Assembly: GCF_000939975.1 (NCBI RefSeq)
Contig: NZ_LK391969.1
Coordinates: 248,001 to 312,000 of the forward strand
Direction: 5' to 3'
Source of the DNA: Pseudomonas saudimassiliensis
GTDB taxonomy: Bacteria > Pseudomonadota > Gammaproteobacteria > Pseudomonadales > Pseudomonadaceae
DNA: 64,000 bases
In this document: in pieces, positions 1-64,000 of the stretch
How positions within the stretch are numbered: position 1 is the first letter of the stretch
Layout: each line of letters opens with the position of its first letter
Notes under the pieces: model-generated
The model's database searches: none
Told to the model about the DNA's origin: nothing
Seen by the model: the letters and a program-made list of their open reading frames with translations, nothing else
Made by a program: the position numbers and the translations under genes

Positions 1-1
1 C

Positions 2-1426
2 TTCTGTTATCCCCCGCAAACGCTGCAGGTCGATCTACCTTCCGAGGGAGAAGCCCGGGCTTCCCCGGATGCTTCCATAACTGACGCCTCGGTTTCGGAT
101 AACGCCGCTCCCAGCGCAGAGATGGGCGAGGATCAGCAGGCGGCGCAGCGTCTGGCCACCCTCGGGCCGGTGGCGGGCACGCTGCTGTTCTTCGGTTTCG
201 GCCTGCTGCTGGCATTCACTCCCTGCACCCTGCCGATGATTCCCATCGTTTCCAGCATGGTGGTCGGCAGCCAGGCCAGACCTGCCCGCGCTTTCATGTT
301 ATCGCTGTGCTACGTGGTGGCGATGGCTGCGACCTATGCGGCGGTCGGAGTAGCAGCGGGGTTAGCCGGCGCCAACCTGCAGGCCACCCTGCAGTCGCCC
401 TGGCTGCTGGGCGCCTTCGCCGCGCTGTTCCTGGTGCTGGCCAGCGCGCTCTTTGGCCTGTTCACCCTGCGTCTGCCTTCGGCCCTGGTGGATCGGGTCG
501 AGTCAGTAGGGCGCGGGCGGGCAGGCGGTAGCCTGGTCGGTGCTACTGCCCTGGGCTTTCTCTCCGCTCTGCTGGTGGGGCCCTGCATGACCGCGCCGCT
601 GGCCGGCGCGTTGTTGTACATCGGTCAAACCGGCAGCGCTGTCTATGGTGGCCTGGCGCTGTTTGCCCTCGGCCTGGGCATGGGGCTGCCGCTGTTGGCC
701 ATCGCGACCTTCGGTGCGCGCATCCTGCCCAAGCCGGGTGCCTGGATGGAGCGGGTGAATATCGCCTTTGGCTACCTGATGGTCGGCATGGCCGTGATGA
801 TGCTGGTTCGTTTCCTGCCCGGCACCCTGAGCCTGCTCCTCTGGGGCGCGTGGCTGTTGTCCATCGCCATCGGCCTGCTGGCCTGGGCCCAGGCCGCGCC
901 GGCAAGACCGCGCCTGGTGTGGACCCTGCGTACCGGTGCGGCTTTCATCGGACTGTGGTCGGTACTGATGCTGCTGGGCGCGGCCTCGGGCGGCAGCTCG
1001 GTATTGCAGCCATTGGCCCACCTGGGCGGCGGTTCAGCGCCGGTATCCGCCCCGTCTGTGCCGGACTATGTGCAAGCCAAGTCGGTGGAGGATGTGGACG
1101 CCCGCCTGGCTGAAGCTGCCGCGCGGGGGGAGTGGACCCTGATCGACTTCTACGCCGACTGGTGCGTCAGCTGCCATGTGATCGAGCGCAATGTGTTCGG
1201 CGATCCGGTGGTGGCGGAGCGGCTGGCGCGCATGCAGATAGTGCGGCCGGATGTCACCCAGAACGATGCGGTGGACCAGGCGCTGCTCAGGCACTGGGGC
1301 GTGCTGGGGCCGCCCACGCTGATCCTGGTCGGGCCCGATGGCACCGAGCGCCGCGATCTGCGGATGGTCGGCGAAATCAACGCGAGTGAATTTCTCAACC
1401 GTCTGAATGCAGCAGGTACACCATGA
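2..1426 (+). CDS. dsbD: Thiol:disulfide interchange protein DsbD, 3' part (5' end outside window)
   Basis: The open frame begins at the window edge and reads 474 residues. The first residues, FCYPP, match the second cysteine of the periplasmic N-terminal DsbD domain, so the gene started upstream and the ATG at 122 is internal. A polytopic membrane domain follows with the two conserved cysteines in FTPCTLPMIP and VGPCMTAPLAG, then a C-terminal thioredoxin-like domain with YADWCVSCH (CxxC). In the family, DsbD carries electrons from cytoplasmic thioredoxin across the inner membrane to periplasmic DsbC/DsbG and TlpA-like proteins. The next gene overlaps it (ATGATGA), which indicates an operon with the TlpA- and DsbG-like genes. 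The trio resembles the dsbD2-tlpA-dsbG cluster known in pseudomonads, so this may be the second DsbD paralogue. Confidence 0.93.
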   Translation, partial: FCYPPQTLQVDLPSEGEARASPDASITDASVSDNAAPSAEMGEDQQAAQRLATLGPVAGTLLFFGFGLLLAFTPCTLPMIPIVSSMVVGSQARPARAFMLSLCYVVAMAATYAAVGVAAGLAGANLQATLQSPWLLGAFAALFLVLASALFGLFTLRLPSALVDRVESVGRGRAGGSLVGATALGFLSALLVGPCMTAPLAGALLYIGQTGSAVYGGLALFALGLGMGLPLLAIATFGARILPKPGAWMERVNIAFGYLMVGMAVMMLVRFLPGTLSLLLWGAWLLSIAIGLLAWAQAAPARPRLVWTLRTGAAFIGLWSVLMLLGAASGGSSVLQPLAHLGGGSAPVSAPSVPDYVQAKSVEDVDARLAEAAARGEWTLIDFYADWCVSCHVIERNVFGDPVVAERLARMQIVRPDVTQNDAVDQALLRHWGVLGPPTLILVGPDGTERRDLRMVGEINASEFLNRLNAAGTP

Positions 1427-2259
1427 TGAGTATTGGTCCGTTCTCTATCAAAGTCGTCGGCGTTGTCGCTGCGATATTGCTCGCCTGGCTGGTGACCCGC
1501 GCGGTTGCCAAGCGGATTGGGGATGATGTTTCGCTCAAGCTGGCTGGCGCCGTGTTGTTCGATGCGGTGTTCTGGGGGTTGATAGCCGCTCGCCTGGGGT
1601 ACGTCGCCTTCTGGTGGGAGGATTATTTCGCGACACCGATGTCGATAATCGCTATTGGCGATGGCGGGTTTACCTGGTGGGTGGGGGTGCTGACCGCGCT
1701 GGCGTTTATCGGGTGGCGAGCCCGGCGCATGCGAACGCTGCGTCGGGCGGCGCTGGCAGGTGTGCTGACCGGTGTTGCAGCCTGGTTTGCCACCGGCACG
1801 GTAGTGGGGCTACTGCACCATTCGCCACCCATGCCGGATCTGCAGTTGGCCACCCTGGAGGAGCAACCCATTTCACTGCTGAGCTATCAGGGCCGCCCGA
1901 CCGTGGTCAATCTCTGGGCTACCTGGTGTCCACCCTGTCGCCGGGAAATGCCCGTATTCGAGCAGGCCCAATCCGCCTTCCCGGAGGTGAATATCGTCAT
2001 GGTCAACCAGGGCGAAAGCGCCGAGCAGGCGCTGGCCTTCCTGCAAAGCCAGGGCCTGACGCTGAGCGATGTACTGCTTGATCCCTTTTCGCGAACCATG
2101 CACGCGACCGGCGCACGGGCTCTGCCCACCACCTTGTTCTTTGATGCCGACGGTGAGCTGGTGGATTCGCATATGGGTGAACTCACCATGGCCAGTTTCA
2201 AGAGCAACATGTCGCGCCACTTTGCACAATCCGCCCAATCCATTTCCAACGAGGAATAA
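1423..2259 (+). CDS. Membrane-anchored TlpA-family thiol reductase with Lgt-like N-terminal domain
   Basis: A 278-residue protein in two parts. Residues about 8-130 form several hydrophobic segments with an Lgt-like signature (AARLGYV near 55-61, then GDGGFTWWVGV near 79-89). Residues about 135-270 form a TlpA/ResA-type thioredoxin fold with the active site WATWCPPC (C169, C172) and the cis-proline loop ALPTT. TlpA-type proteins reduce specific periplasmic disulfides, often in cytochrome maturation, and take electrons from DsbD/CcdA. Overlap with dsbD upstream and dsbG downstream supports that partnership. The Lgt-like part lacks the full length of a diacylglyceryl transferase, so I read it as an anchor or helper domain; transferase activity is not supported. 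Start 1423 or 1426 cannot be separated. Confidence 0.82.
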   Translation: MMSIGPFSIKVVGVVAAILLAWLVTRAVAKRIGDDVSLKLAGAVLFDAVFWGLIAARLGYVAFWWEDYFATPMSIIAIGDGGFTWWVGVLTALAFIGWRARRMRTLRRAALAGVLTGVAAWFATGTVVGLLHHSPPMPDLQLATLEEQPISLLSYQGRPTVVNLWATWCPPCRREMPVFEQAQSAFPEVNIVMVNQGESAEQALAFLQSQGLTLSDVLLDPFSRTMHATGARALPTTLFFDADGELVDSHMGELTMASFKSNMSRHFAQSAQSISNEE

Positions 2260-3050
2260 TGATGTTTTCCAGATCCCTTTTTCATCAGCGCCCCGGCATG
2301 TCCTTCGGCATGGCGGCGGCCCTGTTATCGGTAGCGACTGGCGTGTACGCAGAGGAGGCGGCGCAGCCGCAGGTGCTTAACGCATTGCAAGCCCAGGGGC
2401 TGACCATCGTCGAGGAATTCGACGCCGGGAGCGAGCTGCGGGCCTTCGCCGCTGTCGCTGGCGATCAGCCCATGGCGGTCTATCTCACCAATGACGGCAA
2501 GGCGATCGTGGGTACTCGGTTGGATGCCAGCGGGCAACCGGTCGATGCCGCGATGCTTCAGGAGCTGGTGGCCAAACCGATGAGCGACAAGACCTGGGCC
2601 CAACTGGAAAGCTCAACCTGGGTACTGGACGGCCAGGCCGATGCGCCGCGCGTGGTCTACACCTTCAGCGATGCCAATTGCCCCTACTGCCACCGCTTCT
2701 GGGAAGCGGCCCGACCTTGGGTGGACTCCGGCAAGGTGCAATTACGCCATCTGTTTGTCGGCGTCATCAAGGCCGACAGTCCCGCCAAGGCGGCAGCCAT
2801 CCTCGAGGCGGATGATCCGTCAGCAGCGCTGCTGGAAAACGAGAAGAATTTCGCCCAGGGCGGCATTACGCCGGCCAGCAGCATTTCCAGTAAAGCGCAG
2901 CGAGTGCTCGATGAGAACCAGCAGCTTATGCACGCCACTGGCTTTCGCGGTACGCCAGGCATCGTTGTTCGACAAGGCGACGGGTTGATCCGCAAGTTCA
3001 ACGGCATGCCGCAGCCGGGGCAGATGGCTGAGGTGATGGGGCCGCGGTAA
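2259..3050 (+). CDS. dsbG: Periplasmic thiol:disulfide isomerase/chaperone DsbG
   Basis: A 263-residue protein with an N-terminal signal peptide (hydrophobic stretch about 14-30, likely cleavage near VYA-EEA). It has a DsbC/DsbG-type N-terminal dimerisation region and a thioredoxin-fold catalytic domain with CPYC at 141-144 and the cis-proline motif GTPG. CPYC is the DsbG active site; the other isomerase in this window (dsbC at 5561) has CGYC. DsbG proteins isomerise or reduce cysteines in periplasmic proteins and are kept reduced by DsbD. The start overlaps the TAA of the TlpA-like gene, so the three are very probably co-transcribed. Both 2259 and 2262 are ATG codons. Confidence 0.88.
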   Translation: MMFSRSLFHQRPGMSFGMAAALLSVATGVYAEEAAQPQVLNALQAQGLTIVEEFDAGSELRAFAAVAGDQPMAVYLTNDGKAIVGTRLDASGQPVDAAMLQELVAKPMSDKTWAQLESSTWVLDGQADAPRVVYTFSDANCPYCHRFWEAARPWVDSGKVQLRHLFVGVIKADSPAKAAAILEADDPSAALLENEKNFAQGGITPASSISSKAQRVLDENQQLMHATGFRGTPGIVVRQGDGLIRKFNGMPQPGQMAEVMGPR

Positions 3051-3151
3051 CGGGCAGCTGCGGCGCACCGCGTTATCGTCCGGTCAGACGATGCTGATTT
3101 CTTGCCCATGTTATAGAAATGGGATTGAACATTTCTTAATGGAGCAGCTGC

Positions 3152-4033
3152 GTGCAATCCACAGGATCTGATATTGCAGTAGTCACAGGGGCCAGCCGGG
3201 GCGTGGGCAGGGGCATCGCCGTAGCCCTGGGGCGTGCCGGAATGACGGTATATGTCACGGGACGGACACTCAGCGGCCTGGGGCAGGAGCAGGTCAACGG
3301 CCAGGTCCTGGGCGGTAATCTGGAAGAGACGGCCCAGCTGGTGACAGCCGCCGGTGGTCGTGGGATCCCGGTTCGTTGCGATCATGCCGACGATGCTCAG
3401 GTAGCCAGCCTGTTCGAGCAGGTGGCTGCGGAGCATGGCCGGCTCGATCTGCTGGTCAATAATGCCACCTTCCTGCATCACCAGTTGGTCCTTCCGGGAC
3501 CTTTCTGGGAAAAGGAACTGGGTATGGTAGATATGCTCAATGTGGGCCTGCGTTCGGCTTACGTCGCGAGCTATTATGCTGTACCGCTGCTGCTGAAATC
3601 CCCGCGGGGCCTGATTACCTTCATTTCCTCCTACGGCGCCAATTGCTATATGCATGGTCCGGCCTATGGAGCGCAGAAGGCAGGGTGCGACAAGCTCGCT
3701 GCCGACATGGCTGTGGATTTGGAAGGCACCAAGGTCGCCGCATTGTCCTTGTGGCTGGGCTTGCAACACACCGAGCGCAGCGCGCTGGTCGGAGCTGCAA
3801 GTGGTGTGGATTATTCTGCGTTCTTGGCGCAGGCGGAAACCCCTGAATTCAATGGCAGCGTCATTCATGCGCTATTAAACGACCCGGGGTTGGCGCAGAT
3901 GAATGGGCAGACCTTGATCACCGCTGAGCAGGCCGCACGCTACGGCATTGTGGATGCCGGGCAGCGTCAGCCAGCGTCACTGCGACAGCAATTGGGTGGG
4001 CCGGTGCCCGTACACCCGGCACGGGTCGGCTAG
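3152..4033 (+). CDS. Short-chain dehydrogenase/reductase (SDR), DHRS1-like
   Basis: A 293-residue classical SDR. The Rossmann cofactor motif TGASRGVG lies at 12-19, the NNA motif at 103-105, and the catalytic set is N130, S159/S160, Y172 and K176 (YGAQK). It should oxidise or reduce an alcohol/carbonyl using NAD(P)(H); the substrate is unknown. The general pattern and the large C-terminal extension are like DHRS1-type SDRs. The start is GTG at 3152 behind GGAG at 3141; the nearby ATG at 3139 is in another frame and soon stops. The NTF2-like gene begins 11 bases after the stop, so the two form a small operon that ends in the terminator at 4519. Confidence 0.83.
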   Translation: MQSTGSDIAVVTGASRGVGRGIAVALGRAGMTVYVTGRTLSGLGQEQVNGQVLGGNLEETAQLVTAAGGRGIPVRCDHADDAQVASLFEQVAAEHGRLDLLVNNATFLHHQLVLPGPFWEKELGMVDMLNVGLRSAYVASYYAVPLLLKSPRGLITFISSYGANCYMHGPAYGAQKAGCDKLAADMAVDLEGTKVAALSLWLGLQHTERSALVGAASGVDYSAFLAQAETPEFNGSVIHALLNDPGLAQMNGQTLITAEQAARYGIVDAGQRQPASLRQQLGGPVPVHPARVG

Positions 4034-4044
4034 AGGGAGCAAGC

Positions 4045-4518
4045 ATGCAGCAGACCAGCATGGTGGCGTTGGAGCAGCGCCTGCAGAAACTTGAGGCGTT
4101 GGAGCAGATTCAGCAACTCAAGCACCGATACCTCAACGCCTGTGATCGCAAGGACGTGGAGGAGATGCGCGCGTGTTTTGCGCCAGGGCCGATATTGATC
4201 GATTACGGCGCGATCGGCGTGTTCCATGATCGCGACAGCTTCCTGGAGCTTTATACGCGTCTGGCCTGTCAGCCCAATGTCATCGATCTGCATCACGGGG
4301 CCAATCCGGAAATCGTTCTGGAGTCGGCGACCGAGGCGCGTGGTCGCTGGGCACTGTACTATTTCAATGTGGATGCGCAGACCGGCCTGACCCGGCAGCT
4401 CGGTGGGCAGTATGAAGACCGCTATCGGCTGACCGAGGCGGGATGGCGCATCATTGAAACCCGCTCACGGATCCATTCAACCGTTGAAGGACACAGTTTA
4501 TCCACGCCGAGCCAGTGA
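4045..4518 (+). CDS. NTF2/SnoaL-like domain protein
   Basis: A 157-residue single-domain protein. A short N-terminal helical stretch (LEQRLQKLEALEQIQQLKHRYL) leads into an alpha+beta-barrel fold of the SnoaL/NTF2 type: the pattern DxxDVEEMRACFA, a central GAIGVFHDRDSF, and a final strand run ending WRIIETRSRIH. Members of this fold are small-molecule isomerases, dehydratases or binding proteins, so the reaction cannot be given. It sits 11 bases downstream of the SDR gene and is co-transcribed with it, which suggests that they act on the same small molecule. A GAGGGAGCAAGC segment ahead of the ATG serves as ribosome binding site. Confidence 0.72.
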   Translation: MQQTSMVALEQRLQKLEALEQIQQLKHRYLNACDRKDVEEMRACFAPGPILIDYGAIGVFHDRDSFLELYTRLACQPNVIDLHHGANPEIVLESATEARGRWALYYFNVDAQTGLTRQLGGQYEDRYRLTEAGWRIIETRSRIHSTVEGHSLSTPSQ

Positions 4519-4544
4519 AAAACCGCCTCCGGGCGGTTTTTTGT
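4519..4544 (+). terminator. Rho-independent terminator after the SDR/NTF2 operon
   Basis: The inverted repeat AACCGCC / GGCGGTT with loop TCCG lies at 4521-4538 and is followed directly by a T run (4537-4542). It begins at the stop codon of the NTF2-like gene. This is a textbook intrinsic terminator on the plus strand. Confidence 0.9.
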
Positions 4545-4569
4545 TGCCTGTCGCAAAAGCCTTTATGAT
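4541..4569 (+). promoter_or_regulatory. Putative sigma-70 promoter for xerD
   Basis: TTGTTG at 4541-4546 and TATGAT at 4564-4569 are separated by exactly 17 bases. The -10 box matches five of six consensus positions, the -35 box three. The promoter starts inside the T run of the preceding terminator and ends 26 bases before the xerD ATG. Confidence 0.55.
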
Positions 4570-4595
4570 GTCGGGCTAACCTGTTCGAGACCTGC

Positions 4596-5513
4596 ATGAA
4601 GACGCCCTTACCCCAGCCGCCCGGTGAAGATGACCTGCGGGCCATTGGCCGCTATCTGGATAGCCTGTGGCTGGAGCGGGGGCTGGCTGCCCAGACGCTG
4701 GATTCTTACCGTACCGATCTGACCTTGCTGGCCGGCTGGTTGGCGGGGCGGGGCGGCTTGTATGCGGCGCGCCGGGGCGATCTGCTGGAACACCTGGCTT
4801 GGCGCATCCAGGCTGGCTACCAGGCGCGTTCGACGGCGCGGTTGCTGTCCTGCCTGCGCGGGTTCTACCGGCATGCCCTGCGCGAAGGGCTGGTCAGCGA
4901 AGACCCGACGCTGGATATCGCCATGCCCCAGTTGGGCCGGCCCTTGCCCGATTCGCTCAGCGAGGCGGATGTGGAGGCGCTGCTGGCCGCGCCGGATATC
5001 AGCGACACGTTGGGACTGCGGGATCGCTGCATGCTGGAAGTGCTCTATGCCTGCGGGTTGCGGGTCAGCGAGCTGGTCGGCCTGCGACTGGATCAGCTGA
5101 ACCTGCGCCAGGGCATAGTGCGGATCGTCGGCAAGGGCAGCAAGGAGCGCCTGGTGCCGCTGGGTGAGGAAGCGTTGGCATGGATCGTCCGCTATTGCGC
5201 CGAGGCGCGCCCGGCGCTGCTCAAGGGCAAGCCCAGCGATGTGCTGTTTCCCAGCCAGCAGGCGCGGGAGATGACCCGCCAGACCTTCTGGCATCGGATC
5301 AAACTGCATGCCCAGCAGGCGGGTATCCGTACGGCGCTGTCGCCCCATACCCTGCGCCATGCCTTTGCCACCCATCTGCTCAACCACGGCGCGGATCTGC
5401 GGGTAGTGCAGATGCTGCTCGGCCACAGCGATCTGTCGACCACCCAGATCTATACCCATGTGGCCAGGCATCGACTGCGTGAACTGCATGCCAGTCATCA
5501 TCCCCGTGGGTGA
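4596..5513 (+). CDS. xerD: Site-specific tyrosine recombinase XerD
   Basis: A 305-residue tyrosine recombinase of normal XerD length. The N-terminal SAM-like DNA-binding domain covers about 12-105. The catalytic domain has the complete set R156 (CGLRVSEL), K180 (GKGSKER), H251 and R254 (PHTLRHAFATHLL), H277 (LGHSDLST) and the nucleophile Y286 (TQIYTHV). With XerC it resolves chromosome dimers at dif. The neighbouring dsbC and hom genes match the usual pseudomonad xerD-dsbC-hom order, so this is the housekeeping enzyme and not an integron or phage integrase. Confidence 0.95.
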   Translation: MKTPLPQPPGEDDLRAIGRYLDSLWLERGLAAQTLDSYRTDLTLLAGWLAGRGGLYAARRGDLLEHLAWRIQAGYQARSTARLLSCLRGFYRHALREGLVSEDPTLDIAMPQLGRPLPDSLSEADVEALLAAPDISDTLGLRDRCMLEVLYACGLRVSELVGLRLDQLNLRQGIVRIVGKGSKERLVPLGEEALAWIVRYCAEARPALLKGKPSDVLFPSQQAREMTRQTFWHRIKLHAQQAGIRTALSPHTLRHAFATHLLNHGADLRVVQMLLGHSDLSTTQIYTHVARHRLRELHASHHPRG

Positions 5514-5560
5514 GAAATGCGTTTCATGATAAGCTTGCCCGTCATCAAGAGGACCGACCA

Positions 5561-6280
5561 ATGCGACTGAAACACCTGACAGCCGGGCTGTTGGCCCTGT
5601 GCGCTACCCAGGCGTGGGCTGATGCGCAGCAGAGCATCCGCCAGAGCCTGGACCAGCTGAACTTTCCCCTGGCAGTTACGACGATTTCGGAAACGCCCGT
5701 CGAGGGTCTGTATCAGATTCAGCTGGAGAATGGTCGGGTGATCTATGGCAGTGGCGACGGCAAGTATCTGGTGCAGGGTGCGCTGATTGCGGTCAATGAC
5801 GGCCAGCCGCGCAACCTGACCGCTGAGGTCGAAGCCAAGGCGATTGGTGAAGTCATCAATGGCATCCCTACCAAGGACCTGGTGGTATTCGCGCCCGCGC
5901 AACCGAAAACGCACATCACCGTCTTCACCGATGTGGATTGCGGCTACTGCCGCAAGCTGCACGAGGAGATCGGCGAGCTGAACGAGCTGGGTATCGAGGT
6001 GCGCTACGCTGCCTTCCCGCGCGCCGGCACCGACAGCAAGACCGCCGAGGTCATGCGCTCGGTCTGGTGTGCCGAAGATCGGCAGGCGGCCATGACCCGC
6101 GCCAAGCAGGGCAAGTCGGTGACGCGTGTCACCTGCGAGAATCCGGTTACCGGCCAGTACGAGCTGGGCGCCCAGGTCGGGGTCCAGGGCACGCCGGCGA
6201 TCTTCCTCGCCAACGGTACGCTGGTGCCCGGCTACAAGCCGGCCCAGGCGCTGGCCCAAGAGGCCATCGCCAATCAATGA
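5561..6280 (+). CDS. dsbC: Periplasmic disulfide isomerase DsbC
   Basis: A 239-residue protein with signal peptide 1-20 (cleavage AWA-DA), a DsbC N-terminal dimerisation domain and a thioredoxin-fold domain with active site CGYC (C127, C130) in FTDVDCGYCRKLHEE. A second cysteine pair (WCAED ... VTCEN) corresponds to the structural disulfide of DsbC. The cis-proline motif is GTPA. ATG 5561 is chosen because it follows AGAGGA with good spacing and begins a proper signal peptide; an upstream GTG at 5510 would add 17 residues in front of it. It rearranges wrong disulfides and depends on DsbD for reduction. Confidence 0.93.
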   Translation: MRLKHLTAGLLALCATQAWADAQQSIRQSLDQLNFPLAVTTISETPVEGLYQIQLENGRVIYGSGDGKYLVQGALIAVNDGQPRNLTAEVEAKAIGEVINGIPTKDLVVFAPAQPKTHITVFTDVDCGYCRKLHEEIGELNELGIEVRYAAFPRAGTDSKTAEVMRSVWCAEDRQAAMTRAKQGKSVTRVTCENPVTGQYELGAQVGVQGTPAIFLANGTLVPGYKPAQALAQEAIANQ

Positions 6281-6300
6281 CAGCCCACCGCGGTGGGCTG
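6281..6300. terminator. Perfect 20-base palindrome directly after dsbC (possible terminator or attenuator)
   Basis: The ten bases CAGCCCACCG are followed by their exact reverse complement, so the element is a perfect palindrome. It begins at the base after the dsbC stop codon and lies 43 bases upstream of the hom start. No T run follows, so it is not a classical intrinsic terminator. It could act as an RNA hairpin between dsbC and hom or as a protein-binding operator. Confidence 0.4.
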
Positions 6301-6343
6301 AACAACGCAGTTACTACAACATAGAGAAACGTGGGGGCTTGGT

Positions 6344-7651
6344 TTGAAACCGGTCAAAGTGGGTATATGTGGTCTGGGCACCGTCGGCGGTGGCACCTTC
6401 AATGTTCTGCAGCGCAACGCCGGGGAGATTGCCCGCAGGGCAGGCCGGGCGATCGAGGTGACCCATATTGCCACCCGGCACCCGAACCCTGCCTGCAATG
6501 TCGGGGATCACGTCCAGGTGACCGATGACGCCCTGGCGCTGGCCAGCAATCCGGATATCGACATCATCGTCGAGTTGATCGGCGGTTATGACCTGGCGCT
6601 GAAGATCGTCATGCAGGCCATTGCCAATGGCAAGCACGTGGTCACTGCCAACAAGGCGCTGATTGCGGTGCACGGTAACGAGATCTTCGCTGCCGCCCGT
6701 GAGCAGGGCGTCATGGTGATGTTCGAAGCCGCGGTCGCGGGCGGCATCCCGATCATCAAGTCGCTGCGCGAAGGCCTGGCGGCCAACCGCGTGCAGTGGC
6801 TGGCCGGCATCATCAACGGCACCGGCAACTTCATTCTCACCGAGATGCGCGACAAGGGCCGGACCTTTGCCGATGTGCTGGCCGAGGCCCAGGCCCTGGG
6901 TTATGCCGAGGCCGACCCGACCTTCGACGTCGAAGGTATCGATGCGGCGCACAAGCTGACCATCCTGGCGTCGCTGGCCTTCGGTATTCCGTTGCAGTTC
7001 GACAAGGCCTATACCGAGGGCATCACCCAGCTGACTACCGCTGACGTGAACTACGCCGAAGCTTTCGGTTACCGCATCAAGCACCTGGGCATTGCCCGGC
7101 GCACCGAGCAGGGGGTCGAGCTGCGCGTGCACCCGACGCTGATTCCGGCGGATCGTCTGCTGGCCAATGTCCATGGCGTGATGAACGCGGTGATGGTCAA
7201 TGGCGATGCGGTTGGCTCGACCCTGTACTACGGTGCCGGTGCTGGCGCCGAGCCCACTGCCTCGGCGGTGGTGGCGGACATCATCGATGTGGCCCGCGCC
7301 CTGGCCAGCGATCCGAATAGCCGGGTGCCGCACCTGGCCTTTGGTGCCGATACCCTGTCGGACCTGCCGGTGTTGCCGGTGGGCGATGTGGAAACCGCCT
7401 ACTACCTGCGCCTGCAGGCCCAGGATCGCCCGGGCGTGCTGGCACGGGTGGCGAGCATCCTGTCCGAGCGCGGCATCAACATCGAGTCGATCATGCAGAA
7501 GGAAGTCGAGGAACAGGACGGCCTGGTGCCGATCATCATCCTCACCCACCGCGTCCGCGAGCAGAGCATGAACGATGCCATCGCCGCCATGGAAGCCCTG
7601 GACGATGTCGCTGGCCCGCTGATGCGGATCCGCGTGGAACAACTGGATTAA
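6344..7651 (+). CDS. hom: Homoserine dehydrogenase
   Basis: A 435-residue monofunctional homoserine dehydrogenase. The N-terminal NAD(P) site is GICGLGTVGGGTF; the central catalytic domain has AAVAGGIPIIKSLREGL, GIINGTGNFIL and the EADPTFDVEGIDAAHK signature. A C-terminal ACT domain (about 350-430, RPGVLARVASILSERGINIES) is the usual site for threonine feedback. It makes homoserine from aspartate semialdehyde for threonine and methionine. The start is TTG at 6344 behind GTGGGGG; the resulting start MKPVKVGICG is the one conserved in pseudomonads and there is no in-frame ATG nearby. thrC follows, so both threonine genes are adjacent. Confidence 0.95.
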   Translation: MKPVKVGICGLGTVGGGTFNVLQRNAGEIARRAGRAIEVTHIATRHPNPACNVGDHVQVTDDALALASNPDIDIIVELIGGYDLALKIVMQAIANGKHVVTANKALIAVHGNEIFAAAREQGVMVMFEAAVAGGIPIIKSLREGLAANRVQWLAGIINGTGNFILTEMRDKGRTFADVLAEAQALGYAEADPTFDVEGIDAAHKLTILASLAFGIPLQFDKAYTEGITQLTTADVNYAEAFGYRIKHLGIARRTEQGVELRVHPTLIPADRLLANVHGVMNAVMVNGDAVGSTLYYGAGAGAEPTASAVVADIIDVARALASDPNSRVPHLAFGADTLSDLPVLPVGDVETAYYLRLQAQDRPGVLARVASILSERGINIESIMQKEVEEQDGLVPIIILTHRVREQSMNDAIAAMEALDDVAGPLMRIRVEQLD

Positions 7652-7652
7652 T

Positions 7653-7700
7653 CAGCTGCAAGTCGCCAGCGGCAAGCCACAAGCGGAACAGCTTGCAGCT
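7653..7700. repeat. Short inverted repeat in the hom-thrC spacer (REP-like)
   Basis: AGCTGCAAG at 7654-7662 is repeated as its exact reverse complement CTTGCAGCT at 7692-7700, with a GCAAGC/ACAAGC-rich middle. Such AGCTGCAAG/GCTTGCAGC segments are familiar as dispersed intergenic repeats in pseudomonad genomes. Whether other copies exist cannot be seen from this window. Confidence 0.45.
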
Positions 7701-7741
7701 TGCGCCCTGGGGCTTACCGCTCAAACCGAAGGTTTGCAGAT

Positions 7742-9148
7742 ATGCGCTACATAAGCACTCGCGGCCAGGCGCCGACCCTGAATTTCGAAGATGTGTTGCT
7801 GGCCGGCCTGGCGTCGGATGGCGGCCTCTATGTACCCGAGAACCTGCCGCGGTTCACCCAGGAGGAAATCGCGTCCTGGGCCGGTCTGCCGTACCACGAA
7901 CTGGCCTTCAATGTGATGCGCCCCTTCGTTGCCGGCAGCATTTCCGATGCCGATTTCAAGGCGATTCTCCAGGACACCTATGGCGCCTTCACCCACAGCG
8001 CCGTGGCCCCGCTGCGCCAGCTCGACGCCAACGAGTGGGTCATGGAGCTGTTCCACGGCCCGACCCTGGCGTTCAAGGACTTTGCCCTGCAGTTGCTGGG
8101 CCGCCTGCTGGATCACTTCCTGACCAAGCGCGGCGAGCGCGTGGTGATCATGGGCGCGACCTCCGGTGACACTGGCTCGGCAGCGATCGAGGGATGCCGC
8201 CGCTGCGAGAACGTGGACATCTTCATCCTGCATCCGCACAACCGGGTGTCCGAGGTACAGCGTCGGCAGATGACCACCATCCTTGGTGACAACATCCACA
8301 ACATTGCCATCGACGGCAATTTCGACGACTGCCAGGAAATGGTCAAGGCCAGCTTCGCTGACCAGGGCTTCCTCAAGGGTACCCGGCTGGTCGCGGTCAA
8401 CTCGATCAACTGGGCGCGGATCATGGCGCAGATCGTGTACTACTTCCATGCTGCGCTGCAGCTGGGCGGTCCGCAGCGGTCCATGGCCTTCTCGGTGCCG
8501 ACCGGCAACTTCGGTGACATCTTTGCCGGCTACCTGGCGCGCAACATGGGCTTGCCGATCAGCCAGCTGGTGGTGGCGACCAACCGCAACGACATCCTGC
8601 ATCGCTTCATGAGCGGCAACCGCTACGACAAGGACACCCTGCATCCGTCCCTGTCGCCCTCGATGGACATCATGGTGTCGTCCAACTTCGAGCGGCTGCT
8701 GTTCGACCTGCACGGTCGCAACGGTGCGCTGGTCAAGGACCTGATGGACAGCTTCAAGCAGACCGGCAAGCTGTCGGTGGAAGATGAGCGCTGGACCGAG
8801 GCCCGCCGCCTGTTCGACTCGCTGGCGGTGGACGACGAGGCTACCTGCGCGACCATTGCCGAGGTCTACCGTGACTGTGGCGAACTGCTCGATCCGCATA
8901 CCGCGATCGGCGTTCGCGCAGCGCGGGAATGCCGCCGCAGCATGGCCATCCCGATGATTACCCTGGGTACGGCCCACCCGGTGAAGTTCCCCGAGGCGGT
9001 GCGCCAGGCCAACGTCGAGGAGCCGCAGCTGCCGGCGCACCTGGCGGACCTGTTCGAGCGTACTGAGCGTTGTACAGTGCTGCCCAACAGCCTGACCGAT
9101 ATCCAGCAGTTCGTCGCTGCCCACGGCAATCGGGGCAAGCCGTTGTAA
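7742..9148 (+). CDS. thrC: Threonine synthase
   Basis: A 468-residue PLP enzyme of the longer threonine synthase class. The N-terminal MRYISTRG leads to the PLP lysine region GPTLAFKDFALQLLG, the phosphate-binding ATSGDTGSAAIEG and the PTGNFGDIFAGY motif. It converts O-phosphohomoserine to threonine and ends the pathway begun by hom. ATG 7742 gives the conserved N-terminus; in-frame codons upstream to 7700 would read through the repeat. It lies 90 bases after hom and is probably transcribed with it. Confidence 0.95.
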   Translation: MRYISTRGQAPTLNFEDVLLAGLASDGGLYVPENLPRFTQEEIASWAGLPYHELAFNVMRPFVAGSISDADFKAILQDTYGAFTHSAVAPLRQLDANEWVMELFHGPTLAFKDFALQLLGRLLDHFLTKRGERVVIMGATSGDTGSAAIEGCRRCENVDIFILHPHNRVSEVQRRQMTTILGDNIHNIAIDGNFDDCQEMVKASFADQGFLKGTRLVAVNSINWARIMAQIVYYFHAALQLGGPQRSMAFSVPTGNFGDIFAGYLARNMGLPISQLVVATNRNDILHRFMSGNRYDKDTLHPSLSPSMDIMVSSNFERLLFDLHGRNGALVKDLMDSFKQTGKLSVEDERWTEARRLFDSLAVDDEATCATIAEVYRDCGELLDPHTAIGVRAARECRRSMAIPMITLGTAHPVKFPEAVRQANVEEPQLPAHLADLFERTERCTVLPNSLTDIQQFVAAHGNRGKPL

Positions 9149-9154
9149 CAGGCA

Positions 9155-9197
9155 TTGCCGACCGGGTGTGATCGGCCGGCAACATTCTGGTGTTTTT
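9155..9197 (+). terminator. Likely intrinsic terminator after thrC
   Basis: A stem of about ten pairs, TTGCCG-A-CCGG with GGCCGGCAA and one mismatch, lies at 9155-9182, seven bases after the thrC stop. A TTTTT run follows at 9193-9197, slightly farther than usual from the stem. Confidence 0.45.
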
Positions 9198-9200
9198 CCG

Positions 9201-9222
9201 CCGCCGAGCGCCCGCTCGGCGG
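9201..9222. other. Ten-base-pair GC-rich hairpin in the thrC-CopD spacer
   Basis: CCGCCGAGCG and CGCTCGGCGG are perfect inverted copies separated by two bases. No T run follows on either strand, so a terminator role is not clear. The rest of the spacer up to 9391 shows no convincing gene. Confidence 0.4.
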
Positions 9223-9391
9223 TACTCGCCGAAACTTTCTGCAACGTCCTTGGCCAATTTCACTGGCACGAATCACCATCCTTCGTTGTCCGACCTCTCA
9301 GGGAGGCGGCTGAAACAAGTCCAAATCGTCTCCTCAACCCTGCCTCCCGGCCGGGTTTCCCGACTCGCGAGATGACAGGAGTTGACTCCGA

Positions 9392-9826
9392 ATGCTCTGG
9401 TTTCTGGTGCTGCATATCATTGCACTGGTGTTCTGGATTGCCTCACTGCTATATCTGCCGGCCCTGATCGCCGGCCATGAGGGCCGCCGCTCCCCGGTGG
9501 AGGTGCGCGTCAATCCGCATAACTCGATAGAACGCTTTGTCTTTACCCGTATCGCCACCCCCGCGGCACTGTTGGCCATCATTGCCGGCACGCTGGTGTT
9601 TGTGATCGATCACACCATTGACGGCTGGCTGGTGATCAAGTTGACAGTGGTCACTGCGCTGGTGGTCTGCCATGTGGGGGTGGGGTTGCTGATATTGCGG
9701 ATGGAGCAGGGCGACGATCGCCCTCTGCGCGGCTGGTGTGTGCTCGCCGCGGCTGCGGCAGTGACATTGTTTTCCCTGATACTTTGGTTGGTACTGGCCA
9801 AACCGGATGTGGAGCTGCCGATATGA
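9392..9826 (+). CDS. CopD/HemJ-like small integral membrane protein
   Basis: A 144-residue protein with four predicted membrane spans (about 3-25, 50-70, 77-102, 115-137). The first span has LHIIALVFWIASLLYLP, the HxxxxxxWxxxL pattern typical of CopD/HemJ-like membrane proteins in which a helix histidine can bind haem or copper. The function is not known. It lies directly beside a cytochrome oxidase cluster, and similar proteins are found with terminal oxidase genes, so a role in oxidase biogenesis or redox chemistry of the membrane is a reasonable inference. AGGAG sits seven to eight bases ahead of the ATG region. Confidence 0.65.
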   Translation: MLWFLVLHIIALVFWIASLLYLPALIAGHEGRRSPVEVRVNPHNSIERFVFTRIATPAALLAIIAGTLVFVIDHTIDGWLVIKLTVVTALVVCHVGVGLLILRMEQGDDRPLRGWCVLAAAAAVTLFSLILWLVLAKPDVELPI

Positions 9827-9852
9827 GCGCACCCATATGGCAGCGCGGCCGC

Positions 9853-10341
9853 TCACTGTGGGTGAGGTGGTTCCGGAGCCTCGCGAAAGTCCACCCCGAC
9901 AGCGTGGTCATAGACCAGTTGTCCCCCCAGCAGGCTGGTGGCGCCGATGGCCAAGCCGCTCAACAGCGACAGGAACAACCCCCAGGGCAGGATGGCGGTG
10001 TCGGCCGCGCCGATGCGCAGCAGCCAGTTGAGCGAGGCCAGCGACAGCAGCATGACTGCCAGGACCGCATGGCACCAGGCGGTAATCAGACGGCGAATCT
10101 GCGCCACGATGAGCAAGTCCAGCAAACCGACCATGCCCGATACCCAGCCGCCGAGCGCACCTACCCCCGCCAGCCACAGCCCTGCCCGAGCCCAGAATGG
10201 GTCGCCCGTGAACACAAAGGCAATGTCGGTACCGATCAGGCCAATCAGCGCCGCGACGGGAAAGTGGATGAGCATGGGGTGAATCGGGTGACCGCCAATC
10301 GACATCTTGCTGACAATGGACTCGGACATCATGCGGGGCAT
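9853..10341 (-). CDS. DUF2231 membrane protein
   Basis: A 162-residue protein with four membrane spans. The N-terminal signature GGHPIHPMLIHFPVA is the hallmark of the DUF2231 family, with conserved histidines that could bind a metal or haem. The function is unknown. The start ATG at 10341 is preceded on the minus strand by TGACAGGAGA. It is convergent with the CopD-like gene and divergent from coxB, with almost no space between its start and the coxB signal peptide. Family members are often seen near oxidase or copper genes, which fits here. Confidence 0.72.
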   Translation of the reverse strand: MPRMMSESIVSKMSIGGHPIHPMLIHFPVAALIGLIGTDIAFVFTGDPFWARAGLWLAGVGALGGWVSGMVGLLDLLIVAQIRRLITAWCHAVLAVMLLSLASLNWLLRIGAADTAILPWGLFLSLLSGLAIGATSLLGGQLVYDHAVGVDFREAPEPPHPQ

Positions 10342-10372
10342 TCTCCTGTCAGGGGGGAACGGGTTCGTGGAT

Positions 10373-11070
10373 ATGCACCAAGCCTAGCAGCCATTACCGG
10401 GATCGGCCTGCTGCTGACCGGTTGCAGCGGACCCTATTCGGCACTGGATCCGGCTGGGCCCTCGGCCTCGGGGGCGGCAGCGTTGTGGTGGGCGATGGCG
10501 AGCTTCTCGGTAGTGACGCTGATCGTGGTGGTGCTGTTATGGCTATACGCCTCGCGTCGCCAGCCCGGAGAGGTGCCGGACGAACAGGCCCAGCGCATCC
10601 AGAATCGCTGGGTAGTGGGTGGCGGACTCATCCTGCCCATTTCCGCGATCACGCTGCTGCTGGCCTTCGGTATTCCCATCGGCCATCGCATGTTGCCGCT
10701 GCCCCTGGCCGAGGGCGAAGCCCTGCGGATCGACGTGACGGCGCGGCAATGGCAGTGGGATGTGAGTTACCCCGGCACGGGGGTGCGGTTGCTCGACGAG
10801 CTGCATATTCCGGCCGGCACAGCAGTAGACCTGCACTTGACCAGCGAGGATGTCATCCATTCCTTCTGGGTGCCCCGGTTAGGCGGCAAGCTGGACATGT
10901 TCCCGGGCAGGACCAATGTGCTGCGCCTGCAGGCCGACGAGCCGGGGGTGTATTACGGCCAATGTGCGGAATTCTGCGGCACAGGTCATGCCCATATGAA
11001 ATTCACCGTGCGCGCGCACACGCCGGCTGAGTTCGAGGCCTGGTTGGAAGGAGCAACAGTAGATGAGTGA
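10373..11070 (+). CDS. coxB: Cytochrome c oxidase subunit II (CuA subunit), lipoprotein; start codon missing or frameshifted
   Basis: The reading frame from about 10384 encodes LAAITGIGLLLTGC, a lipobox signal peptide, then two membrane spans and a CuA cupredoxin domain. All CuA ligands are present: VIHSFW and CAEFCGTGHAHM (CxxxCxxxHxxM with the intervening Glu). It receives electrons from cytochrome c. There is no fused cytochrome c domain. In this frame no ATG, GTG or TTG occurs between 10290 and 10482. A GTG (10367) and an ATG (10373) behind AGGGGGG are in the neighbouring frame and meet TAG at 10385, so a single-base indel near 10374-10384 would restore a normal gene; I give 10373 on that reading. 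The alternative GTG 10288 would overlap the divergent gene. The stop overlaps the subunit I start. Confidence 0.82.
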
Positions 11071-13567
11071 GGAGCAGAAACGCAGCGCCCAGCTGCACGA
11101 GGAATTCGACCGGGTCTGGGGCAACCTGCCGGGACTCGGGCAATTGGCGGCCGTCAACCACACCTCGGTCGGCTTGCGCTTCGTGGTGACGGGGCTGTTC
11201 TTCTTCCTGGTCGGCGGCGTGCTGGCGATGCTCATGCGCACCCAGCTGGCGCTGCCGGAGCAGGATATCGTCAGCCCGGAGCTCTACAGCCAACTGTTCA
11301 CCATGCACGGCACCCTGATGATGTTCCTGTTTGCCATCCCGATCCTGGAAGGGGTGGCGATGTACCTCATCCCCAAGATGGTCGGTGCCCGCGACCTGGC
11401 TTTCCCGCGGTTGGGGGCCATGGGTTACTACTGCTACCTGTTCGGCGGGCTGATCATCCTGTCGAGCATGGTGCTGGCCATCGCACCGGATTCGGGGTGG
11501 TTCATGTATACGCCCCTGAGCAGCAGTACCTTCTCGCCGGGCCCGGGGTCGGACTTCTGGTTGCTGGGGGTCACCTTTGTGGAGATCTCCTCGATGACCG
11601 GGGCGATCGAACTGGTTATATCCATCCTCCGCACCCGCAGCCGCGGCATGAGCCTGCGGCAGATGCCGATCTTCTGCTGGTACATCCTGGCCATGGCGCT
11701 GATGATCGTGTTCGGCTTCCCGCCGCTGATCCTCGGCAGCATCCTGCTGGAGCTGGAGCGGGCGGCGGGGCTGGTGTTCTTCGAGGTGGTCGGTGGCGGT
11801 GACCCGCTGCTGTGGCAACACCTGTTCTGGCTGTTCGGCCATCCGGAGGTATACATCATCTTCCTGCCGGCGGCGGGCATAGTGTCGACCCTCATCCCGG
11901 TATTTGCCCGCAGGCCGATCGTCGGTTACCGCTGGATAGTGCTGGCGATCATCGTCATGGGCTTCATCAGCTTCGGGCTGTGGGTGCACCACATGTTCAC
12001 CGTCGGCATCCCGCAGCTGGCCCAGGCGTTCTTTTCGATGGCCAGCATGCTGGTGGCCATCCCCACAGCGATCCAGGTGTTCGCCTGGCTGGCGACACTA
12101 TGGACGGGCAGGGTGGTCTGGAATCTGCCGATGCTGTGGATTCTCGGCTTTCTGATCATCTTCGTCGCCGGTGGCCTGACCGGGGTGATGCTGGCGCTGG
12201 TGCCGTTCAACTGGCAGGTGCATGACACCCACTTCGTGGTGGCGCACATGCACTACGTACTGGTCGGCGGCATGCTGTTTCCGCTGATTGCCGGGCTTTA
12301 CTACTGGTTGCCCCACGTTTCCGGTCGCATGCCCTCCGATGTGCTCGGCCGCTGGGCGTTCTGGATGGTGTTCATCGGCTTCAACATGACCTTCTTGCTG
12401 ATGCACCTCACCGGGCTGCTGGGCATGCCCCGGCGGGTCTATACCTACGAGGCTGGTCTGGGTTGGGATTGGCTCAACCTGCTGTCGTCCGTCGGTGGTT
12501 TCGTGATGGCCATCGGGGTCGCCATGTTCCTGCTGGATATATGCCTGCATTTCCGTTTCGGTCGCCTGGCGCCGCGCAACCCCTGGGGCGCGGATTCGCT
12601 GGAATGGGCGGTGGCCATGCCGGTCACCACCTACAACTTCATCAGCCTGCCGCCGATCCGCAGCCGCCACCCGCTGTGGCAGAACCCGCAGTTGCCGTTC
12701 GAGATTGAAGAAGGTGAGCATGAGATGGCGGTCCTGCGCCATGGGCGGCGGGAAACCTGGGGGTCGGATGCGGTAACGGGGGAGGTGCGGGAAGTGGTGC
12801 ACCTGCCGACCAACTCCTGGCTGCCGCTACAGGTCGGGGCGATCCTCGCAGTGGTGTGTATCAGCCTGCTGGTGAAGGCCTACTGGCTGGCCCTCGGGGC
12901 CGCCCTGGTCGCGGCGGTGGTCATATTGCGCTGGAGCTGGGTGAACGGCGCCCACCCCGAGATGGCGCCCGTGCACGAAGGCGAGCCCAGTAACCCGCCG
13001 CTGCATTCCCGTACCCTGGACGGACCAGGGCGCTGGGGCATGCTGGTCACCCTGATGGCCAACGGCTCGCTGTATGCTTCTCTGCTGTTCGGCTGGTTCT
13101 ACCTGTGGACGGCCTCGCCGCAGTGGCAGGCTCCGGAGAATGGTCCGCTGGGATTGATGTCGCTGGTGGCCAGCGGCTTGCTGCTCACGGCGGCGGTCCT
13201 CGCCTATCAGTATCTGACCCGTCGGTTGCGCCAGGGTGTGACGGACCGGCTGGCCGGCGGCCTGTGGCTGGTGTCAGCACTCGGCTTGGCGCATCTGGCG
13301 GTACTGACCTGGGTCGCCTTGTCGGCAGGGTTGGTGCCGACCCAGTCGGCCCATGATTCGGTCCTGGCGGTGATGCTCGGGTATCTGCTGTTCCATGGTG
13401 CGGTTGCCACGGTCACCACCGCGCTGCAGGCGGCCCGGGTACGCTGCGGCTACGTCAGTGCCCAGCTGCCCTATGAGCCCATGGTGCTGCGCCCGTTCTG
13501 GAGCTATGTCCTGGGTGTGTTCTGGCTCAGCATTGCCGCATTCACCCTGTTACCCATGGCCTGGTAA
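11063..13567 (+). CDS. coxA: Cytochrome c oxidase subunit I fused to a subunit III domain
   Basis: An 834-residue polytopic protein. Residues 1-540 are subunit I: haem a ligand H82, the CuB site H260 with cross-linking Y264 in FGHPEVYI, H309-H310, haem a3 ligand H395 and haem a ligand H397 (AHMHY). The GHPEVY motif places it in the A-type oxidases with E in the D channel. After a polar linker (about 545-590) a further set of membrane spans matches a reduced subunit III. It is the proton-pumping oxygen reductase. It overlaps coxB by eight bases. Fused I-III polypeptides are known in caa3-type oxidases. CtaG and a small membrane protein follow in the same direction. Confidence 0.92.
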   Translation: MSEEQKRSAQLHEEFDRVWGNLPGLGQLAAVNHTSVGLRFVVTGLFFFLVGGVLAMLMRTQLALPEQDIVSPELYSQLFTMHGTLMMFLFAIPILEGVAMYLIPKMVGARDLAFPRLGAMGYYCYLFGGLIILSSMVLAIAPDSGWFMYTPLSSSTFSPGPGSDFWLLGVTFVEISSMTGAIELVISILRTRSRGMSLRQMPIFCWYILAMALMIVFGFPPLILGSILLELERAAGLVFFEVVGGGDPLLWQHLFWLFGHPEVYIIFLPAAGIVSTLIPVFARRPIVGYRWIVLAIIVMGFISFGLWVHHMFTVGIPQLAQAFFSMASMLVAIPTAIQVFAWLATLWTGRVVWNLPMLWILGFLIIFVAGGLTGVMLALVPFNWQVHDTHFVVAHMHYVLVGGMLFPLIAGLYYWLPHVSGRMPSDVLGRWAFWMVFIGFNMTFLLMHLTGLLGMPRRVYTYEAGLGWDWLNLLSSVGGFVMAIGVAMFLLDICLHFRFGRLAPRNPWGADSLEWAVAMPVTTYNFISLPPIRSRHPLWQNPQLPFEIEEGEHEMAVLRHGRRETWGSDAVTGEVREVVHLPTNSWLPLQVGAILAVVCISLLVKAYWLALGAALVAAVVILRWSWVNGAHPEMAPVHEGEPSNPPLHSRTLDGPGRWGMLVTLMANGSLYASLLFGWFYLWTASPQWQAPENGPLGLMSLVASGLLLTAAVLAYQYLTRRLRQGVTDRLAGGLWLVSALGLAHLAVLTWVALSAGLVPTQSAHDSVLAVMLGYLLFHGAVATVTTALQAARVRCGYVSAQLPYEPMVLRPFWSYVLGVFWLSIAAFTLLPMAW

Positions 13568-13576
13568 GGAGTCTGC

Positions 13577-13921
13577 ATGCGAATTCCGTCCTGGCATCCG
13601 CTTCATCTGATCATCGGCCTGACGGTCTGGGCCTTCTGGTTTACCGTCCTGTACGGGGGGCTCTCGGTGGCCTGCAAGGTTCTGCCGCCCGACCCTGCGC
13701 AAGGGGCGGTCAACTGGATCAACATCGTGCTCTGGCTGGCCACCCTCCCAGTGGTCGGTGCGCTGGCCTGGGCCGCGCGCTACTGCGCCCGCTACACACC
13801 CGATCCCGCCCAGCCCAACCGGCGCTTTGTCGCCCGTACCTCCGCCGGTCTTTATCTACTGTCCGCCTTCGCCACGATCGTGGTGGCGGTACCTGTCTGG
13901 TTTCTTCCACCATGCCTATGA
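13577..13921 (+). CDS. Small membrane protein of the oxidase cluster
   Basis: A 114-residue protein with three predicted membrane spans (about 10-32, 47-66, 88-108). I recognise no domain. It starts nine bases after coxA with GGAG in front of the ATG and overlaps ctaG by ten bases, so it is translated from the oxidase mRNA. By position it could be a small accessory subunit (subunit IV-like) or an assembly helper; neither can be shown from sequence. Confidence 0.65.
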   Translation: MRIPSWHPLHLIIGLTVWAFWFTVLYGGLSVACKVLPPDPAQGAVNWINIVLWLATLPVVGALAWAARYCARYTPDPAQPNRRFVARTSAGLYLLSAFATIVVAVPVWFLPPCL

Positions 13922-14733
13922 CATTACCTCTTGGGGCGCTGGCCCTGCTATTCAGCCCCCTGGCGCTGGCCCACAGCCCGCTGGACAGCACGGGCGCGGA
14001 TCTGGTCAGCGCCATGATCAGCGTCGGTATGCTGTTGCTGTTCTGGCTGCTGTTTCTGATCGGCCAGCTGCGCCGGCCAACCCGCTGGTGGCAGTCAGTG
14101 TGTTTCCACCTGGGGTCGCTGGTATGCCTGTTTGCCATTGCCGGGCCGCTGGATGAATGGGCCGAGACCAGCGCCTCGGCGCACATGGTCCAGCATATGC
14201 TGTTCATGGTGATCATCCCGCCGCTATGGGTATTGGCCCAGCCGCTGGCGCAGATGATCAGCAGTGGCGGCAGGGTTGTGCAGCTGGCCTATCGTGGACT
14301 GCTGAAGCTGGCCGCCTGGCCGATGGCGATGGCCTGGGCACACGGGCTGATCCTGTGGTTCTGGCACATGCCCTATTTCTACATCCTGGCGCTGGAAAAT
14401 CCCTGGTGGCACGCGGTGGAGCACCTGATGTTCATCGTCTCGGCCGGGTTGTTCTGGTGGTCCGCATTGCAGAGCCGACATTCCGGCGGACCCTGGGCGC
14501 TACTCGCCATGCTGTTTACCCTGATGCATACCGGCGTATTGGGGGCGATCCTCACCTTTGCCAAGGCACCCTTCTACGGCGATGCCCGTGACCTGCAGGA
14601 CCAGCAGCTGGCCGGGCTGATCATGTGGGTGCTGGGGGGGCTGCCCTATATTGCCGCCTCGGCCTGGATCGGATCGCGCTGGTACCGGCGATTGAACCGC
14701 AGCATGCGGCGAGCGATGGAAGAGGGCGCATGA
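13912..14733 (+). CDS. ctaG: Cytochrome c oxidase assembly protein, caa3-type CtaG family
   Basis: A 273-residue polytopic protein. After a short signal-like stretch (ALAHSPLD) come about seven membrane spans with the family pattern SAHMVQHMLFMVIIPPLWVLAQP and WHMPYFY ... WWHAVEHLMFI. These membrane histidines are conserved in the caa3_CtaG family, which is needed for assembly of A-type oxidases, probably by delivering copper. It overlaps the gene before by ten bases and the gene after by four. This is the Bacillus-type CtaG, unrelated to the Cox11-type protein of the same name. Confidence 0.85.
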   Translation: MPMTLPLGALALLFSPLALAHSPLDSTGADLVSAMISVGMLLLFWLLFLIGQLRRPTRWWQSVCFHLGSLVCLFAIAGPLDEWAETSASAHMVQHMLFMVIIPPLWVLAQPLAQMISSGGRVVQLAYRGLLKLAAWPMAMAWAHGLILWFWHMPYFYILALENPWWHAVEHLMFIVSAGLFWWSALQSRHSGGPWALLAMLFTLMHTGVLGAILTFAKAPFYGDARDLQDQQLAGLIMWVLGGLPYIAASAWIGSRWYRRLNRSMRRAMEEGA

Positions 14734-15314
14734 AACAGAAACTCACCAGCCTGGAGCAGCTGCTGGACCGCATCGACGAGGCGGGCAACGGCGAGGAAGC
14801 GGTCTCACTGGACATGCTGATGGGGACCATTGGTAAACGCTCCTTCGGCCCGGTGTTGCTGCTCATCGGCCTGATCCTGGTCTCGCCCCTGAGCGGTATT
14901 CCGACCTTGCCTTCGACCATGGGCGTGGCCGTGTTCCTGATCGCCCTGCAGATGCTGGTGCGGCGCAAGCATATCTGGTTGCCGGGCTGGATCCTGCGGC
15001 GGCAGATTGGGCAATCGAAGTTGGCCAAGGCCTCCCAATGGCTGCGACGACCGGCGCGTTTCGTCGATCGCCTGATCAAGGAGCGGCTGAGCGTACTGGT
15101 CGATGGACCCGCCAGCTGGCCGATCGCGCTGGTCTGCCTGCTGCTGGCGGTGACCCTGCCGCTCCTGGAGCCACTGCCCTTTGCCGCGAGCAGTGCCGGC
15201 CTGGCGCTGACCTGTTTCGGCCTGGCCATGATCGCCCATGATGGGGTGCTGGCGCTGCTGGCCTATAGCGTCACCCTGGGTGTAGGCGGGCTCATTATTT
15301 ACAGTTTTATGTGA
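14730..15314 (+). CDS. ExoD-family exopolysaccharide-associated membrane protein
   Basis: A 194-residue protein. A soluble N-terminal part (LTSLEQLLDRIDEAGNGEEAVSLDMLMGTIGKRSFGP) is followed by membrane spans with the pattern LSGIPTLPSTMGVAVFLIALQ, which is typical of the ExoD family first linked to exopolysaccharide production in rhizobia. The molecular role is not known. The ATG at 14730 overlaps the ctaG stop (ATGA), so it is the last gene of the oxidase transcript or a readthrough gene before opgG. No functional link with the oxidase is evident. Confidence 0.78.
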   Translation: MKQKLTSLEQLLDRIDEAGNGEEAVSLDMLMGTIGKRSFGPVLLLIGLILVSPLSGIPTLPSTMGVAVFLIALQMLVRRKHIWLPGWILRRQIGQSKLAKASQWLRRPARFVDRLIKERLSVLVDGPASWPIALVCLLLAVTLPLLEPLPFAASSAGLALTCFGLAMIAHDGVLALLAYSVTLGVGGLIIYSFM

Positions 15315-15395
15315 CAGGGAACTGACTCGAGGCTTTGTAACCTAAGGCTCTAACGAAACCGCAACGGCGTCGATTAAAGGTTAAGGGAGATGAGG

Positions 15396-16940
15396 ATGAC
15401 AACTGGATTCAGGCAGCTGCTGTGCTCGGCGCTGCTGGTATTGCCGTTGACGGCAGCTGCAGAAGAGTTCGATTTCCAGTCCGTGATTGATAAGGCCGAG
15501 ACCTTGGCCGGCAGTGCCTGGCAGGCCCCTCCGCAGATTCCCCGCTTCCTCCAGGAACTGAGCTACCACGATTACCAGAGCATCCGTTTCAAGCCGGAAA
15601 GCAGCCTCTGGCTGGACGAGCAACTGCCCTTCAATCTGATGCTGATTCCGCCGGGGTTGTTCTATCACCATGCGGTGACCATCAATGTGATCCAGGATGG
15701 CGAGGCGCAACCGCTGGCCTTCGACAAGACCCAGTTCACCTACCCCAACAGCGAAGTCGAGAAACTCATGCCGCCGGACCTGGGCTTTGCCGGTTTCAAG
15801 CTGACCTTCCCCTTCGCCGCGCCGGATGCCCAGAACCAGTTCCTGGTATTTGCGGGTGCCAGCTATTATCGGGCCGTCGGGCGGGATAACAACTTCGGCC
15901 TGTCGGGGCGGGGCATCGCGGTTAACACCGGCTTGCCCAGTGGTGAGGAATTTCCCTCCTTCGTCGAGTTCTGGCTGGAGAAACCCGCCGCCGAAAGTGA
16001 CAGCATGACCTTCTACGGGCTGCTGGACGGCAGGAGTCTGGCCGGCGCCTACAAATTCACCGTAACCCCGGGCGATGAGACCGCGATGAAGGTGGAGTCG
16101 GTGCTCTTCCCGCGCCAGGGCATAGAGTTGACGGGCATCGCACCGCTGACCAGCATGTTCTATTACGGCGAAAATACCCTGCGCCCCCATGGTGAATGGC
16201 GCCCCGAGGTGCATGATAGCGACGGCCTGCTGGTGCATGACGGCGCTACGGATGAATGGCTGTGGCGGCCGCTGAACAATCCAACGACCCTGACCATGGA
16301 TTATTACGCCACGCAGAGCCTGCGCGGCTTCGGCCTGCTACAGCGCGATGATGAGTTCCGCAGCTACATGGACCCGGAGGCTGCATATTCTACGCGGCCC
16401 AGCGCCTGGATCGAGCCTGAGGGCGATTGGGGCAAGGGCCATGTGGTGCTTACCCAGCTGCCGACGCCGGATGAAACCAACGACAACATCGTCGCCTTCT
16501 GGACCCCGGATCAGGGCTTGCCGGAGCAAGGGCCGCACCGGTTTGCCTATACCGCCCGCTTCGGCATGGCCGACCTGACGGGTAACCCCATGGCCCAGGC
16601 AGTGGACAGCTTCCTCGGCGACGGCACCCGGGTCGGCGGCGGTGATGTCGAAGGCGCCGTGCGCGTGATCGCCGATTTCGTCGGCGGACCGCTGGCCGAC
16701 CGCGCTGCCGAGGCTCCGGTGGCCGCCGAGGTGGTGGCGCTGGAGGACGGCGAGCTGGTCGAGCATTTCGTGGAATACGTTCCCGCGCTGGAGCGCTGGC
16801 GGTTGTCGATGCTGGTCAAGCCGGCGAGGGACCGTCCGCTATCGGTACGGGCCTTCCTGCGGGAAGGGGAGGAGCGGCTCAGCGAAACCTGGACCTATCA
16901 ACTTGCCCCCGGCAGTGACGTGCTCAATGTCATCCATTGA
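15396..16940 (+). CDS. opgG: Periplasmic glucan biosynthesis protein OpgG (MdoG)
   Basis: A 514-residue secreted protein with signal peptide (LLCSALLVLPLTAAA-EE). The OpgG/MdoG N-terminal beta-sandwich begins FDFQSVIDKAETLA ... IRFKPESSLW and includes the patterns GFAGFKLTFPF and ASYYRAVG; the smaller C-terminal Ig-like part starts near 390. It shapes or branches the beta-glucan chain in the periplasm together with membrane OpgH. ATG 15396 is preferred because AAGGGAG lies six bases ahead of it; the ATG at 15390 abuts the same Shine-Dalgarno sequence. The opgH gene follows after a small ORF. Confidence 0.93.
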   Translation: MTTGFRQLLCSALLVLPLTAAAEEFDFQSVIDKAETLAGSAWQAPPQIPRFLQELSYHDYQSIRFKPESSLWLDEQLPFNLMLIPPGLFYHHAVTINVIQDGEAQPLAFDKTQFTYPNSEVEKLMPPDLGFAGFKLTFPFAAPDAQNQFLVFAGASYYRAVGRDNNFGLSGRGIAVNTGLPSGEEFPSFVEFWLEKPAAESDSMTFYGLLDGRSLAGAYKFTVTPGDETAMKVESVLFPRQGIELTGIAPLTSMFYYGENTLRPHGEWRPEVHDSDGLLVHDGATDEWLWRPLNNPTTLTMDYYATQSLRGFGLLQRDDEFRSYMDPEAAYSTRPSAWIEPEGDWGKGHVVLTQLPTPDETNDNIVAFWTPDQGLPEQGPHRFAYTARFGMADLTGNPMAQAVDSFLGDGTRVGGGDVEGAVRVIADFVGGPLADRAAEAPVAAEVVALEDGELVEHFVEYVPALERWRLSMLVKPARDRPLSVRAFLREGEERLSETWTYQLAPGSDVLNVIH

Positions 16941-16954
16941 ATGTCGGGATCAGC

Positions 16955-17200
16955 ATGCGCGCATCTGTCGCTGAGGTAACCCTGCGTCGATTGCTGGCCT
17001 GGCTGCAATGGGCCGGCCAGGAGCCGACACCCGAGCGGCAAGCGGCCATATTGCGGTGCATAGCGGACAACATGACTGCGGACACCGCCGAGTTGTGCGA
17101 TCGCTGTCTGCAGCCGCTGTTGGCGGAAACCGCCATGCCGTCGCCGCCGCCCGCCAGCCCGCTGCTGCAGCGTGGCAGTATCGATTACGGAGATTATTGA
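16955..17200 (+). CDS. Small ORF between opgG and opgH, unknown function
   Basis: An 81-residue reading frame that starts 15 bases after opgG and ends just before the opgH ATG. It is predicted helical and hydrophilic (VAEVTLRRLLAWLQWAGQEPTPERQAAILRCIADN), with the cysteine pattern CDRC and a Pro/Ser-rich tail. I recognise no family. Its downstream neighbour OpgH lacks the long N-terminal cytoplasmic region seen in E. coli OpgH, so this ORF could be a detached equivalent; I see no sequence match that proves it. A TTG at 16937 would extend it by six codons across the opgG stop. Confidence 0.5.
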   Translation: MRASVAEVTLRRLLAWLQWAGQEPTPERQAAILRCIADNMTADTAELCDRCLQPLLAETAMPSPPPASPLLQRGSIDYGDY

Positions 17201-17201
17201 T

Positions 17202-19325
17202 ATGACCGCCATGCCAAGTACCGCGGGAAGGGATGCTCGCGGAGGCCGTCGCCGTTGGCGGGCAGCGGCCTGGCTGCGCCGTACCACCCTGTTGCTGCTG
17301 GTGGCAGGCCAGACGCTGGCAGCCAGCTGGTTCATGCTGTCGGTACTGCCCTACCAGGGTGGCAACGGGGTGGAAATCGGCATGCTGGTGCTGTTTGCGC
17401 TGCTGTTTGCCTGGATCTCCTTCGGCTTCTGGATTGCCATTACCGGCTTTGTCCTGCGCCGCTTGGGCGGTGATCGGCACTCCCTGCTGCGCCAGCAGGA
17501 CGCGGCCACCCTGGCGGCGACGCCGCTGGCGCGCACGGCGATCCTGATGCCCATCTACCACGAGCCCATCGAGCGCAGCCTGGGGGGACTCAGTGCGGTC
17601 TACCGCAGCCTGGAACGTACCGGTCAACTCGAACATTTCGACTTTTTCATCCTCTCCGACAGTCGCGAGCCGGACGTCTGGCTGCGCGAACAGGCGGCCT
17701 GGGCACGGCTGGTCGAGACCCTGGGTGCGGCGGGTCGGCTGTTCTACCGGCGGCGCAAGCTCAACCTGAATTACAAGAGCGGTAACGTGGGCGACTTCCT
17801 GCGCCGCTGGGGGCGCCGTTACGACTACATGATAGTGCTGGACGCCGACAGCCTGATGGGCGGCGAAACGCTGGTGACCATGGTCCAGTTGATGGAGCGC
17901 CACCGGCAGGTGGGGATTCTGCAGACCAGTCCCGAGCTGCTCAACGGCCGCTCGTTGTTCGCGCGGGTCCAGCAATTCTCCAGCCAGCTGTACGGGCCGC
18001 TGTTTACCACCGGCCTGGCCGCGTTCCAGTTGGGCGAGGCTGCCTTCTGGGGCCACAACGCCATCCTGCGGATCAAGCCCTTCATGGCCCACTGTGGTTT
18101 GCGCAAACTGCCCGGTTGGGGACTGTTCCGCGGCCCGATCATGAGCCATGACTTCGTCGAAGCCGCCTATCTGGGCCGGGCCGGCTACGAGGTCTGGCTG
18201 GAGCCAGGCCTGCGCGACAGCTGGGAGGAGTCGCCACCGTCGCTGGTGGACGAATTGACCCGTGATCAGCGCTGGGTCAAGGGCAACATGCAGCATCTGT
18301 GGCTGTTGTTCGGCAGTCGGCGGTTGCGGTTCGCCCACCGCATGGCCTTTCTCAACGGCATCATGTCCTACGTCGCGTCGCCCTTGTGGCTGGCCTTCCT
18401 GGTACTGACCACCATCGCCACCACCCGCCTGGTGCTGTGGCCGATCAACTACTTTCCCGATCCGCACCAGCTGTTCCCGCTGTGGCCGCAATGGCAGCCG
18501 CTGCGCGCAGCCGGGCTGGTGGCAGCAACGCTCAGCCTGCTGTTTCTGCCCAAGTTCCTCGGCCTGGCCGATGCGGCCCTGACGCAGCGGGTGCGGGCCT
18601 TCGGCGGCTTTTTGCGGTTGCTGGGCAGTGTGCTGCTGGAAAGTCTGGTTTCGGCCTTGCTCGCCCCAATTCGCATGCTCTCCCATTCGCGCTACGTGGT
18701 GGAAGCGCTGCTCAATGTGAAACTCAGCTGGGCCGGGCAGAACCGCACCAGCGAAACCGGCTGGGTCGAAGCGCTGATCTACCAGGCGCCCGGGTCGATT
18801 CTCGGCCTGGCCTGGGCGCTGTTCGCCCTGTGGCTGCAGCCGATGTTCTTCTACTGGTCCCTGCCGGTGGCCTTGCCGCTGATCTTTGCTGCGCCGATTT
18901 CCGTGGTACTCAGCCGGGTGCAGTTGGGTCAGCGATTGCGTCGCCGCGGCTGGCTGATGACCGCCGAGGAAGCCTACGGCTCCAAGTTGCTGGAAGACAT
19001 GACGCATAGTCCGCTGGAGGGCGTCGAGCAGCCAGGCTTCTGCGAGTCGGTAATCCACCCGCGCTACAACGCGCTGCAGGTTGGATTGGCGCGCCGCGCA
19101 CCGGCGGGGCCACGCCGCCAGCGGCTGGATGCCCTGTGCCAGCGTTGTCTGGAGCAGGGCCCCGGCGCCCTTGATCGCACCGAACAGAGCCTGCTGGCCC
19201 AGGATGCCCAGGCCATGGCCTGGCTGCATCATCAGGTCTGGCGCAGCTTGCCGGGCTCGATCTGGGGACGGCTGCTGCGCCGGCAAATTACCCGTCAACC
19301 GGCGCCACGGCGCACGCCGGCGTGA
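17202..19325 (+). CDS. opgH: Glucans biosynthesis glucosyltransferase OpgH (MdoH), short form
   Basis: A 707-residue inner-membrane family 2 glycosyltransferase. It begins with a basic stretch (RRRWRAAAWLRR) and two membrane spans, then the catalytic domain with ILMPIYHEP, FFILSDSREPDVW, YKSGNVGDF, VLDADSLMGG (DxD), GHNAILR, HDFVEAA and QRW (DQRWVKGN), followed by C-terminal spans. It polymerises UDP-glucose into periplasmic beta-glucan and exports it. E. coli OpgH is about 847 residues; here some 130 N-terminal residues are missing, the region that in E. coli contacts FtsZ. ATG 17202 is chosen for GGAG nine bases upstream; GTG 17172 would overlap the small ORF. Confidence 0.92.
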   Translation: MTAMPSTAGRDARGGRRRWRAAAWLRRTTLLLLVAGQTLAASWFMLSVLPYQGGNGVEIGMLVLFALLFAWISFGFWIAITGFVLRRLGGDRHSLLRQQDAATLAATPLARTAILMPIYHEPIERSLGGLSAVYRSLERTGQLEHFDFFILSDSREPDVWLREQAAWARLVETLGAAGRLFYRRRKLNLNYKSGNVGDFLRRWGRRYDYMIVLDADSLMGGETLVTMVQLMERHRQVGILQTSPELLNGRSLFARVQQFSSQLYGPLFTTGLAAFQLGEAAFWGHNAILRIKPFMAHCGLRKLPGWGLFRGPIMSHDFVEAAYLGRAGYEVWLEPGLRDSWEESPPSLVDELTRDQRWVKGNMQHLWLLFGSRRLRFAHRMAFLNGIMSYVASPLWLAFLVLTTIATTRLVLWPINYFPDPHQLFPLWPQWQPLRAAGLVAATLSLLFLPKFLGLADAALTQRVRAFGGFLRLLGSVLLESLVSALLAPIRMLSHSRYVVEALLNVKLSWAGQNRTSETGWVEALIYQAPGSILGLAWALFALWLQPMFFYWSLPVALPLIFAAPISVVLSRVQLGQRLRRRGWLMTAEEAYGSKLLEDMTHSPLEGVEQPGFCESVIHPRYNALQVGLARRAPAGPRRQRLDALCQRCLEQGPGALDRTEQSLLAQDAQAMAWLHHQVWRSLPGSIWGRLLRRQITRQPAPRRTPA

Positions 19326-19368
19326 CTGCTATGCTGATAGCTCCCATCGGTCAATGGCAGGCTCGGTA

Positions 19369-19857
19369 ATGGATGTTATCGATATCATTCTGGTCACGCT
19401 GCTCAGCGAGTTCTCGGACCTGACCGACGTCGAGCAGGCGACGCGCGTTGCCCTGCGGTTGCTGCTGGCCGCCGTGCTGGGCGGTCTGCTGGGCTATGAG
19501 CGCGAAACCCATGGCAAGGCCGCAGGGATACGTACCCACATGTTGGTATGCACCGGCTCGGCCCTGTTCGTGCTCGCGTCGGAGCTGTCCGGCGGCGGCG
19601 ACGACGCCATGAGCCGGGTGGTGCAGGGGATAGTCGCGGGTATCGGCTTCCTGGGAGTGGGCACCATCATCAAGGGCGATCGGATGAACGAGGTCAAGGG
19701 CCTGACCACCGCCGCCGGGGTGTGGATGACCGCCGCGGTAGGTGTCTCGGTGGGTGTCGGCCTGGAGGCCACCGCGGTGCTCGCCACCTTGTTGATGCTG
19801 TTCATCCTCAATGTGCTGCCGCATTTCCTCGAGCCGCAGAACAAGAACGACACCTGA
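19369..19857 (+). CDS. MgtC/SapB family membrane protein
   Basis: A 162-residue protein with an N-terminal MgtC domain of about five membrane spans: LRLLLAAVLGGLLGYERE, GIRTHMLVCTGSALF, GIVAGIGFLGVGTIIKG and the conserved EVKGLTTAAGVWMTAAVGVSVG. The soluble C-terminal domain of true virulence-type MgtC is missing, which is common for the plain SapB/MgtC proteins. The role is uncertain; relatives affect Mg2+ homeostasis and ATP synthase. The ATG at 19354 would give MAGSVMDVID; 19369 is the other choice. It stands alone between opgH and yaeQ. Confidence 0.85.
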   Translation: MDVIDIILVTLLSEFSDLTDVEQATRVALRLLLAAVLGGLLGYERETHGKAAGIRTHMLVCTGSALFVLASELSGGGDDAMSRVVQGIVAGIGFLGVGTIIKGDRMNEVKGLTTAAGVWMTAAVGVSVGVGLEATAVLATLLMLFILNVLPHFLEPQNKNDT

Positions 19858-19944
19858 CAGCAGGGTCACCGGCCGATAGACCGACAGCGACGCAGGCGCT
19901 TTTGCGGTACACTTGTCGGTCCCTCTGCAACAGGCCCTCGCTCC

Positions 19945-20484
19945 ATGGCGCTCCAGTCCGTCCCCTGTAAAGTCCAGCTCAACATCACCGATACCGACCG
20001 CGGTATCTACGAAGATCTGCGCATCACCGTCGCGCGGCATCCCTCGGAAACCGGCCAACGCCTGGCCGCGCGTATTCTCGCCTATGCGCTCTGGTATCAG
20101 GAGCGGCTGGCCTTTGGCCGCGGCTTGTCCGAGGTGGACGAGCCGGCGCTCTGGCACAAGAGCCTGGATGACCGCATCGAGCACTGGATCGAGGTTGGCC
20201 AACCGGATGCCGATCGTCTGACCTGGTGTTCCCGGCGCGCCGAGCGCGTTTCCCTGCTGGCCTATGGCAACACCCGGGTATGGGCGAGCAAGATGATTCC
20301 GGCGGTGGCGAACCTGAAGAACCTGAATATCACGGCGCTGCCCCAGGAGCCGCTGGACGCGCTGGCCGCCGAATTGGGGCGCACGATTGAGTGGGGCGTG
20401 ATGATTTCCGACGGGGTGCTCTACGTCAGCGACGCCGATACCCAGCATGAGTTCGCCCTTGAGTGGCTGATGGGGGAGCGCTGA
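19945..20484 (+). CDS. yaeQ: YaeQ family protein
   Basis: A 179-residue protein of normal YaeQ length. It shows the family pattern: CKVQLNITDTDRGIYEDLRITVARHPSETGQRLAARILAYAL, EPALWHKSLDDRIEHWIEVGQPD and RAERVSLLAYG. The fold is related to PD-(D/E)XK nucleases, yet the cellular role is unknown. It ends five bases before the recJ start, whose ribosome binding site lies inside the yaeQ 3' end. Confidence 0.9.
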   Translation: MALQSVPCKVQLNITDTDRGIYEDLRITVARHPSETGQRLAARILAYALWYQERLAFGRGLSEVDEPALWHKSLDDRIEHWIEVGQPDADRLTWCSRRAERVSLLAYGNTRVWASKMIPAVANLKNLNITALPQEPLDALAAELGRTIEWGVMISDGVLYVSDADTQHEFALEWLMGER

Positions 20485-20489
20485 TCGCC

Positions 20490-22208
20490 ATGCGTATCGA
20501 GTCCCGCCCCGTGCCCGCCGAGCTGCCGGACCTGGGCGATCTGCCACCACTATTGACGCGACTCTACGCCGCCCGTGGCGTGCGCTCGGCCGCTGAACTG
20601 GACCGCAGCCTGCGGTCGTTGCTGCCCTGGACGTTGTTCAAGGGCATGGACCAGGCCGTGGCGGTATTGCGCGAGGCGCTGGCGCAAGGTCAGTCGATTC
20701 TGGTGGTCGGTGATTTCGATTGCGACGGCGCCACCGCCAGCAGTGTGGCGGTGCTTGGGCTGCGCGCCCTGGGGGCGGCAAAGGTCGATTACCTGGTGCC
20801 CAACCGCTTCGAATACGGCTACGGGCTGACCCCGGAAATTGTCGAGGTAGCGCTGGCCAATCGCCCGGATGTGCTGGTCACCGTGGATAACGGCATTTCC
20901 AGTATCGAAGGCGTGGCAGCGGCCAAGGCCGCCGGGCTCAAGGTGGTGGTGACCGATCACCACCTGCCCGCCGAGCAACTGCCCGACGCTGATGCCATCG
21001 TCAATCCCAGTCAGCCCGGCTGCGCCTTTCCCAGCAAGGCAATTGCCGGCGTCGGGGTGATCTTTTATGTATTGATGGCCCTGCGCGCATCGCTGCGCGA
21101 CAGCGGCTGGTTCACCGCCGAGCGGCCCGAACCGAACCTGGCCGAGCTGCTGGATCTGGTGGCCCTGGGCACGGTGGCGGATGTGGTGCCGCTGGATGCC
21201 AACAACCGGGTGCTGGTACATCAGGGCCTGGCGCGTATCCGCGCCGGCCGATGCCGGCCGGGTATCCGCGCGCTGCTGGAGGTCGCCCGGCGCCCCGCTG
21301 ATCGGCTGGTGTCCACCGACCTGGGCTTCATCATCGGGCCGCGGCTGAATGCGGCGGGCCGGCTGGATGATATGAGCCTGGGCATCGAATGCCTGCTGAC
21401 CGGCGATGAACAGCTGGCCCGGGATATGGCTACCGAACTGGACAGCCTCAACCGGGACCGCAAGAGCATCGAGCAGGACATGCAGAAGCAGGCCCTGGCC
21501 ATGCTGGACAATGCCGACCTGCAGGAGGCCGATCTGCCCTTCGGCCTGTGTTTGTTCGATGCGCAATGGCACCAGGGCGTGATCGGTATTCTCGCGTCTC
21601 GCCTCAAGGATCGTTATCACCGGCCGGTGATCGCCTTTGCCGATGCCGGCGACGGGCAGATCAAGGGCTCGGCCCGCTCCGTTGCCGGGCTGCATATCCG
21701 CGATGCGCTGGATGCGGTGGCTGCGGCCAACCCGGGATTGATCAGCAAGTTCGGCGGCCACGCCATGGCGGCCGGGCTGTCCCTGCCGGCCAGTCACTTC
21801 GACGACTTTCGCGCCGCCTTCGACCGGGAAGTCCGCCGCCAGCTGTGTGCGGATGACCTGACCGGGCGATTGCTGTGCGACGGCGAACTGGCAGTCGATG
21901 AGTTCAATCTGCAACTGGCGGCCCATCTGCGCGAGGCCGGGCCCTGGGGTCAGCATTTTCCCGAGCCGGGCTTCCACGGCGAGTTCGGCCTGATCCAGCA
22001 GCGGCTGGTCGGCGAGCGCCACCTGAAGATGGTTTTGCAGCCGCTGGGCAGTACCGAGATCCTGGACGCCATTGCCTTCAATATCGACCCGCAGGTCTGG
22101 CCGGACCCGAACATTCGCCGGGTGCGCCTGGCCTACAGCCTGGACATCAATGAATACCGCGGCCGGCAAAGCCTGCAGCTGCTGGTGCGTCACTTGCAGG
22201 CCTGCTGA
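20490..22208 (+). CDS. recJ: Single-stranded-DNA-specific exonuclease RecJ
   Basis: A 572-residue DHH-family 5'-3' exonuclease. The metal-binding motifs are intact: VVGDFDCDGATAS (DxDxDG), VTVDNGISS, VVTDHH (DHH) and the DHHA1 domain with GSARSVAGLHIRDAL and KFGGHAMAAGLS. A C-terminal OB-type domain follows (ending RQSLQLLVRHL). It degrades ssDNA in RecF recombination and mismatch repair. ATG 20490 follows GGGGGAG in the yaeQ end; the in-frame codon at 20463 would start inside yaeQ. Confidence 0.95.
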   Translation: MRIESRPVPAELPDLGDLPPLLTRLYAARGVRSAAELDRSLRSLLPWTLFKGMDQAVAVLREALAQGQSILVVGDFDCDGATASSVAVLGLRALGAAKVDYLVPNRFEYGYGLTPEIVEVALANRPDVLVTVDNGISSIEGVAAAKAAGLKVVVTDHHLPAEQLPDADAIVNPSQPGCAFPSKAIAGVGVIFYVLMALRASLRDSGWFTAERPEPNLAELLDLVALGTVADVVPLDANNRVLVHQGLARIRAGRCRPGIRALLEVARRPADRLVSTDLGFIIGPRLNAAGRLDDMSLGIECLLTGDEQLARDMATELDSLNRDRKSIEQDMQKQALAMLDNADLQEADLPFGLCLFDAQWHQGVIGILASRLKDRYHRPVIAFADAGDGQIKGSARSVAGLHIRDALDAVAAANPGLISKFGGHAMAAGLSLPASHFDDFRAAFDREVRRQLCADDLTGRLLCDGELAVDEFNLQLAAHLREAGPWGQHFPEPGFHGEFGLIQQRLVGERHLKMVLQPLGSTEILDAIAFNIDPQVWPDPNIRRVRLAYSLDINEYRGRQSLQLLVRHLQAC

Positions 22209-22285
22209 ACGGGCTGAGCTTGTCACTGCACCGGGGCGGGGTTTTCCGCTACAATGTCCCCTTTTTCCTGACGGGATTAGTCACC

Positions 22286-23381
22286 ATGGAAATCAATCCG
22301 ATTCTGAACACCATCAAAGACCTGCGTGGCCGCTCCGAGACCATCAGGGGGTATCTTTGACTACGATCACAAACGTGATCGGTTGACCGAAGTAGAGCGC
22401 GAGCTGGAAGACCCCGGCGTCTGGAACGACCCTGAGCGGGCGCAGAACCTGGGCCGGGAGCGGGCTTCCCTGGCGGAGATCGTCGGCACCCTCGACGACC
22501 TGAGCAGCGGCCTGAATGACGCCGCCGAACTGCTGGAAATGGCCGTCGAGGAAAACGACGAAGGCGCTGTGGCCGATGTCACCAGTGAGCTGCAGCGCAT
22601 GCAAACGCGCCTGGAAGCCCTGGAATTCCGCCGCATGTTCAGCGGCGAGATGGATGAGAATAACGCCTACCTGGACATCCAGGCCGGCTCCGGTGGCACC
22701 GAGGCCCAGGACTGGGCCAACATGTTGCTGCGCATGTACCTGCGCTGGGCCGATCACAACGGCTTCGACGCCACCATCATGGAACTGACCGCCGGTGAAG
22801 TGGCAGGTATCAAGGGCGCTACCCTGCATATCAAGGGACCCTATGCATACGGCTGGCTGCGTACCGAGATTGGCGTGCACCGGCTGGTGCGCAAGAGTCC
22901 CTATGACTCGGGTAACCGCCGCCATACCTCCTTCACCGCCGTGTTCGTGTCGCCGGAAATCGATGACAACATCGAAATCGAGATCAACCCGTCCGACCTG
23001 CGCATCGATACCTACCGTTCATCCGGTGCCGGTGGTCAGCACGTTAACACCACCGACTCGGCGGTACGTATTACCCACGTGCCGACCAACACCGTGGTCA
23101 GCTGCCAGAACGAACGCTCCCAGCACGCCAACAAGGACACCGCCATGAAAATGCTGCGGGCCAAGTTGTACGAGCTGGAAATGCAGAAGCGTACCGAAGC
23201 CTCCCAGGCCCAGGAAGACAGCAAGTCGGATATCGGCTGGGGTCACCAGATCCGTTCCTACGTACTGGACCAGTCGCGGATCAAGGATCTGCGCACCGGT
23301 ATCGAGGAGAGCAACTGCGACGCCGTGCTGGATGGCGACATCAACGAGTTTCTCGAAGCCAGTCTGAAACAGGGCCTGTAA
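22286..23381 (+). CDS. prfB: Peptide chain release factor 2, programmed +1 frameshift
   Basis: Translation starts at ATG 22286 and meets in-frame TGA at 22358 after 24 codons. A +1 shift at CTT continues in the GAC frame to 23381, giving 364 residues. It recognises UGA and UAA and hydrolyses peptidyl-tRNA through the GGQ motif (249-251, [17 protein letters not shown]). The codon-recognition tripeptide at 204-206 reads SPY where E. coli has SPF. The gene lies directly upstream of lysS, the usual order. The frame break is the normal autoregulatory device of RF2 and not a mutation. Confidence 0.95.
22345..22361 (+). promoter_or_regulatory. RF2 autoregulatory frameshift site
   Basis: The sequence AGGGGG-TAT-CTT-TGA-C contains the internal Shine-Dalgarno-like AGGGGG, the slippery CTT codon, the UGA stop at 22358 and the following C. 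This is the same arrangement as in E. coli prfB: low RF2 lets the ribosome slip +1 and finish the protein. Confidence 0.95.
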
Positions 23382-23446
23382 CCGGGCCCTGTGCACTTGC
23401 CGATCCGCCGGCACTTTCACCGAATTGATCTACCCAGGACAGAGAA

Positions 23447-24949
23447 ATGAGCGAACAACCGCTGAATGAGCATGCACTGCAAGAGGAAGAAAACAGTCTG
23501 ATCGCGCTGCGCAAGGAAAAACTTGCCGCTGAGCGCGCCAAGGGCCAGGCCTTCCCCAACGATTTCCGTCGCGACAGCCTGGCGGGTGATCTGCAGAAGC
23601 AGTATGCCGACAGCAGCAAGGAAGCGCTGGCCGACGCCGCCATCAAGGTCAAAGTGGCAGGGCGCATCATGCTCAACCGCGGTGCGTTCATGGTGCTGCA
23701 GGACATGAGCGGGCGCATCCAGGTCTACGTCGACCGCAAGGGGCTGTCCGCCGAGACCCTGGAGGCGATCAAGACCTGGGATCTGGGTGACATCATCGCC
23801 GCTGAAGGCACGCTGGCGCGTTCCGGCAAGGGTGACCTGTATGTGCACATGACCGCGGTCCAGCTGCTGACCAAGTCCCTGCGCCCCCTGCCGGACAAGC
23901 ACCACGGGCTGACCGACACCGAGCAGCGCTACCGACAGCGGTATGTCGACCTGATCGTCAACGAGGAGGTGCGCGATACCTTCCGCGTGCGCTCCCAGGT
24001 GATCTCGCATATCCGCCGCTTTCTCAGCGAGCGGGGCTTCCTGGAAGTGGAAACCCCGATGCTGCAGACCATCCCAGGTGGCGCTGCGGCCAAGCCCTTC
24101 GAGACCCATCACAACGCGCTGGACCTGCCCATGTTCCTGCGTATCGCCCCGGAGCTGTACCTCAAGCGCCTGGTGGTGGGTGGTTTCGAGAAGGTCTTCG
24201 AGATCAACCGCAACTTCCGTAATGAAGGCGTTTCCACCCGGCACAACCCCGAGTTCACCATGCTCGAGTTCTACCAGGCCTACGCCGATTACGAAGACAA
24301 CATGGACCTGACCGAGGAGCTGTTCCGCGAACTGGCCCAGGCGGTGCTCGGCACCACCGATGTGCCCTATGGCGACAAGGTGTTCCATTTCGGTGAGCCC
24401 TTTGCCCGGTTGTCGGTATTCGACGCGATTCTCAAGTTCAACCCCGAGCTCAGCGCGGATGACCTGAAGGATGTGGACCGCGCCCGGGATATCGCCAAGA
24501 AAGCCGGGGCCAAGGTGCTCGGCCATGAGGGTCTGGGCAAGCTGCAGGTGATGATTTTTGAAGAGCTGGTCGAGCACAAGCTGGAACAGCCGACATTCAT
24601 CACCCAGTACCCCTTCGAAGTCTCGCCGCTGGCGCGCCGCAACGACCAGGATCCGAACGTGACCGATCGTTTCGAGCTGTTCATCGGTGGCCGGGAAATT
24701 GCCAATGCCTACTCGGAGCTCAATGACGCCGAGGACCAGGCCGAGCGCTTCCACGCCCAGGTGGCGGAGAAGGATGCGGGTGACGACGAAGCCATGCATT
24801 TCGACGCTGACTTCGTCCGCGCGCTGGAATACGGCATGCCGCCCACGGCCGGTGAAGGCATCGGCATCGACCGTCTGGTGATGCTGCTGACCAACTCGCC
24901 GTCGATCCGTGATGTCATCCTGTTCCCGCATATGCGGCCTGAGGTCTGA
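23447..24949 (+). CDS. lysS: Lysyl-tRNA synthetase, class II
   Basis: A 500-residue class II aminoacyl-tRNA synthetase. The N-terminal OB-fold anticodon-binding domain spans about 60-175 ([17 protein letters not shown]). The catalytic domain has motif 2 ([29 protein letters not shown]) and motif 3 ([26 protein letters not shown]). It charges tRNA-Lys with lysine. ACAGAGAAATG supplies a modest ribosome binding site. It follows prfB by 65 bases and is likely co-transcribed. The large inverted-repeat element at 24988 starts 38 bases after its stop and may end the transcript. Confidence 0.96.
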
Positions 24950-24987
24950 TCGGAAGTAGTTTGGCATTGAGTTTGTGTTTTGTGCGG

Positions 24988-25156
24988 GGAAAGCGGATCA
25001 AGCCTGGTTGGTGAGGTGGCGGGGTCGGGTTCGGCCTATATGGGACACGCGGCAAGTACATCCATGTAGCTCGCGGTTGCCATCCCTGGCAACCGACGGT
25101 CCCACATAGGCCGAACCCGACCCCGCTTGTATAGTCCGTGCAATGATCCGCTTTCC
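24988..25156. repeat. Large inverted-repeat element A: conserved core flanked by self-complementary arms
   Basis: Nested inverted repeats: an outer 13-base arm (24988-25000) matches 25144-25156 exactly in reverse complement, and an inner 27-base arm (25019-25045) matches 25100-25126 at 26 of 27 positions. Between them lies a core of about 58 bases that includes GGTTGCCA-TCCC-TGGCAACC (25075-25094), itself a hairpin. The same core occurs inverted in element B at 25328-25386, while the arms of A and B are unrelated. As RNA it would fold into a very strong stem after lysS. No coding capacity was seen. The 147 bases between the two elements (25157-25303) show nothing recognisable. Confidence 0.8.
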
Positions 25157-25303
25157 GGATAATTGGGAGTGGCTGTCGGTTTTTGGGTTGTCGCGCGCCT
25201 GCGGGACGACAAGGTGCGATCAGTGGCAAGTTCGCCAAAGGGGTAGCGTGGTTGCGCTAGCCCGGGCACGCCGGAAACATTGATCCACACTGAGGCTTGC
25301 GAG

Positions 25304-25410
25304 CCGGGTCAGGTGCCACCCAGGCCAGACCGTCGGTTGCCAGGGATGGCAACCGCGAGCCTACAGGGATGTATTCACGGCGTGTCTGGACTGGGTGGCA
25401 CCTGATCCGG
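25304..25410. repeat. Large inverted-repeat element B, inverted copy of the core of element A with different arms
   Basis: Arms 25304-25330 and 25384-25410 are reverse complements at 25 of 27 positions. The core 25328-25386 aligns to the reverse complement of the element A core with roughly 85% identity by eye, including the TTGCCAGGGATGGCAA hairpin. The arm sequence (CAGGTGCCACCCA) has no similarity to that of element A. The element ends 90 bases before the DUF1704 gene. Confidence 0.8.
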
Positions 25411-25499
25411 CCACTCCACAGCCCAGCCAGATCAATGTTTCCCTGCACGGCCCGGCAACCAGCACCAGACAGCAGCAACAGACAACAGGAAGACTCAAC

Positions 25500-26783
25500 A
25501 TGGCGGTAAAACAGAGCGAGCAGTACCAACTGGTTATCCGCAGCCTGTCGGACCGTATTGTTGACGCGCAGGCGCCGATTCGGGTGCTGGATGCCATCAA
25601 GTGGGATGACAACATCCGCGACCAGTTCTTCCGCGACGGTTGCCGTAAGCTGCCAGACGTGGGTCCGGACTACTACAAGGGCCGGCCGCTGAGTTTCGAT
25701 CCAGCCGAGCGCCTGCAGGTATTCCAGGATATCGAGCGGGATATTACCCGTCAGCTCGGTACCTTCAACCCGGTCGGGCAGATCATGCGGCGCATGTGCC
25801 GTGAATACCGCATGGTGCTGCGCATGATCGAGGGACGGGGCACTGCCGAGTTTGGGCGCATTTCCCAGGAACTGTATGGCTCGGCTTCCGACGCCTTCCA
25901 CGCTGGCGACCCGACCATCACCGATCTGGGCATCATGCTCAGCGAATCCCTGAGCAATATCGGCAATGACCTCGGCCATGAACCCAAGACCATTGCCGCG
26001 CCCGAGGCGGTGGCGATCCTGCAGGAGCAGATGAACACGGTTTTCACCGATGACCAGGCGGTGCGGGTGTTCGAGTCTGACGGTATCGTCGCCGATGCTG
26101 CCGCCGGGGCTGACTACATCAAGATCCGCAGTGATGCGCTGTTCAACCAGCGTGACCTGAAGATCCTCGCCGTTCACGAGGGCATGGTGCATGTGGCGAC
26201 CAGCCTCAATGGCCAGCACCAGCCGATCTGCACCTTCCTGGCCAAGGGGCCGCCGTCGTCCACCGTGACGCAGGAAGGCCTGGCGATCTTGATGGAGATC
26301 GTTACCTTTGCTTCCTATCCATCCCGTCTGCGCAAACTGACCAACCGCACCCGGGCCATCCAACTGGCGGAAGCCGGCGGTGATTTTCTCGATGTGTTCG
26401 GTTTCTATCGTGGCGAAGGCTATAGCGACGAGGCCAGCTATACCAATGCCAGCCGGGTATTTCGCGGCTCCAGCAGCGACGGTTTGCCCTTTACCAAGGA
26501 TCTGGCCTACCTCAAGGGCTTTATCCTGACCTACAACTATATTCAGCTGGCGGTGCGCCAGGGCAAGCTGCAGCAGATTCCCCTGCTGTTCTGCGGCAAG
26601 ACCACCCTGGAAGACATGCGCACCCTCGGCCAGCTGGTGGAGGAGGGTCTGGTGGTGCCGCCGCGCTATCTGCCCGAACCCTTCGCCGATTTGAACGCGC
26701 TCAGTGCCTGGATGTGTTTTTCCGGGTTCCTGACCAATCTCAGTCTCGATCGCATCGAGGCTGATTACGCCAATATCCTCTAG
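25500..26783 (+). CDS. DUF1704 (QEGLA-motif) putative metallopeptidase
   Basis: A 427-residue protein of the DUF1704 family, annotated elsewhere as flavohemoglobin expression-modulating QEGLA motif protein. It has HEGMVH at 226-231, which fits the HExxxH zinc motif of the MATCAP/KIAA0895-type peptidases, and TQEGLAILME at 257-266 with the third candidate ligand E259. I infer a zinc-dependent peptidase; the substrate is unknown. ATG 25500 follows ACAGGAAGA at good spacing. The small membrane protein gene begins ten bases after the stop, so the two may be an operon. The usual ATP-grasp or kinase partners reported for some family members are not seen here. Confidence 0.8.
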   Translation: MAVKQSEQYQLVIRSLSDRIVDAQAPIRVLDAIKWDDNIRDQFFRDGCRKLPDVGPDYYKGRPLSFDPAERLQVFQDIERDITRQLGTFNPVGQIMRRMCREYRMVLRMIEGRGTAEFGRISQELYGSASDAFHAGDPTITDLGIMLSESLSNIGNDLGHEPKTIAAPEAVAILQEQMNTVFTDDQAVRVFESDGIVADAAAGADYIKIRSDALFNQRDLKILAVHEGMVHVATSLNGQHQPICTFLAKGPPSSTVTQEGLAILMEIVTFASYPSRLRKLTNRTRAIQLAEAGGDFLDVFGFYRGEGYSDEASYTNASRVFRGSSSDGLPFTKDLAYLKGFILTYNYIQLAVRQGKLQQIPLLFCGKTTLEDMRTLGQLVEEGLVVPPRYLPEPFADLNALSAWMCFSGFLTNLSLDRIEADYANIL

Positions 26784-26793
26784 GAGTGTGGCC

Positions 26794-27123
26794 ATGAGCG
26801 ATAAACCTGAAGTCAACAAGTTGCCCTACATCTTCACCGCGCTGGGGACCCTGTTCCTGACCATGGCGGTGCTGCATTTCTATGGCTACCTCAACTTCGT
26901 GCGCGAGGAAGAGGGGCTGCTGGTGGCCGAGTTCAGCCTGGTGACCATAGGCTCGGAGGAGGCTGGGCAGCTGCAAGCCAAGGCTGCCAACCATACGGCC
27001 GAATGTGTCGACGGGGTGATGATGCTGCACGACACCCGCCACAATGGCCTGTCCGGCCTGTTGGTGGATAGCCGCCAGCGGGTGGTACGCTGCAACGCCC
27101 AGACAGTGCCGTCGGCGCCGTGA
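26794..27123 (+). CDS. Small single-span membrane protein, unknown
   Basis: A 109-residue protein with one N-terminal membrane span (about 11-32, [24 protein letters not shown]) and a soluble C-terminal part with two cysteines ([17 protein letters not shown]). I recognise no family. ATG 26794 follows TAGGAG at seven bases. It lies between the DUF1704 gene and ung: its TGA is two bases ahead of the ung ATG, so translation is coupled. Confidence 0.65.
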
Positions 27124-27125
27124 TC

Positions 27126-27818
27126 ATGGGTAGTCATCCGGTACAGCTGGCCGAGGATTGGAAGCAGGCGCTCGGCGATGAGTTCGAGCAGCCCTACATG
27201 GCGCAATTGCGCGAGTTCCTGCTGGCCGAGAAAGCCGCCGGCAAGGTGATCTACCCGCCGGGACCGCTGATTTTCAACGCGCTGAACACCACGCCGTTGC
27301 ATAAGGTCAAGGTCGTCATCATCGGCCAGGACCCCTATCACGGGCCGGGCCAGGCCCACGGCCTGAGTTTTTCCGTGCAGCCGGGCGTGCGACCGCCGCC
27401 TTCGCTGCAGAATATCTTCAAGGAAATCCAGCGAGACCTGGGGCACCCGATTCCGACCCACGGCAATCTGCAGTACTGGGCCGAACAGGGCGTGCTGCTG
27501 CTCAATGCGGTACTCACCGTCACCCAGGGGCAGGCCGGGGCTCACGCCAATCGGGGCTGGGAAATCTTCACCTCACGGATCATCGAGATCCTCAATACCC
27601 AGTGCGAGCACCTGGTGTTCATGCTCTGGGGCAGCTACGCCCAGAAAAAAGGCCAGCAGATCGACACCCGTCGCCATCAGGTGCTCAAGAGCGTGCATCC
27701 ATCGCCGCTGTCAGCGCACCGGGGCTTCCTTGGCTGTGGCCATTTCTCCGCCGCCAATGCCTACCTCATCGAGCAGGGGCGCAACCCCATCGACTGGCGA
27801 TTGCCCGCCCCGGAGTAA
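27126..27818 (+). CDS. ung: Uracil-DNA glycosylase
   Basis: A 230-residue family 1 UDG. The water-activating loop [18 protein letters not shown] carries the catalytic Asp and the leucine loop is [11 protein letters not shown] with its catalytic His. LLLNAVLTV and [12 protein letters not shown] are further family motifs. It removes uracil from DNA at the start of base excision repair. Start 27126 (or GTG 27120, which adds two residues) directly follows the small membrane protein gene. Confidence 0.96.
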
Positions 27819-27892
27819 ACTGCGCCAGTCGGCTTGAAGCCGCAGCGGGGATGTTCAATGATGTGAATTCCGATTGTCACGAGGAGTTCGCC

Positions 27893-28708
27893 ATGGAGCA
27901 TGCCCTGCAGCCCTATACCGCACTGGTTCCGCGTACCGACAAGCTGGTGGTGCAGAAGGCCGGACACACGGCCCTGCTGACCATCGACAACCCGCCCGCC
28001 AACACCTGGGATACCGACACCCTCCACGGACTTCACGAGCTGATCGGCCATCTCAGCGACGACCCGGACATCTACGCTTTGGTGATCATTGGTCGCGGCA
28101 ACCGATTCTTCTCCGCTGGCGCCGACCTGAAGATATTTGCCGAGGGCGACAAGGCCCAGGCGCGGCTGATCGCCCGGCTGTTCGGCCAGGCGTTCGAAGC
28201 CTTGCGGGATTTTTCCGGTGTTACCATCGCCGCACTGAATGGCTACGCCATGGGCGGCGGCCTTGAGTGCGCGCTGGCTTGCGACATCCGCATTGCCGAG
28301 CGCCAGGTGCAGCTGGGGCTGCCGGAAGCGAGTGTCGGCCTGCTGCCCTGTGCCGGCGGCACCCAGGCGCTGGCCTGGCTGGTGGGCGAGGGTTGGGCCA
28401 AGCGCATGATTCTCTGCGGTGAACGCATTGATGGCGTCAAGGCTGAGCGTATCGGTCTGGTCGAGGAGGTAGTAGAGGAGGGGCAGGCGCTGGCCACGGC
28501 GTTGCGCCTGGCGGCCCAGGTGAGCCGGCAGAGCCCGCAGGCAGTCAAGGCCTGCAAGCAGCTTATCCAGGGCGGACGCAGCCAGCCGCTGAATACCTTG
28601 CTGACAGCCGAGCGCGAGCGTTTTGTCGATCTGTTCGATCTGGAGGACACCCGGGAAGGGGTCAGCGCCTTCCTGGAAAAGCGCCCACCCCAATGGACCA
28701 ATCGCTGA
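27893..28708 (+). CDS. Enoyl-CoA hydratase/isomerase family protein
   Basis: A 271-residue crotonase-fold protein. The oxyanion-hole segments are FFSAGADLKIF and GYAMGGGLECALACD (the Glu in GGGLE aligns with the first catalytic Glu of crotonase); LPEASVGLLPCAGGTQAL holds the second Glu. So it is probably an active enoyl-CoA hydratase, adding water to trans-2-enoyl-CoA; the chain-length or pathway cannot be told. ATG 27893 follows GAGGAG. It is convergent with the nitronate monooxygenase gene ten bases away. Confidence 0.87.
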   Translation: MEHALQPYTALVPRTDKLVVQKAGHTALLTIDNPPANTWDTDTLHGLHELIGHLSDDPDIYALVIIGRGNRFFSAGADLKIFAEGDKAQARLIARLFGQAFEALRDFSGVTIAALNGYAMGGGLECALACDIRIAERQVQLGLPEASVGLLPCAGGTQALAWLVGEGWAKRMILCGERIDGVKAERIGLVEEVVEEGQALATALRLAAQVSRQSPQAVKACKQLIQGGRSQPLNTLLTAERERFVDLFDLEDTREGVSAFLEKRPPQWTNR

Positions 28709-28718
28709 GCGAGGCTGC

Positions 28719-29780
28719 TCAGGCGCCGCGCCACTCCTTCACCAGCTGCTGGACCAATTCGGCGGCGGGCAAGGCGCGGGCCAGTGGCGCGCCCTGGCCA
28801 GCCCACTGGGCGGCGAAGGCGTGGTTGCCCTGTTGACTGGCGGCGGCATGCAACTGCTTGGCTGCGTCATAGGCAATCGGGTAGTCCGCTGGCGCCGGGC
28901 TGCCGGGAGCGTCGGCATGGGCGATGAAGCGATTGAGCATCCCCCGCGCCGGTCGGCCCGACAGGCTGGCGGTCATCCGCGTGGTGGCGGCGCGCTCGCT
29001 CTGCAGCGCCTGGCGGTAGGCATCGTTCGCCGAGGATTCCGGGCAGAGAATGAAAGCCGTGCCGAGCTGAGCAGCCGCGGCGCCCAGGTCCAGGGCGGCG
29101 CGAATACCCTGGCCGTCCATGATGCCGCCGGCGGAGATGACCGGCAGGCTGACCTGCTGCACCAGAAGCCGTACCAGTACCGCAGTGCTCAGTTGCTCAT
29201 CTTCCGCGGTGGGATCGAACATGCCGCGATGCCCACCTGCCTCGAATCCCTGAGCAACGATACCATCCAGGCCGGCCTGTTCAATCTGCCGGGCTTCCGT
29301 CAGATTGGTCGCCGTAGCCAGCAGACAGATGCCTGCTTGCTGCAGCGCCTGGATGCGTTCCGCACTGGGCAGGCCGAAATGGAAACTGACCACGGCCGGC
29401 CGCGTGGCCAGCAGCATGTCGAAGATCTGATCGTCTTCGATGAAGCTTGGGTAGCCGGCCTGGATGCTAGCAGGCACCGGCACCCCGACTTCGGCAAACA
29501 GCGGTGCCAGGTGCTGCAGCCAGGCCGCCTCGCGGGCCGCATCCGGTTGGGCGGGTGCGTGGCAGAACAGGTTGATGTTGAAGGGCCTGTCGGTGAGCGC
29601 GCGGGTCTGCTCGATCATCTGCCGGGCCTGATCCACCGGGCTGGGGCCGATGCCCAGCGAGCCCAGGCCACCGGCGTTACACACCGCGGCGGCCAGCTGG
29701 GGCGTGGCCACGCCGGCCATCGGTGCCTGGATGATCGGCAGGTCGATGCCGAGGCGGTCTAGAAACGAGCTAGTAGCCAT
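28719..29780 (-). CDS. Nitronate monooxygenase, class I
   Basis: A 353-residue FMN TIM-barrel enzyme. Characteristic motifs: [38 protein letters not shown] (catalytic His) and ISAGGIMDG plus [18 protein letters not shown]. It oxidises alkyl nitronates such as propionate 3-nitronate with O2, a detoxifying reaction. AGGAGAT precedes the ATG on the minus strand. It is the last gene of a minus-strand run ygfZ - HDOD - nitronate monooxygenase with small spacers, which suggests one transcript, though no shared role is evident. Confidence 0.88.
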
Positions 29781-29819
29781 GTTGATCTCCTGCAGTGAAG
29801 TAGGGGCGCCGGGGCTGGT

Positions 29820-30653
29820 TCAGCCAAGCAAGGCCATGGCCGCTTCCATTTCCGCCGACAGGTCCTCGTCCGCCTGTTCGCCGGTTGGGTCGAGGCCGAG
29901 GCGGGCGAAGGATGAGATGTCGCTCCAGTCCATCTGGGCATGGGGATGGTCGCTGCCGGCCAGGCTCTGCAACAGGGCAACCTGGACGATGTCGGCGTAA
30001 TCGACCTCCGCGGGTGCGCGCTGGAAGTCCAGGTGCTGGCTGGGGACGTGGCGCAGCGGCTGCGGGAAGTCCCAGGCGGCGAGGATACGGTCGCCCAGCA
30101 CCGGGTGGATTCGCTCGATGACCAGGTCGAGGCTGGCGGAATCGTCGAGCAGCTCGCTGTTCTCCTCCGCGTAGCTGAGGATCGGCAGTACCCCGATCTG
30201 GTGCACCAACCCGGCCAGGGTGGCCTGGTCGGCCTTGAGTCGAGTGTAGTGCTGGCACAGTACATGGCTGATGCCAGCCACTTCCGTGCTGCGCGCCCAA
30301 ACCTCGCGCATCTTGCGGTCGATGATATCGGTGGTCGCCTGGAATAGCTGCGCCATCGCCAGGCCGGTGGCCAGGTTGGCGGTGTAGACCACCCCCAGCC
30401 GGTTGACGGCCATGGTCAGGTCGGTAATGGTCTGGCGCGAGCGCAGCAGCGGGCTGTTGACCACCTTGATCAAGCGGGCGCTGAGGGCGGTATCGGTGCT
30501 GATCTGGCGTACCAGTTCGGCGATGCTGACATCCGGGTTCTCGGCCGCCTCGCGAATGCGCAGGGCGACTTCGGGCAGGGTCGGCAACACCAGTTGGTCG
30601 CGCTCGATTGCTTGAATCAGTTCATCCTGTACACGCAGAGCCAGATCGGTCAT
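29820..30653 (-). CDS. HDOD domain signalling protein
   Basis: A 277-residue protein consisting mainly of an HDOD domain (about 20-220): LPTLPEVALRIREAAENPDVSIAELVRQISTDTALSARLIKVVNSPLLRS, then IDRKMREVWARSTEVAGI. HDOD domains are HD-like but without phosphodiesterase residues and serve in signal transduction. The partner is unknown. Start ATG 30653 follows AAGGAAG; an upstream in-frame start would reach into ygfZ. It starts 20 bases after the ygfZ stop. Confidence 0.83.
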   Translation of the reverse strand: MTDLALRVQDELIQAIERDQLVLPTLPEVALRIREAAENPDVSIAELVRQISTDTALSARLIKVVNSPLLRSRQTITDLTMAVNRLGVVYTANLATGLAMAQLFQATTDIIDRKMREVWARSTEVAGISHVLCQHYTRLKADQATLAGLVHQIGVLPILSYAEENSELLDDSASLDLVIERIHPVLGDRILAAWDFPQPLRHVPSQHLDFQRAPAEVDYADIVQVALLQSLAGSDHPHAQMDWSDISSFARLGLDPTGEQADEDLSAEMEAAMALLG

Positions 30654-30672
30654 GACATTCTTCCTTGATTGA

Positions 30673-31677
30673 TTATGCTCCAGCCGCCTCGGCAGCCAGC
30701 TGAGGGTCGTAGGGTAGCGTGGCCACTGCCAAAGGTGGCTCGCTGATATCACTCAGGCACAGAGTGGTCGATTGTGCCGCTTCATTCTGCAAAACCGCAA
30801 GCAGTTCGATATGGTCTTCGCCGCGCGCGGCTGCCACCACTTCGCCAAGGTCCCGGCCATTGTCGCCGTCGAGGATGGCGGCGCCCGGTGCCGGCAGTTG
30901 GTCCCCGGCCCAGGTCAGGCGGTACATGCGCTTCTTCAGTTTGCCCAGGTACTGCATGCGAGCCACGATTTCCTGGCCGGTGTAACAGCCCTTGCGAAAG
31001 CTGACGCCACCCAAGTGCTGCAGGTTGAGCATCTGCGGAATGAAGCTCTCGCGGGTCTGGCTGTGTACTTGGCCGATGCCAAGGCGGATCAGTTGCAATT
31101 GCCAGGCGTTCAGGGCGTCGGGTTCGGCCTGCTGGGCCATGACCTCGATACGTTCCTGCGCCCGGTCGGCCGGTAACCAGAGTTCCAGGGTGTCCTCGGC
31201 CAGTGCGACCGCCAGACCCGCCGCGGGAACGCCCGCCGCGGGATCGCCCGCATCGGTTGCCAGGCCTGCCGCCGCCAGCGCCTGCCGGGCTTGCTGGCCC
31301 CAGAGGCCCAGGCGTACCCATTGGTCAGTGCAATCACTGAGTTTCACCTTGAAGAAGGCCGCGTATTTCGCCAGGTCGGTCTGCTGCGGCTCGAGCAGTT
31401 CCGCATCCATTGCCAGCAGAAAGTGGTCGTCCGTCAGTTTGAGCAGTCGGAAGCTGGACTGCATCCGGCCCTTGGGATTGCAGCGGGCGCCGAGGGTGCT
31501 GCTGCCGGCGGGCAGGGTGGCTACATCACAGGTGAGCTGGCCTTGCAGAAAACGGGTCGCATCAACGCCGCTGACCTCGAGGATGCGTTCATGATCGAGC
31601 AACGCCAGTGCAGTAGGGGGCGCGGGTAATAGCGATTGCTGGGGAAACAGCGCGGAGAGATCTCGGGTGTCATGCAT
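30673..31677 (-). CDS. ygfZ: tRNA-modifying/folate-binding protein YgfZ
   Basis: A 334-residue GcvT-like protein. The family signature KGCYTGQEIVARMQYLGKLKKR with its invariant cysteine is present near 228-250, and the N-terminal half has FLQGQLTCDV and ARCNPKGRMQSSFRL. YgfZ uses folate and helps iron-sulfur enzymes such as MiaB. The divergent gene on the other side is sdhE, another flavoprotein/Fe-S assembly factor, the usual neighbour in gammaproteobacteria. Confidence 0.93.
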   Translation of the reverse strand: MHDTRDLSALFPQQSLLPAPPTALALLDHERILEVSGVDATRFLQGQLTCDVATLPAGSSTLGARCNPKGRMQSSFRLLKLTDDHFLLAMDAELLEPQQTDLAKYAAFFKVKLSDCTDQWVRLGLWGQQARQALAAAGLATDAGDPAAGVPAAGLAVALAEDTLELWLPADRAQERIEVMAQQAEPDALNAWQLQLIRLGIGQVHSQTRESFIPQMLNLQHLGGVSFRKGCYTGQEIVARMQYLGKLKKRMYRLTWAGDQLPAPGAAILDGDNGRDLGEVVAAARGEDHIELLAVLQNEAAQSTTLCLSDISEPPLAVATLPYDPQLAAEAAGA

Positions 31678-31825
31678 GATTCTGGCTCACTCCGGTGGAT
31701 TTGAATGATGGTGCAGCTATTCTGTCACATGATAGGGGGCTGTCTGTGGCTTGTCAGTGCCTTGGGCAGGCGCAGCGGGTATAATGCCAGTCATGAAGGC
31801 GAAGCAATCGATTGGAGATGGGTTA

Positions 31826-32080
31826 ATGACGGCTGAAGTGGAAAAGAAGCGACTGTACTGGCATAGCCGACGCGGCATGCTCGAGCTGGATGTTCTGCTG
31901 CTGCCGTTTCTGGAAGAGGTGTATTCGTCCCTGGACGAAGAAGATCAGGCTCGCTATCGGCGATTGCTGGAGTGCGAAGATCAGGACATGTTCGTCTGGT
32001 TCATGCAGCGTGGCGAGCCGGAGGATCCGGATTTGCGGCGCATCGTTAGGATGATATTGGATCGTGTCCAACCCGACTGA
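31826..32080 (+). CDS. sdhE: FAD assembly factor SdhE
   Basis: An 84-residue protein with the SdhE/CptB pattern [24 protein letters not shown], which includes the RGxxE motif needed for covalent flavinylation of SdhA, and the C-terminal [12 protein letters not shown] 31826 follows GGAG and gives the normal family length; in-frame codons upstream would add 25 residues with no family counterpart. A TATAAT box lies at 31780-31785. Its 3' end overlaps the ygfX-like gene by 17 bases. Confidence 0.92.
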
Positions 32081-32516
32081 TTCACTGCTGCTCAAACGCC
32101 AGCCGTCGCGCTGGCTGGGTGGGCTCATCATATTGATGACCATGCTCGGCTGCATGGCGCTGTATCGCAGCGCGCTGCCAACCCTGCCGGCATCGCTGTG
32201 CGCCTTGCTGCTACTGGCCTACTGTCTGTGGATCTGGCCGCGCCAGGTCAGCCTGCGCCACGCCCATTCGGTTACCGGGCTGCGCTTCGACAGCCAGGGT
32301 TGGCATGTGCTGCGGCGTGACGGCTCGGAAATGGGCGCCCGTTTGCTGGCCGATACCTACGTCAGCGCGGTATTGACCGTGGTGCGTTTGCGCGAGCCGG
32401 GGCGGCTGTTGCCGGTGTCGGTGATCCTGCCGGCAGACGCCGCCGCGGAAGACTCGCTGCGGCGCCTGCGGTTGCGGTTGCGCTTCAGTCGTCAGCGCTG
32501 GGCGGCTGCAGAATAG
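32064..32516 (+). CDS. YgfX/CptA-like membrane protein
   Basis: A 150-residue protein with two adjacent membrane spans (about 18-38 and 42-58, [19 protein letters not shown]) and a soluble C-terminal domain ([30 protein letters not shown]), the layout of YgfX (formerly the CptA toxin of the CptBA pair). It begins with GTG 32064 inside the sdhE end, the standard sdhE-ygfX arrangement. The toxin role is disputed; a role with SdhE is the alternative. Its last 32 bases overlap the convergent nadB 3' end. Confidence 0.75.
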
Positions 32517-34098
32517 TATCCCGGGCCTCGTCTAGCAGCTCGGGATAATCCAGGGTGTAGTGCAGGCCGCGGCTTTCATGGCGCAGCATGGCCGAGCGGA
32601 TGATCAGGTCGGCGACCACCGCCAGGTTGCGCAGCTCCAGCAAATCCCGCGATACGGTGTAGTTGCTGTAGAACTCGTGGATCTCCGCCAGCAGCATGTC
32701 CACCCGGTGCTTGGCCCGCTGCAGGCGCTTGGTCGTCCGCACGATGCCGACGTAATCCCACATGAAGCGCCGCAACTCATCCCAGTTGTGCGAAATGATC
32801 ACGTCCTCATCCGAATCGGTTACCTGGCTTTCATCCCAGTGCGGCAGGTTCTGGGGCAGCTGCGTGTGTGGCAGCTTCTGCAGGATGTCGCGGCTGGCGG
32901 CGCGCCCGTAGACGATGCACTCGAGCAGGGAATTGCTGGCCATGCGATTGGCCCCATGCAGGCCGGTGAAGCTGGTTTCGCCGATGGCGTAGAGATGATC
33001 GAGATCGGTCAGGCCGGTGTCGTCGACCATGACGCCACCACAGGTGTAATGTGCCGCCGGCACCACCGGTATGGGTTCGCGAGTGATGTCGATGCCGAAA
33101 CTCAGGCAGCGCTCGTGCACGGTGGGAAAGTGCTGGCGAATGAAATCGGCCGGCTTGTGGCTGATGTCCAGGTAGACGCAGTCCAGGCCCAGGCGCTTCA
33201 TTTCATGGTCAATGGCCCGGGCGACGATATCCCGGGGTGCCAGCTCGGCGCGCTCATCAAACTGCGGCATGAAGCGGCTGCCATCGGGCAGCTTCAGCAC
33301 GGCGCCTTCACCCCGCAGGGCTTCGGTGATGAGAAAGCTCTTGGCCCGGGGATGATACAGACAGGTCGGATGGAACTGGTTGAATTCCATATTGGCCACC
33401 CGGCAGCCGGCGCGCCAGGCCATGGCGATGCCGTCACCGGAGGCGCTGTCGGGATTGCTGGTATAGAGGTAGACCTTGCTGGCGCCACCGGTCGCCAGGA
33501 CCGTGAAGCGGGCGCCGAAGGTTTCCACATGGCCGCTGCTGCGATTGAGAATATAGGCGCCCAGGCAGCGGTTGCCCGCCTGGCCCAGTTTGGCGGTGGT
33601 GATCAGGTCCACCGCGACGTGGTCTTCCAGCAGCTCGATATTGGCGTGGGTCTGCGCCTTCTGCAGCAGGGTATTGAAGATCGCCGCGCCGGTGGCGTCG
33701 GCCGCGTGAATGATGCGGCGATGGCTGTGCCCACCCTCCCGGGTGAGGTGGAAGTCGTCGGTCTCGGAGCCATCCTCGCGCCGCCCGCGGGTAAAGGGCA
33801 CGCCCTGATCCACCAGCCAGCCGATTGCATCGCGACTGTCGCCGACGATCTGACGAACGGCATCCTCGTGGCAGAGTCCGCCACCGGCAATCAGGGTGTC
33901 CTGCACGTGGGCATCGACGGTATCCGCGTCATCCAGCACCGCCGCCACGCCCCCTTGCGCCCAGAAGGTCGAACCCTCCGATAATCGGCCCTTGCTGATC
34001 ACCGCTATGCGCAGATTGTCCGCCAGATGCAGCGCCAGGGTCAGCCCAGCTGCGCCGCTGCCGATTACCAGTACATCGTATTGCCGTTGTCGGGTCAT
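32485..34098 (-). CDS. nadB: L-aspartate oxidase
   Basis: A 537-residue flavoprotein of the succinate dehydrogenase/fumarate reductase family. It has the FAD motif [18 protein letters not shown], the [16 protein letters not shown] segment typical of NadB, PTCLYHP, the RGEGA motif and [25 protein letters not shown]. It oxidises L-aspartate to iminoaspartate, the first step of NAD synthesis. Start ATG 34098 gives the family N-terminus; the frame stays open upstream but without family sequence. It is divergent from algU, as in other pseudomonads. Confidence 0.95.
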
Positions 34099-34267
34099 TG
34101 GGGTCTCTTGTCGGATTCCGGGGCGCGTGCGTGGCGGGTTGAAACCGCTGGTCTCCGCGTTCTGCCGGGGTAGTATATATAAGGCAACTGCTTCACAATA
34201 CTGCCACATGATGCGGGCGCGCGGTGTGACTGACTGCCAGGATGTCATCATTTGGCCATTGCACTGC

Positions 34268-34295
34268 GGAACTTTTTGAACGTCGCAGGCTCATA
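34268..34295 (+). promoter_or_regulatory. AlgU-type promoter, distal, upstream of algU
   Basis: GGAACTT at 34268-34274, 16-base spacer, then TCATA at 34291-34295. This fits the extracytoplasmic sigma factor consensus GAACTT-N16/17-TCtga. It supports positive autoregulation of algU. Confidence 0.65.
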
Positions 34296-34316
34296 CTGCT
34301 GAACCTAGTGAGGGGA

Positions 34317-34343
34317 GAACTTTTGGTTACGTCGCGGGTCTAT
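34317..34343 (+). promoter_or_regulatory. AlgU-type promoter, proximal, upstream of algU
   Basis: GAACTT at 34317-34322, 16-base spacer, TCTAT at 34339-34343. It is a second match to the AlgU consensus in tandem with the distal one, 45 bases ahead of the algU ATG. P. aeruginosa algU is also read from more than one AlgU-dependent promoter. Confidence 0.6.
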
Positions 34344-34387
34344 CGCAATAGAATAAATCCGGCGGATCGATGCGGTGGTGCCGGAAA

Positions 34388-34963
34388 ATGACTGAACAAA
34401 CCGACCAACAACTGGTCGAACGGGTGCAACAGGGGGATAAGCGTGCCTTCGACCTGCTGGTGCTCAAGTACCAGCACAAGATATTGGCCTTGGTCACCCG
34501 TTTTGTGCATGACTCCCATGAGGCCCAGGATGTGGCCCAGGAGGCTTTCATCAAGGCCTATCGTGCCTTGGCGAATTTCAGGGGGGATAGCGCTTTTTAT
34601 ACCTGGCTGTATCGGATCGCGATCAATACGGCCAAGAATTACCTGGTAGCCAGGGGTAGACGTCCGCCCGATTCGGATATCGCCGCCGAGGATGCCGAAT
34701 ACTATGACGGCGACAGTGCCCTCAAGGATATTCACTCTCCTGAGCGTGACCTCCTGCGGGACGAAATCGAGCAGGTGGTCAACAGGACGTTGCAGTTATT
34801 GCCAGAAGATTTGCGAATGGCGCTGACATTGCGCGAATTCGAAGGTCTCAGTTATGAAGATATTGCCAATGTGATGGAATGCCCGGTGGGGACTGTGCGA
34901 TCAAGGATTTTCAGAGCACGGGAGGCCATCGACAAAGCCCTGAAACCTCTGCTTGAAGCGTGA
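34388..34963 (+). CDS. algU: RNA polymerase sigma factor AlgU/RpoE (sigma-22)
   Basis: A 191-residue ECF sigma factor. Region 2: DQQLVERVQQGDKRAFDLLVLKYQHKI ... DVAQEAFIKAYRALANFRGDSAFYTWLYRIAINTAKN; region 4: LPEDLRMALTLREFEGLSYEDIANVMECPVGTVRSRIFRAREAI. The sequence is very close to P. aeruginosa AlgU. It drives envelope-stress and, in pseudomonads, alginate genes. It is held inactive by MucA, encoded next. ATG 34388 (MTEQTDQQ) gives the family start; the Shine-Dalgarno sequence is weak. Confidence 0.96.
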   Translation: MTEQTDQQLVERVQQGDKRAFDLLVLKYQHKILALVTRFVHDSHEAQDVAQEAFIKAYRALANFRGDSAFYTWLYRIAINTAKNYLVARGRRPPDSDIAAEDAEYYDGDSALKDIHSPERDLLRDEIEQVVNRTLQLLPEDLRMALTLREFEGLSYEDIANVMECPVGTVRSRIFRAREAIDKALKPLLEA

Positions 34964-35017
34964 GGAGCAAGGGGAACGGTGACGCCCCAGCGGGGCCTAT
35001 AAAGTAGAGGTAGAGCA

Positions 35018-35635
35018 ATGACAAGCGAATCCTTGCGGGAGACTCTCTCCGCGCTCATGGATGACGAGGCAGAGCAACTGGAACTGCGCCGAGTCCTTCA
35101 TGCCGGTGAACAGGATCCGGACGTCCGTCGTAGCTGGGAGCGTTACCAGCTGGCGCGGTCCGTCATGCACAAGGAACCCTGGCAGCCAGGTATCGATCTG
35201 TCTGCCGGTATAGCGGCGGCGTTGGCGGATGAGCCAACGCCTGCTGTGGCCCCGACCGTGACACCCTCTCGCTGGAAACTCCAGCTGGGTCGGGTGGCGG
35301 TGGCGGCCTCGGTCACCCTGGCGGTATTGGTGGGGGTCCGTATGGTCAACCAGCAGAGCGTGCCGGATGCCAGCAATACCATGGCCGCGGTCGAGCGCAC
35401 GGCGCCCGCTGCTGCCGCGGCGGCAGCCTTGCCTGCCCAGGCGAAGCCGGGTGCCGTATTGGCTGGCTTCTCCTCGCTGGCAGACCAGAACCAGCCTAAG
35501 CCGGTTGCCGCCGGTCCGTCGGCCTGGCAGGAGCAGCGTATTGGCAGCTATCTGCGCCGCCATGCGGAAAATAGTGCCCAATCAGGGGCGAATGTCGTTC
35601 CCTACGCCCGCGCAGCGAGCCTGGAAAACAATTAG
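35018..35635 (+). CDS. mucA: Anti-sigma factor MucA
   Basis: A 205-residue single-span protein. The N-terminal cytoplasmic anti-sigma domain (ESLRETLSALMDDEAEQLELRRVLHAGEQDPDVRRSWERYQLARSVMH) matches RseA/MucA, a membrane span lies at about 88-108 (LGRVAVAASVTLAVLVGVRMV), and the periplasmic part has an Ala/Pro-rich stretch. It binds AlgU and releases it after regulated proteolysis. The C-terminus ends NN instead of a hydrophobic residue; in P. aeruginosa the protease AlgW is triggered by MucE, not by MucA's own end. GTAGAGGTAGAG precedes the ATG. Confidence 0.93.
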   Translation: MTSESLRETLSALMDDEAEQLELRRVLHAGEQDPDVRRSWERYQLARSVMHKEPWQPGIDLSAGIAAALADEPTPAVAPTVTPSRWKLQLGRVAVAASVTLAVLVGVRMVNQQSVPDASNTMAAVERTAPAAAAAAALPAQAKPGAVLAGFSSLADQNQPKPVAAGPSAWQEQRIGSYLRRHAENSAQSGANVVPYARAASLENN

Positions 35636-36591
35636 TGTCACGATTGAAGTACGTGCTGGGGTGGTCCGGATTGGCCACCCTGTTGCTGTCTTCCAGCCTC
35701 GCCGCTAAAGACAGTCTCCAGTGGCTGGAGCGCATGGAACGGGCGGCCCGTGAACAGAGTTATCACGGTGCCTATGTTTACGAGCGCTCCGGAATTTTCA
35801 CCACCCAGAACATCTGGCGCCGGGTCGATGACGGCCAGGTCCATGAGCGTTTAGTGCAAAGCGCGGGTCGGCATCAGGAATGGGTGCGCCGTGATGGCCG
35901 CCTGGTCTGTGCCACTTCCCTCACCGAGGGTCGAACGCCGCAGAACGTACCCCACCTAGGCAAGGATGTAAGCAAGCTTGCACAGTGGTATGGCCTGCGG
36001 GTGCTGGGCGATACGCATATCGCCTCGCGCCCGGTGACGGTCGTGTCGGTGCAGCCGCTCGACGCCTTTCGCTACGCCTATGAGCTGTACCTGGACAAGG
36101 AAACCGGGCTGCTGCTCAAATCCCTGTTGGTCGATGATAGCCGCGAACTGCTGGAGCGTTTCCAATTCGCTACCGTCAGCTTCGATCGACCCTCCCGTCA
36201 GGATTTGCAGCCCGGTAGTTCCTGTCTCGAACTCCCGGCGCCTGTTGAAATCGCGACGGATGATGTGACCTTCTGGGAGCCGCTGTGGCTGCCCCCGGGC
36301 TTCAGTCTCGGCCATCGCGAAGTGCAGACCTTGAAAGGCAGTGAGGCGCCCATCGCCACCCAGATCTATACGGACGGTCTGGCGCGTTTCACCTTGTTCA
36401 TCGAGCCGCTGGGCAGAGATAGTCTGGCCGAGGATCTGCGTGCGCAGCTCGGGCCCACGGTGGCCGTGAGTCGCCGCCTGGTCGCCGAGGATAACCTGTA
36501 CCTGGCCACGGTGGTGGGGGAAATCCCGCCCATGACTGCCGAGCGGATCGCCGAGTCTCTCAGCCAGGCCGTGACCGGCACGCAGCGATGA
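35635..36591 (+). CDS. mucB: Periplasmic sigma-E regulator MucB/RseB
   Basis: A 318-residue secreted protein with signal peptide (GWSGLATLLLSSSLAAKD). The N-terminal LolA-like domain begins WLERMERAAREQSYHGAYVYERSG, and the smaller C-terminal domain begins near 215 (FWEPLWLPPGFSL). It binds the periplasmic part of MucA and shields it from AlgW; lipids are thought to release it. Translation begins at GTG 35635, which overlaps the mucA TAG. Confidence 0.93.
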   Translation: MSRLKYVLGWSGLATLLLSSSLAAKDSLQWLERMERAAREQSYHGAYVYERSGIFTTQNIWRRVDDGQVHERLVQSAGRHQEWVRRDGRLVCATSLTEGRTPQNVPHLGKDVSKLAQWYGLRVLGDTHIASRPVTVVSVQPLDAFRYAYELYLDKETGLLLKSLLVDDSRELLERFQFATVSFDRPSRQDLQPGSSCLELPAPVEIATDDVTFWEPLWLPPGFSLGHREVQTLKGSEAPIATQIYTDGLARFTLFIEPLGRDSLAEDLRAQLGPTVAVSRRLVAEDNLYLATVVGEIPPMTAERIAESLSQAVTGTQR

Positions 36592-37061
36592 TCGAAGAGC
36601 GCGGCAGGGTGGTCAGCGTAGAGGGCAAGACCCTGTGGGTTGAAACCATTCGCCGCTCCGCCTGCGGCAGTTGCCAGGCCCGCGCCGGCTGTGGCCAGGC
36701 GCTGTTGCAGCGCCTCGGCGGCGCCCGTCAGGGGCTTGTTCGTGTGCTCGACGACGGCGGCAGCCGCGTCGGCGACGAGATTGTCATCGGGGTGCCGGAA
36801 ACGGCTGTGGTCCGCGGCTCCTCGCTGGTCTATCTGGTTCCCCTGCTGGGCTTGTTCGGTTTCTCATTGCTGGCTCAGGCGGTGGGCGCCGGCGAGCCGA
36901 TGATCATTATTGCCGGTTTCGTCGGGCTTGCCCTGGGCTTCATCTCTCTCCGCTGGTATACCATCCGACTGAATGAAGATCCGGCGTTCGTGCCACAGGT
37001 GGTGAGCCGGACAGGTAAACCGAATTTTGTCAGCGATATTCATGTAAGGAGCGATTGTTGA
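36588..37061 (+). CDS. rseC: SoxR-reducing system/sigma-E regulator RseC (MucC)
   Basis: A 157-residue membrane protein. An N-terminal cysteine cluster (CGSCQARAGCG near 26-36) in RSACGSCQ precedes two membrane spans (about 83-101 and 105-123). The RseC/MucC family has this layout; members modulate AlgU activity in Pseudomonas and reduce SoxR in E. coli. ATG 36588 overlaps the mucB TGA, and its own TGA overlaps the mucD ATG. Confidence 0.9.
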   Translation: MIEERGRVVSVEGKTLWVETIRRSACGSCQARAGCGQALLQRLGGARQGLVRVLDDGGSRVGDEIVIGVPETAVVRGSSLVYLVPLLGLFGFSLLAQAVGAGEPMIIIAGFVGLALGFISLRWYTIRLNEDPAFVPQVVSRTGKPNFVSDIHVRSDC

Positions 37062-38491
37062 TGATCACAGTACAGCGATGGGTGCTCGGAATTGTCGGTG
37101 TCTGGTTGATGACCTGGCAGACACTTGCCGTAGCCGCGAACCTGCCTGATTTCACCGAGCTGGTTGAAGAGGCTTCCCCGGCGGTGGTCAATATCAGTAC
37201 GCGCCAGAACGTCAATCCACGTTCGGCTGCCATGGGTCCGATGATGCCGGACCTGGAAGGGCTGCCGCCGATCTTCCGTGAGTTCTTCGAGCGCAGCTTT
37301 CCGGGCGGTTCCCAGTCAGCACCCCAGCGCCAGGCCCAGTCCCTGGGGTCGGGCTTCATTGTATCGAAGGACGGTTATGTCCTGACCAACAATCACGTGG
37401 TGGCCGATGCGGACGAGATCTTCGTGCGCCTGTCCGACCGCCGCGAGATGGAAGCCGAGCTGATCGGCGCGGATCCGCGGTCCGACCTGGCGCTGCTGAA
37501 GATCGAGGCGGGGGCTGACCTGCCGGTGGTACGCATGGGCAAGTCCGCTGACCTGAAGACCGGCGAGTGGGTGCTGGCAATCGGTTCGCCTTTCGGTTTC
37601 GAATACTCGGTGACGGCCGGTATCGTCAGCGCCAAGGGCCGCAGCCTGCCCAATGAGAGCTATGTGCCCTTCATCCAGACGGATGTGGCAATCAACCCCG
37701 GCAACTCCGGTGGTCCGCTGTTCAACCTGGACGGGGAGGTGGTCGGCATCAACTCCCAGATCTTCACCCGTTCCGGTGGCTTCATGGGGCTGTCGTTCGC
37801 CATTCCGGTGGATGTGGCGATGGATGTGGTCGAGCAGTTGAAGAGCGAAGGCACGGTGCGTCGTGGTTGGCTGGGCGTGGTCATCCAGGAAGTGAACAAG
37901 GATCTGGCTGAATCCTTCGGTCTGGAACGCCCCGCCGGTGCGCTGGTGGCCCAGGTCATGCCGGGCGGCCCTGGTGACAAGGGTGGTCTGAAGGCCGGTG
38001 ATGTGATCCTCAAGCTCAACGGCGAAGACATCATCATGTCTTCCGACCTGCCTCACGCGGTCGGCCGCATGCGTCCCGGCAGCAAGGCCACCATGGACAT
38101 CATCCGGGATCGCAAGCGCCAGAAGCTGCAGATCGAGATCGGTGCACTGGCGGAAGACGACGCCATGGCCGCAGGCCCGGGCGCGCCGTCCCCGAGCGCT
38201 CCGGCCGCTACTGACAATCGCCTCGGTATTGCCGTGGTCGAGCTGACGGATGAACAGAAAAAGAGCCTGGATGTGCCCGCCGGTGTAGTGGTTCGCGAGG
38301 TGCGTCCGGGTCCGGGTGCGATGATTGGCCTGCGTCCGGGTGATGTCATCACCAATCTGAACAACCGGGTAGTCGCAACTGCTGCCGATTTCGCCGAGAT
38401 CGCCAGCAAGCTGCCGGCTAATCGCTCTGTTTCCATGCGCGTTATCCGCCAGGGGCGCGCGAGTTACATCACCTTCCGTCTGGCCGAGTAA
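37061..38491 (+). CDS. mucD: Periplasmic serine protease MucD (DegP-like)
   Basis: A 476-residue HtrA-family protease with signal peptide 1-27. The catalytic triad is H112 (TNNHVVAD), D142 (DPRSDLALLKI) and S216 (NPGNSGGPLF). Two PDZ domains follow (about 258-350 and 385-470, GWLGVVIQEV and LGIAVVELTDEQ). It degrades misfolded periplasmic proteins and so dampens AlgU signalling. Start ATG 37061 is taken, ten bases after AAGGA; the in-frame TTG codons 37055 and 37058 are less likely. Confidence 0.95.
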   Translation: MITVQRWVLGIVGVWLMTWQTLAVAANLPDFTELVEEASPAVVNISTRQNVNPRSAAMGPMMPDLEGLPPIFREFFERSFPGGSQSAPQRQAQSLGSGFIVSKDGYVLTNNHVVADADEIFVRLSDRREMEAELIGADPRSDLALLKIEAGADLPVVRMGKSADLKTGEWVLAIGSPFGFEYSVTAGIVSAKGRSLPNESYVPFIQTDVAINPGNSGGPLFNLDGEVVGINSQIFTRSGGFMGLSFAIPVDVAMDVVEQLKSEGTVRRGWLGVVIQEVNKDLAESFGLERPAGALVAQVMPGGPGDKGGLKAGDVILKLNGEDIIMSSDLPHAVGRMRPGSKATMDIIRDRKRQKLQIEIGALAEDDAMAAGPGAPSPSAPAATDNRLGIAVVELTDEQKKSLDVPAGVVVREVRPGPGAMIGLRPGDVITNLNNRVVATAADFAEIASKLPANRSVSMRVIRQGRASYITFRLAE

Positions 38492-38646
38492 TCCGACAGG
38501 CAGTAGCCGGGCGGATGCCGACATGATCGCATCGCGCCCGGCACAGATAGCGCCGCGCAGTGTAATCGGGTAGACTTGCGGGCTGTTTTCGGGGTAAGCC
38601 CCGGTCACCGCCATGTCTGGCAAACCACGTCTGGAAGAACCCTGCA

Positions 38647-40446
<1,800 letters not shown>

Positions 40447-40512
40447 GGATGCTGATGCTGGCTCATCGCAGCGGCGCGCTCATCAACGGACCCCAGGGGT
40501 AACGCAAGACCG

Positions 40513-41391
40513 ATGCATATCAACTTCCCGCTGTTGCTGGTGATTGCCGTGGCCGTCACCGGCCTGTTGGCTCTGGTGGATTATCTCTGGCTGGCGCCCC
40601 GTCGTCGGCGTGCCATGGCCGCTTATGAAGCCCAGGTGGCAACGGTCGACCCCGTGACCCTCGAGCGCCTGAACAAGGAGCCGCTGCTGGTCGAGTACGG
40701 CAAGTCGTTCTTCCCAGTGTTGGCGGTAGTGCTGGTATTGCGCTCGTTCCTGGTCGAGCCGTTCCAGATTCCCTCGGGATCGATGAAGCCCACCCTGGAG
40801 ATCGGGGATTTCATCCTGGTCAACAAGTTCTCCTACGGCATTCGTCTGCCGGTGCTCGATACCAAGATCATCCCCGTGGGCGATCCGCAGCGGGGCGACG
40901 TGATGGTCTTCCGTTATCCCAACGATCCGCGGATCAACTACATCAAGCGCGTGGTTGGCCTGCCGGGTGACCATGTCCGCTACGCCGACAAGCAGCTGTT
41001 CGTCAACGGCGAGCCCGTGGCGCGGGAGCGCCTGCGCACCGTGGCCGATGACGAGGTGCCCGCGGGCCATCCCCTGCAAGCCATGGCCAAGGTGGATATT
41101 TACCTCGAAGAGCTGGGCGAGCAGGCCCACGAGGCGCGGTACAAGCGACTGTCGCAGACCCCTGCGGAGCGGGAGTGGACAGTGCCGCCAGGTCACTACT
41201 TCATGGTGGGCGACAACCGCGACAATTCCAACGACAGCCGCTACTGGTCTGCCCCGGACATGCCCCGGGAGTTGTGGGGCATGGTCCCGGACAACTATAT
41301 TGTCGGCAAGGCCTTTGCGGTATGGATGCACTGGCCCGAACCCAAGCTCAGTAATCTGCCAAGCTTCACCAGAGCCGGGCTGATCAACTAG
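40513..41391 (+). CDS. lepB: Signal peptidase I
   Basis: A 292-residue inner-membrane protease. Two N-terminal membrane spans (about 5-26 and 66-79) surround a cytoplasmic loop, then the catalytic dyad S90 (IPSGSMKPTL) and K145 (YIKRVVGLPGD), the same numbering as E. coli LepB. GDNRDNSNDSRYWG-type box E is present as GDNRDNSNDSRYWSAP. It cleaves the signal peptides of secreted proteins, including several encoded in this window. Confidence 0.95.
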   Translation: MHINFPLLLVIAVAVTGLLALVDYLWLAPRRRRAMAAYEAQVATVDPVTLERLNKEPLLVEYGKSFFPVLAVVLVLRSFLVEPFQIPSGSMKPTLEIGDFILVNKFSYGIRLPVLDTKIIPVGDPQRGDVMVFRYPNDPRINYIKRVVGLPGDHVRYADKQLFVNGEPVARERLRTVADDEVPAGHPLQAMAKVDIYLEELGEQAHEARYKRLSQTPAEREWTVPPGHYFMVGDNRDNSNDSRYWSAPDMPRELWGMVPDNYIVGKAFAVWMHWPEPKLSNLPSFTRAGLIN

Positions 41392-41487
41392 GCAGCCCCG
41401 CGGGAGTCTGCGGGGGCTGTGGCTGGATGATCTTCTGCCAGGGAGATGGCAGCACACAACATCAACAACGGACGTACGAGGTTATCC

Positions 41488-41865
41488 ATGCGCAATTCTC
41501 AGAAGGGCATGTCTTTTTTTGGCTGGCTGGCGGTGCTGGTATTGCTGGTCTTCGCCGCGGTCACGGCCATGAAGCTGGTGCCGATCTATCTGGATCACTT
41601 TTCGCTGCGCAAGATTGTCACGGCGGCGAACGACGACCCTTCGGTCAAGATCAACTCCCTGCGGGACATGCATGCCCACATCAACAAGGGCATGCAGATC
41701 AATGGCATTCGCGACCTCAGGGCCGAAGACGTGATCACTGTCACCAGCAGCGGAACCGACGCTTATACTGTCGTTATCAAGTATGAGGTGCGTGCACCCA
41801 TGCTGCGAACCGTGGACCTGCTGGTCCATTTCGATGAAACCCATATTGTCAGACCGCTAAAGTGA
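41488..41865 (+). CDS. DUF4845 membrane protein
   Basis: A 125-residue protein with one N-terminal membrane span (about 9-28, [21 protein letters not shown]) and a small extracytoplasmic domain. The pattern [14 protein letters not shown] resembles a pilin-like N-terminus. DUF4845 proteins are a standard gene between lepB and rnc in pseudomonads; the function is unknown. Start ATG 41488 is chosen for the family N-terminus. Its TGA overlaps the rnc start. Confidence 0.82.
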
Positions 41866-42551
41866 GCAACAAGCTAGACCGACTGGAAAGAAAGATAGGG
41901 TACAGTTTCAAGGATCCGGACCTGCTGGTCCTGGCGCTGACCCACCGCAGCCTGGGTGGGCGCAATAACGAACGCCTGGAATTCCTCGGCGACTCGATCC
42001 TCAACTTCGTCGCCGCGGAAGCGCTGTTCGAGCGTTTCCCGCAGGCGCGGGAAGGGCAGCTGTCGCGCCTGCGGGCGCGCCTGGTCAAAGGCGTGACGCT
42101 GGCCGAGCTGGCCAAGGGCTTCGAGCTGGGTGAGTACCTGCGGCTGGGCTCGGGTGAACTGAAAAGTGGCGGCTTCCGCCGTGAATCCATCCTCGCCGAC
42201 ACCACCGAAGCCATCATCGGCGCCATCTACCTCGATAGCGGCATGGAAGCGGCCCGCGAGCGCATCCTGGTATGGCTGGACGGGCATATCGAAACCCTGA
42301 CCCTGGTGGACAACAACAAGGATCCGAAGACGCGCCTGCAGGAATACCTGCAGGGACAGCACAGCGAGCTGCCGCAGTACGAGGTCATCGATGTCAGTGG
42401 TGAGGCACATTGCCGGATATTCCGGGTCGAATGTCGCGTGGCACTGATGACGGGACAGACATTTGGCGTCGGCAGCAGCCGGCGCCTGGCCGAGCAGGAA
42501 GCCGCACAGAAAGCCCTGATCGCCATGGGCGTGGAGAAAGTCAATGAGTGA
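41862..42551 (+). CDS. rnc: Ribonuclease III
   Basis: A 229-residue enzyme. The RNase III domain has [14 protein letters not shown] (signature with the metal-binding Glu and Asp) and [13 protein letters not shown], and the C-terminal double-stranded RNA-binding domain covers about 157-225 ([13 protein letters not shown] ... [16 protein letters not shown]). It processes rRNA and structured mRNA. It starts at GTG 41862 overlapping the previous stop and overlaps era by eight bases. Confidence 0.96.
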
Positions 42552-43443
42552 TACCGCACCGCGCTGTGGCTATGTTGCCATCGTCGGCCGACCAAACGTG
42601 GGCAAGTCGACGCTGCTCAACCATATTCTCGGCCAGAAGCTGGCCATTACCTCGCGCAAGCCGCAGACCACCCGGCACACCCTGCTCGGCATCAAGACCG
42701 AAGGTGAGGTCCAAGCCATCTATGTGGATACGCCCGGCTTGCACAAGGATAACGAGAAAGCCCTGAACCGCTACATGAACAAGAGCGCCTCCCAGGCACT
42801 GCGGGACGTGGATGTGGTGTTGTTCGTGGTCGACCGCATGCGCTGGACCGAAGAAGACGAAATGGTCTGGAACAAGGTGCGCCATCTCGAGTGCCCGGTG
42901 GTACTGGTGGTGAACAAGGTCGACCGCCTGGAAGACAAGAAGGACATGCTGCCGCACCTGGAATGGTTGACCCAGCAGCTGCCCAACGCCGAGGTAGTAC
43001 CGGTGTCGGCCCTCAACGGCGGCAACCTCGACCATCTGCAGGCGGTGATTGCCGGTTTGCTGCCTGAAGGCGAGCACTTCTACCCGGACGACCAGTTGAC
43101 CGATCGCAGCTCACGCTTCCTGGCCGCCGAACTGGTGCGGGAAAAGGTCATGCGCCAGCTCGGCGCCGAAATTCCCTACCAGGTGGCGGTGGAGATCGAG
43201 CAGTTCAAGCAGGAAGGCAAGGTGCTGCACATCCATGCGCTGATCCTGGTGGAGCGCGAGGGCCAGAAGAAGATCATCATCGGCGACGGTGGCGATCGGA
43301 TGAAGAAGATTGGTCAGGAAGCGCGGCTGGACATGCAGAAGCTGTTCGGCAGTAAGATCATGCTCAACCTGTGGGTCAAGGTGCGCCGCGGTTGGTCCGA
43401 TGACGAGCGCGCGCTCAACTCGCTGGGCTATCGCTTCGACTGA
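42544..43443 (+). CDS. era: GTPase Era
   Basis: A 299-residue GTPase. G domain: [14 protein letters not shown] (G1), DTPGLH (G3), NKVDRL (G4); C-terminal KH domain with [22 protein letters not shown]. Era binds the 3' end of 16S rRNA and assists 30S assembly. It lies in the classic rnc-era-recO translation/repair operon. Confidence 0.96.
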
Positions 43444-43445
43444 GC

Positions 43446-44161
43446 ATGCAGCCCAGCCTGAGTCCGGCCTATGTGCTGCATAGTCGTCCCTATCGGGACA
43501 GCAGCGCCCTGGTCGACCTGCTGACCCTGCACCAAGGCTTGCAGCGCGTGGTGTGGCGTGGTGCCCGGGGGCAGCGGCGGAAATTGGCGCCACAACCCTT
43601 CGTACCGCTGCTGGTGGGCATGATCGGGCGCAGTGAGCTGAAGACCCTGACCCAGGCCGAGGTCGCCGGCGGGTTCGCCTTGCTGCAGGGCGAGCTGCTG
43701 TTCAGCGGTCTCTACCTCAACGAACTGCTGGTGCGCCTGCTGCGCCCCGGTGACGCCCAGCCGCTGCTGTTCGCCGGCTATCAGCAGGCGCTGGAACAGT
43801 TGGCCCAGGGTGCTGCGGTGGAACCCATACTGCGGCGCTTCGAATGGCAACTGCTGGACATTCTGGGCTATGGTTTCAGCCTGACCGAGGATGCCAGCGG
43901 GCGGCCCATTGACGCGCAGCAGCGCTACGTCTGGCATACCACGGACGGGCTGCAGCCGCTATCGGATCCCTTGTTGATCGACGGCGGGCTACCGGGTTCG
44001 GCGCTGCTGGCCATGGCCGCCGATGACTGGCAGCAGGCCGATACGCTGCGCGCTGCCAAGCGGCTGATGCGCCAGGCGCTGGGCGCCCATCTCGGCGATC
44101 GCCCGCTGGTCAGCCGACAACTTTTTATCCGACAATCCCCACCCCCTGAAGGAGACGAACA

Positions 44162-44165
<4 letters not shown>
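43446..44165 (+). CDS. recO: DNA repair protein RecO
   Basis: A 239-residue protein. The N-terminal OB fold begins [22 protein letters not shown], with [11 protein letters not shown], and the helical C-terminal domain has [26 protein letters not shown]. RecO loads RecA on SSB-coated DNA together with RecR. It starts two bases after the era stop and overlaps pdxJ by four bases. Confidence 0.93.
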
Positions 44166-44901
<736 letters not shown>

Positions 44902-44905
<4 letters not shown>

Positions 44906-45282
44906 TCATCGGCATAGGCACCGACATGGTGCTGGTCAGCCGTATCGAGGCAGTATTGGGGCGTCAGGGTGAGCGCTTCGCCGCGCGTATCCTGACCCCC
45001 GAGGAACTGGCCCGTTTTCGCGCCCATGCCCAGCCGGCCCGCTACCTGGCCAAGCGCTACGCCGCCAAGGAAGCCATTCTCAAGGCGCTGGGTACCGGGC
45101 TGGCCAAGGGCATGTCCTGGCAACATATGCAGATCGACAATGACGCCCTGGGCGCACCCCATGTGGTGCTCAGTGGGGTCGCCCTGCAGCGGCTGCAGCA
45201 GGGCGGGGGCGGGCGCATGCTGTTATCGCTCAGCGACGAGCGCGAACAGGCGTTGGCCTTTGCCCTGTGGTCAGCTGACTGA
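44902..45282 (+). CDS. acpS: Holo-[acyl-carrier-protein] synthase
   Basis: A 126-residue phosphopantetheinyl transferase. The N-terminal [15 protein letters not shown] carries the conserved Asp, and [19 protein letters not shown] holds the Mg-binding Glu and the conserved Lys. It moves 4'-phosphopantetheine from CoA to ACP. GTG 44902 overlaps the pdxJ stop. Its last 12 bases overlap the convergent gacS 3' end, with no terminator between. Confidence 0.94.
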
Positions 45283-48117
45283 AGCGTCCAGCAGGCGATC
45301 GATGGCGGTCAGCAGGGCGAGTACCGCGCCGTGGCTGTCCCGGTCCTGCTTCAACAGGGTTTCCGCTTGCTGGCAGCGCGCCCGCAACTCCGGCGCGCCG
45401 CAATAACGGCTGGCGCCGTGCAGCTTGTGGACACGCTCCAGCAAGGCCTTGCGTTCGCCCTGTTCCAGGGCGCTGCTGATGGCCTGACGGTCATCCGGCA
45501 GCCCCGCCAGCAGCATCTGCAGCAGGTCTTCGGCGAGGTCGGCCTTGCCGGCCGCCAGCCGTAGACCTTCCTCAAGATCAATCGCCGCCAGGCTGTCCGT
45601 TGGAACCGGCTCCATGCTCGGTGCGCCTACGGTGCTCGAATCTTGCGCCGGGGCGGCCGGGGGCGCCGGTGCGGCTGGCTGGGCAGGTGCCATGCCGGTC
45701 CATTTGTTCAGACTGTGGCGCAATTGCTCGGTGGTAATGGGCTTGGTCAGGTAATCGTTCATCCCGCATTGCAACAGCTCCCGGCGCTCCGTCGTCAGGG
45801 CGTGGGCGGTTAACGCTACGATGGGCACCGGGTCGAACCCAGCGATCTCTTCGCGCAGGCGCAGCTCGGCGGTCGTCTGGCGGCCATCCATGCCGGGCAT
45901 CTGCACGTCCATGAAGATCAGGTCGACCATCTGCTCGGTGAGCAGCTCCAACGCTTCCTCACCGCTGGTGGCCAGCAGGGAATCCACCGCCATGTCGGCC
46001 AGGAAGGCCTCCAGCAACTTGAGGTTGGCCAGGTTGTCGTCGACACACAGCACGCGCAGGTTGTGGACGCCTTGCCGCGCCGGGGAGGGGGCCGCCAGCG
46101 GGTCGTTGCCCAGCAGGTGCATCACCGCGCGATGCAGTTTACGGGTACAGACCGGTTTCGATACCGTCTGGCACATCGAGCGGGGCAGTTGATCCAGTAG
46201 CGGATAATGCTCGGTGGTGTCGGTCAGCACTATCGTCTTGCAGATGTTGAGCTCCGACCATTGGCGAGCCATTTCCAGGGTGTCGCCCGGGGCCGTGGCG
46301 GTATGGCGCACGCTGATCAACGCCAGCTGCAACGAGTCGTCGCGGTTGGTGCGCGAGGTCAGCGCCTCGTGCAGCTCCTGGGTGTTATCGAAGACCCGTA
46401 CCGACAGGCCGAGGTCCTCAAGGTTGTGCAGCAGCATCTGCCGGCTCAGCAGTTGCGGCTCCACCAGGGCGGCACGCATCCCCAGCAGGGGCTTCTCCGG
46501 TAGTTCGTCCTCACTGTGGGCGGAGCGGGCGAGCCGCAGGGTGAGCCAGAACTCCGATCCTTCGCCGGGCTGGCTGCGCAGGCCGATCTCGCCATGCATC
46601 TGTTCCACGAGGCGTTTGGAAATGACCAACCCCAGGCCGGTGCCGCCGGTCTGCCGGGAGATGGAATTGTCGGCCTGGCTGAACGCCTTGAACAGCGACT
46701 TCTGCTGGGTCGGTGACAGGCCGATGCCGGTATCGTTGACGCTGATGCGCAGCAGTACCTGGTTGGCATCCTGATGTTCAGCCATGACCCGCACGCTGAC
46801 GGAGCCTTCATGGGTGAACTTGATGGCATTGCTGATCAGGTTGGCCAGGATCTGCTTCAACCGCATGGGGTCGCCGCTCAGGCCCAACGGCGTATCCCGG
46901 TAGATGATGCTGACCAGTTCCAGCCCCTTGTCGTGGGCGCTGGGGGCGAGCATGGTCAGGGTGTCGTCGATCAGGTCACGCAGGTTGAACGACAGGTTCT
47001 CCAGGATCAGCTTGCCGGCCTCGATCTTGGAAAAATCGAGGATCTCGTTGATGATCGCCAGCAGGTTGTCGGCGGATTTTTCGATGGTCGACAGGTACTC
47101 CTGCTGTCGGCCGCTGAGCTCGGTGCGCTGCAGCAATGTACTGAAACCCAGGATGCCATTGAGCGGGGTGCGCAGCTCGTGGCTCATGTTGGCCAGGAAC
47201 TCGGACTTGATGCGGCTGGCTTCCTGGGCGGTCTTGCGCGCCAGGTCCAGCTCGATGTTCTGGATTTCGATGGTTTCCAGGGTCTGGCGCAAATCCTCGG
47301 TGGCCTGGTCGATGTTCTGCTGCAGCTCGCCCTGGGCGCTCTGCATGGTCAGTGCCATGGTACTGACGCCCTGTGCCAGGTCATCGAGTTCGCGGCTGCC
47401 CTGTTCGCCCAGGCGAATGTCGAAGTGCCCCTGGCTGATCTGGCGAATGGCGGCGTTGATGCGGCCCACGGGCTCGGTGATACGCCGGCCCATGATGCTC
47501 ACCACCAGCCCGGTCAGGGCCAGGCCGAGGATGATGGTGATCAGTGTGGCCAGCAGGTTCTGGTAGCGCTCGAGCAGCAGATTGCCGTGGGCCAGCTCCA
47601 CCTCCAGCCAGCCCAGCAGGCTGTCGGCCGCCACCTCCGGGTGGGCCTGGCGGTTGGTCAGCTCCGGTCTCGCCAGCAGCGGCATGATGAAGCGACTGCT
47701 GTGTTTACTGCGCTGGATCTGCAGGCCGGTACCCGCGGTGATGGTGAGGCCGGTCAGCGGCTCGCCGGCGGGGTACATCTGCGGCCCGCGGTGCTGCAGG
47801 GGCCGCATGTCGACATCATGCAGACTGAGCGAGCGAACATCGGTATGGTTGAGGGCTGCCTCGAGCAGCAGGCCGAAGCGCGCGACGTCGCCATCCAGCA
47901 GCGCGTCGGCGGCGGGGCGCTGGAGGTACTCAACGGTCATCAATCCCCGTTGCAGCAGTTGCTGTTCGGCCTCGCGCATCTGCTGCCAGCTGAAGTAACC
48001 GCCCAGCGCCAGGGCCATCAGGCCGGTGGGGACGAGTGTCATCAGCAATACCCGGGCATTGAGGCTCAGATGGCGGCGAGGACGTAGTGGGGCGTCGGTG
48101 GATCCTGGCTGGTTCAA
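45271..48117 (-). CDS. gacS: Hybrid sensor histidine kinase GacS (BarA family)
   Basis: A 948-residue tripartite kinase. Order: membrane span about 22-42, periplasmic loop to about 187, second span about 188-208, HAMP about 208-262, HisKA with H313 (FLANMSHELRTPLNGILGF), HATPase about 415-530 (NLISNAIKF, NDTGIGL, GGTGLGL), a degenerate receiver-like segment about 545-670, a true receiver with D737 (LIFMDVQMPGMDG) and a C-terminal Hpt domain with H897 (VHKLHGASRYCG). An Ala/Pro linker precedes Hpt. In pseudomonads GacS activates GacA and small RNAs that control secondary metabolism and biofilm. Start TTG 48117 follows AGAGGG. The gene is divergent from cysM. Confidence 0.93.
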   Translation of the reverse strand: MNQPGSTDAPLRPRRHLSLNARVLLMTLVPTGLMALALGGYFSWQQMREAEQQLLQRGLMTVEYLQRPAADALLDGDVARFGLLLEAALNHTDVRSLSLHDVDMRPLQHRGPQMYPAGEPLTGLTITAGTGLQIQRSKHSSRFIMPLLARPELTNRQAHPEVAADSLLGWLEVELAHGNLLLERYQNLLATLITIILGLALTGLVVSIMGRRITEPVGRINAAIRQISQGHFDIRLGEQGSRELDDLAQGVSTMALTMQSAQGELQQNIDQATEDLRQTLETIEIQNIELDLARKTAQEASRIKSEFLANMSHELRTPLNGILGFSTLLQRTELSGRQQEYLSTIEKSADNLLAIINEILDFSKIEAGKLILENLSFNLRDLIDDTLTMLAPSAHDKGLELVSIIYRDTPLGLSGDPMRLKQILANLISNAIKFTHEGSVSVRVMAEHQDANQVLLRISVNDTGIGLSPTQQKSLFKAFSQADNSISRQTGGTGLGLVISKRLVEQMHGEIGLRSQPGEGSEFWLTLRLARSAHSEDELPEKPLLGMRAALVEPQLLSRQMLLHNLEDLGLSVRVFDNTQELHEALTSRTNRDDSLQLALISVRHTATAPGDTLEMARQWSELNICKTIVLTDTTEHYPLLDQLPRSMCQTVSKPVCTRKLHRAVMHLLGNDPLAAPSPARQGVHNLRVLCVDDNLANLKLLEAFLADMAVDSLLATSGEEALELLTEQMVDLIFMDVQMPGMDGRQTTAELRLREEIAGFDPVPIVALTAHALTTERRELLQCGMNDYLTKPITTEQLRHSLNKWTGMAPAQPAAPAPPAAPAQDSSTVGAPSMEPVPTDSLAAIDLEEGLRLAAGKADLAEDLLQMLLAGLPDDRQAISSALEQGERKALLERVHKLHGASRYCGAPELRARCQQAETLLKQDRDSHGAVLALLTAIDRLLDASVS

Positions 48118-48208
48118 TGTATATCCCTCTCCCTGTTGCCGGTATCATAGTTCAAAAAGCACGGCCGGACAGCGCATCCGGTTTCCGCTCTATCCCGAAG
48201 GAAAAAAC

Positions 48209-49111
48209 ATGACTAGCGAGTTCCCAACCATTGCCGACTGCATAGGCAATACGCCCCTGGTGCGGTTGCAGCGCATGGCGGGCGATACCGGCAATACCAT
48301 CCTGCTGAAACTGGAAGGCAACAACCCGGCCGGTTCGGTCAAGGACCGTCCCGCCCTGTCGATGATCCAGCTCGCCGAACAGCGCGGCGACATCCGGCCC
48401 GGTGACACCCTGATCGAAGCGACCTCCGGCAACACCGGTATCGCCCTGGCCATGGCGGCGGCCATCATGGGCTACCGCATGATCCTGATCATGCCGGAAA
48501 ACTCGAGCGATGAGCGCAAGTGGGCCATGTCGGCCTACGGCGCCGAGCTGATCCTGGTCAGCAAGGAGCAGGGCATGGAAGGGGCGCGGGACCTGGCCGA
48601 GACCATGCAGCGCGAAGGCAAGGGCAAATTGCTGGACCAGTTTGGCAATCTGGACAACCCGGAAGCGCACTACCGTACTACCGGCCCGGAAATCTGGCGC
48701 GATACCGGCGGCCGGGTCACACATTTCGTCAGCTCCATGGGCACTACCGGCACCATCATGGGTGTGTCCCGTTACCTGAAAGAGCAGAACCCGGCGATCC
48801 AGATCATCGGCCTGCAGCCCACCGAGGGCGCGGCAATCCCCGGCATCCGCCGTTGGCCCCAGGCCTATCTGCCGAGCATCTTCGACAACCGGCGGGTGGA
48901 CCAGGTGGTGGACATGAGCCAGCAGGAGGCCGAAGAGACCATGCGCCGGCTGGCCCGGGAAGAAGGCATTTTCTGCGGGGTGTCCTCCGGTGGCGCCGTG
49001 GCCGCGGCATTGCGCCTCAACGCTGAGGTACGCGACGCCATCATCGTCGCGATCATCTGTGATCGCGGTGACCGCTACCTGTCCACCGGGGTCTTTGACA
49101 GCCGCCCATGA
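48209..49111 (+). CDS. cysM: Cysteine synthase B
   Basis: A 300-residue PLP enzyme. It has IGNTPLVRLQRM, the PLP lysine in NNPAGSVKDRPALSMI, TSGNTGIALAMAAAI, and the GTTGTIMGVSRYLKE and GVSSGGAVAAAL phosphate-binding loops. The NPAGSVKDRPA form is typical of CysM, which can use thiosulfate as well as sulfide with O-acetylserine. ATG 48209 follows AAGGA. It overlaps rlmD (ATGA). Confidence 0.94.
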   Translation: MTSEFPTIADCIGNTPLVRLQRMAGDTGNTILLKLEGNNPAGSVKDRPALSMIQLAEQRGDIRPGDTLIEATSGNTGIALAMAAAIMGYRMILIMPENSSDERKWAMSAYGAELILVSKEQGMEGARDLAETMQREGKGKLLDQFGNLDNPEAHYRTTGPEIWRDTGGRVTHFVSSMGTTGTIMGVSRYLKEQNPAIQIIGLQPTEGAAIPGIRRWPQAYLPSIFDNRRVDQVVDMSQQEAEETMRRLAREEGIFCGVSSGGAVAAALRLNAEVRDAIIVAIICDRGDRYLSTGVFDSRP

Positions 49112-50462
49112 ACAGATTCCGCGGCAAACCACGGCGGGCGCCCGATGCGCCGGCCGCCATCGGGCAGCGCATCGAACTCACGCTGGAACGTCTGACCCAC
49201 GATGGCCGTGGCATCGGCCGCTGGCAGGGGCGTACCGTCTTCGCCGAAGGCGGCTTGCCGGGGGAGAAGGTTGACACCCGGGTGCTGCGCGCGCGCAGCA
49301 AACTGATCGAAACGCGGGTGGAGCGGGTGCTGGAGGCCAGCCCGGAGCGGCTGCCGCCGCCGTGTCCGCATTTCGCCCTCTGTGGTGGCTGCAGTCTCCA
49401 GCACATGCCCCGGCAGACCCAGCTGGAGATCAAGCAACAGGCGTTGGCCCAGCAATTGCAACATTTCGCTGGGCTGCAGCCGATGCGGTGGATGCCGGCG
49501 CTGACCGGCCCGGACTACGGTTATCGCCAGCGCACGCGCCTGTCCATGCGCTGGGATCGCCAGGCGCAGCGGTTAGTGGTGGGCTATCGGCAGCGGGCCA
49601 GCAGCGAGCTGGTGGAGGTGGCCGAGTGCCCCGTTCTGGTGCCCGTGCTCGACCGGGTGCTGCAGGAATTGCCGGGGCTGCTGCAACAGTTGGATGGGCG
49701 CGCCGGGCTCGGCCACATCGAACTGATTGCCGGTGAGCACCCGAGCATGGTGGTGCGCCATTTACAGCCGTTGTCGCCGGCCGATCACCAGCGGCTGCAC
49801 GAGCTGGCCGCGCGCCACGGCCTGGTGTGTCGGCTGCAGCCCGAGGCCGCCGGGCCTGCCCAGGCACTCTCGGCCGAGGCGCCGGAGCCAGCCTACCGCC
49901 TCGCTGACCAGGACCTGACGTTTAGCTTTGCCGCGGGCGACTTCACCCAGGTCAATGCGGCGCTCAATCAGCAGATGGTCAACCAGGCGCTGGCGTGGCT
50001 GGCGCCGCAGCCGGGCGAGCGCGTGCTGGACCTGTTCTGCGGCGTCGGCAACTTCGCCCTGCCCATGGCCCAGGCCGGGGCGCTGGTGACCGGCATCGAA
50101 GGCAGCGCCGACATGGTGGCGCGGGCCGCCGATAACGCCCGGATAAATAATCTGGCCGGTGTGCACTTTTACCAGGCGGACTTGTCGAAGCCCGAAGCAA
50201 TTAAGTGGGTAAATGACGATTACCAGGCCGCCCTGCTGGATCCGCCAAGGGATGGGGCAGCCGAACTCGTAACGCTGCTGGCGCACCGGAAATTGCAGCG
50301 CATACTCTATGTATCCTGCAACCCGGCCACCCTGGCACGTGATGCGGGTATTCTGGCGGAATCAGGTTACCGATTGGCGCAGGCGGGGGTAATGGACATG
50401 TTCCCCCAGACTGCCCATGTAGAAGCCATGGCACTGTTCGTGTCAGGCGAGGACAGAACGTA

Positions 50463-50463
<1 letters not shown>
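49108..50463 (+). CDS. rlmD: 23S rRNA (uracil-1939-C5)-methyltransferase RlmD
   Basis: A 451-residue enzyme. An N-terminal TRAM domain (about 18-78, LTLERLTHDGRGIGR) is followed by a four-cysteine Fe-S cluster motif (CPHFALCGGCSLQHM with a later VAECPVL) and a SAM methyltransferase domain: VLDLFCGVGNFALPMA, ALLDPPRDGA and VSCNPATLARD with the catalytic Cys. It methylates U1939 of 23S rRNA. It starts within the cysM stop and shares its last base with the relA start (TAATG). Confidence 0.94.
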
Positions 50464-52705
<2,242 letters not shown>

Positions 52706-52709
<4 letters not shown>

Positions 52710-53524
52710 GCTACCAGCTGGATGACCTGCTGTACCTGATGGAGCGCCTGCGCGACCCACAACACGGGTGCCCCTGGGATCTCAAGCAGTCCTTCGCCAG
52801 CATTGCGCCCCATACCCTGGAAGAGGCCTATGAAGTGGCCGACGCCATCGCCGAGGAGGATTTCCCCCAACTGGCCGGTGAAGTGGGCGACCTGCTGTTC
52901 CAGGTGGTGTACTACGCGCAGTTGGGCCGTGAAGCAGGGCATTTCGACTGGAATGACGTGGTCGATGGCATCACCCGCAAGCTGGTGCGGCGCCATCCCC
53001 ACGTGTTTCCGGATGGCGACCTGCGCACGCCACCCGGCACGCTGCATCTGGACGAGCAACAGATCAAGGAGCGCTGGGAACAGATCAAGGCCGAGGAGCG
53101 GGCCGAGAAAGCCGTGGCGCCGGAACAGTTGTCGCTGCTCGACGATGTGCCGCGGGCCTTGCCGGCGCTGAGCCGGGCGCAGAAGCTGCAGAAGCGGGCC
53201 GCCGCAGCCGGCTTCGACTGGCCTCAGGTGACGCCGGTGATCGACAAGATCGCCGAGGAGCTGGACGAGGTGCGCGAGGCCATTGGCCGGCGGGAGCACG
53301 ACGCGATCGAAGAGGAGCTGGGCGACCTGCTGTTTGCCATGGTCAATCTGACGCGCCATCTCAAGGTCGATGCCGAAGCCGCGCTGCGCAAAGGCAACGA
53401 GAAATTCGAGCGGCGGCTGCGTTATATCGAGCAGACCCTCACCGCCGCTGGCGAGCGTTTTGCCGACACCCCGCTGGATCGACTGGACGCGCTCTGGGAC
53501 CAGGCCAAGCACCAGGGACTCTGA
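52706..53524 (+). CDS. mazG: Nucleoside triphosphate pyrophosphohydrolase MazG
   Basis: A 272-residue protein with two MazG domains: about 8-105 (CPWDLKQSFASIAPHTLEEAYEVADAI with EExxE, and GEVGDLLFQVVYYA) and about 155-260 (EELDEVREAIGRREHDAIEEELGDLLFAMVNL). It hydrolyses NTPs to NMP and PPi. Standing directly after relA with a four-base overlap is the conserved order and fits its link to ppGpp levels. CAGGAG precedes the ATG. Confidence 0.95.
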
Positions 53525-53532
53525 ACGCTGCA

Positions 53533-53560
53533 GCCGCGACATGATGTCGCGGCGCTGCTT
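53533..53560 (+). terminator. Likely terminator after mazG
   Basis: The ten-base arms GCCGCGACAT (53533-53542) and ATGTCGCGGC (53544-53553) are exact inverted copies around a single base, nine bases after the mazG stop. A short T run (CTTTT) follows at about 53559-53562. Confidence 0.6.
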
Positions 53561-53614
53561 TTGGCCGGGAGAAACCACGGTACGCCGGTTCCCCATCGCC
53601 ACCCTCGACGCTGG

Positions 53615-53644
53615 TTGACAAGGCGCAATCAGCTTGTGCATAAC
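53615..53644 (+). promoter_or_regulatory. Putative sigma-70 promoter for adk
   Basis: TTGACA at 53615-53620 is a perfect -35 box; CATAAC at 53639-53644 is a moderate -10 box after an 18-base spacer. It lies 141 bases before the adk ATG, leaving a long 5' leader. The remaining spacer shows no gene. Confidence 0.45.
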
Positions 53645-53692
53645 CAGCTCTGCGTGTATGTTGAACCCCCTTTTCGTTTTGCGAAACGGTAG

Positions 53693-54433
<741 letters not shown>

Positions 54434-54451
54434 TCAACGCGCCTCGCGCCC

Positions 54452-54490
54452 AAAGCCCGTGTCGGTAACCGCCGCACGGGCTTTGCTGTT
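54452..54490 (+). terminator. Rho-independent terminator after adk
   Basis: AAAGCCCGTG (54452-54461) and CACGGGCTTT (54475-54484) are perfect ten-base arms with a 13-base loop, followed by GCTGTTTGTT. The left-arm A bases also make it usable from the opposite strand. Confidence 0.75.
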
Positions 54491-54525
54491 TGTTACAATC
54501 GCCTTTTTCCCACCGTGATGACCCC

Positions 54526-55200
54526 ATGACTGCCACCTTGCTTGCCCTGGATACCGCCACCGAAGCCTGTTCCGCTGCCCTGTTGCATGAGGGGCGCCTG
54601 TTCCACCGGCTGGAAGTGCAGCCGCGCATGCATGCGCAATTGCTGCTGCCGATGATCGGCGAGTTGCTGGCCGAGGCGGGCATTGAGCTGTCGCAGGTGG
54701 ATGCGCTGGTATTCGGCCGCGGTCCGGGCGCGTTCACCGGGGTGCGGATCGCCACCGGCATGGTCCAGGGCTTGGCCTTTGCCAGCGGCAAGCCGGTGAT
54801 CGGCATTTCCAACCTGGCGGCCCTGGCCCAGCGCGCCTGGCGCGAGCATGGGGTGGAAGAGGTTTGTGCCGCCATCGATGCGCGCATGGATGAGGTCTAT
54901 TGGGGCTGCTATCACCTGGTCGACGGCGTCATGACGCTGGTAGGCAGCGAGCGGGTGGTGGCGCCGGAGGAGGTTGAGGTTGCCGCTGGGCTGGCCGCGC
55001 CAGCCGGCGCGGGCACGGGCTGGCAATATGCCGAGCGGCTAGCGGTGAAAGTCGAACGCAGCTGGCCGCAGATGCTGCCCGATGCGACCGATCTGCTCAG
55101 TCTGGCGTCTCCGGCCTGGCAGGCGGGGCAGGTGCTGGACGCGGCTGATGCCCAGCCGGTATACCTGCGGGATAAGGTCGCCACACCGAAGGTCGGGTGA
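54526..55200 (+). CDS. tsaB: tRNA threonylcarbamoyladenosine biosynthesis protein TsaB
   Basis: A 224-residue ASKHA-fold protein. N-terminal LALDTATEACSAAL, then RMHAQLLLPMIGELL and the central GRGPGAFTGVRIATGMVQGLAFA. With TsaD and TsaE it installs t6A37 on ANN-decoding tRNAs. A TACAAT -10-like box lies at 54494-54499 just beyond the adk terminator, so the gene may be read separately. A Shine-Dalgarno sequence is hard to see ahead of ATG 54526. Confidence 0.94.
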   Translation: MTATLLALDTATEACSAALLHEGRLFHRLEVQPRMHAQLLLPMIGELLAEAGIELSQVDALVFGRGPGAFTGVRIATGMVQGLAFASGKPVIGISNLAALAQRAWREHGVEEVCAAIDARMDEVYWGCYHLVDGVMTLVGSERVVAPEEVEVAAGLAAPAGAGTGWQYAERLAVKVERSWPQMLPDATDLLSLASPAWQAGQVLDAADAQPVYLRDKVATPKVG

Positions 55201-55268
55201 TTTTGCGTTTTTTCTGCCCCGGGCTTACCCTTTGATTCTGTGCTATCTGCGGAGTTGACCCCCTTATC

Positions 55269-55562
55269 ATGCGTCTGGACGGCTACAATCCAGCCTCTGC
55301 GCTGCCGCCTCGCCCCACGCGTCCTGCCGCGCCGGTGGCCGATCGCGTGCCGCCTGCCGCCCAGCCAACGCCGGTCCCGGTCCGCACCAGTGCCGCCGCA
55401 GCGCAGCAGCCCGCCGCCGCGGGTGAATATATTCCGGCGCGCCAGGGTGCGACACAACCGGTGCATGGCCATGTCAACCAGGCGCTGGCCAGTTATCAAT
55501 CCATGGCCAGCCTCCCGGACGCCGATGCGGACGGCTTCTTTGGTATCGATCTGTTTGTCTGA
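55269..55562 (+). CDS. Small Pro/Ala-rich protein, unknown
   Basis: A 97-residue protein with a low-complexity Pro/Ala/Arg-rich first half (PPRPTRPAAPVADRVPPAAQ) and a more ordered C-terminal half that ends NQALASYQSMASLPDADADGFFGIDLFV. No signal peptide and no membrane span. I do not recognise a named family. It lies between tsaB and the DUF72 gene, whose GTG comes 12 bases after its stop. Reading-frame length and the ordered C-terminus argue that it is a real gene. Confidence 0.6.
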   Translation: MRLDGYNPASALPPRPTRPAAPVADRVPPAAQPTPVPVRTSAAAAQQPAAAGEYIPARQGATQPVHGHVNQALASYQSMASLPDADADGFFGIDLFV

Positions 55563-55573
55563 TTTCGCTTTCC

Positions 55574-56461
55574 GTGTCTGATTCCACTCCCCAGCTGATC
55601 CTCGGTTGTCCGCTATGGGCTGAACCGGCCTGGCGAGGCGCGCTGTATTCCAGCGGCGCCGATGCCGATCAGCGCCTGTATGAATATTCCCGGGTCTTCG
55701 CCGCCGTGGAGGGCAACACCACCTTCTATGCGCTGCCGGGGCCCGAGGTGGTGGCTCGCTGGGCCGAACTGCTGCCGGCGCAGTTCCATTTCTGCGCCAA
55801 GCTGCCCCGGGAGGTCAGCCATGCCGATCGCCTGGATGCACGTCGCCCCGAGCTGCTGCAGTTTTTCCAGCGTATGGCTCCGCTGGAGCAGCGCCTGGGG
55901 CCGGTGTGGTTGCAGCTGCCGGCGCGGGTCGGGCCGCAGCAACTGGACCAACTGGTCTGGTTTCTTGACGCCTTGCCCGCTGATTACCCCTACGCCGTGG
56001 AAGTCCGGCATCTGGACTTTTTCCGCAAGGATGACAATGAACAGCAACTCAACCGGATCCTGCACGAGCGTGGTATCGAGCGCATCATGTTCGACAGCCG
56101 CGGCCTGTTCGCCAGCAGTGCCACCGATGCGGCAACCCTGGACGCCCAGAGTCGCAAGCCGCGCCTGCCGGTACATGCCGTTGCCCTGACCGACCGTCCC
56201 ACGGTGCGCTTTACCGGCGGCATGGATAACGCCGCGAGCCTGCAGTGGCTCGAGCCCTGGCTGGGCAAGTGTGCCCAGTGGCTGAGCGAGGGGCGCCGCC
56301 CCATTCTCTTCATGCACACTCCGGATAACCGTCTGGCCCCAGAGCTGGCCCGGCTGTTCCATGCCCGCTTGCAGCAGCAGTTGCCCGCTTTGCCGCCCAT
56401 GCCGGCCTGGCCGGGTGAGTTGCAGGAATTGGAGAAGCCGCAGCAGGGTGGGCTGTTCTGA
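55574..56461 (+). CDS. DUF72 family protein (YecE-like)
   Basis: A 295-residue TIM-barrel-like protein of the DUF72 family. Family patterns: LGCPLWAEPAWRGALY, YSRVFAAVEGNTTFYALP, FHFCAKLPREVSH and AVEVRHLDFF. The biochemical role is not established. It starts at GTG 55574; there is no in-frame ATG near. It precedes rsmJ by 63 bases. Confidence 0.85.
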   Translation: MSDSTPQLILGCPLWAEPAWRGALYSSGADADQRLYEYSRVFAAVEGNTTFYALPGPEVVARWAELLPAQFHFCAKLPREVSHADRLDARRPELLQFFQRMAPLEQRLGPVWLQLPARVGPQQLDQLVWFLDALPADYPYAVEVRHLDFFRKDDNEQQLNRILHERGIERIMFDSRGLFASSATDAATLDAQSRKPRLPVHAVALTDRPTVRFTGGMDNAASLQWLEPWLGKCAQWLSEGRRPILFMHTPDNRLAPELARLFHARLQQQLPALPPMPAWPGELQELEKPQQGGLF

Positions 56462-56524
56462 TCAGGCTCCCCGGGTTGCGGTAAACTACCCGCTTTCCGC
56501 TGTTATTCGGGGGTTCTGCCTGCC

Positions 56525-57310
56525 ATGAGTGATACACCTTGCCGCGTGGCCGTCTGCTGGCTGTTGCCCGAACTGGAGCAGCCGGCCCGGGACCTGGCCG
56601 CGCGCCTGCAGCTGCCCGTGGCTACGGCAGACAGCATCGAGGCGGAGCTGCTGCTGCGGCTCGGTGGCGATGGCCTGAGCCTGCAGGCCACCGGGGCCGA
56701 CGCGCCGGGCGCGGTGCGGGTGGATTTTGTCGAGGGGGCCCTGGCCCACCGGCGTCAATTCGGCGGCGGGGCCGGGCAGATGGTCGCCAAGGCAGTGGGC
56801 CTGCGCGGTGCAGTGCGGCCGACGGTATTGGACGCCACCGCCGGGCTGGGCCGCGATGCCTTTGTACTGGCATCCCTGGGCTGTGAGGTCACCCTGATCG
56901 AACGCCAGCCGATCATCGCTGCGCTGCTGGAAGACGGCCTGCAGCGGGCCCGCGAGGCTGGCGGCGAAGTTGCCGAGATTGCCGAGCGCATGACGCTGAT
57001 CCAAGGCGATGCCATTACTTTCATGGCGCAGTGGGCAGCGGCCGCGCCGCAGGTCATCCACCTGGACCCGATGTTCCCGCACCGGGAAAAATCCGCCCTG
57101 GTGAAGAAGGAGATGCGGCTGTTCCGCCCGCTGGCCGGCGACGACCTCGACGCACCAGCCTTGCTCGCTGCGGCGTGGGCGCTGGCCAGCCACCGCGTGG
57201 CCGTCAAGCGCCCGCGCAAGGCACCGTCCATCGATGGCCCACCGCCGAGCGCACAACTGAGCGGCCAATCCAGCCGCTATGATATCTACGGCAAGAAAAA
57301 GCTCGGGTAA
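56525..57310 (+). CDS. rsmJ: 16S rRNA (guanine-1516-N2)-methyltransferase RsmJ
   Basis: A 261-residue SAM-dependent methyltransferase. Typical RsmJ segments: [79 protein letters not shown] and [30 protein letters not shown]. It methylates G1516 of 16S rRNA. It converges with plsB, seven bases apart. Confidence 0.93.
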
Positions 57311-57317
57311 GCGCGTC

Positions 57318-59786
57318 CTATCCCGCGCTGCGCGCCACCTGGCGGATGGACAGGCGGATTTCGGCGCTGAGCACGCGCTTGGCGGTGTTTTCCGCGATGT
57401 CTTCCAGCTCCGGTAGATAGTGCAGCCGCCCCTCGCTGTCGGCCGTTAGGACTTCAAAGGTCTGTAGCCGCTGGATGAACTGGCGGAACAGCGTTTTATC
57501 GAAGAACTCCGGGGCATTGAGGCCATGCAGGATCGACAGGCGCTGGGCCATGATGGTGCAGAGCGCTTCCAATTGATCGGCGGTGAGGCTGCCGTTGGGG
57601 TTGTTCAGCAGCAAGGCCGCCGCCATGTAGAAACGCTCCAGCATCTGGATAATGCTGCGCGCCAGCAGGGTCAACAGGACGAACTCGGCGGAGGCGGTAT
57701 CGGGGCGATGGATCTGGCCATTGTCCTCGCGCAGCAGGCCGCGGCCGATCAGGCCGTCGACGTAGCGGTCGACCATGCCAGCCAGCTCATCCTCCGGCCA
57801 ATGCAGAAAGAGTTCACCCTGGAGGTAAGGGTAGAGCGCCGTCACCAGCCGGGTGATCTGCTCACGGTTCATCCGGGCATTGTTCAGAAACAGGCTGGCA
57901 ATCAACGCCGGTAGGGCCACCAGGTGCAGGATGTTGTTGCGGTACCAGGTCATCAGCACCGCCTGGGGCTCATCGAGAAACAGGATTTCGCCGAGGGCAT
58001 CGGACTGCCGGCCGATCATGCCCATGGCTTCCACATGGCGGATCTGGTCCATGCCGCCGAGGGCGGAGAGGGTCACGTTGGCGCTGTAGGGGACATCGCG
58101 CAGCAGCCCGGTAAAGCAATCAAGAGTGCGCGCCAGGGTGGCTTCGTCCAGGGCCAGGCGCCGGGTCGAGAGCATGACCAGCGCTACCAGGTTGACCGGG
58201 TTGGCGTCCGCCGCGGCATTGATCGCGCCCCCGAGGGTGCGGGCCAGTTGGTGGGTGGCCTCGGGCAACCAGTCGGGGCGGTATTCCGGCCCGCCCCGCT
58301 GGTCGCGCCAGCCGGGGTGCTGCTGGTCGAGAAAGTCATTCAGCGCCACCGGGCTGCCGAAATTGAGGGCTACTTCGCCGAATCGCAGCTTGAGCGCCGA
58401 CAGCACACGGAACAGGTCGAAGAAGGATTCCTTCTTCTTTTCCTTGCCGCGCAGCTCACCCAGGTAGGTGCGCCCTTCAAGCACCCGCTCATAGCCGATG
58501 TACACCGGCATGAACACGATCGGCCGGCGCGAGGAGCGCAGGTAGCTGCGCAGGGTGATCGCCAGCATGCCGGTCTTCGGATCGAGCAGCCGGCCGGTGC
58601 GCGAGCGGCCGCCCTCGATGAAATACTCGACCGGGAACCCGCGACTGAACAGGGTATGCAGGTATTCGTTGAACACCGCGGTGTACAGCTGGTTGCCGCG
58701 GAAGCTGCGGCGCATGAAGAAGGCGCCGCCGCGGCGCAGGATGCTGCCGATGACCGGCATGTTCAGGTTGATCCCGGCGGCAATGTGCGGCGGCGTCAGG
58801 CTGCTGCGAAACAGCAGATAGGACAGCAGCAGATAGTCGATATGGCTGCGGTGGCACGGCACGTAGATGATTTCGTTGCCCCGGGCGATGTCCTGCACGT
58901 TCTCCAGGTTATTGACCTTCACCCCGTCATACAGCTTGTTCCAGAACCAGGACAGGACAATTTCCAGAAAGCGGATGATGGTATAGGTGAAGTCCGAGGC
59001 GATCTCGTCGGCATAGCGGGCCGCCCGCTGGCGGGCGCGCTCCTCGCTGAAATTCTGCTCGGCGGCTTCGCGGGCGATGGCGGCCCGTACCAGCGGACCG
59101 TGCATCAGGCCCTTGAGCAGGGTACGGCGGTGGGACAGGTCGGGACCGACCACGGCGCCGCGCTGCTGCTTGAAGTGCACCCGCAGCTGCCGGCTGATCT
59201 TGCGCAGGTTACGGTTGTGTCCGAGGTTTTCGTCAGCCAGGTCGCGCAGTGACAGGGGCTCGCCGAAGCTCACCCGGATCTTGCGGCCGTGCACCAGGAT
59301 CGCGAACAGCTTGCGCAGTTTGCCGCCCATGCCCCAGTTATGGGCGAACAGCAGCTTCAGCGGCGAGGATTCGGCGTCCGGCGACTGGCCCCAGAACACG
59401 CTCACCGGCACGATCTTCACCTCCGGGATCACCCGCAGCTCCACCGCCGTCAGCGCGCGCAGCAAGCGTGGTGAGCGCGTGCGCGGATCGGGACGTCCGC
59501 TCCAGGCCAGGTCGCTGGTGAGATGAAAGTGGGCTTCGGGCTCCTCCAGGCCGCCGCCGGGAGGCAGGTGGGGTCGCGGCAGGCCCAGGCGGCGGCACTC
59601 ATGATCCAGCACCAGCAGGTCGGAAAAAGAACGTCCCGGCAGTACATAGAGGATGGGGGCATCGGGCGCCGGGGTGATCTTCGCCAGCGGATTGCCGATG
59701 CTGTCGGAGCGAGCCCACAGGTACAGCAGGTTACGCATCAGGCCGAGACGCAGGCGTCGGAACAGGGAGGGCTGGACTGCGGGCAT
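57318..59786 (-). CDS. plsB: Glycerol-3-phosphate 1-O-acyltransferase PlsB
   Basis: An 822-residue membrane-associated acyltransferase of normal PlsB length. The four acyltransferase blocks are intact: [17 protein letters not shown] (HX4D), [40 protein letters not shown] and [16 protein letters not shown]. It puts the first fatty acid on glycerol-3-phosphate in phospholipid synthesis. The minus-strand start ATG 59786 lacks a strong Shine-Dalgarno sequence. It is divergent from the ABC transporter operon. Confidence 0.96.
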
Positions 59787-60086
59787 GGGTGATCTCTGGT
59801 GGCGGCAACGACCGTGCGATTCTACCGCTTTTCAACACCTTGTTACATTCAGCCATGCCCTCCAGGCTCTTGAAAGGCCAACGGAGCGTGCCCATATCAA
59901 CTGGCGGCAATCAATTTGCCGGGCGCGGGGAGGGGCCTCTCGGGATTGCCGAGGGGCCGGTGTCCTGGAACGACTGCCAGCCCGAAATGTCCTTTCCCCG
60001 TGCGCTGATAATCAATGTATCCTTGCGCTTTTACGGCGCGCGCCTGATTGCGACGTGCCGGTATTCCAGAGGAAGTGGAAGAGGCC
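59787..60086. other. plsB / ABC-transporter divergent intergenic region
   Basis: About 300 bases without a credible gene. It must hold promoters for both sides. The only clear structure is GGCCTCTCGG / CCGAGGGGCC (59935-59963), an imperfect inverted repeat of about ten pairs. No convincing -35/-10 pair was found on either strand. Confidence 0.4.
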
Positions 60087-61016
60087 ATGATAAAGATAAA
60101 CAGCCTGACCAAACGCTTTGGCGACCATGTCGCCGTGGACAATCTGTCCTTTGAGGTACAACCGGGGGAAGTTCTGGGCTTTCTTGGCCCCAACGGTGCC
60201 GGCAAGTCCACCACCATGAAGATGCTCACCGGCTTTCTGACGCCGGACGGCGGCAGCGCCTCCATCTGCGGTTTCGACATCAGTACCCAGATTCTCCAGG
60301 CCCAGCGGCAGATGGGCTACCTGCCCGAGGGCGCGCCCTGCTATGGCGATATGCGCGTGCAGCGGTTCCTCGAGTTCATTGCCGAGGTGCGGGGGCTGCG
60401 CGGCGCCGACAAGCAGCGCCAGGTGGAGCGGGCGGTCGAGCAGGTGGAGCTGCAGGGCGTGCTCGGCCAGAGCATCGATACGCTGTCCAAGGGCTTCAAG
60501 CGCCGGGTCGGCCTGGCCCAGGCCATCCTGCATGATCCCAAGGTGCTGATCCTGGACGAGCCCACCGATGGCCTCGACCCCAACCAGAAACACCAGGTCC
60601 GGCAGTTGATCCAGCAGCTGGCCAGCGACAGCAACAAGATAGTGGTGATCTCGACCCACATCCTCGAAGAAGTCAGCGCCGTGTGCACCCGCGCCGTGGT
60701 CATTGCCCGGGGGCGCCTGCTGGCCGATGGTCCGCCGGACGAGCTGGAGGCCCGCTCGAAATATCACCAGGCGGTCACCGTATTGCTGCAGCAGCCGGTC
60801 GACAGCCAGCCGCTGCTCGGCCTGCCCGGGGTCAAGGAAGTCGAGGTGCTGCGCGACGGTCATCAATTGACAGTGATCGCCGAACCGGGCGCGATCATCT
60901 TCCCGTCGGTGGGCGAATATGCCCGTCAGCAGCAGTGGCAAGTCAAGGAACTGTCGGTCGAGCGGGGGCGTCTTGATGAAGTCTTCCGCCGCCTGACTGC
61001 GGAGGAGGCCGCATGA
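60087..61016 (+). CDS. ABC transporter ATP-binding protein, GldA-like
   Basis: A 309-residue ATPase. Walker A GPNGAGKST, Q-loop YLPEGAPCYGDM, signature LSKGFKRRVGLAQA, Walker B VLILDEPTDGLDP and the H-loop ISTHILEE. The C-terminal 80 residues form a small extra domain typical of the GldA/NatA-like exporters. It works with the permease and GldG-like proteins encoded directly downstream (four-base overlap). ATG 60087 follows AGAGG. The substrate is unknown. Confidence 0.88.
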   Translation: MIKINSLTKRFGDHVAVDNLSFEVQPGEVLGFLGPNGAGKSTTMKMLTGFLTPDGGSASICGFDISTQILQAQRQMGYLPEGAPCYGDMRVQRFLEFIAEVRGLRGADKQRQVERAVEQVELQGVLGQSIDTLSKGFKRRVGLAQAILHDPKVLILDEPTDGLDPNQKHQVRQLIQQLASDSNKIVVISTHILEEVSAVCTRAVVIARGRLLADGPPDELEARSKYHQAVTVLLQQPVDSQPLLGLPGVKEVEVLRDGHQLTVIAEPGAIIFPSVGEYARQQQWQVKELSVERGRLDEVFRRLTAEEAA

Positions 61017-61747
61017 GCAGTCTTGGTGTGATTTTCAAACGCGAGCTGGGCAGCTATTTCGCCACCCCGCTGGCCTATATCTTCATCGTTATCTTCCTGG
61101 TGCTGTCGGCGGTCTTCACCTTCTACCTGGGTGGCTTCTACGAGGGCGGCCAGGCTGACCTGATTCCCTTCTTCAACTTCCACCCCTGGCTGTACCTGTT
61201 CCTGGTACCGGCGGTGGCCATGCGCCTGTGGGCCGAGGAGCGCAAGTCCGGCACCATCGAGCTGCTGATGACGCTGCCGGTGTCACGCACCGACATGGTA
61301 CTGGGCAAGTTCCTCGCCGCCTGGGTCTTCGTCGGTATTGCGCTGGTGCTGACCTTCCCGATCATCATCACGGTCAACTACCTGGGCTCGCCGGACAACG
61401 GTGCGATCTTCACCGGTTACCTGGGCAGCTGGTTGCTGGCCGGTGGCTACCTGGCTATCGGTTCGTGCATGTCGGCGCTGACCAAGAACCAGGTCATCGC
61501 CTTCATCCTCAGCGTGGTGGCCTGTTTCGTCTTCATCGTCAGCGGGTTCCCGCTGGTGCTGGACCTGTTCAGCGGCTGGGCTCCCCAGTGGCTGCTGGAC
61601 GCCATTGCCTCACTCAGTTTCCTGATTCGCTTCGACGCCATCAGCAAGGGCGTACTGGATCTGCGTGACCTGCTGTATTTCATATCGCTGATGGCCGCCT
61701 GGCTGCTGGCCACCGCGATCGTCATCGACCTGAAAAAGGCCGATTGA
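61013..61747 (+). CDS. ABC-2 type permease, GldF-like
   Basis: A 244-residue protein with six membrane spans. The N-terminal IFKRELGSYFATPLAYIFIVIFLVLS and the ERKSGTIELLMTLPVSRTDMVLGKFLAAW motif are typical of the ABC-2 permeases of the GldF/NosY type. It overlaps the ATPase gene by four bases. It pairs with that ATPase; in Bacteroidetes the homologues are gliding genes, but in pseudomonads the transported molecule is not known. Confidence 0.87.
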   Translation: MSSLGVIFKRELGSYFATPLAYIFIVIFLVLSAVFTFYLGGFYEGGQADLIPFFNFHPWLYLFLVPAVAMRLWAEERKSGTIELLMTLPVSRTDMVLGKFLAAWVFVGIALVLTFPIIITVNYLGSPDNGAIFTGYLGSWLLAGGYLAIGSCMSALTKNQVIAFILSVVACFVFIVSGFPLVLDLFSGWAPQWLLDAIASLSFLIRFDAISKGVLDLRDLLYFISLMAAWLLATAIVIDLKKAD

Positions 61748-61764
61748 GGCAAGGGAGAACAACA

Positions 61765-63609
61765 ATGAAACGACTCATGTATTCAGGTACCGGTCTGCTG
61801 GTACTGCTGCTGGCGTTCATCGCCTTCAATATGGCCTCTGGCGTGCTGCTGCCTGGGGCCCGGCTCGACCTGACCGAACAGAAGCTGTTCACCATCTCCG
61901 ACGGTACCCGCGACATCCTCGAAGAGTTGGACGAGCCCATCACCCTGTACTTCTTCTTCTCCGACCGGGCGAGCAAGGACATGGTCGTGCTGCGCAACTA
62001 CGCCCGCCGGGTGGAGGAGATGCTGCGTGAGTACGAGCGCGTCGCCGACGGCAAGCTGAAGCTGCAGATCATCGACCCGCAACCCTTCTCCGAGGCGGAG
62101 GACCGGGCTGCCGAGTTCGGGCTGCAGGCCGTGCCGCTGACCCAGACGGGCGAACAGCTGTATTTTGGCCTGGCCGGCACCAATGAGCTGGCGCAGCAGG
62201 AGATCATCCCATTCTTCGCCCTGGAGCAGGAAGGCCTGCTGGAATACGAGTTGAGCCGCCTGATCAACAGCCTGGCGAACCCCGAGAAGCCCCAGATCGG
62301 GCTGATCTCCGGGTTGCCCATGGGCGGCGGCATGAACCCCATGACCGGTCAGCCGGCTGCGCCCTGGGTGGCGTTCGAGCAGATGCAGCAGATGTTCGAA
62401 GTACAGCAGCTGGAAGCCGATATCGATACCATTCCAGAGGACATCGACGTCCTGCTGCTGGTCCATCCCAAGGCTCTGAGCGAGGCGGCCCTGTTCGCCA
62501 TTGACCAGTTCGTGCTGGGCGGCGGCAAGCTGCTGGCCTTCATTGATCCGCTGGCCGAATCGGACCAGAGCATGGAGGCGATGATGGAAGGCATGGCCGA
62601 CGGCAAGGCGTCGGATCTGGGTCCGCTGCTGGCCGCCTGGGGGGTTAACTACAATCCCGAGCAGGTGGTGCTGGACAGCCGCCTGGGCATGTCGGTCAGT
62701 CGTGGCCAGGGCCAATTGCCGGCGCGGCATATCGGCTGGCTGGAAGTCGAGCCGGCGTTCATGAGCCGCGAGGATATCGTCACCGCACCGCTGCAACTGC
62801 TGACCGTAGCCACCGCGGGTGCCCTGCAGCCGCAGGAGGGTGCCAGCACCCAGTTCCTGCCGTTGCTGTCGAGCAGCCCCCACAGTGCGCTGGCGCCCAG
62901 CAGCCGTTTCAGCCGCATGCAGGATCCGGAAATCCTGCTTACCGGATTCAAGGCTGACGACCAGATCTACCACTTCGCCGCCCGTCTGCAGGGCCCGGCG
63001 CGTACTGCCTATCCGGATGGCCTGGAAGGGCGTGAACTTGAACTGAGCGAGACCGACAACATCAACGTGCTGCTGGTGGCCGATACCGATCTGCTCACCG
63101 ACCGCATGTGGGTGCAGGTACAGGATTTCTTCGGCCAGCGCGTTCCCCAGCCCTGGGCGGACAATGGTGGTCTGTTGATCAATGCCCTGGATAACCTCTC
63201 CGGTTCCGAAGCGCTGATCAGCGTGCGTTCGCGGGGCGATTTCAGCCGCCCGTTCACCGTCGTCGAGGATCTGCAACGCAAGGCTGAGCGCCGTTATCGC
63301 GCCAGTGAGCAGCGGCTGCAGCAGCAGCTGGAGCAAACCGAGCAGCGTCTGCGCGAACTGCAGCAGGGCCAGGATCCGACCCAGCTGACCGAGCTGAATG
63401 CCGAGCAGGAGCAGGCGATCCAGCGCTTTCTGGATGAAAAGCTGGCGATCCGCAAGCAGCTGCGGGATGTGCGCTATGAGCTGAACGCCGATATCGAGCG
63501 CCTGGGTAACCTGCTCAAGGTGATCAACATTGCCCTGGTACCGGCCCTGCTGACCCTGGGCGTGCTGCTGTGGTGGCTGATCGGCCGGGCACGCCGGCGC
63601 GCGGTGTGA
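61765..63609 (+). CDS. GldG-like ABC transporter accessory protein
   Basis: A 614-residue protein with an N-terminal membrane span (about 7-28), a large extracytoplasmic domain and a C-terminal span (about 586-605, IALVPALLTLGVLLWWLIG). The domain begins RLDLTEQKLFTISDGTRDILEELDEPITLYFFFSD, the hallmark of GldG/ABC_transp_aux proteins, and has a coiled-coil stretch about 505-575 (EQRLQQQLEQTEQRLRELQQG). ATG 61765 follows AAGGGAG. It forms the auxiliary part of the ATPase/permease system. Confidence 0.86.
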   Translation: MKRLMYSGTGLLVLLLAFIAFNMASGVLLPGARLDLTEQKLFTISDGTRDILEELDEPITLYFFFSDRASKDMVVLRNYARRVEEMLREYERVADGKLKLQIIDPQPFSEAEDRAAEFGLQAVPLTQTGEQLYFGLAGTNELAQQEIIPFFALEQEGLLEYELSRLINSLANPEKPQIGLISGLPMGGGMNPMTGQPAAPWVAFEQMQQMFEVQQLEADIDTIPEDIDVLLLVHPKALSEAALFAIDQFVLGGGKLLAFIDPLAESDQSMEAMMEGMADGKASDLGPLLAAWGVNYNPEQVVLDSRLGMSVSRGQGQLPARHIGWLEVEPAFMSREDIVTAPLQLLTVATAGALQPQEGASTQFLPLLSSSPHSALAPSSRFSRMQDPEILLTGFKADDQIYHFAARLQGPARTAYPDGLEGRELELSETDNINVLLVADTDLLTDRMWVQVQDFFGQRVPQPWADNGGLLINALDNLSGSEALISVRSRGDFSRPFTVVEDLQRKAERRYRASEQRLQQQLEQTEQRLRELQQGQDPTQLTELNAEQEQAIQRFLDEKLAIRKQLRDVRYELNADIERLGNLLKVINIALVPALLTLGVLLWWLIGRARRRAV

Positions 63610-63622
63610 GAAGGAGAAGGAC

Positions 63623-64000
63623 ATGCGTAACAAACCACTGATTTTTACCCTGGTGCTGACAGCGGTACTGGTCGCCCTGGCGCTGAACCTGCGTGACCAG
63701 GGCCGGGTGGCGGATCTGGCCACCCGCAACCTGCTGTCGCCGATGCAGACCAAGCAGTTGGCCCAGGTAGATCGCATCACCCTGGCGCGCGGTGAGGGGC
63801 AGGTGGAACTGGCTCGCGAAGGGGAAGAATGGGGCGTGGCCAGCCACGCCGGCTTCCCGGCGCAGCGCGAGCGGCTGGCCGCGCTGCTGCACGCATTGCG
63901 CGGTGCTCGGGTAGTCGAGGAGAAGACCGATAACCCGGAACACCATGCTCGCCTGGGCCTGGATCCGCACGCGACAGACAGCGAAGCGCTGCAGGTCAGC
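63623..64000 (+). CDS. DUF4340 protein, 5' part (runs off the window)
   Basis: The frame reads 126 codons to the window edge: a signal anchor (MRNKPLIFTLVLTAVLVALAL), then LLSPMQTKQLAQVDRITLARGEGQVELAREGEEWGVASHAGFPAQ, the usual beginning of DUF4340. These proteins follow GldG-like genes in many proteobacteria and seem to be part of the same envelope complex. AAGGAGAAGG precedes the ATG. The 3' end is not in the window. Confidence 0.82.
   Translation, partial: MRNKPLIFTLVLTAVLVALALNLRDQGRVADLATRNLLSPMQTKQLAQVDRITLARGEGQVELAREGEEWGVASHAGFPAQRERLAALLHALRGARVVEEKTDNPEHHARLGLDPHATDSEALQVS

Follow-up and report, generated by a model that had tools for sequence, protein, structure and literature searches.

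The gap between lysS and the next gene downstream raises the question of what kind of element lies there twice, with one shared core and two different sets of arms. In the 64,000-nucleotide stretch of DNA analysed here (the window), lysS is followed by a MATCAP-type gene whose family, PF08014, we take to be the one named DUF1704, and the gap between the two genes holds elements of 169 and 170 nt (A and B) in opposite orientation. Each element is nested, with a 13-nt outer inverted repeat, a gap of 17-18 nt, a 28-nt inner arm and a core of 52-53 nt, after which the parts return in mirror order. We refer to the two strands of an element by the trinucleotide in its hairpin loops, as the GGA strand and the TCC strand.

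Layout of the two elements

The features of the locus, in order of position, are as follows.

23447..24949, plus strand: lysS, the upstream neighbour (PF00152, E 2.9e-95)
24988..25000, unstranded: left terminal inverted repeat of element A, GGAAAGCGGATCA, 100% complementary to 25144-25156
25019..25046, minus strand: inner arm of element A, 3' side of the stem when read as RNA of the minus (GGA) strand (repeat search and fold)
25057..25068, minus strand: hairpin 1 of element A, UACAUGGAUGUA, with an ANGGAN-type loop (pattern match at 25057-25069, compared with the SELEX consensus given in PMC7652899)
25074..25095, minus strand: hairpin 2 of element A, CGGUUGCCAGGGAUGGCAACCG (hairpin-2 pattern search)
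25099..25126, minus strand: inner arm of element A, 5' side of the stem (repeat search and fold)
25144..25156, unstranded: right terminal inverted repeat of element A, TGATCCGCTTTCC (inverted-repeat search)
25157..25272, unstranded: spacer from element A to element B
25273..25285, unstranded: left terminal inverted repeat of element B, GGAAACATTGATC (inverted-repeat search)
25303..25330, plus strand: inner arm of element B, 5' side of the stem on the plus (GGA) strand (repeat search and fold)
25334..25355, plus strand: hairpin 2 of element B, CGGUUGCCAGGGAUGGCAACCG (hairpin-2 pattern search)
25362..25373, plus strand: hairpin 1 of element B, UACAGGGAUGUA (pattern match at 25361-25373)
25384..25411, plus strand: inner arm of element B, 3' side of the stem (repeat search and fold)
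25430..25442, unstranded: right terminal inverted repeat of element B, GATCAATGTTTCC (inverted-repeat search)
25500..26783, plus strand, start putative: MATCAP/DUF1704-type gene, the downstream neighbour (PF08014, E 3.8e-126)

The original prediction had described two elements with a common core in opposite orientation and near-perfect self-complementary inner arms, and the repeats were found as described: the 28-nt arms are 96% complementary in A (25019-25046 / 25099-25126) and 93% complementary in B (25303-25330 / 25384-25411). The second, outer pair that had been reported for A is perfect over its 13 bases (24988-25000 / 25144-25156), and B has a perfect 13-nt outer pair too (25273-25285 / 25430-25442), which was absent from that account. 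Both outer repeats start with GGAAA. A target duplication no longer remains at either element, the flanks being GCGG/GGAT for A and CGCC/CTGC for B.

Folding with ViennaRNA gave -87.5 kcal/mol for the GGA strand of element A against -78.4 kcal/mol for its TCC strand, and -80.7 against -75.4 kcal/mol for element B. The folding energies of all four strands are 8.5 to 11.8 standard deviations lower than those of shuffled sequence, and the hairpin-2 pattern (at most three mismatches), expected 0.01 times in the window, was observed twice. We can therefore conclude that the elements are not a product of chance.

A repeat family in genome, genus and class

Hairpin 2 of the core recurs at 13 places in the 3.34-Mb genome when up to three mismatches are allowed. 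From 12 of these 13 copies we built a covariance model (R1), which matched at least 36 places in the genome at E < 1e-9, both window elements among them; for this count 150 of 2634 candidates were scored, and 12 of the 36 places are the model's own seeds. At least eight facing pairs like the one in the window occur among the 36 places. Copy counts from the R1 whole-genome searches, in the own genome as in the genus, family and class, are lower bounds. With the own genome included each time, copies were found in at least 28 of 37 genus genomes, in at least 39 of 198 genomes of the family sample, and in at least 41 of 229 genomes of the class sample, where they cover at least 36 of 196 genera. 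The core is present in Halopseudomonas bauzanensis, H. xiamenensis, Pseudomonas sp. MYb185 and one Pseudomonas MAG. The scores of copies from the first three are identical to those of copies in G003, G033 and G025, all of the same genus as the window, which is therefore probably Halopseudomonas. A 58-nt consensus had no match in plasmid, phage and E. coli collections, a search whose sensitivity is limited by the short query.

We located 37 lysS loci and examined 30 of them for R1 matches and arms (L110 to L113 in part for arms). An R1 match was present at 18 of the 30, from which it follows that the A/B pair is old at this locus. In the lysS gap of element-free genus genomes (L100, L102, L103, L108, L113, L114 and L118) another repeat is found, in clusters resembling AAGCTTGAAGCTTGCAGCTGC. 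At the lysS locus of genome G022 (L121), A and B look fused at hairpin 2 and the DNA between them is gone, likely the product of recombination within the facing pair. A further palindrome resembling GCTGAGGGTTTTAAACCCTCAGC, variably degraded, was noticed by eye beside or between copies in the own genome (L005, L006, L009, L011 and L012); it is perhaps the end of another type of element.

Mobility and the structure of a MITE

Two sister genomes, G016 and G022, are 96% identical across 1400 nt ending in lysS. A comparison of empty sites in sister strains, which had been suggested together with the idea of a miniature mobile element, gave one clean case: G016 has an insert, from GGAAACACTGATTAA to TTAATCAGTGTTTCC, at a site that is empty in G022, and CTAA stands on both sides of the insert in G016 and once at the empty site. 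The stretches fetched from these two genomes contain 46 pairs of terminal inverted repeats (TIRs), with one site counted twice and a few orthologous. Identical 4-bp flanks were found at 17 of the 46, compared with 3.9 on average, and never more than 10, over 2000 reshufflings, and the flanks fit YTAR in 28 of 46 cases on the left and 26 of 46 on the right. A YTAR target is typical of the IS5 subgroup. TIRs at both ends, as expected of a miniature inverted-repeat element (MITE), are present in the window elements and in the 46 pairs, and the left TIR of element A lies where the TIR of the target-duplicated copies in G016 and G022 lies. Because the TIRs in those genomes come with 4-bp duplications and an empty site, the outer arms in the window are to be read as the worn terminal repeats of a MITE. 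The window elements are thus worn copies of a MITE of about 170 nt that is mobile by descent, as shown in the sister genomes, and in this sense the idea of a miniature mobile element was right. A pair of like ends 0.7-2.5 kb apart, as an autonomous element would have, was not seen in G016 and G022 (at most one mismatch, by eye).

TIR-bounded forms span 71-301 nt, and the hairpins are not always kept. The core is lost from forms of 71-79 nt. Longer forms, of about 250 and 300 nt, have an insert in the loop of hairpin 1, and in the 300-nt form there is one in hairpin 2 as well. At one site the form is short in G016 and long in G022 (L294 and L303). Among 15 further TIR-bounded loci, picked mostly for their odd length, the hairpin-1 loop is interrupted by an insert in eight (six sites), and two of these six sites retain identical 4-bp flanks; such copies therefore either moved in the inserted form or gained the insert later.

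Several of these variants are described here in their own right. A nested insert of about 78 nt with hairpins of its own sits in the hairpin-1 loop of L293, L295, L298, L299, L302, L303, L305 and L307 (G016/G022), and similar inserts occur in copies of L012 and L197. At L293 the flanks are identical (TTAA), so that the expanded form may be able to move. In L298, L305 and L119 a small insert occupies the hairpin-2 loop. It has, on the opposite strand, two extra hairpins with GGA loops, one of them CCGCCAKGGATGGCGG and the other a long stem with AGGA at its tip, and it may represent a second repeat family of CsrA type. At L107 (the lysS locus of G004), and in L294 compared with L303, the palindrome is gone and the outer repeats are left, that is, the MITE without its stem-loop. 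In genome G266, copies at L148 and L257-L260 have the T-shaped core within an apparent MITE whose ends differ (GCCATATCATTACC...), so that unrelated transposon ends may have the RNA module in common.

Inheritance and covariation of the arms

Among 12 aligned copies from the own genome, standard pairs fill 93.3% of the pair cells in the arms, compared with 67.6% after shuffling, and 25 of the 28 arm pairs show a change on both sides. The check proposed in the original prediction, namely a search for more copies with a conserved core and copy-specific self-complementary arms, was therefore positive. Arms from other gammaproteobacterial genomes are likewise almost completely paired; they are unlike the Halopseudomonas arms and vary in step among the copies within one genome. 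Both-sided changes were also seen between species at the lysS locus. For G016 and G022 we compared 15 orthologous copies, which remained from 17 supposed ones after removal of two (L198:4223/L229:5496 and L206:2096/L233:4724) that turned out to be different elements at the same place. Their 420 arm pairs include six both-sided Watson-Crick changes, where 0.47 would be expected if the two sides changed independently. Three of the six fall in a stretch of four nucleotides in one copy and could be a single event.

The excess of both-sided changes implies that the arms are inherited and then co-vary. The proposal that pairing, rather than arm sequence, is kept was in this way borne out at each level, that is, between copies, between species at lysS and within orthologous copies. 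That the arms are unrelated between copies was too strong as a general claim, because the arms form related subfamilies. The suggestion that arms arise anew at each insertion was not supported, since copies with intact ends in G016 and G022 largely share one arm sequence; on the same ground, the creation of arms by template switching at insertion was rejected as a general rule. The sole apparent fold-back event, a 77-nt perfect palindrome around element B in L101 (positions 1-205, genome G025), reaches the contig end exactly and is therefore probably an assembly artefact.

Strand asymmetry of wobble pairs

An A·C mismatch on the TCC strand corresponds to a G·U pair on the GGA strand. We compared both kinds of mismatch in 267 distinct copies, kept from 338 rows after leaving out 32 reverse-strand readings, 32 duplicates and 7 rows without TCC in the hairpin-1 loop. 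On the TCC strand, the arms of these copies have 347 AC and 75 GT mismatches; counted per copy, AC exceeds GT in 168, GT exceeds AC in 23, and the two are equal in 76. Within Halopseudomonas the excess of A·C is seen in both contig orientations and holds in all six gene contexts, and it persists if a given mismatch type enters the count only once for each arm cluster and column (85 to 193 versus 43 to 53). Elsewhere, four other genomes pooled gave 29 versus 10 distinct column/type events, a first sample of 30 other gammaproteobacterial copies gave a weak signal (13 versus 9), and the plus-strand copies of the pooled set from other Gammaproteobacteria gave no asymmetry (14 versus 13). One-sided changes in the 15 orthologous copies (10 AC, 5 GT and 1 other) show a modest asymmetry in small counts.

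As a control, we read the flanks of the 15 orthologous pairs, which are unpolarised, in the orientation of the element. The ratio of A/G to C/T changes was 49:39 within 100 nt, 172:141 within 300 nt and 440:428 within 800 nt, and these near-even values indicate that there is no strong strand-biased transition outside the element. In addition, the GGA strand is the more stable fold in 155 of 199 Halopseudomonas copies and in 51 of 65 others (ViennaRNA). The wobble signal is alike in copies whose GGA strand is sense to both neighbouring genes (70:14) and in those where it is antisense to both (73:12). Taken together, the strand-biased wobble, the even flanks and the stability of the GGA strand argue that the stem is apparently selected as a single strand. 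In the simplest reading of these sequence patterns, this single strand is probably the GGA strand as RNA. Folding of the GGA strand as single-stranded DNA could yield the same preference for G·U over A·C, and so could a mutation bias limited to the element, a source that the flank control does not address.

Hairpin loops and the CsrA/RsmA motif

On the GGA strand both hairpins read C-A-N-G-G-A-N-G, with the two N positions free and the outer stem pairs varying. The motif CANGGANG is present in hairpin 1 of 227 of 231 copies, a count in which GGA served as a filter and C, A and the closing G were unfiltered; in hairpin 2, where it was entirely unfiltered, it is present in 186 of 231 copies, the other 45 being without the full motif. 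The SELEX consensus of CsrA is RUACARGGAUGU, and RNAs bound by RsmE have an ANGGAN hexaloop (PMC7652899). Both hairpins have ANGGAN hexaloops closed by C-G that fit the consensus. The commonest form of hairpin 1, UACAGGGAUGUA, matches it, and this is the form in element B, where the fit starts at the second base of the consensus (PMC7652899). By sequence, then, both hairpin loops look like the CsrA/RsmA recognition motif.

A csrA gene was found in 194 of the 229 genomes of the class sample overall and in 37 of the 41 element bearers, so that across this sample the presence of csrA has no clear association with the element. The four bearers in which csrA was not found are G209, G270 and G301, which are 67-88% complete, and G396, which is 98% complete. 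In the available parts of the literature on CsrA, REP sequences, MITEs, Halopseudomonas and TwoAYGGAY, we found no description of a mobile CsrA-type repeat.

Relation to the TwoAYGGAY RNA

One source on the TwoAYGGAY RNA, PMC4333381, is presumably the paper by Gardner and Eldai from 2015. The family (RF01731, clan CL00106) was listed by Weinberg et al. 2010 (PMC2864571) and is predicted to bind CsrA (PMC4333381). Its Rfam model matches seven places in the own genome, three of them over the cut-off, and all seven are copies of the present family on the GGA strand; the three coincide with R1 matches of E 8e-20, 1e-17 and 4e-13, which lie on the opposite strand. In another genome, the element at L156 matches the whole model with 45.2 bits (cut-off 43). 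Across the class sample RF01731 was found in 14 of 229 genomes, in 12 of them over the cut-off. The two copies in the window had no match at the gathering threshold, nor one up to E 10 in 24930-25500. By sequence, A and B are therefore relatives of TwoAYGGAY through the repeat family and not members by Rfam's rule.

Other Rfam matches were seen. Those of microRNA models to the long stem were below the cut-off and were taken as chance. The Yersinia sRNA model Ysr224 gave 12 matches below the cut-off in 11 of 20 loci, all on the TCC strand (L140, L141, L143, L144, L148, L149, L151, L152, L155, L157 and L158), and it has a further such match at element B (25327-25425 of the window, minus strand).

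Gene context, proposed function and other explanations

Gene contexts were obtained by simple ORF/GC3 calling, in which errors are to be expected, and the counts leave out 8 Halopseudomonas copies close to the edge of a locus and 25 that fall within called ORFs. Among 166 copies, 49 have a GGA strand that is sense to both neighbouring genes and 51 have one that is antisense to both, while 54 copies lie between convergent and 12 between divergent genes; there is no orientation preference. This balance, together with the equal wobble signal in the sense and antisense contexts, means that read-through from host genes is not an obvious source of RNA. A scan of 24900-25560 gave no promoter- or terminator-like site.

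We consider it probable that the elements are worn MITE copies with a TwoAYGGAY-related RNA whose GGA strand is transcribed and serves as a decoy or docking site for CsrA/RsmA. The MITE, with its terminal repeat GGAAAN... and 4-bp YTAR target, would carry a T-shaped structured RNA as cargo. The GGA strand, which is the minus strand in A and the plus strand in B, would fold into a 28-bp stem capped by a three-way junction and two short hairpins, and both its transcription and its binding by CsrA are predictions. Once transcribed, the two hairpins would bind one CsrA/RsmA dimer, and the copies would act as small decoys or as local docking sites for CsrA. The long stem would hold the hairpins in place, with pairing as its sole requirement. 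As part of this probable explanation, the arms would diverge among copies because pairing alone is selected, drifting by way of G·U pairs and compensatory change while the loops and the junction remain constant. Weighing against this function are the lack of a promoter- or terminator-like site near the window copies, the missing orientation preference, the inserts that break the hairpin-1 loop at eight of the 15 further loci, and the four bearers in which csrA was not found, three of them with incomplete genomes.

The elements could instead be parasites at the level of DNA, in which the T shape is a single-stranded signal in transposition or lagging-strand replication (REP/RAYT, IS200/IS605-like), the loops are the mark of a transposase and the arms are complementary by template switching. 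G·T is tolerated better than A·C in DNA hairpins as well, which fits a reading of the GGA strand as single-stranded DNA. The equality of the wobble asymmetry in sense and antisense contexts agrees with this explanation, and the three clustered both-sided changes in orthologues are what one template switch would leave. TIRs with 4-bp target duplications, however, are typical of double-strand DDE transposases, and those found here point to that type. The forms of 71-301 nt, moreover, retain their TIRs and not always their hairpins. RAYT genes (NF047646) do not track the element: they were found in 34 of 37 genus genomes and in 8 of 9 element-free ones, and were not found in the element-bearing G004 and G006. 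An origin from RAYT/REP was rejected on this independence in the 37 genus genomes. CGTC, the tag of one REP superfamily, is found on the GGA strand at the 5' boundary of hairpin 2, but REP loops vary from family to family (PMC3733652), and in the present elements no part is more conserved than the loops. We therefore regard a parasite of this kind as unlikely.

A passive MITE, with a cargo that is a remnant without present function and a structure that is a by-product of its inverted-repeat origin, would account for the deletions and inserts in copies at several sites. It would also suit the lack of orientation preference and the 12 of 166 copies between divergent genes, as with neutral insertions that are tolerated downstream of genes. 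Yet unselected decay would not leave CANGGANG near-invariant with its Ns varying, and both the excess of G·U over A·C without a comparable bias in the flanks and the six both-sided changes against 0.47 expected would go unexplained, which makes this explanation a quite improbable one. The original prediction had also offered a family of strong terminators, and terminators or insulators that separate lysS from the gene downstream would agree with very stable hairpins (-75.4 to -87.5 kcal/mol), with the copies common between convergent genes (54 of 166) and with a T-rich tail after the arm in G266. Against this, the scan of 24900-25560 returned nothing terminator-like, no U-tract follows directly 3' of either window element, and the loops are too conserved; we give the terminator explanation hardly any weight.

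If the copies are expressed, the Csr/Rsm network would have been repeatedly rewired or buffered by transposition. A wider view is that transposition has spread tens of small CsrA/RsmA decoy RNAs, each placed independently, over gammaproteobacterial chromosomes. How strong Csr/Rsm regulation is in a species would then be set by how many copies of a mobile element it carries, and the orphan Rfam family TwoAYGGAY would be the known edge of this system; we put this view forward as a tentative and rather doubtful conjecture. The elements connect an orphan family of structured RNAs with a mobile element and, by the proposed binding, with a global regulator. Their hundreds of copies, in which the arms are free and the loops constant, form a natural alignment for reading the rules of CsrA hairpins. 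The strand-specific test of G·U versus A·C can be used on other palindromic repeats to tell single-strand from double-strand constraint.

Comparison with known systems

Decoy RNAs of the CsrB/CsrC/RsmX/Y/Z type have many sites within one sRNA gene. The present elements are like them in their ANGGAN hairpin loops closed by C-G, predicted to bind CsrA/RsmA dimers, but differ in having two sites per unit and many dispersed units, with no promoter or terminator found near the window copies. REP/REPIN sequences and the CGTC-tagged repeats of Di Nocera et al. 2013 (PMC3733652) are likewise short palindromic intergenic repeats, often in facing pairs and rare between divergent genes, and CGTC is found here at one hairpin. 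The elements described here are larger than these repeats (as given in PMC3733652), have three helices with conserved loops and variable arms, and have MITE-type ends without a link to RAYT. With bacterial MITEs as reviewed in PMC10969869 they share a size of about 173 nt, terminal inverted repeats and a 4-bp target duplication; the difference is their conserved RNA module, which has relatives in an apparent MITE with other ends (G266).

The likeness to TwoAYGGAY lies in two A-N-GGA-type hairpin loops on the same strand and in an external stem that 'is not well conserved' (PMC4333381). Here, in contrast, the external stem is strongly covarying and not merely unconserved, which suggests that the stem of TwoAYGGAY-like elements is free in sequence and bound in pairing. 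Dozens of copies per genome, MITE ends and target duplications, all found here, are absent from the available parts of the accounts of TwoAYGGAY (PMC2864571, PMC4333381). Altogether, the locus contains a MITE carrying a TwoAYGGAY-like RNA. It is real and old at its place behind lysS, descends from a mobile element and belongs to a large family.
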